Shown: positions 1 through 41,990 of the stretch, one piece after another | How the letters are laid out: each line of letters opens with the position of its first letter | How positions within the stretch are numbered: position 1 is the stretch's first letter | Notes under the pieces: generated by a model | What the model saw: the letters and a program-made list of their open reading frames with translations, nothing else | Database searches by the model: none | What the model was told of the DNA's origin: nothing | Assembly: GCA_002792535.1 (NCBI GenBank) | Contig: PFOM01000021.1 | Location: 1-41,990 of the forward strand | Source of the DNA: Candidatus Peregrinibacteria bacterium CG_4_10_14_0_2_um_filter_38_24 | GTDB lineage: Bacteria > Patescibacteriota > Gracilibacteria > UBA1369 > LOWO2-01-FULL-3 | Length of the DNA stretch: 41,990 nucleotides | Direction: 5' to 3' | Translations under genes and position numbers: made by a program

Positions 1-1
1 T

Positions 2-751
2 GAGGAAATAGATCTTAAGGCAAATGAGGTGGACTTGGCTCAAGGGAAAGAAGATGCGGCTTGTAAATATAGTCCTGATGGTATTTTGTGTGATGGCTTG
101 AAGAAAAAAACTCTTGAGGCTAAGCAGGCTTTTACTTTGGCTTTTAATCCCGAAGGGTTTGCCGGGAAACTTAAGCCTCAAATAGCTAGTAAAGAGGCTG
201 AGATAACGCAGAAGCAAGCAGAGCTGGATGCGAAAAATAAACAGCTAGATGATTACCTCTCTGGGCTGCTTGGTGGTTCTGGGGCTAATCCTCAAGGACT
301 TAATAATTATGGGAAAGGTGGTACTGTTTTGCCGGATACGGCGTATCAGGAGATTTCTGATTGTGAAGCTATTATGAGGTATGTTGATAGTCATCCTGTT
401 GAGATGGAGGAGGCTATTGGTGGCAGAAATGGAAAGATAAGCAAAATTACTGTGAAAGGAACTAATCCAAGCTATACCGATATACTGGGATGTGCTATTA
501 AGACAGGAGATGTGAAGTTTTGGATGGTGCCTTATTTTGCGAGGTATATTCTGGAATTTATTATTGGAATTTCCGGGTTGGCTTCTGTTGCGGGAATTGT
601 TTATGGAGGATATCTTTATCTTTTTGCGGGACTTTCGGACGATCAGCAGAAAGGGAAAAATGCCATCAAAAATAGTATTATTGCACTTGTGCTTACTTTG
701 TCCGCATGGGCTATAGTGAATATCGTGATTTCTGTTGTAACTGCACTCTAA
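2..751 (+). CDS. VirB2/TrbC-like (type IV secretion pilin-like) membrane protein, 5' truncated by window edge
   Basis: C-terminal pair of hydrophobic helices with GGYLYLFAG...KNAIKNSIIALVLTLSAWAIVNIV, typical of TrbC/VirB2-like proteins. The frame is open upstream of the GTG at 29 to the window edge, so the true start may lie outside. Confidence 0.6.
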   Translation, partial: EEIDLKANEVDLAQGKEDAACKYSPDGILCDGLKKKTLEAKQAFTLAFNPEGFAGKLKPQIASKEAEITQKQAELDAKNKQLDDYLSGLLGGSGANPQGLNNYGKGGTVLPDTAYQEISDCEAIMRYVDSHPVEMEEAIGGRNGKISKITVKGTNPSYTDILGCAIKTGDVKFWMVPYFARYILEFIIGISGLASVAGIVYGGYLYLFAGLSDDQQKGKNAIKNSIIALVLTLSAWAIVNIVISVVTAL

Positions 752-757
752 GGATTT

Positions 758-1882
758 TTAGTAGTATGTCTTTTGCCAGTGTTCCCATTTATCTTTGAGG
801 TAGCTTAGGAATTTATTTTCAAATTCTTGTTCGTCAAATTTTTCTGCGTGTTTTCTGATTTCTTTTGGGTCAAATTTGTTTTTAATTTTTTGATATTCTT
901 CTATTGCCGCTTTTAGATGTATTTCGTTTTGTTTGTCAAAAAATATCCCGGTTGTCCCCTCTTCTATTGAATCTATTGCTCCGCCTTTTTTGTATGCGAT
1001 TACCGGTCTTCCTGAAGCCATTGCTTCGATTGCCGTGATTCCAAAATCTTCCACTTGAGGGAAGATTAAAGCTTCACATTCGCTGTATAAAGTTCTTAAA
1101 GTTTTGTCGTCCGTATTTCCTATGAATTCTATATTTGCTTTTGCGGATGCTTTTAATTCTTTTTCGGCCAAGCCTGTTCCTACTATTTTTAATGGAAGTC
1201 CGATTTGATTGAATGTGTCTACTATTAAATCAAATTTTTTGTAAGGAGTCAGTCTTCCGACTGCCAAATAATATCCTCCGGTTTTTTCGGAGATTTTGAA
1301 ATCTGAGGCTTTTATCATCGGGTGAATGACCGAGGATGGTTTGTTGTAATATTTTTCTATGCGTTGTTTTGTAATAGTGGAATTTGCAACGAAATAATCC
1401 ACTCTTTCTGCTGATAATCTGTCCCACATGCGAAGTCCGTGAATTCTGCGTTTACCGAAAAATTTCAAAATCGGATTCATTTTGTAATTGTCGATGTAGC
1501 TGTGCCAATTGTCCCATGCGTATCTCATTGGAGTGTGGCAGTAACAAATATGCAGGGTTTCCGGTTTTGTGATAATTCCTTTTGCGCATGCATGTGAGCT
1601 TGAAATCACTATGTCAAAATTGCTGAGGTCGAAATTTTCGTAGGCGTAAGGCATCATTCCCAAATATATTTGGTGGTGATTTTTGGCGAATGGAAGATTT
1701 TGTATAAATGAAGTTGTTATTGCGGCCTTTTCAAATCCTTTGATCTTTTTTTCATTAAATATGGATGTAAAAATCGGCGCCTGCGGAAACATTTTATGCA
1801 AAAGCAGGTTTACTTTTTCCGCTCCGCCCGGATTTGTCATCCAGTCGAAGACCAGTGCGATTTTTGCTTTTGCTAAGGACAT
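758..1882 (-). CDS. GT-B (GT4-like) glycosyltransferase
   Basis: Motifs GGAEKV near the N-terminus, YLAVGRLTPYKKFDLIV and PQVEDFGITAIEAMASGRPVIAYKKGGAIDSI. Confidence 0.92.
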   Translation of the reverse strand: MSLAKAKIALVFDWMTNPGGAEKVNLLLHKMFPQAPIFTSIFNEKKIKGFEKAAITTSFIQNLPFAKNHHQIYLGMMPYAYENFDLSNFDIVISSSHACAKGIITKPETLHICYCHTPMRYAWDNWHSYIDNYKMNPILKFFGKRRIHGLRMWDRLSAERVDYFVANSTITKQRIEKYYNKPSSVIHPMIKASDFKISEKTGGYYLAVGRLTPYKKFDLIVDTFNQIGLPLKIVGTGLAEKELKASAKANIEFIGNTDDKTLRTLYSECEALIFPQVEDFGITAIEAMASGRPVIAYKKGGAIDSIEEGTTGIFFDKQNEIHLKAAIEEYQKIKNKFDPKEIRKHAEKFDEQEFENKFLSYLKDKWEHWQKTYY

Positions 1883-1944
1883 GAGGAGGTAAAAAAATCT
1901 TTCCTACATACTATTGTTTTTTACAATTAAATTCAACTGATAAG

Positions 1945-3273
1945 CTATAGTTTGAATGAATCGTCCCCTGCATATTTTGAAAGAATGTCTTTTTCCGGAG
2001 CTTTTATGACTGTTTCTTCCTGTATAAGTTGTGGAGATGTTTGAGTATTCGGCGATTGAGTCGTTCTGTTTTTTTCTTTTTTCGTGACGTATTTCGAAAT
2101 TATATTTTTGTCGTTTACGGATACGTCATCTTTTGTTTTTACGACTGTGCTAAGGATTGTTTTGTAGGTGTCTTTGTCGTCCAAGCGGTCCATCGCTTTC
2201 GCTTTGAATATTTTTATTACGTTGTTGTCGGGATCTCTTTCAAGGAGTCTTTCGCAAATATGTATTACATCGACATAGCGTTTTTCGTTGAACCACATGC
2301 CAAGAAGTTCGACTACCACTTCTTCGTCTTTTTTTGCGAGGGTTGATTTTTGTTTTATGGAAATGTCTTCTGCGAGCACTAAATTTCCCGCTTTTCTGCT
2401 AAGCAGGTATTTCAAATATGCATATCCTAATATTACAAAGATTATTACGGGTAACATTTTGTTGTATTGAAGGAGGTAGTTGTATGTTGCGTGAATAAAT
2501 ACGGCTAGGGCCAATCCTTTCATAACCATTTTTTGCTGGAAGGCTTGGCTTAGAGGTAATCCGAGTATTTTGGAGATCATTCTCTCGAAAATCGAAGCTT
2601 TTGATCCTGTGATTTTGTTCTGGGTGTTTATGTCTATGGCGAATTTTCCAATTCCGTAATGATATCCAAAAATACTTGAGAAAATCATGTGTGCGCAGGC
2701 CGTGAATACGGATCTAAATACGTACATGTTGATCAAATCCCCTGTTGAGATTGTTGCCCAATAGTTTGTCAGGTAGTAAATATTTTCGGCGAATGCGAAT
2801 CCAAGGGCTGAGGCAAGTGCGAATTTTATTGAATCATCGAGTGTTTTTATGAGAAGAGTGCGTTTATCTATGGAAATTATAACGTACATTTTTATAATTT
2901 CTTCGAGTGCGGCGAAGAGAATAAACATCGCGATGAAGCCTGTGTCTTGTCCGGTGAATGTGTTTTCTACGAATTTTGAGAGATTGAATTTTGACGTGAC
3001 TTCAAGTATTTGCTGAAAAATGTGTGGAAGTTGGATGATTGTGTCGGAAAATGGTATTTGAAAAAGGCCTTGTTCTAAAACTTCGAGTGGTGGATCCCAA
3101 ATCCATTGCAGTATTAAAAGTGCCGGCGGGGTCAGGCACCCCAATGCAAAAACAAGGGCTACGATGCCTTTGCCTTGTTCTGTTTTTTTAAAGAATATAT
3201 AGAGCCATACTGCGGCAGGAATAGCCGCGAAGAGTGTCGATACTACTAGAAGGAATGTTGGGTTAGAAAACAT
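1945..3273 (-). CDS. PrsW-family intramembrane metalloprotease with C-terminal cytosolic extension
   Basis: Multiple TM helices with AALEEIIKMYVI, FAFAENIYYL and ACAHMIFSSIFGYHYG (PrsW EExxK / E..N / H motifs). Confidence 0.82.
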   Translation of the reverse strand: MFSNPTFLLVVSTLFAAIPAAVWLYIFFKKTEQGKGIVALVFALGCLTPPALLILQWIWDPPLEVLEQGLFQIPFSDTIIQLPHIFQQILEVTSKFNLSKFVENTFTGQDTGFIAMFILFAALEEIIKMYVIISIDKRTLLIKTLDDSIKFALASALGFAFAENIYYLTNYWATISTGDLINMYVFRSVFTACAHMIFSSIFGYHYGIGKFAIDINTQNKITGSKASIFERMISKILGLPLSQAFQQKMVMKGLALAVFIHATYNYLLQYNKMLPVIIFVILGYAYLKYLLSRKAGNLVLAEDISIKQKSTLAKKDEEVVVELLGMWFNEKRYVDVIHICERLLERDPDNNVIKIFKAKAMDRLDDKDTYKTILSTVVKTKDDVSVNDKNIISKYVTKKEKNRTTQSPNTQTSPQLIQEETVIKAPEKDILSKYAGDDSFKL

Positions 3274-3296
3274 TTTAAATGGCTCATTGTTTAGGT

Positions 3297-3830
3297 TTAG
3301 CTTTCAAATTTATATGCTCCGTCTGATGTGACCTGTGATGGGTCTGCTGGTGTAACGGGAGCAGGTGCCGGTTCTACGACCGGTGTGGTTGCTGGTTGTG
3401 CAACTGGTGCCGGTTCTACGACCGGTGTGGTTGCTGGTTGTGCAACTGGTGCCGGTTCTACGACCGGTGTGGTTGCGGTAGGCATTGCTGCTTTTGCGGC
3501 GTCGATTGATTCATAATTTTGCATCAATTGTGTAAGTCCAACGACTTGTAAAATGTCTAAAATGTTTGGTTTTGCTGAACAAATTGCGACTTTTCCGCCA
3601 AGTTCAGTGATTTTTCCGTATAAATCTGTCAAATATCCGATTGATTTTGAATTCATGTAGTCTAAACCTTGCATGTCGAAAATCATGCTTAACCCTTTTG
3701 GGGCATTTTCCAAGGCCTTGTAAATTCCTTGGATTTTTTCGTCAACATTGCTTTCGTCCAATTGTCCCGAAATATGGGCGACCTTAAGTGTTGGATTTAT
3801 GTTTTCTACGAGTATAGTTACTTCTGTCAT
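3297..3830 (-). CDS. STAS-domain protein (anti-sigma factor antagonist-like) with Pro/Ala/Thr repeat tail
   Basis: SMIFDMQGLDYMNSKSIGYLTDLYGKI matches the STAS core around the phosphorylatable Ser. C-terminal tandem VVEPAPVAQPATTP repeats. Confidence 0.85.
   Translation of the reverse strand: MTEVTILVENINPTLKVAHISGQLDESNVDEKIQGIYKALENAPKGLSMIFDMQGLDYMNSKSIGYLTDLYGKITELGGKVAICSAKPNILDILQVVGLTQLMQNYESIDAAKAAMPTATTPVVEPAPVAQPATTPVVEPAPVAQPATTPVVEPAPAPVTPADPSQVTSDGAYKFES
3364..3476. repeat. 42-bp perfect tandem repeat, ~2.7 copies, inside STAS gene
   Basis: Unit ggtgccggttctacgaccggtgtggttgctggttgtgcaact at 3364-3405 and 3406-3447, partial copy 3448-3476. Confidence 0.97.
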
Positions 3831-3841
3831 TCTTTTAATTG

Positions 3842-4351
3842 TTATGAATTAAGTACTATGGTTTCTGCTTTTTGAGGTAATCCTGATTTAAATCGAGGAT
3901 CTTTCAGAAATTTTTTAACGCTCACTCTTAGTCCTCCTTCCGCTCTGTCTTCAAATTTGATTTCGTCGCTCCATTCTCCGATGATTTTTACAAGTCCACG
4001 ACCTCTGATTCCTGTGAATTGATAGGCCGGTTCTCTTCTTTCATCGAATAATTTTTGTAGTTCTGCGGCTTTCATTCTGTTTTTTCCTGTTCCTGTGTCT
4101 TCGACGTCTATTTCTAGATAGTCATCTTTTGCATACATGAAAGTGATCCTGATCTCGCTTCCAGGGCTTGATCCATATTCAATTGCGTTATTGCAAAGTT
4201 CATCCACAACTGATTGAAATCTAAATGCCCACTTCTCTTCGAAGTTCGTTGTATTTTTGATCATATTTAGAGTGAAGTCTCTGATTCCCGACATAAAGTA
4301 TGCATTCGTCGGTAGAGTGATCGTTATTTTGGTTTTTGTGTTGTCTTCCAT
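3842..4351 (-). CDS. RsbW/SpoIIAB-like HATPase_c serine kinase (anti-sigma type)
   Basis: FQSVVDELCNNAIEYGSS (N box), VEDTGTGKNR (G1) and IRGRGLVKII (G2-like). Confidence 0.85.
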   Translation of the reverse strand: MEDNTKTKITITLPTNAYFMSGIRDFTLNMIKNTTNFEEKWAFRFQSVVDELCNNAIEYGSSPGSEIRITFMYAKDDYLEIDVEDTGTGKNRMKAAELQKLFDERREPAYQFTGIRGRGLVKIIGEWSDEIKFEDRAEGGLRVSVKKFLKDPRFKSGLPQKAETIVLNS

Positions 4352-4413
4352 TTGTTTGTTTTAAGTTTTAATATTATAGCATTTTGCATAGCATAAGTCA
4401 AAGCGTTTGAGGT

Positions 4414-4559
4414 GGAAAAAGTTATAAATACATTCTGAAGCTTAAGCTTTTTTCTATTATTATCAATCTTTACTCTGTTTAGAACGCAATGCGCTTCATA
4501 ATATATTTACAACTTTTTCCAATAAAACATCCTAGCGATACTTACGCAATGCGTTCTAA
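4414..4559. repeat. Two interleaved imperfect inverted repeats
   Basis: Arm A 4414-4441 pairs with 4493-4520 (25/28). Arm B 4479-4493 pairs with 4545-4559 (14/15). Order is A1-B1-A2-B2. Confidence 0.85.
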
Positions 4560-4587
4560 AAAATATTCACACATCTTCCATGTGCAA

Positions 4588-4818
4588 TTATTGTAATTTC
4601 CTCGATTCAGAAATGATTTTCTTGAAAATTTGGATTTCGTAGGGAGTTTTTAGTTTTTTTATGATCTCTTTTTCGCGATTTTTGTCTAGAATTGGGGTTT
4701 TTGAGAGTTTTTTTGCTTTTCCTATTCCTAGTGAAATCTTGGCTCTTTCTCTGATTAAATTCAGTATTTTTTCATCTATACGGTTTATTTCTTCTCTGAG
4801 TGGATTTATTGATTTCAT
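4588..4818 (-). CDS. Stand-alone AroQ-type chorismate mutase
   Basis: INPLREEINRIDEKILNLIRERAKISLGIGKAKK...ILDKNREKEIIKKL: AroQ helix with conserved R, D, K spacing. Confidence 0.85.
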   Translation of the reverse strand: MKSINPLREEINRIDEKILNLIRERAKISLGIGKAKKLSKTPILDKNREKEIIKKLKTPYEIQIFKKIISESRKLQ

Positions 4819-4904
4819 GTGTTTTTGTTATTTTGGCTTGCAAATAAGGCCCTTTTCTATTAGATTACTGCTACATTTATTTTATTTCAAGTTTGCTTTT
4901 TAAC

Positions 4905-4945
4905 TCGTGGAATCCTGTCCGATGCAAGATCGGACCATGACACGA
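4905..4945 (+). promoter_or_regulatory. Structured 5' leader upstream of rpsB
   Basis: Inner stem gtccgat(4917-4923)/atcggac(4929-4935), 5-nt loop. Outer stem tcgtg(4905-4909)/cacga(4941-4945). Located 34 nt before the ATG. Confidence 0.5.
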
Positions 4946-4978
4946 ACTAATATAAAGCGGGCGTAAACCACAAGGATT

Positions 4979-5665
4979 ATGGATAAAAAGCTTGCGCAAG
5001 AAATGTTCGATAATGCAGTTCACGTCGGACATCGCACACAAAAATGGAACCCACGTATGAAGAAATATTTATACGGGGAGAAAGATGGTGTGCATATTAT
5101 TAATTTGGAAAAGACATCTGAGGGGCTTGATAGAGCTCTCGCTTTCTTGGAAAAACTTGTTTCTGAGGGCAAGAATGTGCTTTTTGTTAGCACTAAACCT
5201 CAATCTCTAAAACTTGTTGAGGAGGCCGCAAAATCATGCGGAATGCCTTACGTAGTTTCAAGATGGATTCCTGGACTAATTACAAACTTCTCAACTCTTA
5301 AGAATAGAATTAAATACTTTGTTAATCTAAAGGCCGAAATGGCTTCCGGAGAATTTGATAAATATACAAAGAAAGAAGCGGCGAAACTAAAGAAAATTAT
5401 TGATACTCTTGAGTTGTCTTTAGGAGGTGTGCAGAACCTTAGGGGTGTACCTGATGCGGTTTTCGTTGTTGACACTGTTCGTGATAAAATTGCCGTGAAG
5501 GAAGCGAAAGTTGTTGGAATTCCTATTGTTGCTATTACTGATTCAAATTCGGATCCTACTGTTATCGGTTATCCAATTCCCGGTAATGACGATGCGTTGA
5601 AATCTTTGACCTATCTTGTAGGAAAGATTGTTGCTTCTTTGAATAAAGCAAGAAAAGCACAATAA
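4979..5665 (+). CDS. rpsB: 30S ribosomal protein S2
   Basis: MFDNAVHVGHRTQKWNPRMKKYLYG...VPDAVFVVDTVRDKIAVKEAKVVGIPIVAITDSNSDP; SD-like aagga upstream. Confidence 0.98.
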   Translation: MDKKLAQEMFDNAVHVGHRTQKWNPRMKKYLYGEKDGVHIINLEKTSEGLDRALAFLEKLVSEGKNVLFVSTKPQSLKLVEEAAKSCGMPYVVSRWIPGLITNFSTLKNRIKYFVNLKAEMASGEFDKYTKKEAAKLKKIIDTLELSLGGVQNLRGVPDAVFVVDTVRDKIAVKEAKVVGIPIVAITDSNSDPTVIGYPIPGNDDALKSLTYLVGKIVASLNKARKAQ

Positions 5666-5690
5666 TTTTAGAAATTAATCCAATTTAAAA

Positions 5691-6464
5691 ATGGCTATTT
5701 CAATTGATCAAATAAAAGAATTGCGTGAAAGAACGGGTGTTTCGATGATGGCTTGTAAAAAGGCCTTGGAAGAAGCAAACGGAGACGGCCGTGTTGCAGT
5801 TGATATTTTGAGAAAGAAAGGTGAGGCTAAAGCGGAAGATAGAGCTGATAGAGTTGCTGGACAAGGTGTCGTTGCTATAAAATCAGAAGGTGGAAAAACG
5901 GCTATGGTTACTCTTCTTTGTGAGACTGATTTTGCGTCTCGTGGAGAAGATTTTATTGCGCTTGCTGACAATATTGTAGCGAGGCTTTTGAAAGGTGAAA
6001 TTTCTGTTAATGATAGCGATCTTCCTGAGGTTAAAGATTTTGGACTTAAGTCTGGAGAAAAAATTGAGATTGGAGGAATGGAGCTTATGGAAGGCGGAAA
6101 TGTTGGTTCTTATGTTCACAGTAATAAAAAAATCGGAGTTCTTGTTTCTCTTGAAGGAGGAAACGAAGATCTTGCGAAAGATATTGCTATGCATGTAGCG
6201 GCAATGAATCCGCAATTTATTTCGCCGGAAGAAGTTTTGCCTGAATTAGTGAAGAAAGAAAAGGAAATCTGGGCTGAGCAATTAAAGAATGAGGGGAAAC
6301 CTGCTGAAATTGTTGAGAAAATTATGCTTGGAAAAGAAAAAAAATTCAGAGAAGAAAATGCTTTGCTTAAACAGACTTTCGTAAAGGACCCCGAGAAGAT
6401 TATTGAACAATTACTGCAGGCTGAAAAAGCGAAATTAAAGGCTTTCAAAAGATTCGTAATATAA
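5691..6464 (+). CDS. tsf: Elongation factor Ts
   Basis: IKELRERTGVSMMACKKALEEANGD and ETDFASRGEDF. Confidence 0.97.
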   Translation: MAISIDQIKELRERTGVSMMACKKALEEANGDGRVAVDILRKKGEAKAEDRADRVAGQGVVAIKSEGGKTAMVTLLCETDFASRGEDFIALADNIVARLLKGEISVNDSDLPEVKDFGLKSGEKIEIGGMELMEGGNVGSYVHSNKKIGVLVSLEGGNEDLAKDIAMHVAAMNPQFISPEEVLPELVKKEKEIWAEQLKNEGKPAEIVEKIMLGKEKKFREENALLKQTFVKDPEKIIEQLLQAEKAKLKAFKRFVI

Positions 6465-6474
6465 AGAAACCACA

Positions 6475-7674
6475 ATGTTCGATAAAATAGAAGATGCAAT
6501 AAGGGCTATTGAGGGTGGTGGTTTTGTTGTTGTTCTCGACGACGAAGACAGGGAGAACGAAGGTGATCTTGTTATTTCTGCGGATGGAATCACTCCTGAA
6601 TCTGTTAATTTTATGATGAAAGAGGGGCGTGGACTTATTTGTGTGCCTGTTTCTTCCGAAATTGCGGAGAGGTTGAATTTTCACCCTATGGTAGAGGAAA
6701 ACACTGAGGTTCACAGATGTGATTTTACCGTTTCTGTTGATTACAATAATGGAACTTCTACTGGGATTTCTGCTTCGGATAGGGCGAAAACTATTTCTGC
6801 GATTGCTGAGAGTGGATCTTTGGCTGTCGATTTTGTTAGGCCTGGACATATATTTCCTTTGAGAGCTAAAGATGGAGGAGTTCTTGTTCGTGCCGGACAT
6901 ACCGAGGCTTCGGTTGATTTGGTGAAACTTGCTGGCCTGTCCCCTGCTGCGTCGATTTGCGAAATTACACGTGATGATGGCGAGATGATGCGTAGAGATG
7001 AACTCATTGAATTTGCAAAAAAACATAAATTTCCGGTAATTACCATAAAAGCCTTGATAGCTTATAGACGCGAAAAAGAAAAACTTGTCGAATTTGTTGC
7101 GGAGACGAATTTGCCGACAGAATTTGGTGATTTTTTGATGAAGGTTTATGTTGATAAAGTCGAAAGCAAAGAACATGTTGTCTTAATGAAAGGGAAAATT
7201 GACAATGAAAAAGGTGTTTTACTTAGAGTTCAAAGCGAATGTGTGACCGGTGAAGTTTTTAAATCTTTAAAATGTGATTGTGGACATCAACTTGAGTATG
7301 CTTTGAAAAAAATATCTGAGGAAGGAGATGGAATTGTTTTGTATGTTAGACAAGAGGGGCGTGGAATTGGGCTTGTTAATAAGGTAAAAGCGTATGCGTT
7401 GCAGGAACGGGGTTTTGATACAGTTACTGCAAATGAAGAACTTGGGCTTCCTGCAGATTTGCGTGATTATGGAATTGGGGCTCAGATACTTGCAGATCTT
7501 GGTGTAAAAAATATTAGACTTATGACGAATAATCCGATGAAAGTTGTTGGACTTGAGGCGTATGGCATAAAGATTCTGGAAATACTTCCTATAGAAGTTC
7601 CTCTTAATGATAAAAGTGTTTCTTATATGAAAACTAAGAAATATAAAATGGGACATATCTTAAAACATGTTTAG
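6475..7674 (+). CDS. ribBA: Bifunctional 3,4-dihydroxy-2-butanone-4-phosphate synthase / GTP cyclohydrolase II
   Basis: DDEDRENEGDLV, HTEASVDLVKLAG (RibB); SECVTGEVFKSLKCDCGHQL, QEGRGIGLVNKVKAYALQ (RibA). Confidence 0.97.
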   Translation: MFDKIEDAIRAIEGGGFVVVLDDEDRENEGDLVISADGITPESVNFMMKEGRGLICVPVSSEIAERLNFHPMVEENTEVHRCDFTVSVDYNNGTSTGISASDRAKTISAIAESGSLAVDFVRPGHIFPLRAKDGGVLVRAGHTEASVDLVKLAGLSPAASICEITRDDGEMMRRDELIEFAKKHKFPVITIKALIAYRREKEKLVEFVAETNLPTEFGDFLMKVYVDKVESKEHVVLMKGKIDNEKGVLLRVQSECVTGEVFKSLKCDCGHQLEYALKKISEEGDGIVLYVRQEGRGIGLVNKVKAYALQERGFDTVTANEELGLPADLRDYGIGAQILADLGVKNIRLMTNNPMKVVGLEAYGIKILEILPIEVPLNDKSVSYMKTKKYKMGHILKHV

Positions 7675-8815
7675 TATGGATTTAAATTTAATGCAAAGAG
7701 CGTATGAACTTGCAAAAAATGGCGAAGGATTTACGTCGCCAAATCCTTGTGTTGGGGCGCTTATCGAAAAGGGTGGGATTGTTGTTGCCGAGGGGTGGCA
7801 TAAAGTTGCCGGAGGGCATCATGCTGAGGTAAATGCGATTAACGAATTGATGAAAAAATCTTTCGTAACGAGTGTGGATATCGATAAAACTCTTTTTCAA
7901 AATGCGACACTTTATGTAACTCTTGAACCTTGTTGTTTTCATGGAAAAACTCCTGCCTGCACTGATCTTTTACTGAAGGCTGGTTTTAAAAAAGTTTTTA
8001 TCGGGATAAAAGATCCAAATAAAAAAGTTAATGGTAAAGGAATTAAAATTTTGAAGAAATATGGAGTTGAGGTTGAAGTTTTGGGGGATAAAATTTTAAG
8101 TGAAAAATTACGAGAATTAAATCAACCTTTTATGAAATTTGTAAAAACTGGAATGCCTTATGTCACTCTTAAGGCTGGGGTTAGCTTAGATGGAAAAATC
8201 GCTACGGCTAAAGGAGAATCAAAATGGATCACTTCTGAGATTTCGAGAATTGATGCAAAAAAAAATCGAAGTAAATGTGATGCTGTAATTGTTGGAGGTG
8301 GCACTGTAAAAAAAGATAATCCGGAACTTTCAACTACTCCAAAATATAAAAATAAAAAATTACTTCGGGTGATTATTGATCAAAATTTGTCAGTATCACT
8401 TGATAGTAAAGTTTTTAGAGATGAAAATGTTTTTGTTGCGTGCAGTGATTTGGCTTCTAAAAAACGAAAAGAGGAATTCAAGAAAAATGGAATAAAATTT
8501 AAGTCTTTCGGTGAAAAAGAAATTTCTATAAAAAAACTTTTGCAGTATCTTGGATTTTTAGGAATTTTGAGTGTTTTTGTGGAAGGTGGATCTTTTACTT
8601 TTGGTAAATTTCATGATGCTTTTTTGAAAGAAAAAAACTTGCTGGATAAAATTATTTTTTACATGGCACCAAAAATAATTGGAGGAAATAATTCTTTACC
8701 TGTGGTTGGCGGAGATGGCATAGGAAAGCTGAAAAATGTCATGTCGTTGAAGAATTTTATCTCGGAAAAAAGTGGAGATGATATAAAGGTTTCCGGTGTT
8801 TTGAATTTTTATTAA
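7667..8815 (+). CDS. ribD: Riboflavin biosynthesis deaminase/reductase
   Basis: NPCVGALIEKGG...HAEVNAI...LYVTLEPCCFHGKTPACTDLL and reductase GVSLDGKIATAKGESKWITSE. Confidence 0.97.
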   Translation: MFSMDLNLMQRAYELAKNGEGFTSPNPCVGALIEKGGIVVAEGWHKVAGGHHAEVNAINELMKKSFVTSVDIDKTLFQNATLYVTLEPCCFHGKTPACTDLLLKAGFKKVFIGIKDPNKKVNGKGIKILKKYGVEVEVLGDKILSEKLRELNQPFMKFVKTGMPYVTLKAGVSLDGKIATAKGESKWITSEISRIDAKKNRSKCDAVIVGGGTVKKDNPELSTTPKYKNKKLLRVIIDQNLSVSLDSKVFRDENVFVACSDLASKKRKEEFKKNGIKFKSFGEKEISIKKLLQYLGFLGILSVFVEGGSFTFGKFHDAFLKEKNLLDKIIFYMAPKIIGGNNSLPVVGGDGIGKLKNVMSLKNFISEKSGDDIKVSGVLNFY

Positions 8816-10362
8816 GAGTTTTTTCTTGTGAATTTTTGGGTGAGAAGTTTTAGGCCCGAAAGTTCTTTTGATTTTAGAATCATTGCTGTTAGAAAGAAGA
8901 TTCCAATGGCTAATAATATTCTGATTAACGTCGAGAAACTTGGACTTAATATGTTTTCAAAAGGTTGAGTGTAAAATATTGAAATTGCCATTATTACGTT
9001 TGCAAAAAACATTTTTGTTACGCTTTTTGTGAATTCTTTTATCGAAAATCCTTGCATGTATTTTCCGAGGAAGATCGATTGCATTATTACTAATAAAATA
9101 AATCCGATGCTGTAGTTTATTGAAAGCCACTGGATGCCTTTAAGTGGTGTAATCGTGGCGGTCATTATTGCTATTACTGCGAATGAAATAACTGTTGTGA
9201 TCATTGGAGTTTTCCAATTTTTGAATGCATAAAATCCTCTCGCCAAAATTTGAGTAAGGCTTTCGAATGGAATGGAAATGGCTATAGCAAGCAGTAAAAC
9301 TGACGTTAATTTTGTGGAATTTTCGTTGAATGCTCCCCCTCCTAAGATTAAACTGACTATTTCTTTTGACATTAAAAGTGTTCCAACGCAGGCTGGAATT
9401 GAATAAAATAATATGTTTTGGATGGTTTTTTGCATGCCTTCCGTGAAAGATTTTTGATCGTTGTTACTAACTGCTGTTGTGAGGAATGGAAATACCGCTG
9501 TGGCAAAAGATATGCCGATTAGCGCTGTTGTGAAGCTCTGGATGTTTCTTGCGAAATTGAATGCCGCGAGGCCTCCTGTCATTATTCTCATTCCTATGAT
9601 TGTGAAAACATAAAGATTTATTTGCCACATTATGAGGCTTAAGGTTCGAGGAATCATTAATTTTATTATTTTTTTGAAGCCTTCTTGTTTTAAATCGAGC
9701 GTGAATGAATATCTGTATTTTGTTTTTATTGAATCGAATATCCTGACCGAGCAATGAAGAACTGCTCCGACGAGAACTCCTATCGCGGCGGAATAGATGC
9801 CGAATTTTTCTTTTAACAGTAGAACTCCGGCGATGATTCCTATGTTGTATAAGATTGGGGAAATTGAGTACGCTGTGAAGTGTTTATAGCTCATGAGGAT
9901 GTTGCCAAGGATGTTGCTTACTGCGAAAATCATTGCGGAGGGAAGCATTAGTCTTGTCATTTTGGCGATTTCAAGCTGAGTCGCGGCGTCGAGATTTGGG
10001 AATAAGAAGCCTATTAATGGATTTATGAAAATAAATGCAAGGAGCGCCAGTATAAAAATCATTCCCGTCATAGCGTTCATCATTGTGTTTGCGAGTTTCA
10101 TGGATTCTCCCTCGTTTTTTTCGATATAGTCTGAAAAAACTGGCATAAATGCGGCAGTCAGGGCTCCAGCTACGAACAAATTGAATATCATGTCCGGGAT
10201 CAAAAATGAGGCGTTGTAGATGTCTGTCGAGATTGAAGTCCCAAAATGAAGGGCTATTATTTTGTCTCTTGCTAGGCCTATAAAATTACTCAGAAGCGTC
10301 GTGCCTAGGACTATTGCTGTTGCGGCTCCCATTTTTACGGGTCTGAATATATTTTTTTGCAT
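8812..10362 (-). CDS. murJ: Lipid II flippase
   Basis: Polytopic MOP-superfamily protein with STDIYNASFLIPDMIFNLFVAGALTAAFMPVFS and FNFARNIQSFTTALIGISFATAVFPFL. Confidence 0.93.
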   Translation of the reverse strand: MQKNIFRPVKMGAATAIVLGTTLLSNFIGLARDKIIALHFGTSISTDIYNASFLIPDMIFNLFVAGALTAAFMPVFSDYIEKNEGESMKLANTMMNAMTGMIFILALLAFIFINPLIGFLFPNLDAATQLEIAKMTRLMLPSAMIFAVSNILGNILMSYKHFTAYSISPILYNIGIIAGVLLLKEKFGIYSAAIGVLVGAVLHCSVRIFDSIKTKYRYSFTLDLKQEGFKKIIKLMIPRTLSLIMWQINLYVFTIIGMRIMTGGLAAFNFARNIQSFTTALIGISFATAVFPFLTTAVSNNDQKSFTEGMQKTIQNILFYSIPACVGTLLMSKEIVSLILGGGAFNENSTKLTSVLLLAIAISIPFESLTQILARGFYAFKNWKTPMITTVISFAVIAIMTATITPLKGIQWLSINYSIGFILLVIMQSIFLGKYMQGFSIKEFTKSVTKMFFANVIMAISIFYTQPFENILSPSFSTLIRILLAIGIFFLTAMILKSKELSGLKLLTQKFTRKNS

Positions 10363-10407
10363 GTGGGTATTTTAGCATTTTTCTAAGTTTTCTATGCCCT
10401 TAAATGA

Positions 10408-10436
10408 TTGCTAATTCACGAAAAGTGTTGTATAAT
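10408..10436 (+). promoter_or_regulatory. Sigma70-type promoter upstream of 10459 gene
   Basis: TTGCTA (10408-10413), 17-bp spacer, TATAAT (10431-10436). Confidence 0.6.
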
Positions 10437-10458
10437 GTATTATAAATAAAAACAAAAG

Positions 10459-12687
10459 ATGTTCAGAAATCTCGGCCAAATTTCGATCTTAAATAAAATT
10501 TTAAATATAGATGATAAGCAGTCTTTGAAGATTTTTCTGTTTTGGCTACTAAAATCAATCTATAGAGTCGGATTTGTCGTGGGGTGGACGGCAACTATGG
10601 CCATGTTCGTGGCCAAATATGGAATTAAGTCTCTCCCCTATCTGTTCATTTTGAATGGTATTTTTACGATTATAGGGACTGTTCTTTATTCTTCAGTTAT
10701 ACATAGAATCAAGAAGAATTTGTGCTTGATTTTGACGATATTTGCTTCAATGGGAACGCTGTTTTTGGCTTATTTGTTTAGGCACAGTCCGTTCTTGTTT
10801 TTTGCGTTTTTAATCACGGCTGTTTCGGTTTTCTTGAGCCAATTTAGAATTGTGCTTAATTTGCTTATTGAAGATTATTTTAGTCCTTTGGAAAGTGAAA
10901 AAGTCTTCCCGATTTTGGAATCTTCTGAAACGGTTGGAGGACTTGTGGCGGGTCTTGTTATTACTTTTTTCGCCGCTTTTATCAAAACATCTACGGCTTT
11001 TATATATTTTTGGGCGGGACTTTTGGTCCTTATTGTGCCGATAATTATGATTGCGTCTGTTGTTTTGGTGCCGCCGGAAGGACATGCGGTTCATGTTAAG
11101 AAAAAAGAAAATCCAGATCTTATCCTGAAATTCAAAACAATTTTTAAGGAAAATAAATATTTTGATTTTGTGAAAGGACTTTCTTTGATTGTGTTTTTGC
11201 AATGGGTTCTTTTTAATCTTGTGGAATTTCAATATACGAAGGCTGTTTATCAGTCTGCTTCACATGTTATTTTGGAGGCAGGTAGCGGTTTTGAGCACGC
11301 CTTCTTTCATGAATTGGGAATTTTGTTCATTATTTTCAGTGCTTCGGCCTTTGTTATTCAGTTAATTATTGGAAGTAGGCTTGTTTATTCTCTTGGAGTT
11401 TTTGGAAGTATGCTTATACATCCGATTCTTACGATTTTGAGTCTTTTCGGGCTTTTATTTTCTTTCAATTTTACGACTGCTGTTTTGATGAGAAATAATT
11501 TTACCGTTACGAATGTGCTTTATGCGAGTTCGCTGGAGAGTTCTTATTATGCGATGAAGGAAGATGCGAGAGCGTATCTTCGTGAATTTCTCGAGGGAAT
11601 TTTACGTCCTGTCGGAGCCATTTTCGGAACATTTTTTTTGATAGTTTTGCAGAATTTCTTTGTTGGTAATTCTTTGATTTTATATATGAATATTGTGATG
11701 TTTGCTTTTGCTATTATTTTGTTTTTTGTTGTTTACAGACAGCAAAGACTTTATACGGAGACTGCTTCGGCTCAGTTTGATTCTAACCATGAAAAAGAAA
11801 AAATTGATGCTGTAGAAATTCTTGCGCAGAAAGGTCATAATGGAAATATAGGCTTTCTTGTCTCTAAATTGCTTGATTCAACTCAGTCTGTTTTGACTAA
11901 GAAAAAAATTATTTTTGCTCTTGGAGAACTTCAAAATATTTCGACTGTCCCCGATCTCGTTAAGTGTTTCGGTGACAAGTGTGAGGCAATTCGAGAGGCG
12001 GCTTTGGATGCGCTGTATAGATTTAGAAACAGAAGTGATTTTGCCCTCAATGTCGTGATAGAATATGAGCTTATTTCGGCTCTTGAGAAATTTTATAAAT
12101 CGGAGAAAAATAGTAATTTGAGGTTTAAAATAATAAATCTTCTCTCAATGCTTAGTAATGTCGAAGCGGCTGATTTTTTACTAAAGATTTTGAAAACATC
12201 TAAGGGGAATTTTAAGGCCGGAGTGCTCTATTCTCTTGGAAATATCAAGGATTCGGCAATCTGCAAGTTTGTAGTCCCTTATTTGAAGTCCGCTGATTTA
12301 CGGCAAAAAATATCTGCCGCAATTGCGATCGGAAGATTTAGGGAATTTTATGACGAATCGAAATATATTATTGATACATTTCTTCATTCTCAAAAAAATT
12401 CCGAAATTGCGCTTGGGATTTATGCAATTGGTGAGTTAAATATTAGAAGTAGAAAAAAGTTTTGCGTAAAATATCTTGATTCAAAAAATTCAGATTTAAA
12501 ATTATCTGCCGCGATTGCTTTGGCGAAAATGGGGGAAGATATTTCGATTCCTGTGGTTGTTGAGGCTCTTACGTCTCGCAATAAATCCCTTTCTTCTGCG
12601 GCGAAAAGAAATCTTGGAAATATTGATGTGCGCATTTCCAAAAATATTGATAAAATTGTGACGCACATAAACTTTAACAAAAAATAA
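10459..12687 (+). CDS. MFS/NTT (ATP:ADP translocase)-like transporter with C-terminal HEAT-like repeats
   Basis: About 12 hydrophobic segments (aa 1-430), then helical repeats (AVEILAQKGHNGNIGFLVSKLLDS..., AAIAIGRF, AAIALAKMGED) typical of HEAT/PBS repeats. Confidence 0.65.
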   Translation: MFRNLGQISILNKILNIDDKQSLKIFLFWLLKSIYRVGFVVGWTATMAMFVAKYGIKSLPYLFILNGIFTIIGTVLYSSVIHRIKKNLCLILTIFASMGTLFLAYLFRHSPFLFFAFLITAVSVFLSQFRIVLNLLIEDYFSPLESEKVFPILESSETVGGLVAGLVITFFAAFIKTSTAFIYFWAGLLVLIVPIIMIASVVLVPPEGHAVHVKKKENPDLILKFKTIFKENKYFDFVKGLSLIVFLQWVLFNLVEFQYTKAVYQSASHVILEAGSGFEHAFFHELGILFIIFSASAFVIQLIIGSRLVYSLGVFGSMLIHPILTILSLFGLLFSFNFTTAVLMRNNFTVTNVLYASSLESSYYAMKEDARAYLREFLEGILRPVGAIFGTFFLIVLQNFFVGNSLILYMNIVMFAFAIILFFVVYRQQRLYTETASAQFDSNHEKEKIDAVEILAQKGHNGNIGFLVSKLLDSTQSVLTKKKIIFALGELQNISTVPDLVKCFGDKCEAIREAALDALYRFRNRSDFALNVVIEYELISALEKFYKSEKNSNLRFKIINLLSMLSNVEAADFLLKILKTSKGNFKAGVLYSLGNIKDSAICKFVVPYLKSADLRQKISAAIAIGRFREFYDESKYIIDTFLHSQKNSEIALGIYAIGELNIRSRKKFCVKYLDSKNSDLKLSAAIALAKMGEDISIPVVVEALTSRNKSLSSAAKRNLGNIDVRISKNIDKIVTHINFNKK

Positions 12688-12688
12688 T

Positions 12689-13042
12689 ATGCAAAAACAT
12701 TTATCTTTATCGGTTGAAAAAATTGGAGAGACTGGAGATGTCTTGGTTAAATTTAATGGTGAATTCGATAAGGCTGGACATGATGAAATAAAGGAAGAAC
12801 TTGGAAAGGTTGTAGATGATTTTAAAGGTATGACTCTTGTTTTTGACCTAACTGATTTGAAATTCATCAATAGTGAAGGTATCGGATATTTTATGGAAAT
12901 TCGTACACATCTTGTCACTGATGGCAAAAAGCTCGTACTTGTTGCGGCAAATGCTCACGTTGCGGATGTATTTAATGCGATTGGAATAATGGAAATCATG
13001 CCTATATTTAACACTTTGAGTGATTATATAAATAAAAAATAA
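12689..13042 (+). CDS. STAS-domain anti-sigma factor antagonist-like protein
   Basis: LVFDLTDLKFINSEGIGYFMEIRTHLVTDGKKLVLVAA. Confidence 0.88.
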   Translation: MQKHLSLSVEKIGETGDVLVKFNGEFDKAGHDEIKEELGKVVDDFKGMTLVFDLTDLKFINSEGIGYFMEIRTHLVTDGKKLVLVAANAHVADVFNAIGIMEIMPIFNTLSDYINKK

Positions 13043-14187
13043 TGAAGTTTATCGATAAGAGTATAACTAGGAAATTTATTTTTAACCTCGTAATTTTGGG
13101 GCTTGTGGTCGCTGGAATTGCAGGATATTTTTTGTTTTTCAAGGACATGAAAACTGTTTCTTTGACTCTTGTGCTTGTTGGAGTTGTTGTGATTTTGGTC
13201 TTGGTTGGAGTTTTTGTTTATTTGAATATTTCAAAACCTTTGAGTTCTGTTCTTTTTCAAGTACAGGCTTTACTTACGGGGAAACCTTATAAGAAAATTT
13301 ATACTGACAGGCTTGACGAAATCGGGGTGCTTGCGTATTTTTTTAATCAAGTTACGAAAGGATTCAAGGAAGTTAGTGGTGATTTGAAAGATCGTGAAAG
13401 AATGATTGATGAGCTTGATTTGGCGGCACAGCTTCAACGGGATATTTTGCCTTTGGAAAGCCCTTTTGTAGATGGTCTTCAGGTTGTTGTTAAAAATAAA
13501 CCGGCAACTGAAGTTGGTGGGGATAATTTTGATATATATACTGCGAAAGATAAAACTTATATTTATCTTGGAGATGTTACGGGGCATGGTGTTGCGGCGG
13601 GATTGATGATGACGATGGTTAATTCGCTTGCGACCGTTTTTGCGGATAGTTGTAATAATGCTTATGAAATAATGGTTAATGTGAATAAGTATATAAAAAG
13701 TCATATAAAAAAGGCTATGTTTATGACTATGGTTATGCTTTGCTTCGACAATAAAACGAAGAAATTGACGTTTGTCGGTGCGGGGCATGAGCATATTTTG
13801 ATTTACAGGCATACGACCGGAGTTGTGGAGGCAATTTTGTCAGGTGGAATTGCGCTTGGAATGCTTCCTGATAATTCGAAAGTTATAAAAGAGCGTGAAA
13901 TTATTCTTGAAGACGGAGATTTTGTTGTTTTGTATAGTGATGGAATTACTGAGGCGAGAAGCTCTACTGAGGAATTATATGGACTTGAAAGATTAAAGAC
14001 GGCCGTAAAGGAATATGCGAGCCAATATTCGGCTGAGGGGGTGAATTATCATATTGCTAAAGATGTAACTACGTTTATGGGAAGCCATAAACAGGATGAT
14101 GACATGACGTTGATTGTAATGAAACGTGATTCGAAAAATACCGCTACTGAGGCCGTGAAAGATCACAGTACTACTTGGGCGGGTTAA
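13042..14187 (+). CDS. Membrane-anchored (2 TM + HAMP-like) SpoIIE/PP2C-type serine phosphatase
   Basis: AAQLQRDILP...EVGGDNFDIYTAKDKTYIYLGDVTGHGVAAGLMM...LTFVGAGHEHILIYR...VVLYSDGITEA...DDDMTLIVMK. Confidence 0.93.
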   Translation: MKFIDKSITRKFIFNLVILGLVVAGIAGYFLFFKDMKTVSLTLVLVGVVVILVLVGVFVYLNISKPLSSVLFQVQALLTGKPYKKIYTDRLDEIGVLAYFFNQVTKGFKEVSGDLKDRERMIDELDLAAQLQRDILPLESPFVDGLQVVVKNKPATEVGGDNFDIYTAKDKTYIYLGDVTGHGVAAGLMMTMVNSLATVFADSCNNAYEIMVNVNKYIKSHIKKAMFMTMVMLCFDNKTKKLTFVGAGHEHILIYRHTTGVVEAILSGGIALGMLPDNSKVIKEREIILEDGDFVVLYSDGITEARSSTEELYGLERLKTAVKEYASQYSAEGVNYHIAKDVTTFMGSHKQDDDMTLIVMKRDSKNTATEAVKDHSTTWAG

Positions 14188-14202
14188 AATTTATTTATAT
14201 TT

Positions 14203-15288
14203 ATGAAAGAATACAGGACCAGTGATTTTGATTATGTTTTGCCGAAAAGTTTTATTGCGCAAAATCCAGTAACGCCTAGAGATAGCAGTAAAATGCTTGT
14301 TTATGATACGGCGAATGACAAAATCCATCATAAACATTTTCGCGATTTGCCTGATTTTTTGCATGTTGGAGACACGCTTGTTGTGAATAGATCGAGGGTT
14401 ATTCCTGCGAGAATTCTTTTTGGCGGGCATTTTGGAAAACCGCAAAAGGAAATATTTTTGCTGAAAGAAGAATCTGAAAATATTTTTAATGTTTTGGTTA
14501 AACCCGGAAGATTATTCTTGGATGGGAAGAGTTTTATTATTGCACCGGATTTGCATGGCGAGGTTTTGGAAATTTTGGAAGACGGCACACGGAATGTGAA
14601 ATTTTGGAATCCTATGGCTGAAGACGGTTTTTCGACTGAGGTTTCGGATAGCACGGTTCACGAGTTGCTTGAAAAATATGGTACAGCTCCCCTGCCACCT
14701 TACATAAAGGAGAGCACTGCGGATTTTTCGCAGTATCAAACGGTTTATGCAAAAGAAAAAGGAAGCAGAGCGGCGCCGACTGCGGGTCTTCATTTTACTC
14801 CTGAGCTTATTTCGAAAATTCGCAAGACCGGTATAGATATGCAGGAAGTTTTGCTTCATGTCGGCAGGGGTACTTTTTTGCCTGTGTCTGCGGAGAAATT
14901 GACCGAACACAAAATGCACAGCGAGTTTTTTGTTTTTTCGAAGGAAAATGCGGAGGCTTTAAATATGGCGAAAAGTGATTCTCGAAGAATTATCGCGGTC
15001 GGGACCACTTCGGTGAGGGTTTTGGAGTCTGTTTACGACAATGGATTCGCTCCAAAAAGCGGTGAAACCGATATTTTTATTTATCCCGGGAAACATGATT
15101 GGAATGTCGTTGACGCCCTTATCACGAATTTTCATTTACCAAAAAGTACTTTGATAATGCTCGTTGCGTCTTTTCTTGAGCATAAAGGGGTGAAAGATCC
15201 CGTTGCGAAGATTTTGTCTTTGTATGAAGTTGCAAAGGAAAATGATTATAGGTTTTTCAGCTTTGGAGATGCGATGTATATATTTTAG
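14203..15288 (+). CDS. queA: S-adenosylmethionine:tRNA ribosyltransferase-isomerase
   Basis: FDYVLPKSFIAQNPVTPRDSSKMLV, APTAGLHFTPELI, HVGRGTFLPV, ALITNFHLPKSTLIMLVASF. Confidence 0.97.
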   Translation: MKEYRTSDFDYVLPKSFIAQNPVTPRDSSKMLVYDTANDKIHHKHFRDLPDFLHVGDTLVVNRSRVIPARILFGGHFGKPQKEIFLLKEESENIFNVLVKPGRLFLDGKSFIIAPDLHGEVLEILEDGTRNVKFWNPMAEDGFSTEVSDSTVHELLEKYGTAPLPPYIKESTADFSQYQTVYAKEKGSRAAPTAGLHFTPELISKIRKTGIDMQEVLLHVGRGTFLPVSAEKLTEHKMHSEFFVFSKENAEALNMAKSDSRRIIAVGTTSVRVLESVYDNGFAPKSGETDIFIYPGKHDWNVVDALITNFHLPKSTLIMLVASFLEHKGVKDPVAKILSLYEVAKENDYRFFSFGDAMYIF

Positions 15289-15335
15289 AGTTGAATTTTA
15301 TCGTTTGACATATTGCTTCGTTGTAGTTGGCTTCA

Positions 15336-15364
15336 TTGAACGGAATGGGTTTTTGAGGTATACT
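15336..15364 (+). promoter_or_regulatory. Sigma70-type promoter upstream of 15389 gene
   Basis: TTGAAC (15336-15341), 17-bp spacer, TATACT (15359-15364). Confidence 0.55.
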
Positions 15365-15388
15365 ATATTGATTTAGTAATTAGATTAA

Positions 15389-17221
15389 ATGAATCGTTTA
15401 GTGAAAATATTGGTAGGTTTTGTGGGGATCGCTATGTTCGGTTCTTTTGTTGCATTTGCGAATTCTTCTATTTCAGCTACAAAATCGATGGTTCTTCCGG
15501 AATCACAGACTGTAAAAATAAATAAAGAAACTGCGAAGATTACTGTTTTACTTGCTGATGAAAGTGGAAATCCTGTGAGTGGTCACGATGTGAGATTGAT
15601 TTCAAGTTCAAATGATGACCTCATTGTCCCCTTCTTTGGAACGAGTGTTTCCGGTAAAAATGGTGAAGTTGTTTTTGAGGCTACGTCCACGAAAAATGGA
15701 CTTGTGACTTATGTCGCTTTTGATTTGACGGCGAACAGTGTGCTCGATGCAAAATCAAAAGTTGTATATTTCGACAACGGAAATTATCTTTTTGGAAATA
15801 ATAATGTCGGAAATTCATCCGGTCCTGTTTCGGCGTTAAAATTTGATAACGTGCCAAGTACCGTGCCTGCAGGAGATAGCACTACATTCACTCTGACCGC
15901 AACAGATAGCCAAGGGCAGACCGTTACCAATTATCAAGGGACTGTTAAATTTTCAATAAATGGTACGAATGCTTTTTATGCTTCGCTTCCAAATGATTAT
16001 ACTTTCATGACAGACGATGTTGGAGCACATGCTTTTTCGCTTGCATCTGCGTTTAAACAGGCAGGTGCGTATAACGTTGAGGCAAGAGATGTGGATTCGC
16101 CTTTGGTCTATGGAGAATATACTTTTATTGTTGTTCCTAAAACCGGAAATCAAGGAACAACTCAGGTGGTTGGATCCACTTCTTCGATCTCTATTACAAA
16201 TCCGGTCGCAGGAACGTACAGTAATCCTATTCAGGTTGTAAGCGGAAATGCGAAACCGGGGGAAAAATTGAAGGTGTTTGATAATGATATTGCTCTTGGT
16301 TCAGCAGATGCCGATACTTTTGGGGCATTTACTTATACCACGAGTAAACTTTCGGATGGAGCCCATGTCATATATGTGGCTTCTGTCGATGATGTCGGAG
16401 CTGTTTTAGAAAAGAGTAAAACGGTGGCTTTCACTATTGGAAGTGGTACGCCTGAAGTTTCCGGGATTACTATTTTGCCCTCAAATGCGGTTCTTCCAAA
16501 TACAAAAATAAATGTACGATTCACCCCAAAAGATTTGCTTTCTAAGGCTACACTTTCTTTTAATGGAAATCTTTACGACATGTCGGATAGCGGGAAGGGT
16601 TATTATGAGGCTTCGTTTAATGCTCCTGCGGACAATGGGGATTATCCTCTAACCTTTGTGGTTTTGGATCAGCTCGGAAGCGAATCTTTGATTGATGGTA
16701 AGAGTAGTCTTAAGGTTTCGGCAACAGGTTCGGGTGATTTTGAGAATTTACCCGATAAAGGTTTGATTGGTGATGTTGATGGTCTTACGGCAAAAGCATA
16801 TGATCGCAAAGTAACTTTGAATTGGGAGAAGCCTACCGTGAATGCTGATTCTGTGAAAAATTATCGAGTGTATTATGGAATTTCTCCAACTAAATTGACT
16901 GAAGCTATTGATACTTATACGAATTCAACAACTTGGTATATTGCGAATTTAAAAAATGATACTCAGTATTATTTTGCTATCATTGCTGTTGATGCGAAAG
17001 GGGCTACGAGCAGTCATTTTAGTAATATAGTTTCTTCAACGCCAAATCCATCAGTTTTAAGTGTTCCTTCTCCTGATGTACAGCAAGGTCTTGCAGGAAG
17101 TGAGGCTGTAAATGAATTGCCAAAAGATCCTTCTCAGGCTGGTCCGGAGATGCTTTGGATGGTTGTGCTGTCAGCTTTTGGAGGTGCGTTCTATTTGAAA
17201 TCTTCAAAGTTGTTTAAGTAG
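15389..17221 (+). CDS. Secreted surface protein with Big_1-like Ig and fibronectin type III domains and C-terminal membrane anchor
   Basis: N-terminal signal segment; ITVLLADESGNPVSGHDVRLISSS (Ig-like); KAYDRKVTLNWEKPTVNADSVKNYRVYYG...TTWYIANLKNDTQYYFAIIAVDAKG (FN3); C-terminal TM followed by K-rich end. Confidence 0.8.
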   Translation: MNRLVKILVGFVGIAMFGSFVAFANSSISATKSMVLPESQTVKINKETAKITVLLADESGNPVSGHDVRLISSSNDDLIVPFFGTSVSGKNGEVVFEATSTKNGLVTYVAFDLTANSVLDAKSKVVYFDNGNYLFGNNNVGNSSGPVSALKFDNVPSTVPAGDSTTFTLTATDSQGQTVTNYQGTVKFSINGTNAFYASLPNDYTFMTDDVGAHAFSLASAFKQAGAYNVEARDVDSPLVYGEYTFIVVPKTGNQGTTQVVGSTSSISITNPVAGTYSNPIQVVSGNAKPGEKLKVFDNDIALGSADADTFGAFTYTTSKLSDGAHVIYVASVDDVGAVLEKSKTVAFTIGSGTPEVSGITILPSNAVLPNTKINVRFTPKDLLSKATLSFNGNLYDMSDSGKGYYEASFNAPADNGDYPLTFVVLDQLGSESLIDGKSSLKVSATGSGDFENLPDKGLIGDVDGLTAKAYDRKVTLNWEKPTVNADSVKNYRVYYGISPTKLTEAIDTYTNSTTWYIANLKNDTQYYFAIIAVDAKGATSSHFSNIVSSTPNPSVLSVPSPDVQQGLAGSEAVNELPKDPSQAGPEMLWMVVLSAFGGAFYLKSSKLFK

Positions 17222-17229
17222 ATTTATGA

Positions 17230-17334
17230 GGAAAGAGTAAGATATGCTTTATCTGGCTCGCTTTCTTTTGTTCTATTTTCAATGCTTTTCCTAACAGAAC
17301 AGAATCGCCAGATAAAGCATATCTTACTCTTTCC
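17230..17334. repeat. 28-bp perfect inverted repeat (long hairpin)
   Basis: ggaaagagtaagatatgctttatctggc at 17230-17257; exact reverse complement at 17307-17334. Confidence 0.95.
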
Positions 17335-17431
17335 CTACTCAATCACTACTTAAAAACCACGTTTTCTGATACAACAGAATCGCTAGATATAAGATGATTT
17401 ACTCTTTTTATGACTCAATGCTTACTTAAAT
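17296..17431. repeat. Degenerate direct duplication, ~75-nt period, overlapping the hairpin's right arm
   Basis: acagaatcgccagata...ttactctttcc..actcaatcactacttaaa recurs as acagaatcgctagata...ttactctttt..actcaatgcttacttaaa. Confidence 0.75.
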
Positions 17432-17439
17432 AACTTTGA

Positions 17440-17760
17440 TTGTTTGGAGGGGCGTTCTCTGATAGTATTATTTTCGTGGTTATATATTATTTTTCACAAG
17501 CTGTTATTGTTTTTGGGAATTTGATGACTTATGCTATCATCGGACGAATTCTTTTTTCGTGGTTTTCGATGGGAAGTGGCGGGAGATCTACGAATAGATT
17601 TGCGCTGATTTTGAATGATGTCACTGATCCGGTCATGAATCTTGCTAAAAAGATTCCGCATACTGTGGGAATGCTTGATCTTTCTCCTATGATTGCGATT
17701 ATAGGGATTGATTTAATAGTGAGGCTTGCTATATTTTTGTTAGGTAAAATTCCTTACTAA
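17440..17760 (+). CDS. YggT family membrane protein
   Basis: LMTYAIIGRILFSWF...FALILNDVTDPVMNLAKKIP...LDLSPMIAIIGIDLI. Confidence 0.85.
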   Translation: MFGGAFSDSIIFVVIYYFSQAVIVFGNLMTYAIIGRILFSWFSMGSGGRSTNRFALILNDVTDPVMNLAKKIPHTVGMLDLSPMIAIIGIDLIVRLAIFLLGKIPY

Positions 17761-17768
17761 GGTAGTTT

Positions 17769-19175
17769 ATGAAAATTCACGATACGAAGACTGGAGAATT
17801 GGTCGAATTTGAGCCCATAAATGACGGAAAGGTCGGAATGTATGTGTGTGGACCGACTGTTTATGATTTTGGGCATTTGGGGCACGGCAGAAGCGCTGTG
17901 TGCTTCGATGTGATTCGGAGGTATTTTATTTATAAGGGGTATGATGTGAAATTTGTGTCGAATTATACTGATATTGATGACAAAATGATAAATCGTGCGA
18001 AGGAAAAAGGTATTAGTGTCGAGCAGTTGGCGAATGAGATTATTCCGGAATATGTTCGTGATTATACAGCGCTTGGAGTTATGCCTTCGGATATTTCGCC
18101 AAAAGCGACGGACAAAGACAATATTGCGGAAATGATTGATATTATTGAGAGGCTTGAGAAGAAAGGACATATCTACGTTTTGGATGACGGTGTTTATTTT
18201 GATGTAAAAACTTATAAGGAATATTGCGAATTTAGTGGACAGAAGCTTGAGGATTTGAAAGTCGGGGCGAGAGTTGACGTGAAAGAAGGCAAAAGAAATC
18301 CTTATGATTTTGTGCTTTGGAAGTTCAAAAAAGAAGGAGAACCGGCTTGGCCAAGCCGGTGGGGAGAAGGTCGTCCCGGTTGGCATATCGAATGTAGCGC
18401 TATGAGTTTTCTTCATTTGGGTGAAAAATTTGATATTCATGGAGGTGGGCTTGATCTAGTTTTTCCGCATCATGAATGTGAAGTCGCGCAATCGCTTTGT
18501 GCGTTTGGACCGGATTCGTTTGCAAAATATTGGATGCATAACGGATTTATAAATATCGACAATGAAAAAATGAGCAAAAGTTTGGGGAATTTTTTTACTT
18601 TGAGAAATGTTTTTGAAAGATATGATCCGAAAATCGTGAGATTTATGTTTTTGCAAACGCATTATAGAAATCCGATAAATTTCAGTTTTGATTTGTTGGA
18701 ACAGTCAAAGGCGGGACTCGAAAGGTTGAGAAATTTTGCGAGAAATTTGAAAGTTGGATATGAAAGCTTGTCGAAGGATGTCTATGAAGTTGGGGCTGTA
18801 AAGCTGACTGTTGACGCCAAGCATATGCAAAAAGGATTTGAGGAATTTATGGACAATGATTTTGATTTATCCGGTGCGCTTGGTGTGGTTTTTGATCTGG
18901 TTAAATCTGTGAATGGTTTACGGGATGCCAAAAAACTTACTCAAGAAGACGTAGATGAGGCTGAAAAATTTTTGAAAAATGTTGATGAAGTTTTGGATGT
19001 GATATTTGAAGAAGAGGAAGATTTAGATGGTGATGTAAAGGCTTTGATTGAAAAACGAGAAGAAGCGAGAAAATCAAAAGACTTCGCGATGTCTGATAAA
19101 ATTCGTGATGAGCTCAAGGCAAAAGGAATCGAGCTTGAGGATACGGCAGGTGGGACTATTTGGAAGAGGGTTTAA
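17769..19175 (+). CDS. cysS: Cysteinyl-tRNA synthetase
   Basis: MYVCGPTVYDFGHLGHGRSAVCFDVI, GRPGWHIECSAMS, DIHGGGLDLVFPHHECEVAQS, KMSKSLGNFFTL. Confidence 0.98.
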   Translation: MKIHDTKTGELVEFEPINDGKVGMYVCGPTVYDFGHLGHGRSAVCFDVIRRYFIYKGYDVKFVSNYTDIDDKMINRAKEKGISVEQLANEIIPEYVRDYTALGVMPSDISPKATDKDNIAEMIDIIERLEKKGHIYVLDDGVYFDVKTYKEYCEFSGQKLEDLKVGARVDVKEGKRNPYDFVLWKFKKEGEPAWPSRWGEGRPGWHIECSAMSFLHLGEKFDIHGGGLDLVFPHHECEVAQSLCAFGPDSFAKYWMHNGFINIDNEKMSKSLGNFFTLRNVFERYDPKIVRFMFLQTHYRNPINFSFDLLEQSKAGLERLRNFARNLKVGYESLSKDVYEVGAVKLTVDAKHMQKGFEEFMDNDFDLSGALGVVFDLVKSVNGLRDAKKLTQEDVDEAEKFLKNVDEVLDVIFEEEEDLDGDVKALIEKREEARKSKDFAMSDKIRDELKAKGIELEDTAGGTIWKRV

Positions 19176-19181
19176 TAATGT

Positions 19182-19451
19182 CTACTTGTTTTTTGAAAGC
19201 TTGTAGATTGCAAGGATTTCTTTTGCCGCCTTTTCGGATTTACCAGATTTTATTTGATCAACAACATGTGTGACCAAATGGTTCTGCAGAATCAAGTCCT
19301 CAACTCCGGAAAGAGCTTGCTTAACGGCTAGGGACTGCGTAATTATATCTATGCAGTATTTTTCCTCTTTTACCATGCGTTGTAGTCCCCTGATTTGGCC
19401 TTCTATAATTTTCAGACGACGTTCGGCTTTGCTTTTTATATCTTTTTTCAT
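19182..19451 (-). CDS. CsoR/RcnR (DUF156) family metal-responsive repressor, paralog 1
   Basis: RRLKIIEGQIRGLQRMVKEEKYCIDIITQSLAVKQALSGVEDLILQNHLVTHVV. The ORF track's start (TTG, 19493) lies in the putative -35 box and reads through the operator; the ATG at 19451 is the better start. Confidence 0.9.
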   Translation of the reverse strand: MKKDIKSKAERRLKIIEGQIRGLQRMVKEEKYCIDIITQSLAVKQALSGVEDLILQNHLVTHVVDQIKSGKSEKAAKEILAIYKLSKNK

Positions 19452-19463
19452 AAATTCGCGGTT

Positions 19464-19493
19464 AGAATACCCCCTAGGGGTGTTAATTGTCAA
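19464..19493 (-). promoter_or_regulatory. CsoR-type operator nested between -35 and -10 of paralog 1
   Basis: Minus strand: TTGACA (plus 19488-19493), 17-18 nt spacer containing ACACCCCTAGGGGGTA, then TATTCT. Operator core 19468-19482. Confidence 0.75.
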
Positions 19494-19501
19494 TAATAAA
19501 C

Positions 19502-20130
19502 TTATTGTGCTGGATGTCGTGGAATTGCCCTGTACCTTGAAGTAATCATTTCATTTCTGTTTCTTCCATCTTGCCAGTCAATATTTCTGAACCATACAAT
19601 CTCATTTATGGATGGTTGATAATCTTTTTCCTTTGGAATGTTATGACTAAGGTATGGGTCTTGTAAAGTAGAAATTCTGCCGTCAGATGTCCCGTAGATT
19701 TTTACGTATGCATCATCGCCTTCAACATATGATTGAATAAAAATGAAGGATGGGGTGTCGTTTGTGAAAATTAAATCCGGTCCTGTGCTAAAAACTGTAG
19801 CATCCAAGCCCTCTCCGAATTTTTTGTAATAAGTGACGTATAGGCTATGAGGTTGACGTTCAGCGATCTGTAATCCTGCAAGGAGTGCAGATCGCTAGAC
19901 CGTAGTCGAGACTTGACATAATCCGCCTCCAAGAGTTTGAATCAAATCTTTCCAGTTATTACCGAGATTCCTAAACTTTCGTATGTTGTTTTTACCTCTA
20001 CTTCACCAATTTTGAGAGAGATTTCCCTGTTTTGTTTTTCAGGTTTTTCTAAATTTTGCTGAGAATTTGCTCCCATTACGGTCAAGATAATGACAACAGC
20101 AACCGTTGCGCCAAAGATGTATTTTTTCAT
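19502..20130 (-). pseudogene. Decayed VanW-family gene (signal-anchor fragment, frameshift/internal deletion, in-frame TAG, intact C-terminal part)
   Basis: Minus-strand frame reads LIQTLGGGLCQVSTTV*RSALLAGLQIAERQPHSLYVTYYKKFGEGLDATVFSTGPDLIFTNDTPSFIFIQSYVEGDDAYVKIYGTSDGR..., a VanW core interrupted by TAG (19895-19897). The 5' piece MKKYIFGATVAVV...VEVKTTYESLGI sits in another frame. Confidence 0.75.
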
Positions 20131-20142
20131 TTTTGTTTTTTT

Positions 20143-20161
20143 GATACCCCTTAGGGGTATC
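20143..20161. promoter_or_regulatory. CsoR-type operator upstream of VanW remnant
   Basis: Perfect dyad GATACCCC-TTA-GGGGTATC, 13 nt upstream of the ATG at 20130 (minus strand). Confidence 0.8.
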
Positions 20162-20228
20162 ACTTAAGTATAATAACATATTTTTCCGTTATCGTAAGGT
20201 TTGCGAGTTGATTATTTTTTTGGGATGC

Positions 20229-20258
20229 TTGACATTACGTACCCCCTAGGGGTATTTT
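20229..20258 (+). promoter_or_regulatory. CsoR-type operator within the promoter of the metal operon
   Basis: TTGACA (20229-20234), TACCCCCTAGGGGTA (20240-20254) in the spacer, -10-like GTATTT/TATTTT (20252-20258); ATG at 20265. Confidence 0.8.
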
Positions 20259-20264
20259 GGTGTC

Positions 20265-20534
20265 ATGAATTATGCTATTAAAAAGAAAGTAATTCGTAGG
20301 CTTAAAATTATTGAAGGGCAAGTCCGGGGGCTGCGGAATATGGTTGAGAGGGAAGATTATTGTATCGATATTATCAATCAGTCGCTTGCGGCAAAAAGTG
20401 CTTTGTCCGTAGTGGAAGATTTGATGCTTGAAAATCATCTTTCTTGCCATGTTGTCGAACAAATAAAGTCCGGTAATGTTGCAAAGGCCACTAAAGAAAT
20501 TTTGAACGTCTACAAGCTTTCAAAAAATAAATAA
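20265..20534 (+). CDS. CsoR/RcnR (DUF156) family metal-responsive repressor, paralog 2
   Basis: RRLKIIEGQVRGLRNMVEREDYCIDIINQSLAAKSALSVVEDLMLENHLSCHVVEQIKSG. Confidence 0.93.
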   Translation: MNYAIKKKVIRRLKIIEGQVRGLRNMVEREDYCIDIINQSLAAKSALSVVEDLMLENHLSCHVVEQIKSGNVAKATKEILNVYKLSKNK

Positions 20535-20551
20535 TTTATAATTTCACGTAT

Positions 20552-21046
20552 ATGTCTAAGAAAATACTTTTCATTGTTGGTGCAATTGTATTGCTTGTTG
20601 TAGGTGTAGTTGTATTTAGTAATGCAAAGACTAAAGAAAATAGATTACGATTGTCGGCTCTTACGCAGGACGTTAAGGCTGTCGTTGTTGCTGATTCTAC
20701 CTGTGGATGCTGTAAGCTCTATGCTAAATATCTTGAGCAACAGGGGTTTGATGTAGATTTACAGGAAAAATCTCAGGCTGAGGTGGATGCTTATAAAAAA
20801 ACTAATAATATTCCTGATTCTTTGAAAAGTTGTCATACGACTCGCATAGGAAAATATGTTATCGAAGGCCATATTCCTATGGAAGGAATTTCAAAATTGC
20901 TTGAAGAAAAACCTGATGCGCTCGGCATTGGTATGCCTGGAATGCCTTCCAGTTCTCCTGGAATGCCTGGGCCTAAAAATATGCCTTTTATCATGAATCT
21001 TATTACTAATGACGGGCAGAAAGGTGATTTATTCTTAAAAATCTAA
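20552..21046 (+). CDS. DUF411-family (metal/copper-associated) exported protein with Met/Pro-rich tail
   Basis: N-terminal TM; VVVADSTCGCCKLYAKYLEQQGFDVDL...IPDSLKSCHTTRIGKYVIEGHIPMEGISKLL; GMPGMPSSSPGMPGP segment. Confidence 0.87.
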   Translation: MSKKILFIVGAIVLLVVGVVVFSNAKTKENRLRLSALTQDVKAVVVADSTCGCCKLYAKYLEQQGFDVDLQEKSQAEVDAYKKTNNIPDSLKSCHTTRIGKYVIEGHIPMEGISKLLEEKPDALGIGMPGMPSSSPGMPGPKNMPFIMNLITNDGQKGDLFLKI

Positions 21047-21052
21047 ATAATT

Positions 21053-21592
21053 ATGTTGAAAAAATTCTCTGCATTGTTTGCTACGGCCTTTGGAATTAAT
21101 ATTTTGTTTTCGAAAGTCGCACTTGCTCATTGTCCGCTTTGTACAATTGGGGCTGGAGCGGTTGCTGTTGGAGCGATGTGGCTGGGAGTAAGTTCTTTTT
21201 CTGTGGCTATTTTTATTGGAGCCTTTGCTATGGCAATTGGTTTGTGGATTGGGAAGTTGATAAAAAAACAGTATGTTCCGCATCAAACTTTGATAATCGG
21301 GCTGATATCTTTTGTTACAACTGTTTTTCCGCTTGAGCCTTTATTCTACGATAATACTGCGGTTTTTATCTCTCTGACAGGAGATTATGGAACTTGGTTG
21401 AATACGACTTATGTGATTGATAAATTTTTGATTGGAAGCGTTATCGGGGCGCTTATTCTCATTTTTAGTCCTAGAATCAGTAGATCTATTTCCAAGGCAA
21501 GAAAAAATAAAATGATTCATTATCAAGGAATGATTGTTACTTTTTCGACTCTCTTATTGGTAGCTTTATTTTATGAAATATTTTTGAGATGA
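21053..21592 (+). CDS. Polytopic membrane protein with N-terminal HCPLC motif
   Basis: ALAHCPLCTIGAGAVAVGAMWLGV followed by several TM helices; in-operon position; TGA stop overlaps next ATG (ATGA). Confidence 0.8.
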   Translation: MLKKFSALFATAFGINILFSKVALAHCPLCTIGAGAVAVGAMWLGVSSFSVAIFIGAFAMAIGLWIGKLIKKQYVPHQTLIIGLISFVTTVFPLEPLFYDNTAVFISLTGDYGTWLNTTYVIDKFLIGSVIGALILIFSPRISRSISKARKNKMIHYQGMIVTFSTLLLVALFYEIFLR

Positions 21593-22038
21593 ATGATTCT
21601 GTTTTTTTAATTTTTGGGTCAATTACTATATTATTTCTTTTGTTCATTATTTTTAGAGCATTTTTGAAGATAAGAGTTTGCGCTTTGTGTGCGAGTGTTG
21701 GTTTGACCTGGGTTGCATTATTGACTTTATATCGTCTAAATCTTTTCAACAATCCCCTACTTATAGCTTTATTGATTGGAAATAGCGTTGTCGGTTTGTA
21801 TTATTTGGTTGAGAAAAAAATCTCTGAGAAATTTCATGTTTTCAGATTGCCCTTTTTCTTGACTCTACTTTTGGTTGGATATTCTTTGATTGGAATTTTT
21901 GATTTTGCTGAGATTGCTTCGAGTATTGTTCTTGTTTTGGGGTTATGGGGCGTGTTTGGACTTATGTATTTCTATAGGAATAATTCGCGTTTCAAGTCAT
22001 CTGTTTCGCATATAATAGATTGTTGTAAAAATTGGTAA
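21589..22038 (+). CDS. Polytopic membrane protein with CALC motif
   Basis: FRAFLKIRVCALCASVGLTWVALL and several TM helices; 4-nt overlap with upstream gene. Confidence 0.8.
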   Translation: MNDSVFLIFGSITILFLLFIIFRAFLKIRVCALCASVGLTWVALLTLYRLNLFNNPLLIALLIGNSVVGLYYLVEKKISEKFHVFRLPFFLTLLLVGYSLIGIFDFAEIASSIVLVLGLWGVFGLMYFYRNNSRFKSSVSHIIDCCKNW

Positions 22039-22062
22039 TTTAAAATTTAACCATATTTATTT

Positions 22063-22977
22063 ATGAAAAAGAAATCTAAAAAATTCTGGAAAAAATATAG
22101 TAGACCGTTTTCTGTTGCTTTATTGGTTGTTTCTATTTTGACTTTTAATTTGTTATTTAGGGTGGAAATTTTTCTACGTTGGAATGTTTCTACTACTGAG
22201 AATACTTTTGAAAATAAAACGGCAAATTTGAAAAAGAATCTTTTTCCTGATGGAGGCAAAGAATTACCTGTAAAATGGGGAGATCTCGGCCAAAAATTGG
22301 TCGCAGATGGTGTGATCGATCAAGATCTTTTTGAGTCTATTTACGTCGAAAGAGGAGGGATGAATGAATATGAAAAAAATCTAATGTATGGTGCTGAGAA
22401 CAATAATCTAAAAATTACGGCCGAAAATGCGGGGTTTTTATTGAATGTCTTTTGGGGATTGGGCCTTTCGAATAAAAACCCCATACTTGAGAAGGGGCCG
22501 ATGCAAGATGTGCAATATGGAGGCGCAGGAAGTTTTGCTTCGACCGGTGGTTGGACTTTGGGGGTTGGAGATGCGATGAATCACTATAGTATGCATAATT
22601 TTATTCCTTTGACTGACGAACAGCAGATTTTGGTTGAGGCGGTCTCTCAAAATATTTATAGACCTTGCTGTGGCAATTCTACGTATTTTCCTGATTGCAA
22701 TCATGGAATGGCAATGCTCGGGTTTTTGGAGTTAATGGCGTCACAAAATGCTACTGAGAAGGAAATGTACGATGCGGCTTTAGCCTTAAATTCCTATTGG
22801 TTCCCGAGTAACTATCTGACTATTGCGAGTTATTTTGAAAAAGAAGGTGTGTCTTGGGGGGATGTTTCTCCGGTTGACGTTTTGGGGTTCAATTATTCAA
22901 GCTCTGTAGGCTTCAGGCAAGTTCTTTCTCAGGTTAATCCAGTACAGACGCAAGGTGGCTCAGGATGCTCGGTTTAG
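22063..22977 (+). CDS. Membrane-anchored extracytoplasmic protein with CC-x8-C-x-HGMAM putative metal motif
   Basis: N-terminal TM; YRPCCGNSTYFPDCNHGMAMLGFLELMASQ; last gene of metal-island operon; no family recognised. Confidence 0.75.
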   Translation: MKKKSKKFWKKYSRPFSVALLVVSILTFNLLFRVEIFLRWNVSTTENTFENKTANLKKNLFPDGGKELPVKWGDLGQKLVADGVIDQDLFESIYVERGGMNEYEKNLMYGAENNNLKITAENAGFLLNVFWGLGLSNKNPILEKGPMQDVQYGGAGSFASTGGWTLGVGDAMNHYSMHNFIPLTDEQQILVEAVSQNIYRPCCGNSTYFPDCNHGMAMLGFLELMASQNATEKEMYDAALALNSYWFPSNYLTIASYFEKEGVSWGDVSPVDVLGFNYSSSVGFRQVLSQVNPVQTQGGSGCSV

Positions 22978-23062
22978 TGGGCTTGTATATTGTTTACTGA
23001 CTGAAAATGACAAAAAGCGGAGGATAAATTGATTTAAAAGTGGTTTATTTTGTTGTTCCGTG

Positions 23063-23091
23063 TTGACGAAGGCGAGGTATTGACTTATAAT
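23063..23091 (+). promoter_or_regulatory. Sigma70-type promoter upstream of 23129 gene
   Basis: TTGACG (23063-23068), 17-bp spacer, TATAAT (23086-23091). Confidence 0.7.
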
Positions 23092-23128
23092 TATACATTA
23101 AGTTTAGTTTTTATTTAATCTTAATTAA

Positions 23129-24133
23129 ATGTCTCAGACTGATCTTGTGCAGGAAGATGTAACCGTTTCAACTTTGAACCCTGAAAATGTTGACCAAAGG
23201 TTGTTTGCTGAGATTTTTGATGGTATTGGTCGAGGAATCGAGGAGTTGAAAGCTAATTCACTGGTTCGACTTAATTCTGAAAATCTAAAGAAGTTGAGCG
23301 AATTAGATAAGGTTTATTTTCTTTTAGCTCCTGAATTGGCCAAGTATTTGGAGGAGAATCCCGAGGCTATTTCTGCAAATAATGATGTGATTAAAAATTG
23401 CTTTTCGCGTTTGGGCGAAAAATTTCCTTGGAGAAGTGAATTACAAGATTTAGGGGATTTCCATGAATTTGGTATTCTTTCTGAAAATGATGTTTTTTTA
23501 GGAAATTTTCATCTAGTGCCTTATTGGGCGTCTGGGGGGGAAAGTTATACGGCTATTGATTTAGTTGTGTATTTGCACGAGGGGCAGGTCAAAACTAAGC
23601 CGATGGCTAAAAAGGCTATTACCGTTGGGAGTGCTGATCTTGTTGTAAAATCTCATCTTTCTCGGTTAGCGGATTTGGAGCAAAGAGGTATTAAGATTGC
23701 TAAAAATTATGGCGAAAGAGGTGCAGTGATTTTTCAGGACTTGTATCATGATTCCATGCGGCAGGTTATTGAGGCGATAAAGGTCGATCCTATTGCAAAT
23801 AAAGGTTTGTTAGATGGATTAGTGCGTATAGCTTATGTTTTAGATAGTAGCGGCTATGATACTATGAAATTTTTAGATGACATGATTTTTGATGGGCAAA
23901 ATTTTAGATATGTTGATGGTGGACATGATTTGGGAGATAGGCGTGATAAGTCAATTCCTCTAAGTCCATTTCTACGCAGTGTTATTAAGGAATTTCCAGC
24001 TCTAAGCTATCTTACCCAAAAGTTTCCAGATGCGGAAGCTTTGATTAGAGAGTCTTATGGTCAACTTTCTGAATCTGAAGTGGATTCGACTGTGGAGGAT
24101 GTTGCTTATAAAGTTTCTTCTTCTTCTCTGTAG
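23129..24133 (+). CDS. Putative divergent kinase-like-fold protein
   Basis: KPMAKKAIT..., GAVIFQDLYHDS hinge-like segment, LLDGLVRIAYVLDSSGYDTMKFLDDMIFDGQNFRYVDGGHDLGD. By eye it aligns with the C-terminal half of the adjacent 24141-25661 protein. Confidence 0.5.
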   Translation: MSQTDLVQEDVTVSTLNPENVDQRLFAEIFDGIGRGIEELKANSLVRLNSENLKKLSELDKVYFLLAPELAKYLEENPEAISANNDVIKNCFSRLGEKFPWRSELQDLGDFHEFGILSENDVFLGNFHLVPYWASGGESYTAIDLVVYLHEGQVKTKPMAKKAITVGSADLVVKSHLSRLADLEQRGIKIAKNYGERGAVIFQDLYHDSMRQVIEAIKVDPIANKGLLDGLVRIAYVLDSSGYDTMKFLDDMIFDGQNFRYVDGGHDLGDRRDKSIPLSPFLRSVIKEFPALSYLTQKFPDAEALIRESYGQLSESEVDSTVEDVAYKVSSSSL

Positions 24134-24140
24134 TTGTATT

Positions 24141-25661
24141 TTAATTTGGTATGCGTTTCTTGGCTGCTATGTTTATACTGTGTTTGTTGTATCTTTTTCG
24201 TATTTCGCTGGATAGTTTTGGGTCGTCTCCAAACTTTTGTAGTAAGTCTGCAAGACCTGTGCTTATTTTATTTTCAGATGCGGATTCGATGTTCACACTA
24301 CTGCTTCCGAAGTATATCCATCGTTTGCCATTGTAAAGAAAATTCTCAACGATATTTCTTGATTTTATTCCTTCTGCATCCATTAATGCTGCGGCATAAA
24401 TTAATCCGTCGAGAATGTCGCATCTTTTTCTGACGTCGAAATCAGAATTATTTGCTACACTTAGTACTGTAGCATTACTTGATGGTACATATTCTCTTAA
24501 TAGCGCTGGTGCTCCTTCGTTGTCCGTTGTTGTGCCATACATTTTAGGAGTCCCTGTCTTTAGTCTTGATAAGTGTCGTGTCGGATTTGCTCTTCTTAGT
24601 AGTTTTTCAAATGATTTTGTGCGATTTACTTCTCCTTCAGCTAAAGCTTTATTTATGCCTCCTTCCGTCGTCTCTTCATTGTCAAATGATTTTACTAGAA
24701 ATCTTCTGTGGATTTGTTTACCTTTTTTGTCTATAAGTGAAACAATATATGCTGTGAATGAAGATCCTATGTAACTGATTTTTTGTTTTGGAATGAATTT
24801 TTCTATTGCAAGGAATACTTCTCCGTCTTCCAATATGCCGTTTGCTCTTATTGTTTCCTCTGACATAAATTTGTCCCCTGTTTCGTGAATTTCTAGCATT
24901 TTATCTACCTTTTTACTCATCCATCCTGCTTCGTATTTGATTGCTTCAACTTTTTTCTCCGGTGTGTCTTCGTTGCTACCGTGGCCGACATTTCCTCTTA
25001 TGTCCCAACCATATCTTCCACGAATTGTTTGCCCTGTTGTGTCCTTATCCGGCATTGTAGGTCCAAGTTGTCTTCTCCATTCATCTACGGCTCCTCCTTG
25101 CTCTGAATAAAGAAGTACCATTGTTGTGGCGCCACTTGTCATATATTTTTCGAAACGAGCCCATGCGGTCGTTTTTCCGTTTGTTTCAGCATCCGGCTTT
25201 GCGCTTAACATATCGTAAATACTCGCATAGAAATATTTGACATCACTCGGGGTCATATGTGTAGGCAACGCAAAAAGAACTCTTAATGGAGGTAAAATTT
25301 CTTCACGTATGATTTTGCTTGCTATTGTGCTGTCACTTGATTCACTTTTTCCTTTATGAACTTGTGGTTTAATTAAAGCGACTGTGATTTTTTCTGCTTC
25401 TATTAATTCTTGTAGTTTTGGATTTTTTAAAAGCTGAGATACGAGTCTGACTCTTTCTTTTTCTCTTTCGTGCAGTTGCACTGCATTACATTCAGGGTCT
25501 GTTGTTAATCCTTCCTCTTTTGCAAAATCGTCAGGCCGTACATCACAAAGTCTTGCATTTATGTTTTCACGGCAATGATACGGAGTTGAGATAACCGGAG
25601 AAAGTGTCAAATCTTCCGGAAAGTCCTTTATGTCTTCTGGTAAAGATTCTTTTGTATACAT
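24141..25661 (-). CDS. Nucleoside diphosphate kinase domain fused to a C-terminal kinase-like domain
   Basis: KITVALIKPQ...YFYASI...FEKYMTSGATTMVLLYSEQGGAVDEWRRQLGPTMPDKDTTGQTIRGRYGWDIRGNVGHGSNED is an NDK signature (aa ~91-240). C-terminal half resembles the 23129 protein. Confidence 0.8.
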   Translation of the reverse strand: MYTKESLPEDIKDFPEDLTLSPVISTPYHCRENINARLCDVRPDDFAKEEGLTTDPECNAVQLHEREKERVRLVSQLLKNPKLQELIEAEKITVALIKPQVHKGKSESSDSTIASKIIREEILPPLRVLFALPTHMTPSDVKYFYASIYDMLSAKPDAETNGKTTAWARFEKYMTSGATTMVLLYSEQGGAVDEWRRQLGPTMPDKDTTGQTIRGRYGWDIRGNVGHGSNEDTPEKKVEAIKYEAGWMSKKVDKMLEIHETGDKFMSEETIRANGILEDGEVFLAIEKFIPKQKISYIGSSFTAYIVSLIDKKGKQIHRRFLVKSFDNEETTEGGINKALAEGEVNRTKSFEKLLRRANPTRHLSRLKTGTPKMYGTTTDNEGAPALLREYVPSSNATVLSVANNSDFDVRKRCDILDGLIYAAALMDAEGIKSRNIVENFLYNGKRWIYFGSSSVNIESASENKISTGLADLLQKFGDDPKLSSEIRKRYNKHSINIAAKKRIPN

Positions 25662-25703
25662 TGCAAAAATGAGTTATGAATATTCTTATTGCAAGTTGTA
25701 ATT

Positions 25704-27098
25704 TTAACCAGAAATATTACTTTTGTCAAGGACTTTTAGTAGTCCATGAATATTGTAGATGTCCCCTGCTCCCATTGTTACGATTATGTCGTATTTGGAG
25801 TGGTTTTTGAGGATGAATTTTGCTGTTTTTTCGAGGCCGCCACCATCTGTGGCTTTTTGTTTTTTGCAGGCTTTGTTTATTTCTTCTGCGAGGATTTTTG
25901 CGGAGATTTTTTTTATATCTTCGGCTTTGTCGCGGACTTTATAAATATCAGGGATAATTACTTCGTCTACTGCGTGAAATGAGTTTGAGAAACCTTTTAA
26001 GAGTTCTATTGTGCGATTGTGTTGATGTGGCTGGAATACACAAAGGATTTTTGAGTGAGGATTGTCTTCGCGAATTGCGGCGAGGGTTAGCGTGATTTCT
26101 GTTGGATGATGGCCGTAATCGTCGATGATTCTTGTTTTGCCTATGAATGGTTTTTCTTCGAGCCTGCGCCAAGTTCCTTTGAATTTTTTTATTGAAGACT
26201 CTATGTCTTTTGAGGAAATTTTTAGCAAATCCCCTAATATTGCCGCCATTGAGGCATTTAGCTTGTTGAAGGCTCCGACAACGTGTGGAGTAATTTTTGT
26301 TGTGGTGTTTTTTCCGTGCAAAATATTATTTTCCCTGTCGAAGAAAAAGTTAGCGATCTTGTTTCTTTCGCTTAAGGCAATCACTTTATTTTGATTTCCC
26401 GACACGTTTTCCGCCTTATTAGTTGCATCAACTGAATTTTTGTCATCACTATTTATTATTACAATCCCGCCTTTTTTTAGTTTTTCTGACATTTGAGTGA
26501 ATGCACTTTTGTAGTCTTTTAAATCTTTGTAATAATCCAAATGATCAGCTTCTATGTTTGTTATTATGAGAATATTTGGATGAATATTCAAGAAAGATCT
26601 TTTGTATTCGCAGGCTTCTATAACCAGATATTTGGACTTCCCCACTCTGAAATTTTGATTACCAAATTCGCGTATTTTTGTGCCGATTACTACTGTCGGA
26701 TCGAGTCCTGCGTTCTTGAGTAAAAGTGCGGTCATGGCTGTAGTTGTGGATTTTCCATGTGCTCCAGCAACAGCAATTGTAAAATATTCTTTTGAAAGTT
26801 CTCCTAATGCTTGTGGATATGTGATAGTTTCGATCCCTAGTTTTTCGGCTTGCAGAAGCTCCGGATTGTCTTTTGGTATTGCCGGAGAATAGACCACTAG
26901 AGTCGTATCTTTTGTGATATTTTTAGCATCATGACCTATCGAAACTTTTATCCCGCTCTTTTTTAATACAGTGGTAATTTCACTCGCCTCCATGTCTGAA
27001 CCGCTCACTGTGAAGCCTTTTTTCTTCATGATATGAGCGATGGCAGAGGTGCCGATTCCGCCAATTCCTATAAAATGTATATCTTTCTTTTTCAGCAT
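25704..27098 (-). CDS. murC: UDP-N-acetylmuramate--L-alanine ligase
   Basis: KDIHFIGIGGIGTSAIAHIMKKKGFTVSGSDM, AVAGAHGKSTTTAMTALLL, TNIEADHLDYY, DDYGHHPTEI. The ATG at 27098 is preferred over the track start at 27173, which would overlap the divergent gene. Confidence 0.96.
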   Translation of the reverse strand: MLKKKDIHFIGIGGIGTSAIAHIMKKKGFTVSGSDMEASEITTVLKKSGIKVSIGHDAKNITKDTTLVVYSPAIPKDNPELLQAEKLGIETITYPQALGELSKEYFTIAVAGAHGKSTTTAMTALLLKNAGLDPTVVIGTKIREFGNQNFRVGKSKYLVIEACEYKRSFLNIHPNILIITNIEADHLDYYKDLKDYKSAFTQMSEKLKKGGIVIINSDDKNSVDATNKAENVSGNQNKVIALSERNKIANFFFDRENNILHGKNTTTKITPHVVGAFNKLNASMAAILGDLLKISSKDIESSIKKFKGTWRRLEEKPFIGKTRIIDDYGHHPTEITLTLAAIREDNPHSKILCVFQPHQHNRTIELLKGFSNSFHAVDEVIIPDIYKVRDKAEDIKKISAKILAEEINKACKKQKATDGGGLEKTAKFILKNHSKYDIIVTMGAGDIYNIHGLLKVLDKSNISG

Positions 27099-27148
27099 TT
27101 GAGTAAATGTTTTACTTATGATAGAGTTTTTTCGCCTAAAAATGCAAT

Positions 27149-27547
27149 ATGTCTTCACGTTTTTCTCATACATCCAGCCTTACAAGAGCTATTATAATTG
27201 TTGAATTTTTGCTTGTCTCTTACTTGATTTATTCTCTTACGAAGAATGTTTACAATAGTTATAAGATAGATAGCTATATTGATACTTTTCGTGCAGAAAA
27301 TGAGCGGATTGCCCAAGAAAATGCGAAAAAAAATGATGATTATCTTTATTTTACATCTGAGGAGTATATCGATAAAATCGCGAAACAAAGCCTTGGATTG
27401 GTTAATCCCGGTGAGGAAGTTATTGTGCTTTCGGAGGATGTTTTGAGTAAGAACGAAGATCTCTTGGAGGGTGGAACTGGTGATTTTGCTAAAGATGCAG
27501 GACTTTCAAATGCACAAAAATGGTGGAAGTTCTTCTTTGGTGGTTGA
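27149..27547 (+). CDS. FtsB/DivIC-family septum formation initiator-like protein
   Basis: Single N-terminal TM, coiled coil (RAENERIAQENAKKNDDY), SEEYIDKIAKQSLGLVNPGEEVIVL. Confidence 0.85.
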   Translation: MSSRFSHTSSLTRAIIIVEFLLVSYLIYSLTKNVYNSYKIDSYIDTFRAENERIAQENAKKNDDYLYFTSEEYIDKIAKQSLGLVNPGEEVIVLSEDVLSKNEDLLEGGTGDFAKDAGLSNAQKWWKFFFGG

Positions 27548-27559
27548 AGCGACTTTCGT

Positions 27560-27588
27560 TTGACTTTAGCGATGAATTGCCGTATTTT
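27560..27588 (+). promoter_or_regulatory. Promoter for tRNA pair
   Basis: TTGACT (27560-27565), 17-bp spacer, TATTTT (27583-27588), 26 nt before the tRNA. Confidence 0.5.
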
Positions 27589-27614
27589 TTCATGGCTAAA
27601 ATGTTCTTTAATGG

Positions 27615-27689
27615 CGCGGGGTAGAGCAGTGGCAGCTCGTCGGGCTCATAACCCGGAGGTCGGAAGTTCGAATCTTCCCCCCGCAACCA
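27615..27689 (+). tRNA. Initiator tRNA-fMet (CAT), CCA encoded
   Basis: Cloverleaf with C1:A72 mismatch (cgcgggg/ccccgca), GGG-CTCATAA-CCC anticodon arm, T-arm GGAAGTTCGAATCTTCC. Confidence 0.95.
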
Positions 27690-27717
27690 AAATTGCTTTT
27701 TCGTTTAATTCAAACCT

Positions 27718-27794
27718 GTCAGGGTAGCTCAGCTGGTTAGAGCGTCGGATTCATAACCCGGAGGTCGGGAGTTCAAGTCTCCCCCTTGACACCA
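27718..27794 (+). tRNA. tRNA with CAT anticodon (elongator Met, or Ile2 if lysidine-modified), CCA encoded
   Basis: Acceptor gtcaggg/ccttgac, loop TTCATAA, T-arm GGGAGTTCAAGTCTCCC. A:C mismatch at 31:39. Confidence 0.9.
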
Positions 27795-27797
27795 ATA

Positions 27798-27829
27798 GAA
27801 AACCTTTTAGAAAGGTTTTCTTCCTTTCT
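27798..27829 (+). terminator. Candidate intrinsic terminator after tRNA pair
   Basis: gaaaaccttt-tag-aaaggttttc 10-bp stem followed by T/C-rich ttcctttct. Confidence 0.6.
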
Positions 27830-27884
27830 AAAACATTCGAGACCCAACGCAAAAAACTAAAGATTTAATCTTATTCTAATTTGA

Positions 27885-30563
27885 TTAAGGCTTTTCAGGT
27901 GGCATTGGAATGTTTGGCGGAGTTGAGCTTTGTGACGGCGGTCCTGCCAATATTTGTGCCATTGCGTTGCCTTCAGGAGGTGCTGAGAGGTTTGGTTGGC
28001 CCGGTATTTTGCTTACGTCGACGGGGTCTGAATTAAGGTCGATTCCTATTCTTGTCTCAATTTCTTCTTCTACGAATTGTCTCTTTCTTCCGTGTTTTAA
28101 TCTCGCAAATTCCCAAATTACCTTTCCTAACTTTGGATTTTTGTCTGTAGTATCCCAAATTGTTGAGACTGAGAATGGGCGCGAAGTTGTATTATTTATA
28201 TTTAATTTGCAGTACATTTTATAATTCGAAATTCCGATAACGTCTTGTTCGGTGAGTGACGGTGCGTATTCTTTTGCCAAATATTCTCCGTCTTCCGCAC
28301 CGACTTTGAAAGAACAAAGTGTACCGACGTTACCAAAGACCGCGTCTCTGATTTGTGTTGATGTTGTGCCGAATTTGCTTGTTACAAGCTGGTTTATATA
28401 CTGATGGGCCATTATCAAATCCAAGTGATATTTTCTGGCTTCGGAAAGGATAGAACAGAAGCTATCTGTCGCGAAGTTCTGGAACTCATCCACGTACAGG
28501 AAGAAATCTTTACGTTTTTCTTCGGGTATGTCTGTTCTACTCATGGCGGCCATTTGTATTCTGGCGACGATAACCAGTCCGAGAAGCTGAGTATTTAAAT
28601 CTCCGATTTTACCTTTTGAAAGCTTTACGAAAAGTATCTTTCCGCTGTCCATTATTTCTCTAAAATTGAATGAAGAATTTTTTTGTCCGATTGTGTTTCT
28701 CATAATCGAATTTGTGATGAACGGACCGAATTTTGCGCTAAAATACGGGATCATTTCTTGTCTTTCTCTGTCTCCTGTTGCGGCGTATTCATGCTCCCAG
28801 AAAGCTTTTACTACTGGGTTTTTGACTTTTGCAACTTTGTATTTTAAGAAGGCGTCATCTGTAAATATTCTTGGAATATCGATAAGGGTGGCTCCTTCTT
28901 CTTGGTCTTCCATCAGCGTTAAACATGCATTTCTAAAATAATGCTGAATACGTGGACCGAAGATTTCGTCACCGAAAAGTTTGATAAAAATTTCCGTTGC
29001 CTGAGATGACGCAAGATCCATATCTGCGGAAGTTTTTGCTTCCAAAATATTTAGACCCATCGGTCTTTCCGTATCACCTGGATCGAAAATTATCACGTCT
29101 TTTGCTCTTTCTTTTGGGACATAATCCATTAAGTCATCGATCAAGTCGCCGTGCGGATCAATCACGCAAATACCTTCTCCATTTTTGATATCTTGTCTTG
29201 CCATGTATGATAAAAGCGCAGACTTACCCGATCCGGATTTTCCTATTATATAATGATGACGCGATCTGTCGAGTTTCTGGAATCTTATTTCTTTTTTGCT
29301 TCCTCGGTATACGTTATGTCCAATGAGTATTCCTTCCGTAGGCATATCTACCGGAGCCGGTAAAACCTTGTAATCAAGCCATCTGATTGCCGGTGTATAG
29401 TTGTATCTTGAATTAGGAAAATGAAAAATAGATGACAGTTCATCTTCTGCGAGTAGGTTCAGATCTTCTCCAAAAAATAGAAATTTTGTGTAAAGAAGTC
29501 TGTGTCTAAAATTAAATAGAAATAATTTGTCATTTATAAAATCTATGAAAAATAATCTTTGTGTGTTGAACCAGTTTGAGCTTGGATCTTTGAACATGCT
29601 TAAACTTACGACGATATTGTTGCTGATTTCTTCCGCTCTTGATTCTGTTTTTGCCGTGGAAAGAAGTCTTATTACTGCATCGTAGCCGGATTGTCCGGAC
29701 TTTTCACCGATTCTTTTTGCAGTTTCTTCTTTACTCTGTAGCATACGAACATATCCACCACCTGTGTCCTTTGTTTCTTCTTTGTCCATTTTTTCATATC
29801 CCATAAATATTCCTCTAAATACATTTAAAATCGGGCCAAAAATAGGGATGTTCCATCCTTCGTTCGCTTTTCCTTTAAAATATTTTTCACCAAAATCTTC
29901 CGCTTTTTTGCTCCAATTGTCATCGCTAGGTCTTACAACCAGTTGAATTACTGCAGTTTCGTCTTCTGTAAGTTTTGAGAAAATATTCGTCATGTCGTTT
30001 AACGGATCGTTTTCCAAAACTTTGAATGTTTTGATAGGGAACCAATATTTTTGTTCTTGATAGGCGTAATATCCTTTCATATTATTATTTGGAAGGATTT
30101 CTTCGTATCTTTGCGTGATTTCAACTTCAGCATCCGGATAGTACGCTGTGATTTGTTTTTCGAGGATGTCCTGATAGTATCTAGGCGTTGTGACGTAGAA
30201 ATTTACAACTTTTTGTTTTGCCACGAGCTCAAAAGAAAAAACGTTATTTCTAAACATCTTTGTTCTTACTATGTTTCCAAAATTTAGTCCTTTGGTTTCG
30301 TATAGATTTCTGAAAAACTGTGACATTATCGCGACTTTCTCTTTAAAATCTTTTTCTGTGGCTTTTTCTTTGTCTTTTGGTGAATCTTCCCTTGGAAGCG
30401 TGATTTTCATGTAAACAAGATTTTTCGAATCCAAATATCTATATGTAAATCGTAGTAGCCAAAGGAATAATTTTACTCCTAAATAAAGCCCCATTGCCCA
30501 CAAAATTATTCCAAGCGGGTGAGCTTTTATGAATTCCCAGAGGTTTGAGGCGAAACTTTGCAT
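27885..30563 (-). CDS. VirD4/TraD/TraG-like type IV secretion coupling/conjugation ATPase
   Basis: Walker A HHYIIGKSGSGKSALLSYMARQD, Walker B KDFFLYVDEFQNFATDSFCSILSEARKYHLDLIMAHQY, N-terminal TM. Confidence 0.88.
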   Translation of the reverse strand: MQSFASNLWEFIKAHPLGIILWAMGLYLGVKLFLWLLRFTYRYLDSKNLVYMKITLPREDSPKDKEKATEKDFKEKVAIMSQFFRNLYETKGLNFGNIVRTKMFRNNVFSFELVAKQKVVNFYVTTPRYYQDILEKQITAYYPDAEVEITQRYEEILPNNNMKGYYAYQEQKYWFPIKTFKVLENDPLNDMTNIFSKLTEDETAVIQLVVRPSDDNWSKKAEDFGEKYFKGKANEGWNIPIFGPILNVFRGIFMGYEKMDKEETKDTGGGYVRMLQSKEETAKRIGEKSGQSGYDAVIRLLSTAKTESRAEEISNNIVVSLSMFKDPSSNWFNTQRLFFIDFINDKLFLFNFRHRLLYTKFLFFGEDLNLLAEDELSSIFHFPNSRYNYTPAIRWLDYKVLPAPVDMPTEGILIGHNVYRGSKKEIRFQKLDRSRHHYIIGKSGSGKSALLSYMARQDIKNGEGICVIDPHGDLIDDLMDYVPKERAKDVIIFDPGDTERPMGLNILEAKTSADMDLASSQATEIFIKLFGDEIFGPRIQHYFRNACLTLMEDQEEGATLIDIPRIFTDDAFLKYKVAKVKNPVVKAFWEHEYAATGDRERQEMIPYFSAKFGPFITNSIMRNTIGQKNSSFNFREIMDSGKILFVKLSKGKIGDLNTQLLGLVIVARIQMAAMSRTDIPEEKRKDFFLYVDEFQNFATDSFCSILSEARKYHLDLIMAHQYINQLVTSKFGTTSTQIRDAVFGNVGTLCSFKVGAEDGEYLAKEYAPSLTEQDVIGISNYKMYCKLNINNTTSRPFSVSTIWDTTDKNPKLGKVIWEFARLKHGRKRQFVEEEIETRIGIDLNSDPVDVSKIPGQPNLSAPPEGNAMAQILAGPPSQSSTPPNIPMPPEKP

Positions 30564-30647
30564 ACTTTTGTATTTGTTTTTATCTGAGTATTATAGCAGA
30601 AAAAGGGCTTTGGTACAAGGGGGAAGCTCGGGGGGATGAGCTTAAAT

Positions 30648-31499
30648 TTAATTTTGATTTTCTCTTCTCTTTCGTATTAGCAAATTCCATTCTTCTTCTG
30701 TTTTTTCTCCTTCTGTTTTTTCTATTTCATATTTCCATGCTTCCAGATCGCTTTTTTCTTCGAATTCTCTTTCTTCTTTTTCCCTTCTTGTTCTATATTT
30801 CAATCCTTCTTTGCGAACAGCTTCCTTTATTTTTTTAGGGCCACCTTTCAGTTGTTTGAGATACTGTTTGAATTCTGGCGTAAGTGGAAACGTGTCCGAT
30901 TCAAATATGATTTCCTCCTCTCCCCATTCGGGTGTATTGATCTCTATTCCCATTTTTCTGAGATAATTTTTAAAATTTTCCTCTTTTTCTTCTTTCAGCT
31001 TGAGAATGTTTTTAAGTTTTTTGAGAATCGCTTGCTTCATTTCTTCAGGATTTTGCATTGTTTTTAGATAGTTTTCGTAGGCTTGATCCCACAAAATATC
31101 GTGCATTTTTCCGTCTAATTTAATTATGAATTTTTTCTTGCCGTCTATTCTTCTAATCTTTATTCCTGTTGTTTCTTCAAAATACTCTTCGAATTCTTGA
31201 CTGTTCATTTCTTTCGGGTTTGTCTTTTTTTCTATTTCTATTTCTTCGCTTGGTTCTTCCTTTTTCTCTGCTCTTTTATCTCCACACGTCGCAAAAAATA
31301 ATGTTCCGGTAGTTGCCGTTGCAATAGTGGCCACTGCCAATATAATCCTCCTAATATTAAAAGTGGTTTGATCTCGTTTGAACATTTCCAGTCTATCGAC
31401 AGGATTACTTGATATTGGATCTGTGCCAGGTAATCGTTCCAACATAATTGATTTTAACGATGATGATGTACTTGTAACACCTTGGCCGTAAAAAGTCAA
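30648..31499 (-). CDS. Hypothetical Glu/Lys-rich protein with N-terminal membrane segment
   Basis: IILAVATIATATTGTLFFATCGDK hydrophobic segment then charged helical region; no family recognised. Confidence 0.6.
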   Translation of the reverse strand: MTFYGQGVTSTSSSLKSIMLERLPGTDPISSNPVDRLEMFKRDQTTFNIRRIILAVATIATATTGTLFFATCGDKRAEKKEEPSEEIEIEKKTNPKEMNSQEFEEYFEETTGIKIRRIDGKKKFIIKLDGKMHDILWDQAYENYLKTMQNPEEMKQAILKKLKNILKLKEEKEENFKNYLRKMGIEINTPEWGEEEIIFESDTFPLTPEFKQYLKQLKGGPKKIKEAVRKEGLKYRTRREKEEREFEEKSDLEAWKYEIEKTEGEKTEEEWNLLIRKRRENQN

Positions 31500-31561
31500 T
31501 CTAAACTTGACGTATTTAAAAATGTAATTCTGATTCTAATTCATCATCTTTATCGTCAGCG

Positions 31562-31618
31562 TTGTCTTTTATTTTGGAATTAGTACAAAATACGCATTAA
31601 TTCTAAAATAAAAGACAA
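31562..31618. repeat. Imperfect inverted repeat (20/21), possible glyQS 3' hairpin
   Basis: ttgtcttttattttggaatta (31562-31582) versus taattctaaaataaaagacaa (31598-31618). Confidence 0.85.
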
Positions 31619-31744
31619 TTTGTGGAAAAGTTGACATTATTTGTGCTAATTTTACGGCTTCCTATATGTTTTTCTTTTCTGATTCTTCTGGTGAAAATTT
31701 CTGGAATGCTTTTTTAAATTCTGGATTATCCATAAATGATTTTG

Positions 31745-33124
31745 TTAGGCAATTTTATTTAATATGATCCCCTCCAAGTCCTCTATTTTGACTCTCTCTT
31801 GCTTCATGGAGTCGCGTTCGCGGATTGTTACGGTTTGGTCGGCGATCGTGTCGTAATCGACTGTGACGCAGAATGGTGTACCAATTTCATCCTGTCTTCT
31901 GTAACGTTTTCCGATTGCGCCGGAATCATCATATTCGATGTCAAATTTCTTTTTTAGTGTGTCGAATATTTCTTTTGCGATTCCTGTTAATTCGTCTTTC
32001 TTCATCAATGGGAAAATTGCGGCTTTTACAGGTGCGATTTTTGGGTCAAATCTCATTACTGTGCGTTTTTCACCATCAACTTCGTCTTCGTCGTATGCGT
32101 CGATCAATGTGATCAATAAAGTTCTATCTGCTCCAAATGAAGGCTCGATCACGTGTGGAATGTATTTTTCATTTGTGAAAGGATCCAAATATGATAGGTC
32201 TTTTCCTGAAAATTTTGAATGTTGAGTCAAATCATAATCGCCTCTATAAGCCAATCCCATCAATTCTCCCCATCCGAATGGAAATTTATATTCGATATCA
32301 AAAGTCATTGAAGAATAATGCGAAAGTTCGTCTTTTTCGTGTTCTCTAAATCTCAAATTTTCTTTATTTACGCCTAAAGCCAAGTACCATTCCCAACAAG
32401 ATTTTTTCCATTCATCAAAAATTTTCTTTATTTCTGCTTTTTCTTTTGGTGAAACAAAATACTCGATTTCCATTTGTTCAAATTCACGCGTGCGGTATGT
32501 GAAATTTCCAGGAGTTATTTCATTTCTAAATGATTTTCCGATTTGTGCGATTCCAAAAGGAACTTTTGCGCGGCATGTTTGGATTACATTTTTGAAATTT
32601 GTAAAAATTCCTTGTGCCGTTTCAGGTCTTAAATAAATCGCAGTTGATGTTTCCTCGACAACTCCTTGGTGAGTTCTGAACATTAAATTAAACGACCTTG
32701 GTTCGGTGAAATCCATCTTTCCGCATTTTGGACATTTTAATTTATTCTCTTTTATTATTTCTCCGATTTGTTTAAGAGTTTTTCCTGCGGCGGCTTCTAT
32801 TCCAAGACTTTCTTCAATAAGTTTGTCTCCACGAATTCTTTCCTTACAATTTTTACAATCCATCAACGGATCTGAAAATGAAGTAACGTGTCCTGATGCT
32901 TCCCAAACTTTTGGATTCATCAAAATCGCAGAATCAAGTCCAATCACGTCGTCTCTTTCTCTTACAAAAGTATTCCACCAAAAAGCTTTAATGTTTTGTT
33001 TCAGTTGTGCGCCATATGGGCCGTAATCCCAAGTATTTGCGAGTCCTCCATATATGTCTGAGCCCGGAAAAACGAATCCCCTTCTCTTACACAGTGATAC
33101 TATATCATCTAATTTTTTATCCAT
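31745..33124 (-). CDS. glyQS: Glycyl-tRNA synthetase (alpha2 type)
   Basis: CKRRGFVFPGSDIYGGLANTWDYGPYGAQLKQNIK, YLRPETAQGIFTNFKNV, RNEITPGNFTYRTREFEQMEIEYF, HVIEPSFGADRTLL. Confidence 0.96.
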   Translation of the reverse strand: MDKKLDDIVSLCKRRGFVFPGSDIYGGLANTWDYGPYGAQLKQNIKAFWWNTFVRERDDVIGLDSAILMNPKVWEASGHVTSFSDPLMDCKNCKERIRGDKLIEESLGIEAAAGKTLKQIGEIIKENKLKCPKCGKMDFTEPRSFNLMFRTHQGVVEETSTAIYLRPETAQGIFTNFKNVIQTCRAKVPFGIAQIGKSFRNEITPGNFTYRTREFEQMEIEYFVSPKEKAEIKKIFDEWKKSCWEWYLALGVNKENLRFREHEKDELSHYSSMTFDIEYKFPFGWGELMGLAYRGDYDLTQHSKFSGKDLSYLDPFTNEKYIPHVIEPSFGADRTLLITLIDAYDEDEVDGEKRTVMRFDPKIAPVKAAIFPLMKKDELTGIAKEIFDTLKKKFDIEYDDSGAIGKRYRRQDEIGTPFCVTVDYDTIADQTVTIRERDSMKQERVKIEDLEGIILNKIA

Positions 33125-33291
33125 TATTTTGTTATTAAAGTTCTCATATAGTTTACAAAGCTGTTGTCAAATTTACAACAACACTTTTTTATTCGAAAAA
33201 TGGCTCATTTTAGGCGTTTTTATTTTTCTCGACTTGAAAAAGTTTTAATAAAAATTTTACGTGAGATAGTTTAATCACTTCTTAACCCACT

Positions 33292-33603
33292 TTGTGTATG
33301 GATATATTAGATTTTAAAAGTTTCACTTTAGATCTTGTTTCTAGAAAACTTTTTGTTTCCGGAAAATATATTTATTTGAGAAATAAAGAATTTTCTTTGT
33401 TGGAATATTTTATAAAAAATATTGGTAAAGTTTTGAGTCGAACAAGAATTCTTGAAGAAGTTTGGGACCGAAATATTCTTTGTCCTACAAATACTGTCGA
33501 TGTTCACGTGAGTTCTTTAAGGAAAAAAATAAAATCATGTAAAAACGTAGATTTCATCAGGACTGTGCCATGCGTGGGCTATGTGTTTGAAAAAAATTAT
33601 TAA
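33292..33603 (+). CDS. Stand-alone OmpR/PhoB-type winged-helix DNA-binding protein (no receiver domain)
   Basis: LRNKEFSLLEYFIKNIGKVLSRTRILEEVWDRN...TNTVDVHVSSLRKKI...FIRTVPCVGYVFE. Confidence 0.9.
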   Translation: MCMDILDFKSFTLDLVSRKLFVSGKYIYLRNKEFSLLEYFIKNIGKVLSRTRILEEVWDRNILCPTNTVDVHVSSLRKKIKSCKNVDFIRTVPCVGYVFEKNY

Positions 33604-33642
33604 TCAACAACCTATTTTGGCAAATGTTACAACACCTTTTCT

Positions 33643-33671
33643 TTGCGTAGATTGCAAAGTGTTTTTATAAT
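33643..33671 (+). promoter_or_regulatory. Sigma70-type promoter upstream of 33710 gene
   Basis: TTGCGT (33643-33648), 17-bp spacer, TATAAT (33666-33671). Confidence 0.6.
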
Positions 33672-33709
33672 TCACATAAAGTTTTATCTTTACATAACCC
33701 TCCTCCCCT

Positions 33710-34777
33710 ATGGTTAATGGCAATAATGCAAATGTTGTTCAAACGATTCTTGAACTGCCGGATTTAATGAACAACATGCTTCTTTTGTTGTCAGATAAAG
33801 AAAAAGTCGTCATCAATAAAAGATTTAGTCTTGGTGGAAATGGCAAACATACTCTTGAAGATATCGGTCAGGAATTTGCTGTCACTAGAGAGCGAGTTAG
33901 ACAAATCGAAAAAAGTGCTCTAGCAAAAATGAGACGCAATGTTTTTAATTCTACTTTGAGGTATATACATGAATTCGTTGGCGATTGTGTTAATGAAAAT
34001 GGCGGGATTATGAATGAAGAAAAACTTGTTGAGGCATTGATAGATGTAATGCCTGCGAATTTTGCTGTCGACAAAAGCAGTATTCATCTTGCATTAAATC
34101 TTCATGAAAAACTTGAATGTGTCGGTAACACTATTAATTTTCACCCTTATGTAAGGGATAAATCGATTTCAGATTATTCTTTAAAATATGCTTCTGGGCA
34201 ACTTGTGAATCAAATGTATAGATATGGAAATATTAAAAGTATTGAAAAAGTTCACAATGATTTGAAAGATACTTTTGAAGGAATCAGTTTTGATTTAACA
34301 AAAATAAAATCTCTTATCGAAATTGATAAGAGGCTTACTCTTCTTGATAATGAGCTTGTCGGACTTCTTGAGTGGAGACATGTGAATCCTAGAACTCTTC
34401 GCGATAAAATTATGTATATTTTGAGGGGTGAGAAAAAACCAATGCATTTTACTGAGATTGCTGACAGAATTTCTTCTGCAAAATTTGATGGTAGAAGTGT
34501 GAACATGCAAGCTGTTCATAATGAACTTATAAGACACGATCAATTTGTTTTAATTGGAAGAGGTATTTATGCGCTTAAGGAATGGGGATTTGAAAGCGGG
34601 ACTGTTGCTGCTGTTATTGAAGCCATTTTGGCTGATAAGAAAGAATTGTCTCAGGACGAGATTATCGAACAAGTTTTGAAACAAAGACAGGTAAAAAGAA
34701 TTACAATTATGCTTGCGTTGAAGGATGGGGGGAAATTTGAAAGAGTGGGAAGAAAAGTTTATAAACTGCGAAAGTAG
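33710..34777 (+). CDS. Sigma-70 region 4-like protein with C-terminal HARE-HTH-like domain(s)
   Basis: LLSDKEKVVINKRFSLGGNGKHTLEDIGQEFAVTRERVRQIEKSALAKMRR (region 4); LRDKIMYILRGEKKPMHFTEIADRISS...NMQAVHNELIRHDQFVLIGRGIYALKEWG (HARE-HTH-like). Confidence 0.8.
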   Translation: MVNGNNANVVQTILELPDLMNNMLLLLSDKEKVVINKRFSLGGNGKHTLEDIGQEFAVTRERVRQIEKSALAKMRRNVFNSTLRYIHEFVGDCVNENGGIMNEEKLVEALIDVMPANFAVDKSSIHLALNLHEKLECVGNTINFHPYVRDKSISDYSLKYASGQLVNQMYRYGNIKSIEKVHNDLKDTFEGISFDLTKIKSLIEIDKRLTLLDNELVGLLEWRHVNPRTLRDKIMYILRGEKKPMHFTEIADRISSAKFDGRSVNMQAVHNELIRHDQFVLIGRGIYALKEWGFESGTVAAVIEAILADKKELSQDEIIEQVLKQRQVKRITIMLALKDGGKFERVGRKVYKLRK

Positions 34778-34914
34778 ATTTTACTAAAAAGGAAGCATCC
34801 GGAAATACTTCCGAGAAACGGTGCTTCCTTTTTTTGTATACGTTTGTTGTGAAAACTGAACGCAATCATTTCTCGAAAGCATTTCCGGATGCTTCCATAT
34901 ACAATAAAATCTAT
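34776..34914. terminator. Composite bidirectional terminator/hairpin between convergent genes
   Basis: 27-nt arms 34792-34818 and 34871-34897 (25/27), outer tagatttta/taaaatcta. Alternative plus-strand stem aaaaaggaagca...tgcttccttttttt (34787-34836). Confidence 0.8.
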
Positions 34915-34927
34915 TTCACGATAAACT

Positions 34928-35851
34928 TTATATGACAGTAAAGTTTTCTTTATTCTTTTCGTATTCGATTTCATCCGTGGAGTTGTTTTTCGTGATTAAG
35001 TCTACTGTTTCGTTGCGGGATTGGTCGAAGAATTTTGATTTTGCTTCTTCTAACGTTCCTTTTACTTCGCTGTTATTGGGGTCTGTCTGTAAAATTTCTT
35101 CGGCTACTTTTATCGCTTCTGAGTATTTATTTATTTTCATCAGTGTCGATAAATAATCTCCTCCTTTGTAAACGAATTCTCCTTTGCTTGCCAGCTGTGA
35201 TTCATGCTGTCTTCTTCTTGTTTGCTCATCTAATTCTTTTATTCTTTGATTTTTGTCGTCTATCTTTTTTAATTCTTCGACGAAATTGTAAATCACGTCG
35301 AATTTTTCTGAGTCTACAAGCTCTTTTTTGTCTTTGATTTTTTTTTCAATAAGTTTATCTCTAAATTCTATTACAAGTTGTTTTGTTACTTCATTGCTGG
35401 AATTATTTGTTTCCAAAAAATACAATTCATCGATCATTCTTTCTGGAGATTCTTGTAATATTTTTGTAAGTCTTGCCCTTTGATTTTTTTCAAAATCTTT
35501 TTTGTATTCTTCAATTTGTTTTTTGTATTTTTCTTGAGCTTCAAGAAAAAGGTCGTTTAATTTTCCGTTATTTCTGGAGAACTGAAGAAGGGGTTCTAGT
35601 TTTTTTAATATTTCCGCATATTTTTTTTCATCCCATAGAGGTTTTAACCCTTCTATTGTTTTTTCCACTATTTTGATATTTTCATCTTCTACGGCTTCTT
35701 CTATTTTTGCTTTTAGCTTCACGAATTTTGGTTCTCCGGGAATCTTGTCGAGAACTTTTACGCACATTTCATATGACTGCTTGAATTTCTTTTCAGAAAG
35801 AAGCATTAATATGTTTTGCTCTAATTGATCAAAATATGGTGAATCTGACAC
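34928..35851 (-). CDS. TPR/coiled-coil hypothetical protein
   Basis: LLSEKKFKQSYEMCVKVLDKIPGEPKFVKLKAKIEEA and YSEAIKVAEEILQTDPNNSEVKGTLEEAKSK are TPR-like repeats. Confidence 0.65.
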   Translation of the reverse strand: MSDSPYFDQLEQNILMLLSEKKFKQSYEMCVKVLDKIPGEPKFVKLKAKIEEAVEDENIKIVEKTIEGLKPLWDEKKYAEILKKLEPLLQFSRNNGKLNDLFLEAQEKYKKQIEEYKKDFEKNQRARLTKILQESPERMIDELYFLETNNSSNEVTKQLVIEFRDKLIEKKIKDKKELVDSEKFDVIYNFVEELKKIDDKNQRIKELDEQTRRRQHESQLASKGEFVYKGGDYLSTLMKINKYSEAIKVAEEILQTDPNNSEVKGTLEEAKSKFFDQSRNETVDLITKNNSTDEIEYEKNKENFTVI

Positions 35852-35876
35852 GTTGTTTTTTTATTTGTTCTTTTTA

Positions 35877-38558
35877 TTATACCATATTCTTAGCCATTTT
35901 CGCCAGCTCGGTTTTCTCTTTTGCAAGTCTTTCTTTTTCTTTCTCTATTAATTCTTTTGGAGCGTTTTTTACGAATCCTTGATTTGAAAGTTTTGATTCG
36001 ATCGAAATTATTATGTTTTGTTTTTTCATCATTTCTTCTTTTATTCTTTTTAACTCTTTTTCCATGTCGATCATGCCTTTTAGCGGCAAATATATTTCCA
36101 TGTTTCCTTGCATAATCAATTTTGCGCCTTCTATTTTTTTACCTTTTTCTTCTATTTGTAGATTTTCCAATCTTGCCATTCTTTCAATTATTTCGCGTTT
36201 TTCTTCAAGAAGTTTTACTTGTTTGCCGGCATAAATTATTGCATTTATTTTTTTTGCTGGTTCAACTTTTAGCTCTGACCTTAAGCTTCTTATTTTTGAA
36301 ATCATTTCTTTTAACTCTTTCAAATCTTTTGCTTCTTTTTTGAATACTATGCTTTTGTCCTCTAGTGGCCAAGCTTCGGAGATTAACATTGTTTTTTCGC
36401 CCATTAATTCCCATAATTTTTCTGTGACAAATGGGATAAATGGATGAAGAAGTTTTAATGCTGTTTTTAAAACGTGTAATAAAACGATAGGATTTTTGTG
36501 TTCTCCTTTTGACATTTCAAGAAACCAATCGCAATAATTATTCCAAATAAAATCGTAAATTCTCGTGCCGGCTTCTGAAAAATTGTATTTTTCCATGTCA
36601 GAGTTTGTGGCTTTCACAAGCGCATTTAGTTCTGTCAAAATCCATTTGTCGGCTGTTGATTTTGCCATACTTGATGTGAATTTCTTTTTTAAATCTTCTT
36701 CAGAAACATTCATCAATGCGAAACGAGAAGCGTTCCATATTTTATTAACGAAATTTCTGTAGCCCGCTATTTTTTCTTCAAAAAGACACATATCATTTCC
36801 CGGTGTTCCTCCGATTACGAGACTTAATCTTACCGGATCTGTTCCGTATTTTGCTATCATTTCGAGCGGATCAATTCCATTTCCTGCCGATTTGCTCATC
36901 TTTTTTCCGTTTTTGTCACGAATAAGTCCATGTAAATATACTGTTTTAAATGGAATTTCGCCGAGAGTGTACTCTGTCATTATTATCATTCTCGCGATCC
37001 AGAAAAATAAAATATCGTAACCTGTTTCTAAGACTGATGTCGGATGAAAATATTTAAAATCTTCTGTTTCCTGCGGCCAACCTAGTGTTGAAAAAGTCCA
37101 TAGGCCTGAGGAAAACCATGTATCTAAAGTGTCTGGATCTTGAACATAATGATTTTTGTTATCTGGTTTTTCAATCGAACAAATTGCTTCTTTGTCGCCT
37201 AATAAGTATCTACTTTTTTCCGGATTTTTCTCGTATTCTTTTTTTGAGTTCTCATCCATTTTGTACCAAACCGGTATTTTGTGTCCGAACCAAATTTGTC
37301 TAGAAATACACCAGTCATGAAGATTTTTCATCCAGTTGAAATAGGTCTTATTGAATTTCTCCGGAATTATTTTTATTTCTCCTTCTTTTATGACCTCTAT
37401 GGATTTTTCTTTGATTGATTTTTTCTTTGCCCCATCCTTGATTACCGGCTTATCTACGTCGATAAACCATTGTTTAGAGATTAATGGTTCGATTGTATAT
37501 CCGCACCTATAACAAATAGAAAGATTATGAGTGTAGTCTTCGATTTTTTCAATAAGTCCCATTTTTTCTAAGTCTTCAACTATCGCTCTTCTGCATTCTT
37601 TTGTCGTCATCCCCGCGTATTTTCCGCAGTTGTCTTTCATTCTTCCTTTTTCGTCAATAACTTCTTTAATCGGCTCTATTCCAACTTTCTTGAAAACTTC
37701 TTTGTTTTTTTGTGCCATTTCGAAATCTGCAAAACTGTGGGCAGGCGTTACCTTTACTGCTCCTGATCCGAATTCCATGTCTACTGATTTATCTCCAATT
37801 ACTACAATGTTGTACTCCCCTAGCGCACTTTTTATTGAGAATACTTGTCCGATCATTTTTTTGTACCTTTTGTCTGCCGGATTTACGGCAACAGCTGTGT
37901 CTCCCAGTTTTGTTTCCGGCCTTGTTGTCGCAACAGTGAATGGTCCATATGAAATCCAATATAATTTTTCCCTTGATTCTTTGTAATCAACTTCGTCGTC
38001 GGCAAGTGTAGATTCACATCTAGGACACCAGTTCACAATTCTCGAACCTCTGTATATTAATTCATCTTTGTACATTTTTAAGAAAACCGTTTGCACCGCT
38101 TTTGTAAGCCCTTCATCAAGAGTGTATCTTTCGCGTGTCCAATCGCAACTTGACCCCATTTTTCTGATTTGATTTCTAATCGTTGATTGAGAATTCTTTA
38201 CGAATTTATCGACTTCTTTTAAAAATTCTTCACGGCCAAGGTCGTATTTTGTGATTTTTTTCTGTGCCAAAAGTTGCTCAACTTTATTTTGAGTAGCGAT
38301 TGACGCGTGATCTGTTCCAGGAATCCAAAGTGACGGAATTCCTTTCATTCTATTGTATCTAATCATTATATCTTCAAGTGCAAGCATAACTGCGTGGCCC
38401 AAATGAAGAACTCCTGTCGCGTTTGGTGGCGGCATGGAAATAACAAAAGGTTTTTTCTTTTTATCTATTTTTGGTTTGAAAGCACCGGAAGATTCCCATT
38501 TTTCGTAAATTTTATCTTCGTACTTTTTGGCTTCGTAGGCTTTTTCGATTTCTATCAT
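35877..38558 (-). CDS. valS: Valyl-tRNA synthetase
   Basis: PPPNATGVLHLGHAVMLALEDIMIRYNRMKG, WIPGTDHASIATQ, DTWFSSGLWTFSTLGWP, KMSKSAGNGIDPLEMI. MIEIEKAYEAKKYE is the more likely start. Confidence 0.97.
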   Translation of the reverse strand: MIEIEKAYEAKKYEDKIYEKWESSGAFKPKIDKKKKPFVISMPPPNATGVLHLGHAVMLALEDIMIRYNRMKGIPSLWIPGTDHASIATQNKVEQLLAQKKITKYDLGREEFLKEVDKFVKNSQSTIRNQIRKMGSSCDWTRERYTLDEGLTKAVQTVFLKMYKDELIYRGSRIVNWCPRCESTLADDEVDYKESREKLYWISYGPFTVATTRPETKLGDTAVAVNPADKRYKKMIGQVFSIKSALGEYNIVVIGDKSVDMEFGSGAVKVTPAHSFADFEMAQKNKEVFKKVGIEPIKEVIDEKGRMKDNCGKYAGMTTKECRRAIVEDLEKMGLIEKIEDYTHNLSICYRCGYTIEPLISKQWFIDVDKPVIKDGAKKKSIKEKSIEVIKEGEIKIIPEKFNKTYFNWMKNLHDWCISRQIWFGHKIPVWYKMDENSKKEYEKNPEKSRYLLGDKEAICSIEKPDNKNHYVQDPDTLDTWFSSGLWTFSTLGWPQETEDFKYFHPTSVLETGYDILFFWIARMIIMTEYTLGEIPFKTVYLHGLIRDKNGKKMSKSAGNGIDPLEMIAKYGTDPVRLSLVIGGTPGNDMCLFEEKIAGYRNFVNKIWNASRFALMNVSEEDLKKKFTSSMAKSTADKWILTELNALVKATNSDMEKYNFSEAGTRIYDFIWNNYCDWFLEMSKGEHKNPIVLLHVLKTALKLLHPFIPFVTEKLWELMGEKTMLISEAWPLEDKSIVFKKEAKDLKELKEMISKIRSLRSELKVEPAKKINAIIYAGKQVKLLEEKREIIERMARLENLQIEEKGKKIEGAKLIMQGNMEIYLPLKGMIDMEKELKRIKEEMMKKQNIIISIESKLSNQGFVKNAPKELIEKEKERLAKEKTELAKMAKNMV

Positions 38559-38641
38559 AATATTTTTATAAGAACACTTAAAGATTTTAATCATTAGGTG
38601 TCTGTATCACAATAGAAGATTTTAGATTTGTGTTGGATGGA

Positions 38642-39157
38642 TCAGTTTATTTCATCAAACGGGATGCTTCTCGCCCTGATTGCTTCTCTTAGTTCTCGTT
38701 GGATTTTTGAGGTTATTGTTCCGTGTAAAGATGGTTTTTTTATATGTCTTAGTCTTTGATTTAATCCTAACTTTCTTCCTTGATATGCGTACATTATTCT
38801 TTCGTACATTCCATTGTTTGTAATTTTGTGTAAAAAAACACAGATATTTTCGAGGAATGAGAATAAATTTATTTGAGCTTTTAATTCCCCCCTTGTGTCG
38901 GGAGTTATTTCCCATGTTGTATCGGTCATTGATTCTCTCAGCTCATCCGATGCTCTGATGAGAAATTTTTCGATTTCCGCTCTTAATTCTTGGGGCCATT
39001 CTTGAATTGTTTCCTGAGCTAAAAATTCTGCTTTTTGTGATGTAATTTGTGCAAGTACGGATTTAGCTTCTTTGGATACACCCATTCTTTCCGCTGTTCC
39101 AATTAGATCTTGGTTGAAATATTGGTGGTTGTTGGGTTTTGATTCTACCTTATTCAT
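38642..39157 (-). CDS. Hypothetical protein
   Basis: Long ORF with divergent promoter region; no family recognised. Confidence 0.55.
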   Translation of the reverse strand: MNKVESKPNNHQYFNQDLIGTAERMGVSKEAKSVLAQITSQKAEFLAQETIQEWPQELRAEIEKFLIRASDELRESMTDTTWEITPDTRGELKAQINLFSFLENICVFLHKITNNGMYERIMYAYQGRKLGLNQRLRHIKKPSLHGTITSKIQRELREAIRARSIPFDEIN

Positions 39158-39215
39158 ATTTATTCAGTTATTGTCTTTCACGAGGTTTTTTAGTTTAACT
39201 ATAAAATCGGCCGAC

Positions 39216-39257
39216 TGTCAACCCTAAATTGACATTTTGATTTTATTGAGATATAAT
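39216..39257. promoter_or_regulatory. Divergent promoter region with consensus plus-strand promoter
   Basis: Plus: TTGACA (39229-39234), 17-bp spacer, TATAAT (39252-39257), full consensus. Minus: TTGACA (plus 39216-39221) followed by a weaker -10. Confidence 0.85.
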
Positions 39258-39284
39258 GACATGAGTGATTTAACTAAATAAGCC

Positions 39285-39794
39285 GTGTCAGATAACGCAA
39301 AAATAAGACCGCCTGAATCGTATTCTGCTTCTCCGGAAGCTCAATCTTTGGAGAAATCTCCTCAGAAAGATTCTCGTGAGGTGAAAGAAGCTGCTCGTGG
39401 GGGGAAGGAAGCCCTTCATGCGATTGAATTCGGTGAATCTGTGGAGTCTGTTGGATCTAATGGAGAAGTTTCAGAGGCTAATTCTTCGAGAAAGGATGCC
39501 GGAAGCCAAGGGACTATAAGTGGAATGACCTATTCTCAGGTGAAGGCGGCTTTGCTTAATAATATTCCAGTCGAATCAAAAATGAGAGCACAGATTAAAA
39601 CTGAAATAGAGAAAGAAATAAAATACTTGCATAAAAAAGCTATGAAAATGGTTAGAAAAAGAGATAATTTCTTTGAACTTAATAATGTGATGAAGAAAAT
39701 CAGAGAGCTAAAAGAAATTTTGGCGATGTTGGCAAAAGCTGGGTATGAAGCTATGAAAACTCTTTGGTTGCGTTTTGTGCACGGTGTAATGTAG
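39285..39794 (+). CDS. Hypothetical protein (disordered N-terminus, helical C-terminus)
   Basis: GTG start 28 nt after a perfect -10; Ser/Glu-rich N-terminal half, Lys-rich helical C-terminus. Confidence 0.6.
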   Translation: MSDNAKIRPPESYSASPEAQSLEKSPQKDSREVKEAARGGKEALHAIEFGESVESVGSNGEVSEANSSRKDAGSQGTISGMTYSQVKAALLNNIPVESKMRAQIKTEIEKEIKYLHKKAMKMVRKRDNFFELNNVMKKIRELKEILAMLAKAGYEAMKTLWLRFVHGVM

Positions 39795-39828
39795 ACTTTT
39801 TTTGTCTTGATATAGTGTAATAATCTTT

Positions 39829-40767
39829 ATGGCTTTTACTACTGAGCAAAAAAAGATAATTGATGAGATAAAAAAGCTAAAAAAGGCAAAAAATGCCATA
39901 GTTTTGGTGCATAATTATCAGAGGCCTGAGATTTATGAAGTCGCGGATTTTATTGGTGATTCCTTAAAGCTCTGCGTAGAGGCACGAAATACTAATGCTG
40001 ATATTATTGTTTTTTGCGGAGTAAGTTTTATGGCGGAGAGCGCGTATATATTGAATCCCGGAAAAAAAGTGATAATCCCCTTCTACGATGCTGGCTGTGC
40101 GATGGCGGATATGTTAAAGCCTTCTGATTTGATTGAATTGAAGAAGAAACATCCGAAAGCGAAAGTTGTAACTTATATAAATTCTTCAGCCGAAATAAAA
40201 GCTCTTTCTGATGCGGTTTGTACTTCTTCAAGTGCTGTTGATGTAGTGAAAGGGCTTGAAGGAAGTGAAATTATTTTTGTTCCAGATAAAAATTTGACGG
40301 ATTATGTCGCGAAACAAGTTTCAGAAAAGAAAATTATTGCTTTTGATGGATATTGTCCTATTCATGACTTCCTTACGCGTGAATCCCTTTATGAAGCCAA
40401 AAAAGAATATGGGAATGCAAAAATTATTGCACATCCTGAATCCAAAGATGAAATCTTGGAATGTGCGGATTATATTTCCAGCACTTCTGAAATGATAAAC
40501 TTAGCTAAAAAAGATCCCGCGAAAGACTTTCTTGTTCTCACTGAGTGCGGAATGGTTGAGAGATTAAAGAAAGAAGTTCCTGACAAGAATTTCCACGGAG
40601 TGTGTAATTTCTGTTTTGATATGAAGAAAAATACGATAGAATCTGTCCTTAAGTGCCTTAAGGAAGAGAAATTCGTGATTACAGTTCCGAAAAATGTAAC
40701 CGAAAAGGCACTAAAAGCGTTTAATAAAATGTTTGAACTTACAAAAAATGGACAGAAAAACGATTAG
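39829..40767 (+). CDS. nadA: Quinolinate synthase
   Basis: VLVHNYQRPEIYEVADFIGDSL, CGVSFMAESAYILNP, AGCAMADM, YINSSAEIKA, HPESKDEI. Confidence 0.96.
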   Translation: MAFTTEQKKIIDEIKKLKKAKNAIVLVHNYQRPEIYEVADFIGDSLKLCVEARNTNADIIVFCGVSFMAESAYILNPGKKVIIPFYDAGCAMADMLKPSDLIELKKKHPKAKVVTYINSSAEIKALSDAVCTSSSAVDVVKGLEGSEIIFVPDKNLTDYVAKQVSEKKIIAFDGYCPIHDFLTRESLYEAKKEYGNAKIIAHPESKDEILECADYISSTSEMINLAKKDPAKDFLVLTECGMVERLKKEVPDKNFHGVCNFCFDMKKNTIESVLKCLKEEKFVITVPKNVTEKALKAFNKMFELTKNGQKND

Positions 40768-41716
40768 AGAATACACACATAAAGTCACGAATTTCCTAAG
40801 TTTGGAAAATAATGCTTACAAACAGTGGGTTTTTAGATATACGTTTTTGGAGCTTGAGAAAGACCTTTCCGGCCGTGGAGACGTTACGACAAATATTCTT
40901 TTTAAAGATTTTTCGAAAGTTAATGCTGTCGTTGTGGCAAAGAGCGATGCGGTTTTAGCAGGAATAGCTGAAATCAAATATTTTCTTGTAGATGCGGATC
41001 CGAATTTTAGACCTAGCCTTAAAGGAGGTTTTGAGGTTGATTTTAAATTTCAGGATGGAGATCTCGTACAAGAGGGTGATGTTATTATGGAGATAAAGGC
41101 TTATTCTCATGATATTTTGGCGGTGGAGAGGACTGTGCTGAATTTATTAATGAGGATGAGTGGAGTTGCGACTTTTATTCGCGAAGTAGTTGAAAAAGTA
41201 AAAGATTATGACGCTTTGGTCTGTCCTACGAGAAAAACTTTATGGGGACTTATTGATAAAAAAGCGGTTTTAGTTGGCGGTGGTGGAACACATAGAATGA
41301 ATTTGGCTGATGCTATTCTTATAAAAGACACACATCTAGATATCATTGGCAGGGATTTTGATGTTGTTTTTGAAAGGCTTAGTGCGGCAAATGTCGATAG
41401 CAGATTTATTGAAATAGAAGTGGAAAATAAAGAAGAGGCGCTAAAGTGCGCTGAGGGTTTTGCGAAATTTTTGGATGGGAGTTCTTCCAAGACTATTGGA
41501 GTAATAATGTTGGACAATATGAGTCCTAACGAAATTTCAGATACTATTGCTGCCTTAAAAGTGGCTGGATTATACGAAAATCTTCTTTTTGAGGCTTCTG
41601 GCGGGATAGATGAGGACAATGTGGTTGAATATGCTAAAAGCGGCGTGGACATACTTTCGATGGGTTGCCTGACGAACGGGGTTAGGAGTGTTGATATGAG
41701 TTTGAAAATTGGGTAA
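40748..41716 (+). CDS. nadC: Nicotinate-nucleotide pyrophosphorylase (carboxylating)
   Basis: EKDLSGRGDVTTNILF, ERTVLNLLMRMSGVAT, TRKT, GGGGTHRMNLADAILIKDTHL, EVENKEEA, LDNMSP, EASGGI. The ATG at 40748 (MDRKTIREY) is a plausible start; the track starts at 40733. Confidence 0.95.
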   Translation: MDRKTIREYTHKVTNFLSLENNAYKQWVFRYTFLELEKDLSGRGDVTTNILFKDFSKVNAVVVAKSDAVLAGIAEIKYFLVDADPNFRPSLKGGFEVDFKFQDGDLVQEGDVIMEIKAYSHDILAVERTVLNLLMRMSGVATFIREVVEKVKDYDALVCPTRKTLWGLIDKKAVLVGGGGTHRMNLADAILIKDTHLDIIGRDFDVVFERLSAANVDSRFIEIEVENKEEALKCAEGFAKFLDGSSSKTIGVIMLDNMSPNEISDTIAALKVAGLYENLLFEASGGIDEDNVVEYAKSGVDILSMGCLTNGVRSVDMSLKIG

Positions 41717-41769
41717 GGACTTACCCCTCTCGTCGTCGCTTCAATGGGGCACACCACCTCTCCACTTAA

Positions 41770-41854
41770 TGGTGGGCGGAGAGGGACTCGAACCCTCATG
41801 ACTTGCGCCACTAGCTCCTAAGGCTAGCGTGTCTACCAGTTCCACCATCCGCCC
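41770..41854 (-). tRNA. tRNA-Leu (TAG anticodon), CCA encoded
   Basis: Minus strand: gggcgga acceptor paired with tccgccc, variable arm, anticodon stem ctagc/gctag with loop CTTAGGA, T-loop GGTTCGAGTCC, ACCA 3' end. Confidence 0.95.
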
Positions 41855-41990
41855 ATAACTTTTTTCACTTGTAAATACAAGCGCTATCATTTTACTTATA
41901 GCCATCTAAATTGCAACAAGAAAAATTGGCCCACATTCAAGGTTAAAACCGACCACTTTCGATAAGTTGTGAATAAATTTGGTTAGGTGT

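What the first reader, a model, noticed from the sequence alone, without database searches (positions are those of the whole stretch)
23129..25661. Convergent pair sharing a divergent kinase-like domain, one possibly a pseudokinase
By eye, 23129 protein segments VFLGNFHLVPYWASGGESYTAIDLVVY, the GAVIFQDLYHDS hinge-like segment and LLDGLVRIAYVLDSSGYDTMKFLDDMIFDGQNFRYVDGGHDLGD align with VFLAIEKFIPKQKISYIGSSFTAYIVSLI, PALLREYVPSSN and ILDGLIYAAALMDAEGIKSRNIVENFLYNGKRWIYFGSSSVNI of the NDK fusion. The DGG (DFG-like) Asp in one is replaced by GSS in the other. The genes face each other, 7 nt apart. Inference: an active kinase/pseudokinase pair coupled to an NDK, possibly a signalling or conflict system.
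Basis: partly seen in the sequence, partly recalled or inferred. Interest (0 to 1): 0.7.

Follow-up and report, generated by a model that had tools for sequence, protein, structure and literature searches.

The report
NDK gene with swappable partner gene
Two facing genes in an uncultured Peregrinibacteria-like genome share a divergent kinase-like domain, and relatives show that a divergent nucleoside diphosphate kinase gene there is paired with a partner gene that is exchanged between genomes, a pattern expected of effector or conflict genes but not yet tied to a tested function.

Summary
The 334-aa protein (23129-24133 +) and the C-terminal domain of the NDK fusion (24141-25661 -) are homologous: hhalign score 39.1 against at most 20.0 in 400 shuffles. 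A low-confidence AF2 model of the 334-aa protein has kinase topology, and all 50 listed Foldseek hits are kinase-superfamily. The beta3 Lys is kept in 7 of 7 relatives, the DFG-like Asp in 3 of 3 stand-alone proteins and 0 of 4 fusion domains. 'Active kinase' is not supported: the HRD Asp is missing in 7 of 7. The fusion domain is a pseudokinase by sequence, under purifying selection. The NDK part keeps its catalytic residues.

Beyond the finding: a divergent NDK anchors a variable slot. Of 195 relatives, all 6 with a full-length divergent NDK carry beside it one of three unrelated orphan families, found nowhere else in that set: kinase-like, or two that look ADP-ribosyltransferase-like by eye only. 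Flanking DNA stays 76-82% identical to the gene edges. A stand-alone kinase-like gene in a third family also adjoins an NDK. Mechanism remains inferred.

The parts
23129..24133 (+). Stand-alone kinase-like protein, 334 aa
   Evidence: ORF; relatives in G081 (33% over 64-308, E 5.6e-29) and G292 (E 1.4e-26)
23438..24007 (+). Kinase-like core shared with the fusion C-terminal domain
   Evidence: alignments A6/A7; hhalign; AF2 strands/helices in kinase order
23612..23614 (+). Lys162, beta3 (VAIK-type) lysine candidate; lies in predicted strand 153-164
   Evidence: invariant in 7 of 7; strand position
23879..23881 (+). Asp251, at the place of the catalytic-loop metal-binding Asn; just before predicted strand 252-254
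   Evidence: Asp in 3 of 3 stand-alone, Asn in 4 of 4 fusion domains
23915..23917 (+). Asp263, DFG-like Asp; just after predicted strand 259-261
   Evidence: 3 of 3 stand-alone, 0 of 4 fusion domains
24134..24140 (.). 7-nt gap between the two facing stop codons
   Evidence: coordinates
24141..25661 (-). NDK-pseudokinase fusion protein, 506 aa
   Evidence: ORF; orthologues in G001, G002, G003 at 63-84% identity
24897..25394 (-). Divergent NDK domain (about residues 90-255) with catalytic residues kept
   Evidence: Pfam NDK E 2e-10; alignment with the genome's ordinary NDK; VIA-align Z up to 11.3
24981..24983 (-). His227, phospho-histidine of the NDK active site (NVGHGS)
   Evidence: alignment
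24180..24857 (-). C-terminal pseudokinase-like domain of the fusion (residues 269-494)
24690..24692 (-). Lys324, beta3 lysine of the fusion domain
   Evidence: alignment
24306..24308 (-). Gly452, start of GSS where the DFG-like Asp is lost
   Evidence: alignment
19175..24138 (.). Variable interval between cysS and the NDK fusion: 5 kb here, about 0.63 kb in G003
   Evidence: blastn of G003 and G000 loci

Best explanation
The two genes are this genome's version of a small accessory module of Peregrinibacteria: a divergent, probably active NDK that anchors a neighbouring slot whose gene is exchanged between genomes. Slot genes are a kinase-fold protein (here the 334-aa protein; also G081 and, beside an ordinary-looking NDK, G292) or one of two other orphan families that look like ADP-ribosyltransferases by eye. 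In the window's genus the NDK also carries a C-terminal copy of the kinase-like domain, most simply from fusion of an NDK-kinase operon such as G081's, followed by loss of the DFG-like Asp. Shown: homology of the two kinase-like domains, residue losses, NDK active-site residues, gene swapping, purifying selection on the fusion domain. Inferred: the slot proteins are nucleotide-using effectors acting on a target in a rival, host or invading element; the NDK(-pseudokinase) is their fixed partner, supplying or gating nucleotide or holding the effector in check. Lacking the HRD Asp, the 334-aa protein would then be either an unorthodox transferase or a nucleotide-binding regulator.
For: Homology beyond 400 shuffles. 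Kinase order of elements, with Lys162 in the third strand, Asp251 before and Asp263 after the late hairpin; 50 of 50 listed Foldseek PDB hits are kinase-superfamily, as are 16 of the first 20 BFVD hits by description. NDK catalytic Lys, Arg, Asn, His kept in 6 of 6 full-length divergent NDKs. In 195 relatives, 6 of 6 genomes with a full-length divergent NDK carry a slot family next to it, and none of the other 189 gave a full-length match to a slot family (a short hit in G027 over residues 20-85 was not opened). G053 and G081 (one genus) are 76% identical up to and including the slot start codon and 82% from its end onward, yet hold unrelated slot genes. Third-family adjacency in G292, 40 nt apart. 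dN/dS about 0.07 (NDK) and 0.12 (C-terminal domain), G000 against G003.
Against: No activity, target, secretion signal or immunity partner is known. The model of the 334-aa protein is poor (pLDDT 50.8, pTM 0.49), no Foldseek E is below 0.001 and VIA-align Z peaks at 5.8, a level the tool says can be chance. The C-terminal domain of the fusion was modelled at pLDDT 21-49 (10-residue blocks). In the window the slot gene faces the NDK instead of following it, next to copper-type genes, so it could have its own business. G016 has a truncated NDK-like protein without the His and no known slot gene. G292's NDK is an ordinary one, on the other strand. The relatives are few: two genera with the full-length divergent NDK.
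Confidence: 0.45

Rival explanations
1. Toxin and antidote: the slot gene is the toxin and the NDK (or NDK-pseudokinase) neutralises it, either by binding it or by undoing its nucleotide-based modification.
For: Adjacent pair, fixed partner with exchanged partner; a degenerate copy of the same fold in the fixed partner would suit binding of the kinase-like slot protein.
Against: One NDK would have to counter three unrelated slot families; in the window the two genes face each other, unlike a classical operon; no PADLOC or NCBIfam match.
Confidence: 0.2
2. The 334-aa protein is a SelO-like or NiRAN-like nucleotidyl transferase (kinase fold, HRD Asp missing, metal Asp residues and Lys kept) fed with NTP by the NDK.
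For: HRD Asp absent in 3 of 3 while Lys162, Asp251 and Asp263 are kept; passages of PMC8097203 state that SelO lacks the HRD Asp, keeps a kinase fold and transfers AMP from a flipped ATP. A partner supplying NTPs would fit. NiRAN is named from recall.
Against: No sequence match to any such family; the residues that hold the flipped nucleotide in SelO were not compared here; the fold model is too poor to place ATP.
Confidence: 0.15
3. Housekeeping: a second NDK plus nucleotide-binding regulators in nucleotide balance or signalling; neighbours are coincidental.
For: NDK catalytic residues intact; strong purifying selection; same chromosomal place near cysS in four congeneric genomes.
Against: The genome already has an ordinary NDK at C2; slot genes of unrelated type are exchanged exactly beside the NDK; patchy occurrence, 6 of 195 full-length.
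Confidence: 0.15
4. The kinase reading is wrong: two homologous domains of another alpha/beta fold.
For: Model confidence low; no family match at all.
Against: Element order, residue placement and the uniform kinase-superfamily hit list.
Confidence: 0.15

Closest known systems
Nucleoside diphosphate kinase (Pfam PF00334)
   Same: Match above Pfam cut-off (41.1 against 27 bits), active-site Lys, Arg, Asn, His kept, NDK fold by VIA-align Z 9-11
   Different: Longer loops, N-terminal extension, C-terminal kinase-like domain; the genome has a separate ordinary NDK
Protein kinase-like superfamily (RIO1, Bud32, APH, PI3K, Tyr/Ser/Thr kinases)
   Same: Predicted order of strands and helices, Lys in third strand, DFG-like Asp in the stand-alone protein
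   Different: No HRD Asp, no detectable sequence similarity to any Pfam kinase family or PDB kinase chain
SelO AMPylase (pseudokinase)
   Same: HRD Asp lost while the beta3 Lys and a DFG-like Asp are retained (SelO from passages of PMC8097203)
   Different: No sequence relation found; SelO-specific residues not compared
Polymorphic toxin / exchangeable effector systems
   Same: A constant gene with unrelated partner genes exchanged beside it
   Different: No delivery domain or immunity gene identified; the anchor is an NDK

Membership tests
Nucleoside diphosphate kinase | Profile match over curated cut-off | tested here: met
   41.1 bits, cut-off 27
Nucleoside diphosphate kinase | Catalytic His in N-x-x-H-G-S and phosphate-binding Lys/Arg residues | tested here: met
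   Aligned in W506, G001-G003, G053, G081; absent in truncated G016
Nucleoside diphosphate kinase | Phosphate transfer between nucleotides | not testable with these tools
   needs assay
Protein kinase-like fold (334-aa protein) | Bilobal kinase fold | tested here: inconclusive
   pTM 0.49; 50 of 50 listed hits kinases, but no E below 0.001 and Z at most 5.8
Active protein kinase (334-aa protein) | HRD catalytic Asp | tested here: not met
   absent in 3 of 3 stand-alone and 4 of 4 fusion domains
Active protein kinase (334-aa protein) | VAIK Lys and DFG Asp | tested here: met
   Lys162 and Asp263 conserved in 3 of 3
Pseudokinase (fusion C-terminal domain) | Kinase-related domain with lost catalytic motifs but kept under selection | tested here: met
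   homology, DFG-like Asp lost in 4 of 4, dN 0.084, dS 0.71 G000-G003; rests on the kinase reading of the relative
SelO | Sequence relation and nucleotide-flipping residues | not tested
   no family hit in Pfam or NCBIfam; residues not compared
ADP-ribosyltransferase (other slot genes) | ART profile or fold | tested here: inconclusive
   no Pfam, NCBIfam or PDB sequence match; resemblance is by eye and from recall; fold not predicted
Known anti-phage defence systems | PADLOC model match | tested here: not met
   9 proteins scanned, best E 0.016 for one, none convincing

The most novel reading that the evidence does not exclude
An NDK-anchored effector-exchange module of CPR bacteria: a divergent NDK feeds or controls interchangeable nucleotide-transferring effectors (a new HRD-less kinase-fold family, and ADP-ribosyltransferase-like enzymes), and in one genus the NDK has absorbed and disabled a copy of the kinase effector to control its own partner.
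Probability: 0.2. Interest if true: 0.78.

Novelty: new variant of a known kind. Interest (0 to 1): 0.55.

Why it matters
If right, it adds an orphan HRD-less kinase-fold family, an NDK-pseudokinase architecture, and a case in a reduced-genome lineage where a metabolic enzyme is the constant member of an exchangeable effector pair. It gives a compact, testable system for asking how NDK and pseudokinase domains control nucleotide-using effectors in bacteria thought to live attached to other cells.

Tried and rejected
Pfam, NCBIfam, PHROGs and PADLOC scans gave nothing convincing beyond NDK; weak hits such as NanE (E 0.11) were judged chance. PDB sequence searches with profiles of the kinase-like and other slot families gave only weak unrelated matches or none. 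Viral contig scans and plasmid/phage tblastn found none; the one phage match (E 0.2) lies in an 897-aa ORF that reads like a carbohydrate esterase by eye and was dropped. The phylum search (379 genomes) outside the genus gave four weak hits; the three whose ORFs I read are EF-Ts and two DnaB-like proteins by eye; the fourth (L070) was not opened. Weak matches to residues 20-85 were dropped: those in G000 C36 and G003 C72 lie in glycosyltransferase-like ORFs by eye; that in G027 was not opened. Homology between the two other slot families was tested and not found except a shared C-terminal tail. Alignments of pieces of the fusion with the stand-alone proteins were too poor to use for modelling. 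Fic, HipA and other folds were not in the structural hit lists shown; that absence is not evidence against them. Literature: searches for Peregrinibacteria with NDK (none), CPR with polymorphic toxin and ART (two listed), and two wider NDK/toxin searches listed no paper whose title or abstract start describes this pair; PMC8097203 and PMC7159879 were seen as passages only.

Full report
Observation. The window holds a 334-aa ORF (23129-24133 +) and a 506-aa ORF (24141-25661 -) whose stops lie 7 nt apart. The 506-aa protein has a Pfam NDK match (E 2e-10) and no other family; the 334-aa protein has none that is convincing. BLASTP between them gives 35 aligned residues at E 3e-4. With relatives added (G081, G292 for the stand-alone type; G001, G002, G003 for the fusion), hhalign aligns 178 columns at score 39.1. 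The controls are far lower: reversed 15.2, best of 200 column shuffles 19.8, best of 200 block shuffles 20.0.

Kinase reading. AF2 with a two-sequence alignment gave a poor model of the 334-aa protein (pLDDT 50.8, pTM 0.49), but its order of elements is strands 122-130, 140-150, 153-164, helix 170-185, strand 199-204, helices 210-219 and 225-240, strands 252-254 and 259-261, the order of a kinase fold. Lys162, invariant in 7 of 7 relatives, lies in the third strand; Asp251 precedes and Asp263 follows the late hairpin, where a kinase has its Asn and its DFG Asp (the template is recalled knowledge). Foldseek against PDB listed 50 of 606 matches, all 50 kinase-superfamily, best E 7.9e-3, low TM. 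VIA-align 2 peaked at Z 5.8 with RIO1, rmsd 6.0, 174 aligned, below the level the tool treats as telling; this second look draws on the same Foldseek list. BFVD gave 16 of the first 20 hits described as kinases. I read this as probable, not proven.

Active or pseudo. In the stand-alone group (3 proteins) Lys162, Asp251 and Asp263 are invariant; in the fusion group (4 proteins) the Lys and an Asn at the Asp251 place are kept, and Asp263 is lost. No member of either group has an Asp at the HRD place, by my alignment of the loop to the kinase pattern. So the 334-aa protein is not an ordinary kinase by sequence; it could be an unorthodox transferase as SelO is (passages of PMC8097203) or a nucleotide-binding regulator. 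The fusion domain is a pseudokinase by the same standard, but not a decaying one: G000 against G003 gives dN 0.084 and dS 0.71 over 240 codons, next to 0.067 and 0.99 for the NDK part. Synonymous differences against G001 and G002 are near saturation and were not used.

NDK. The divergent NDKs of W506, G001, G002, G003, G053 and G081 keep the active-site Lys, Arg, Asn and His; G016 has a truncated relative without the His region. The window's genome has a second, ordinary NDK on contig C2, so the fusion is not the only NDK.

Neighbourhoods. In the same genus, G003 and G001 have the fusion followed on the same strand by a 206/227-aa orphan, G002 by an unrelated 246-aa orphan, then convergent cysS in G003 and G002 (an inserted gene lies between in G001). 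In another family, G053 and G081 have a separate NDK followed by a 217-aa orphan related to that of G002, or by a 332-aa relative of the window's 334-aa protein. In 195 relatives each slot family was seen only there: kinase-like full match in G000 and G081 (the weaker hits of that call are G002's fusion domain and short hits in G003 and G027), 246-aa type in G002 and G053, 206-aa type in G001 and G003. A full-length divergent NDK occurs in 6 of 195, and all 6 have a slot gene. Of the other 3 of the 9 genomes hit, G016 carries the truncated NDK and no slot family, and the weak hits in G107 and G131 are not of the divergent class by score. The six genomes are only two genera, so they are not six independent cases.

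Gene swapping. G053 and G081 are 76% identical up to position 2110 of L019, the slot gene's ATG, and 82% from 2758, the end of the slot gene, where the convergent PAP2 gene ends; between lie unrelated genes. G003 and G000 are 82% identical to just past the fusion's stop and 77% from the cysS end; G000 has about 5 kb between, with two CsoR-type repressors, a DUF411 protein, unnamed ORFs and the inverted 334-aa gene. The slot genes of G003 and G002, otherwise unrelated, share a C-terminal tail that also matches at DNA level.

Independent adjacency. A profile of the stand-alone type searched in 353 class genomes hit only G000, G081 and G292. In G292 (a third family) the 267-aa gene lies 40 nt from, and divergent to, a 139-aa NDK-type gene that is one of two NDK hits in that genome. 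The one named record reached, JAPLYO010000022.1, the same contig as G081's by length, is titled Candidatus Peregrinibacteria; since G081 is of the same order, the window is probably of that group.

Mechanism. Shown: homology, residue losses, NDK residues, swapping, selection. Inferred: slot proteins are effectors or sensors that use nucleotides; the NDK is their constant partner; the fusion arose from an NDK-kinase operon. The ART label for two slot families is by eye and from recall; all profile searches were negative. No biochemical role has been tested.

Verdict.

Noticed in passing
L019 2040-2130 and the same region of L020 (G081): A TATAAT box lies a few bases before the slot gene ATG in both G053 and G081, as if the swapped genes are read from a conserved promoter with almost no leader.
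   Followed up: no
L019 1-1365, L020 10140-11202, L077 1-3000: In this genus the NDK pair sits just after a tRNA-Trp gene; in G060 the same place holds an AAA_14/DUF4143 ATPase and the upstream orphan gene is broken, so it looks like an insertion hotspot.
   Followed up: partly
L016 5588-5615, L018 10316-10346: Unrelated slot genes of G003 and G002 end in nearly the same peptide tail, with mostly synonymous DNA differences; either a leftover of replacement or a shared C-terminal signal.
   Followed up: partly
window 19182-22977: Two CsoR-type repressors (one per strand), a DUF411 protein and unnamed ORFs lie between cysS and the 334-aa gene, an island absent from the same place in the three congeners.
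   Followed up: partly
L021 6894-8761: G016 has a truncated NDK-like protein without the catalytic His facing a 396-aa low-complexity ORF.
   Followed up: no
window 3297-4351 and 13042-14187: ORFs that read by eye like a STAS antagonist, a HATPase anti-sigma factor and a SpoIIE-type phosphatase, a possible partner-switching set.
   Followed up: no

What the first reader, a model, noticed from the sequence alone, without database searches (positions are those of the whole stretch)
24141..25661. NDK domain fused to a kinase-like domain
The central region carries the NDK residues expected for catalysis (human/Dictyostelium numbering): K12 (ALIKPQ), Y52 (YFYASI), R88 and T94 (EWRRQLGPT), R105 (TIRG), N115 and H118 (NVGHGS). 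It is embedded in a 506-aa protein with a ~90-aa N-terminal extension and a ~260-aa C-terminal domain. Housekeeping NDKs are about 140-150 aa single-domain proteins, so this suggests a regulatory or effector NDK that may feed or control an attached kinase-like module.
Basis: partly seen in the sequence, partly recalled or inferred. Interest (0 to 1): 0.75.

Follow-up and report, generated by a model that had tools for sequence, protein, structure and literature searches.

The report
Second NDK fused to pseudokinase-like domain
A Peribacteria genome carries, besides its ordinary nucleoside diphosphate kinase, a second, enlarged one with all its catalytic residues, fused to what looks like a dead protein-kinase fold and sitting beside a gene slot whose contents differ between species; it looks like a regulated accessory enzyme, with its job unknown.

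Summary
It is not the housekeeping NDK, because the genome has a canonical 168-aa copy elsewhere. It belongs to a deep, well-supported clade of 'long NDKs' found in two families of the order and in one distant genome of the phylum. The last ~240 aa match no Pfam family. An AlphaFold model (pLDDT 73, pTM 0.72) matches only protein kinases at the top of a PDB fold search, though with low TM-scores. Alignment shows the catalytic Asp and metal-binding Asp are lost, so it is probably a pseudokinase; dN/dS of about 0.1 shows it is maintained. An unfused form exists: in genome G231 a stand-alone long NDK is followed directly by a stand-alone homologue of this domain. Another unfused homologue lies convergent to it in the window (23129-24133). 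In sister genome G128 the same slot instead holds an unrelated, possibly ADP-ribosyltransferase-like gene, swapped precisely from start to stop. Best reading: an NDK with a regulatory pseudokinase domain, working with exchangeable neighbour proteins. Mechanism is inferred; the fusion is apparently undescribed.

The parts
25392..25661 (-). N-terminal helical extension, aa 1-90 of the 506-aa protein; its second half (aa ~60-90) is shared by stand-alone long NDKs of other families
24876..25391 (-). NDK domain (aa 91-262) with all catalytic residues (K98, Y145, R196, T202, R214, N224, H227), an insertion after IKP, an insertion in the 'KP' loop and no base-stacking Phe
   Evidence: PF00334 E=1.9e-10; alignments; fold match to solved NDKs
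24141..24875 (-). C-terminal kinase-like domain (aa 263-506) that keeps the beta3 Lys and alphaC Glu and lacks HRD Asp and DFG Asp: predicted pseudokinase
   Evidence: AF2 pLDDT 73, pTM 0.72; Foldseek PDB hits listed are all kinases; motif alignment
23129..24133 (+). 334-aa convergent gene: stand-alone homologue of the C-terminal domain, closer to the G231 stand-alone gene (33%) than to the fused domain (about 20%)
25704..27173 (-). murC (UDP-N-acetylmuramate--L-alanine ligase), same strand, 42 bp upstream; upstream neighbour of the fusion in all four species of the genus
   Evidence: TIGR01082 E=6e-129
17769..19175 (+). cysS; far border of the variable slot that lies between the fusion's 3' end and cysS in the genus
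   Evidence: synteny

Best explanation
The gene encodes an accessory NDK, not the housekeeping one. The NDK core very probably still runs the ping-pong phosphohistidine reaction through H227, but with an altered base pocket (the KPF60 stacking Phe is lost and loop insertions are present), so its nucleotide or protein substrate differs from that of a normal NDK. The C-terminal domain is most likely a protein-kinase fold that has lost catalysis (no HRD Asp, no DFG Asp) and acts as a ligand- or partner-binding regulator of the NDK. It arose by fusion of two neighbouring genes, long NDK followed by a kinase-like gene, an arrangement still seen unfused in G231. The complex probably acts together with the protein encoded in the adjacent, exchangeable slot (a kinase-like or a possibly ADP-ribosyltransferase-like gene), for instance by controlling or neutralising it in a nucleotide-dependent way. 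Shown: NDK residues, conservation, fused and unfused forms, linkage, gene swap. Supported by model only: kinase fold. Inferred: regulation and partnership.
For: NDK HMM and residues; canonical NDK elsewhere in the genome; long NDKs form one clade with full local support, including distant G434. C-terminal domain fold: AF2 pTM 0.72 and Foldseek hits to kinases only, led by JAK2 JH2 pseudokinase, E about 1e-4. Catalytic motif losses. Strong purifying selection on the C-terminal domain. Unfused pair in G231 with an 18-bp gap. The kinase-like family occurs in 5 of 90 genomes of the order, all five among the six that have a long NDK. Precise gene swap in the slot, start codon to stop codon, between G128 and G231 with 76-82% identical flanks.
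Against: TM-scores to kinases are only 0.3-0.4, and sequence and profile comparison with kinases is negative. Linkage rests on only two independent lineages. In G128 and G231 the slot gene appears to have its own promoter, so co-expression with the NDK is not implied. Nothing here shows a physical interaction or any activity.
Confidence: 0.5

Rival explanations
1. Conflict or toxin-antitoxin-like cassette: the swapped slot gene (ART-like or kinase-like) is a toxic or effector enzyme and the long NDK, with or without the fused pseudokinase, is its immunity or modulator protein.
For: Allelic swapping of the slot gene with precise borders; ART-like generic pattern (FRG...GVFYTDSPxxAxxY) in L006 and L007 slot genes, each found only beside a long NDK; four species of the genus hold three kinds of slot content.
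Against: No PADLOC, Pfam, PHROGs or PDB match for the slot genes; no toxin assay; the NDK is the constant part and the 'toxin' the variable one, unlike common toxin-antitoxin layouts.
Confidence: 0.18
2. The NDK simply carries structural appendages (oligomer-stabilising or localisation domains) and works as a back-up NDK.
For: All NDK catalytic residues kept; omega about 0.1 in both domains.
Against: A canonical NDK is present; the domain exists as separate genes beside long NDKs, so it has a life of its own; base-pocket Phe lost.
Confidence: 0.17
3. The C-terminal domain is an active but atypical kinase-fold enzyme (AMPylase or glutamylase, as SelO or SidJ are pseudokinase-fold enzymes), possibly acting on the ART-like neighbour as SidJ glutamylates an ART.
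For: beta3 Lys and alphaC Glu conserved in all six members; small, possibly ART-like neighbours in three of four fusion loci; precedent of SidJ described in PMC12599244.
Against: Neither metal-binding nor catalytic acids found in the fused form; ART assignment unproven; no direct similarity to SelO or SidJ tested.
Confidence: 0.1
4. One reading: the NDK supplies NTP to, or is controlled by, an active attached protein kinase.
For: Kinase-like fold.
Against: Loss of both catalytic Asp residues in all four fused proteins.
Confidence: 0.05

Closest known systems
Canonical nucleoside diphosphate kinase (Ndk/NME, PF00334)
   Same: Domain HMM, His-based catalytic set, solved NDK fold as best structural match
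   Different: 506 aa instead of 140-170; insertions after IKP and in the KP loop; base-stacking Phe lost; canonical C-terminal tail replaced; separate clade
Eukaryotic multi-domain NMEs (NME7/FAP67, NME5, TXNDC6/NME9 type)
   Same: NDK inside a larger protein; Trp-Arg-x-x-x-GPT motif; among the best PDB profile hits
   Different: Partner domains are DM10, thioredoxin or a second NDK (own knowledge), not a kinase fold; axonemal proteins of eukaryotes
Bacterial pseudokinases (families reviewed in PMC12599244, EssB/YukC, SidJ)
   Same: Kinase-like fold with lost catalytic motifs, retained by selection
   Different: No detectable sequence relation to kinases; fused to an NDK; the review does not mention NDK fusions
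JAK2 JH2 pseudokinase
   Same: Top fold match of the C-terminal model; pseudokinase regulating an attached enzyme is the functional analogy
   Different: 11-14% identity, low TM-score; analogy only

Membership tests
Nucleoside diphosphate kinase (PF00334) | Profile score over the curated cut-off | tested here: met
   41.1 bits, cut-off 27; stand-alone relatives 79 and 60 bits
Nucleoside diphosphate kinase (PF00334) | Catalytic residues K12, Y52, R88, T94, R105, N115, H118 | tested here: met
   K98, Y145, R196, T202, R214, N224, H227; invariant in the alignment with canonical NDK
Nucleoside diphosphate kinase (PF00334) | Base-stacking Phe (F60 in KPF) | tested here: not met
   Asp in the fused proteins, Glu in the G128/G231 relatives; lowers the claim of canonical specificity, not of family membership
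Nucleoside diphosphate kinase (PF00334) | NDP kinase activity and phosphohistidine intermediate | not testable with these tools
   needs a bench assay
Protein kinase-like fold | Kinase fold (N-lobe sheet plus alphaC, hinge, helical C-lobe) | tested here: inconclusive
   AF2 pLDDT 73, pTM 0.72; all listed PDB hits are kinases at E about 1e-4 to 1e-3 but TM 0.3-0.4
Protein kinase-like fold | Sequence or profile match to PF00069 or known kinases | tested here: not met
   No Pfam kinase hit; no PDB hit; hhalign to Hanks kinases of G128/G231 probability 0.2%; no PF00069 hit in the own genome
Active protein kinase | beta3 Lys and alphaC Glu | tested here: met
   K in RRFLVKSF, E in LAxxE, present in all six members (the Glu register of the G231 gene read by eye)
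Active protein kinase | HRD catalytic Asp | tested here: not met
   KSRNIVEN / DTMKFLDD / GILGFISD at that position
Active protein kinase | DFG metal-binding Asp | tested here: not met
   YFGSS/YIGSS in fused proteins; Asp retained only in stand-alone relatives (VDGG, LDTG)
ADP-ribosyltransferase (slot genes in L003, L005, L006, L007) | ART profile match and R-S-E or H-Y-E motif | tested here: inconclusive
Toxin-antitoxin or defence system | Match to described families; toxicity and neutralisation | tested here: inconclusive
   No PADLOC match; toxicity not testable here

The most novel reading that the evidence does not exclude
An undescribed regulatory system in Patescibacteria: an NDK core controlled by a pseudokinase domain, paired with a neighbouring slot whose effector (kinase-like or ADP-ribosyltransferase-like) is swapped between species, so that NDK chemistry or phosphohistidine transfer controls an exchangeable effector.
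Probability: 0.22. Interest if true: 0.75.

Novelty: new variant of a known kind. Interest (0 to 1): 0.48.

Why it matters
NDKs are normally treated as single-domain housekeeping enzymes. A lineage of enlarged, accessory NDKs with a regulatory pseudokinase would be an NDK-based regulatory route in tiny-genome bacteria that have no recognisable Ser/Thr protein kinase of their own (four genomes of this genus). The fused and unfused forms and the swapped slot make the functional partnership directly testable.

Tried and rejected
Viral-contig scans failed twice (machine gave no answer). Phage records: no match. The 334-aa protein's weak hits in G212 and G194 turned out to be glycosyltransferases. 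The G049 and G311 weak hits to the NDK were an ordinary NDK and an unrelated frame. The NanE (E=0.11) and Tli4_C (E=0.014) Pfam hits were rejected as below cut-off. ART assignment of the slot genes could not be confirmed by profile or PDB search. The kinase-like family was not detectably related to the Hanks kinases of G128/G231, nor to the small slot genes. Literature searches found no description of an NDK-pseudokinase fusion. Descent of the long NDK from the Peribacterial housekeeping copy by recent duplication is disfavoured by the long separating branch.

Full report
WHAT IS THERE. The window belongs to a Candidatus Peribacteria genome of 1.10 Mb; the nearest named relative carries the same gene at 84% identity. 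The finding's ORF lies on the minus strand, 24141-25661, ATG start, 506 aa. Pfam sees only NDK (E=1.9e-10). The full-length AlphaFold model finds solved NDKs as its best fold matches. The genome also has an ordinary 168-aa NDK on another contig, so the long protein is an accessory copy.

THE LONG-NDK CLADE. Relatives occur in all four species of the genus as the same fusion. Stand-alone 230-250-aa forms occur in two genomes of another family, G128 and G231, and a 281-aa form occurs in the distant G434. In a tree with the canonical NDKs of the order and one from G434, the long NDKs are one clade (local support 1.00, long branch). Shared marks are an insertion after IKP, a WR-x-x-x-GPT-x-P motif and loss of the KPF base-stacking Phe. 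Catalytic chemistry is thus kept while the base pocket is changed (sequence observation plus established NDK enzymology).

THE C-TERMINAL DOMAIN. It has no Pfam, NCBIfam, PHROGs, PADLOC or PDB sequence match. A model from six homologues reaches pLDDT 73 and pTM 0.72, with strand and helix order typical of a protein kinase. Every PDB fold match listed is a protein kinase or the kinase-like KEOPS subunit, led by the JAK2 JH2 pseudokinase (E 9e-5, probability 1.0), though TM-scores are only 0.3-0.4; the viral library also gives mostly kinases. Read against kinase motifs, the beta3 Lys (RRFLVKSF) and an alphaC Glu (LAxxE) are present in all six members. The HRD Asp is absent from all, and the DFG Asp is absent from the four fused proteins but present in the two stand-alone ones (VDGG, LDTG). 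The mapping of motifs is my reading of the alignment. The domain is nevertheless under strong purifying selection (omega about 0.08-0.14, NDK part 0.06-0.15; synonymous sites are near saturation in the more distant pairs). So it is kept for a function that is probably not phosphotransfer. The four genomes of this genus have no PF00069 kinase at all.

ORIGIN BY FUSION. In G231 a stand-alone long NDK is followed after 18 bp, same strand, by a stand-alone homologue of the C-terminal domain. This is the unfused counterpart of the fusion. The window carries such a stand-alone copy too, convergent to the fusion (23129-24133), and it is closer to the G231 gene (33%) than to the fused domain (about 20%). 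In 90 genomes of the order the kinase-like family is found in five, all five among the six that carry a long NDK. The two lineages are independent, the five genomes are not.

THE SWAPPED SLOT. G128 and G231 share the same neighbourhood: a 307/312-aa gene, the long NDK, one slot gene, then a PAP2 gene. DNA identity is 76% up to the slot gene's start codon and resumes at 82% at its stop codon, but the coding sequences between are unrelated: kinase-like in G231, a 223-aa gene in G128. A homologue of the G128 slot gene (39%) lies directly behind the fusion in G094 and nowhere else in 90 genomes. G194 and G082 have a different small gene in the same place. In the window the slot between the fusion and cysS holds the 334-aa gene plus a metal-responsive group. 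Both small-gene types show a pattern reminiscent of ADP-ribosyltransferases, but no profile confirms it.

HOW IT MOST LIKELY WORKS. Shown: intact NDK residues, altered base pocket, conserved accessory domains, fused and unfused forms, exchangeable neighbour. Inferred: the pseudokinase-like domain regulates the NDK or docks a partner, and the pair acts on or with the slot protein. The layout of a constant enzyme beside a swapped gene resembles conflict cassettes, which is the leading rival. In G128 and G231 a good promoter (TTGTAA/TTGTGA, 17 bp, TATAAT) lies directly before the slot gene's ATG (visible in the sequence printed), so the slot gene is probably expressed on its own as a leaderless message.

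NOVELTY AND LIMITS. Literature searches of the open library found no NDK-pseudokinase fusion, and the 2025 review of bacterial pseudokinases does not mention NDK (PMC12599244). Each part is of a known kind and the combination is new, hence 'new variant'. The main weaknesses are the modest model quality, the handful of genomes, the lack of a metagenome search, and no biochemical evidence.

Noticed in passing
window 19182-19493 (-) and 20265-20534 (+): Two closely similar CsoR-like repressor genes near a DUF411 gene (20552-21046), with three palindromes of the type TACCCCcTAGGGGTA at about 19466, 20147 and 20240: a copper-type metal-response island inside the variable slot.
   Followed up: partly
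L050/L051 before the slot gene: Conserved sigma70-like promoter (17-bp spacing) ending a few bases before the ATG of the slot gene: probably a leaderless transcript shared by two unrelated genes.
   Followed up: partly
L066 4904-5749 and 6032-6574 (-): Distant genome G434 has a long NDK about 280 bp downstream of a second NDK of 180 aa with a large internal insertion.
   Followed up: partly
L052 6310-7761 (-): In G082 an aminotransferase class I/II gene (483 aa) has entered the slot between the fusion and cysS.
   Followed up: no
L005 3162-3485 (-): A small, hydrophobic SMR-like transporter ORF (107 aa) lies between murC and the fusion in G082.
   Followed up: no
L053 1379-5797 (-): A 1472-aa protein in G094 appears to hold two MutS-like ATPase regions in one chain.
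   Followed up: no
window 22063-22977 (+): 304-aa protein with a membrane-anchor N-terminus and no family match, next to the 334-aa kinase-like gene.
   Followed up: no
G128 and G231: These genomes have two to four Hanks-type kinases (PF00069) of 313-344 aa, whereas the window's genus has none.
   Followed up: partly
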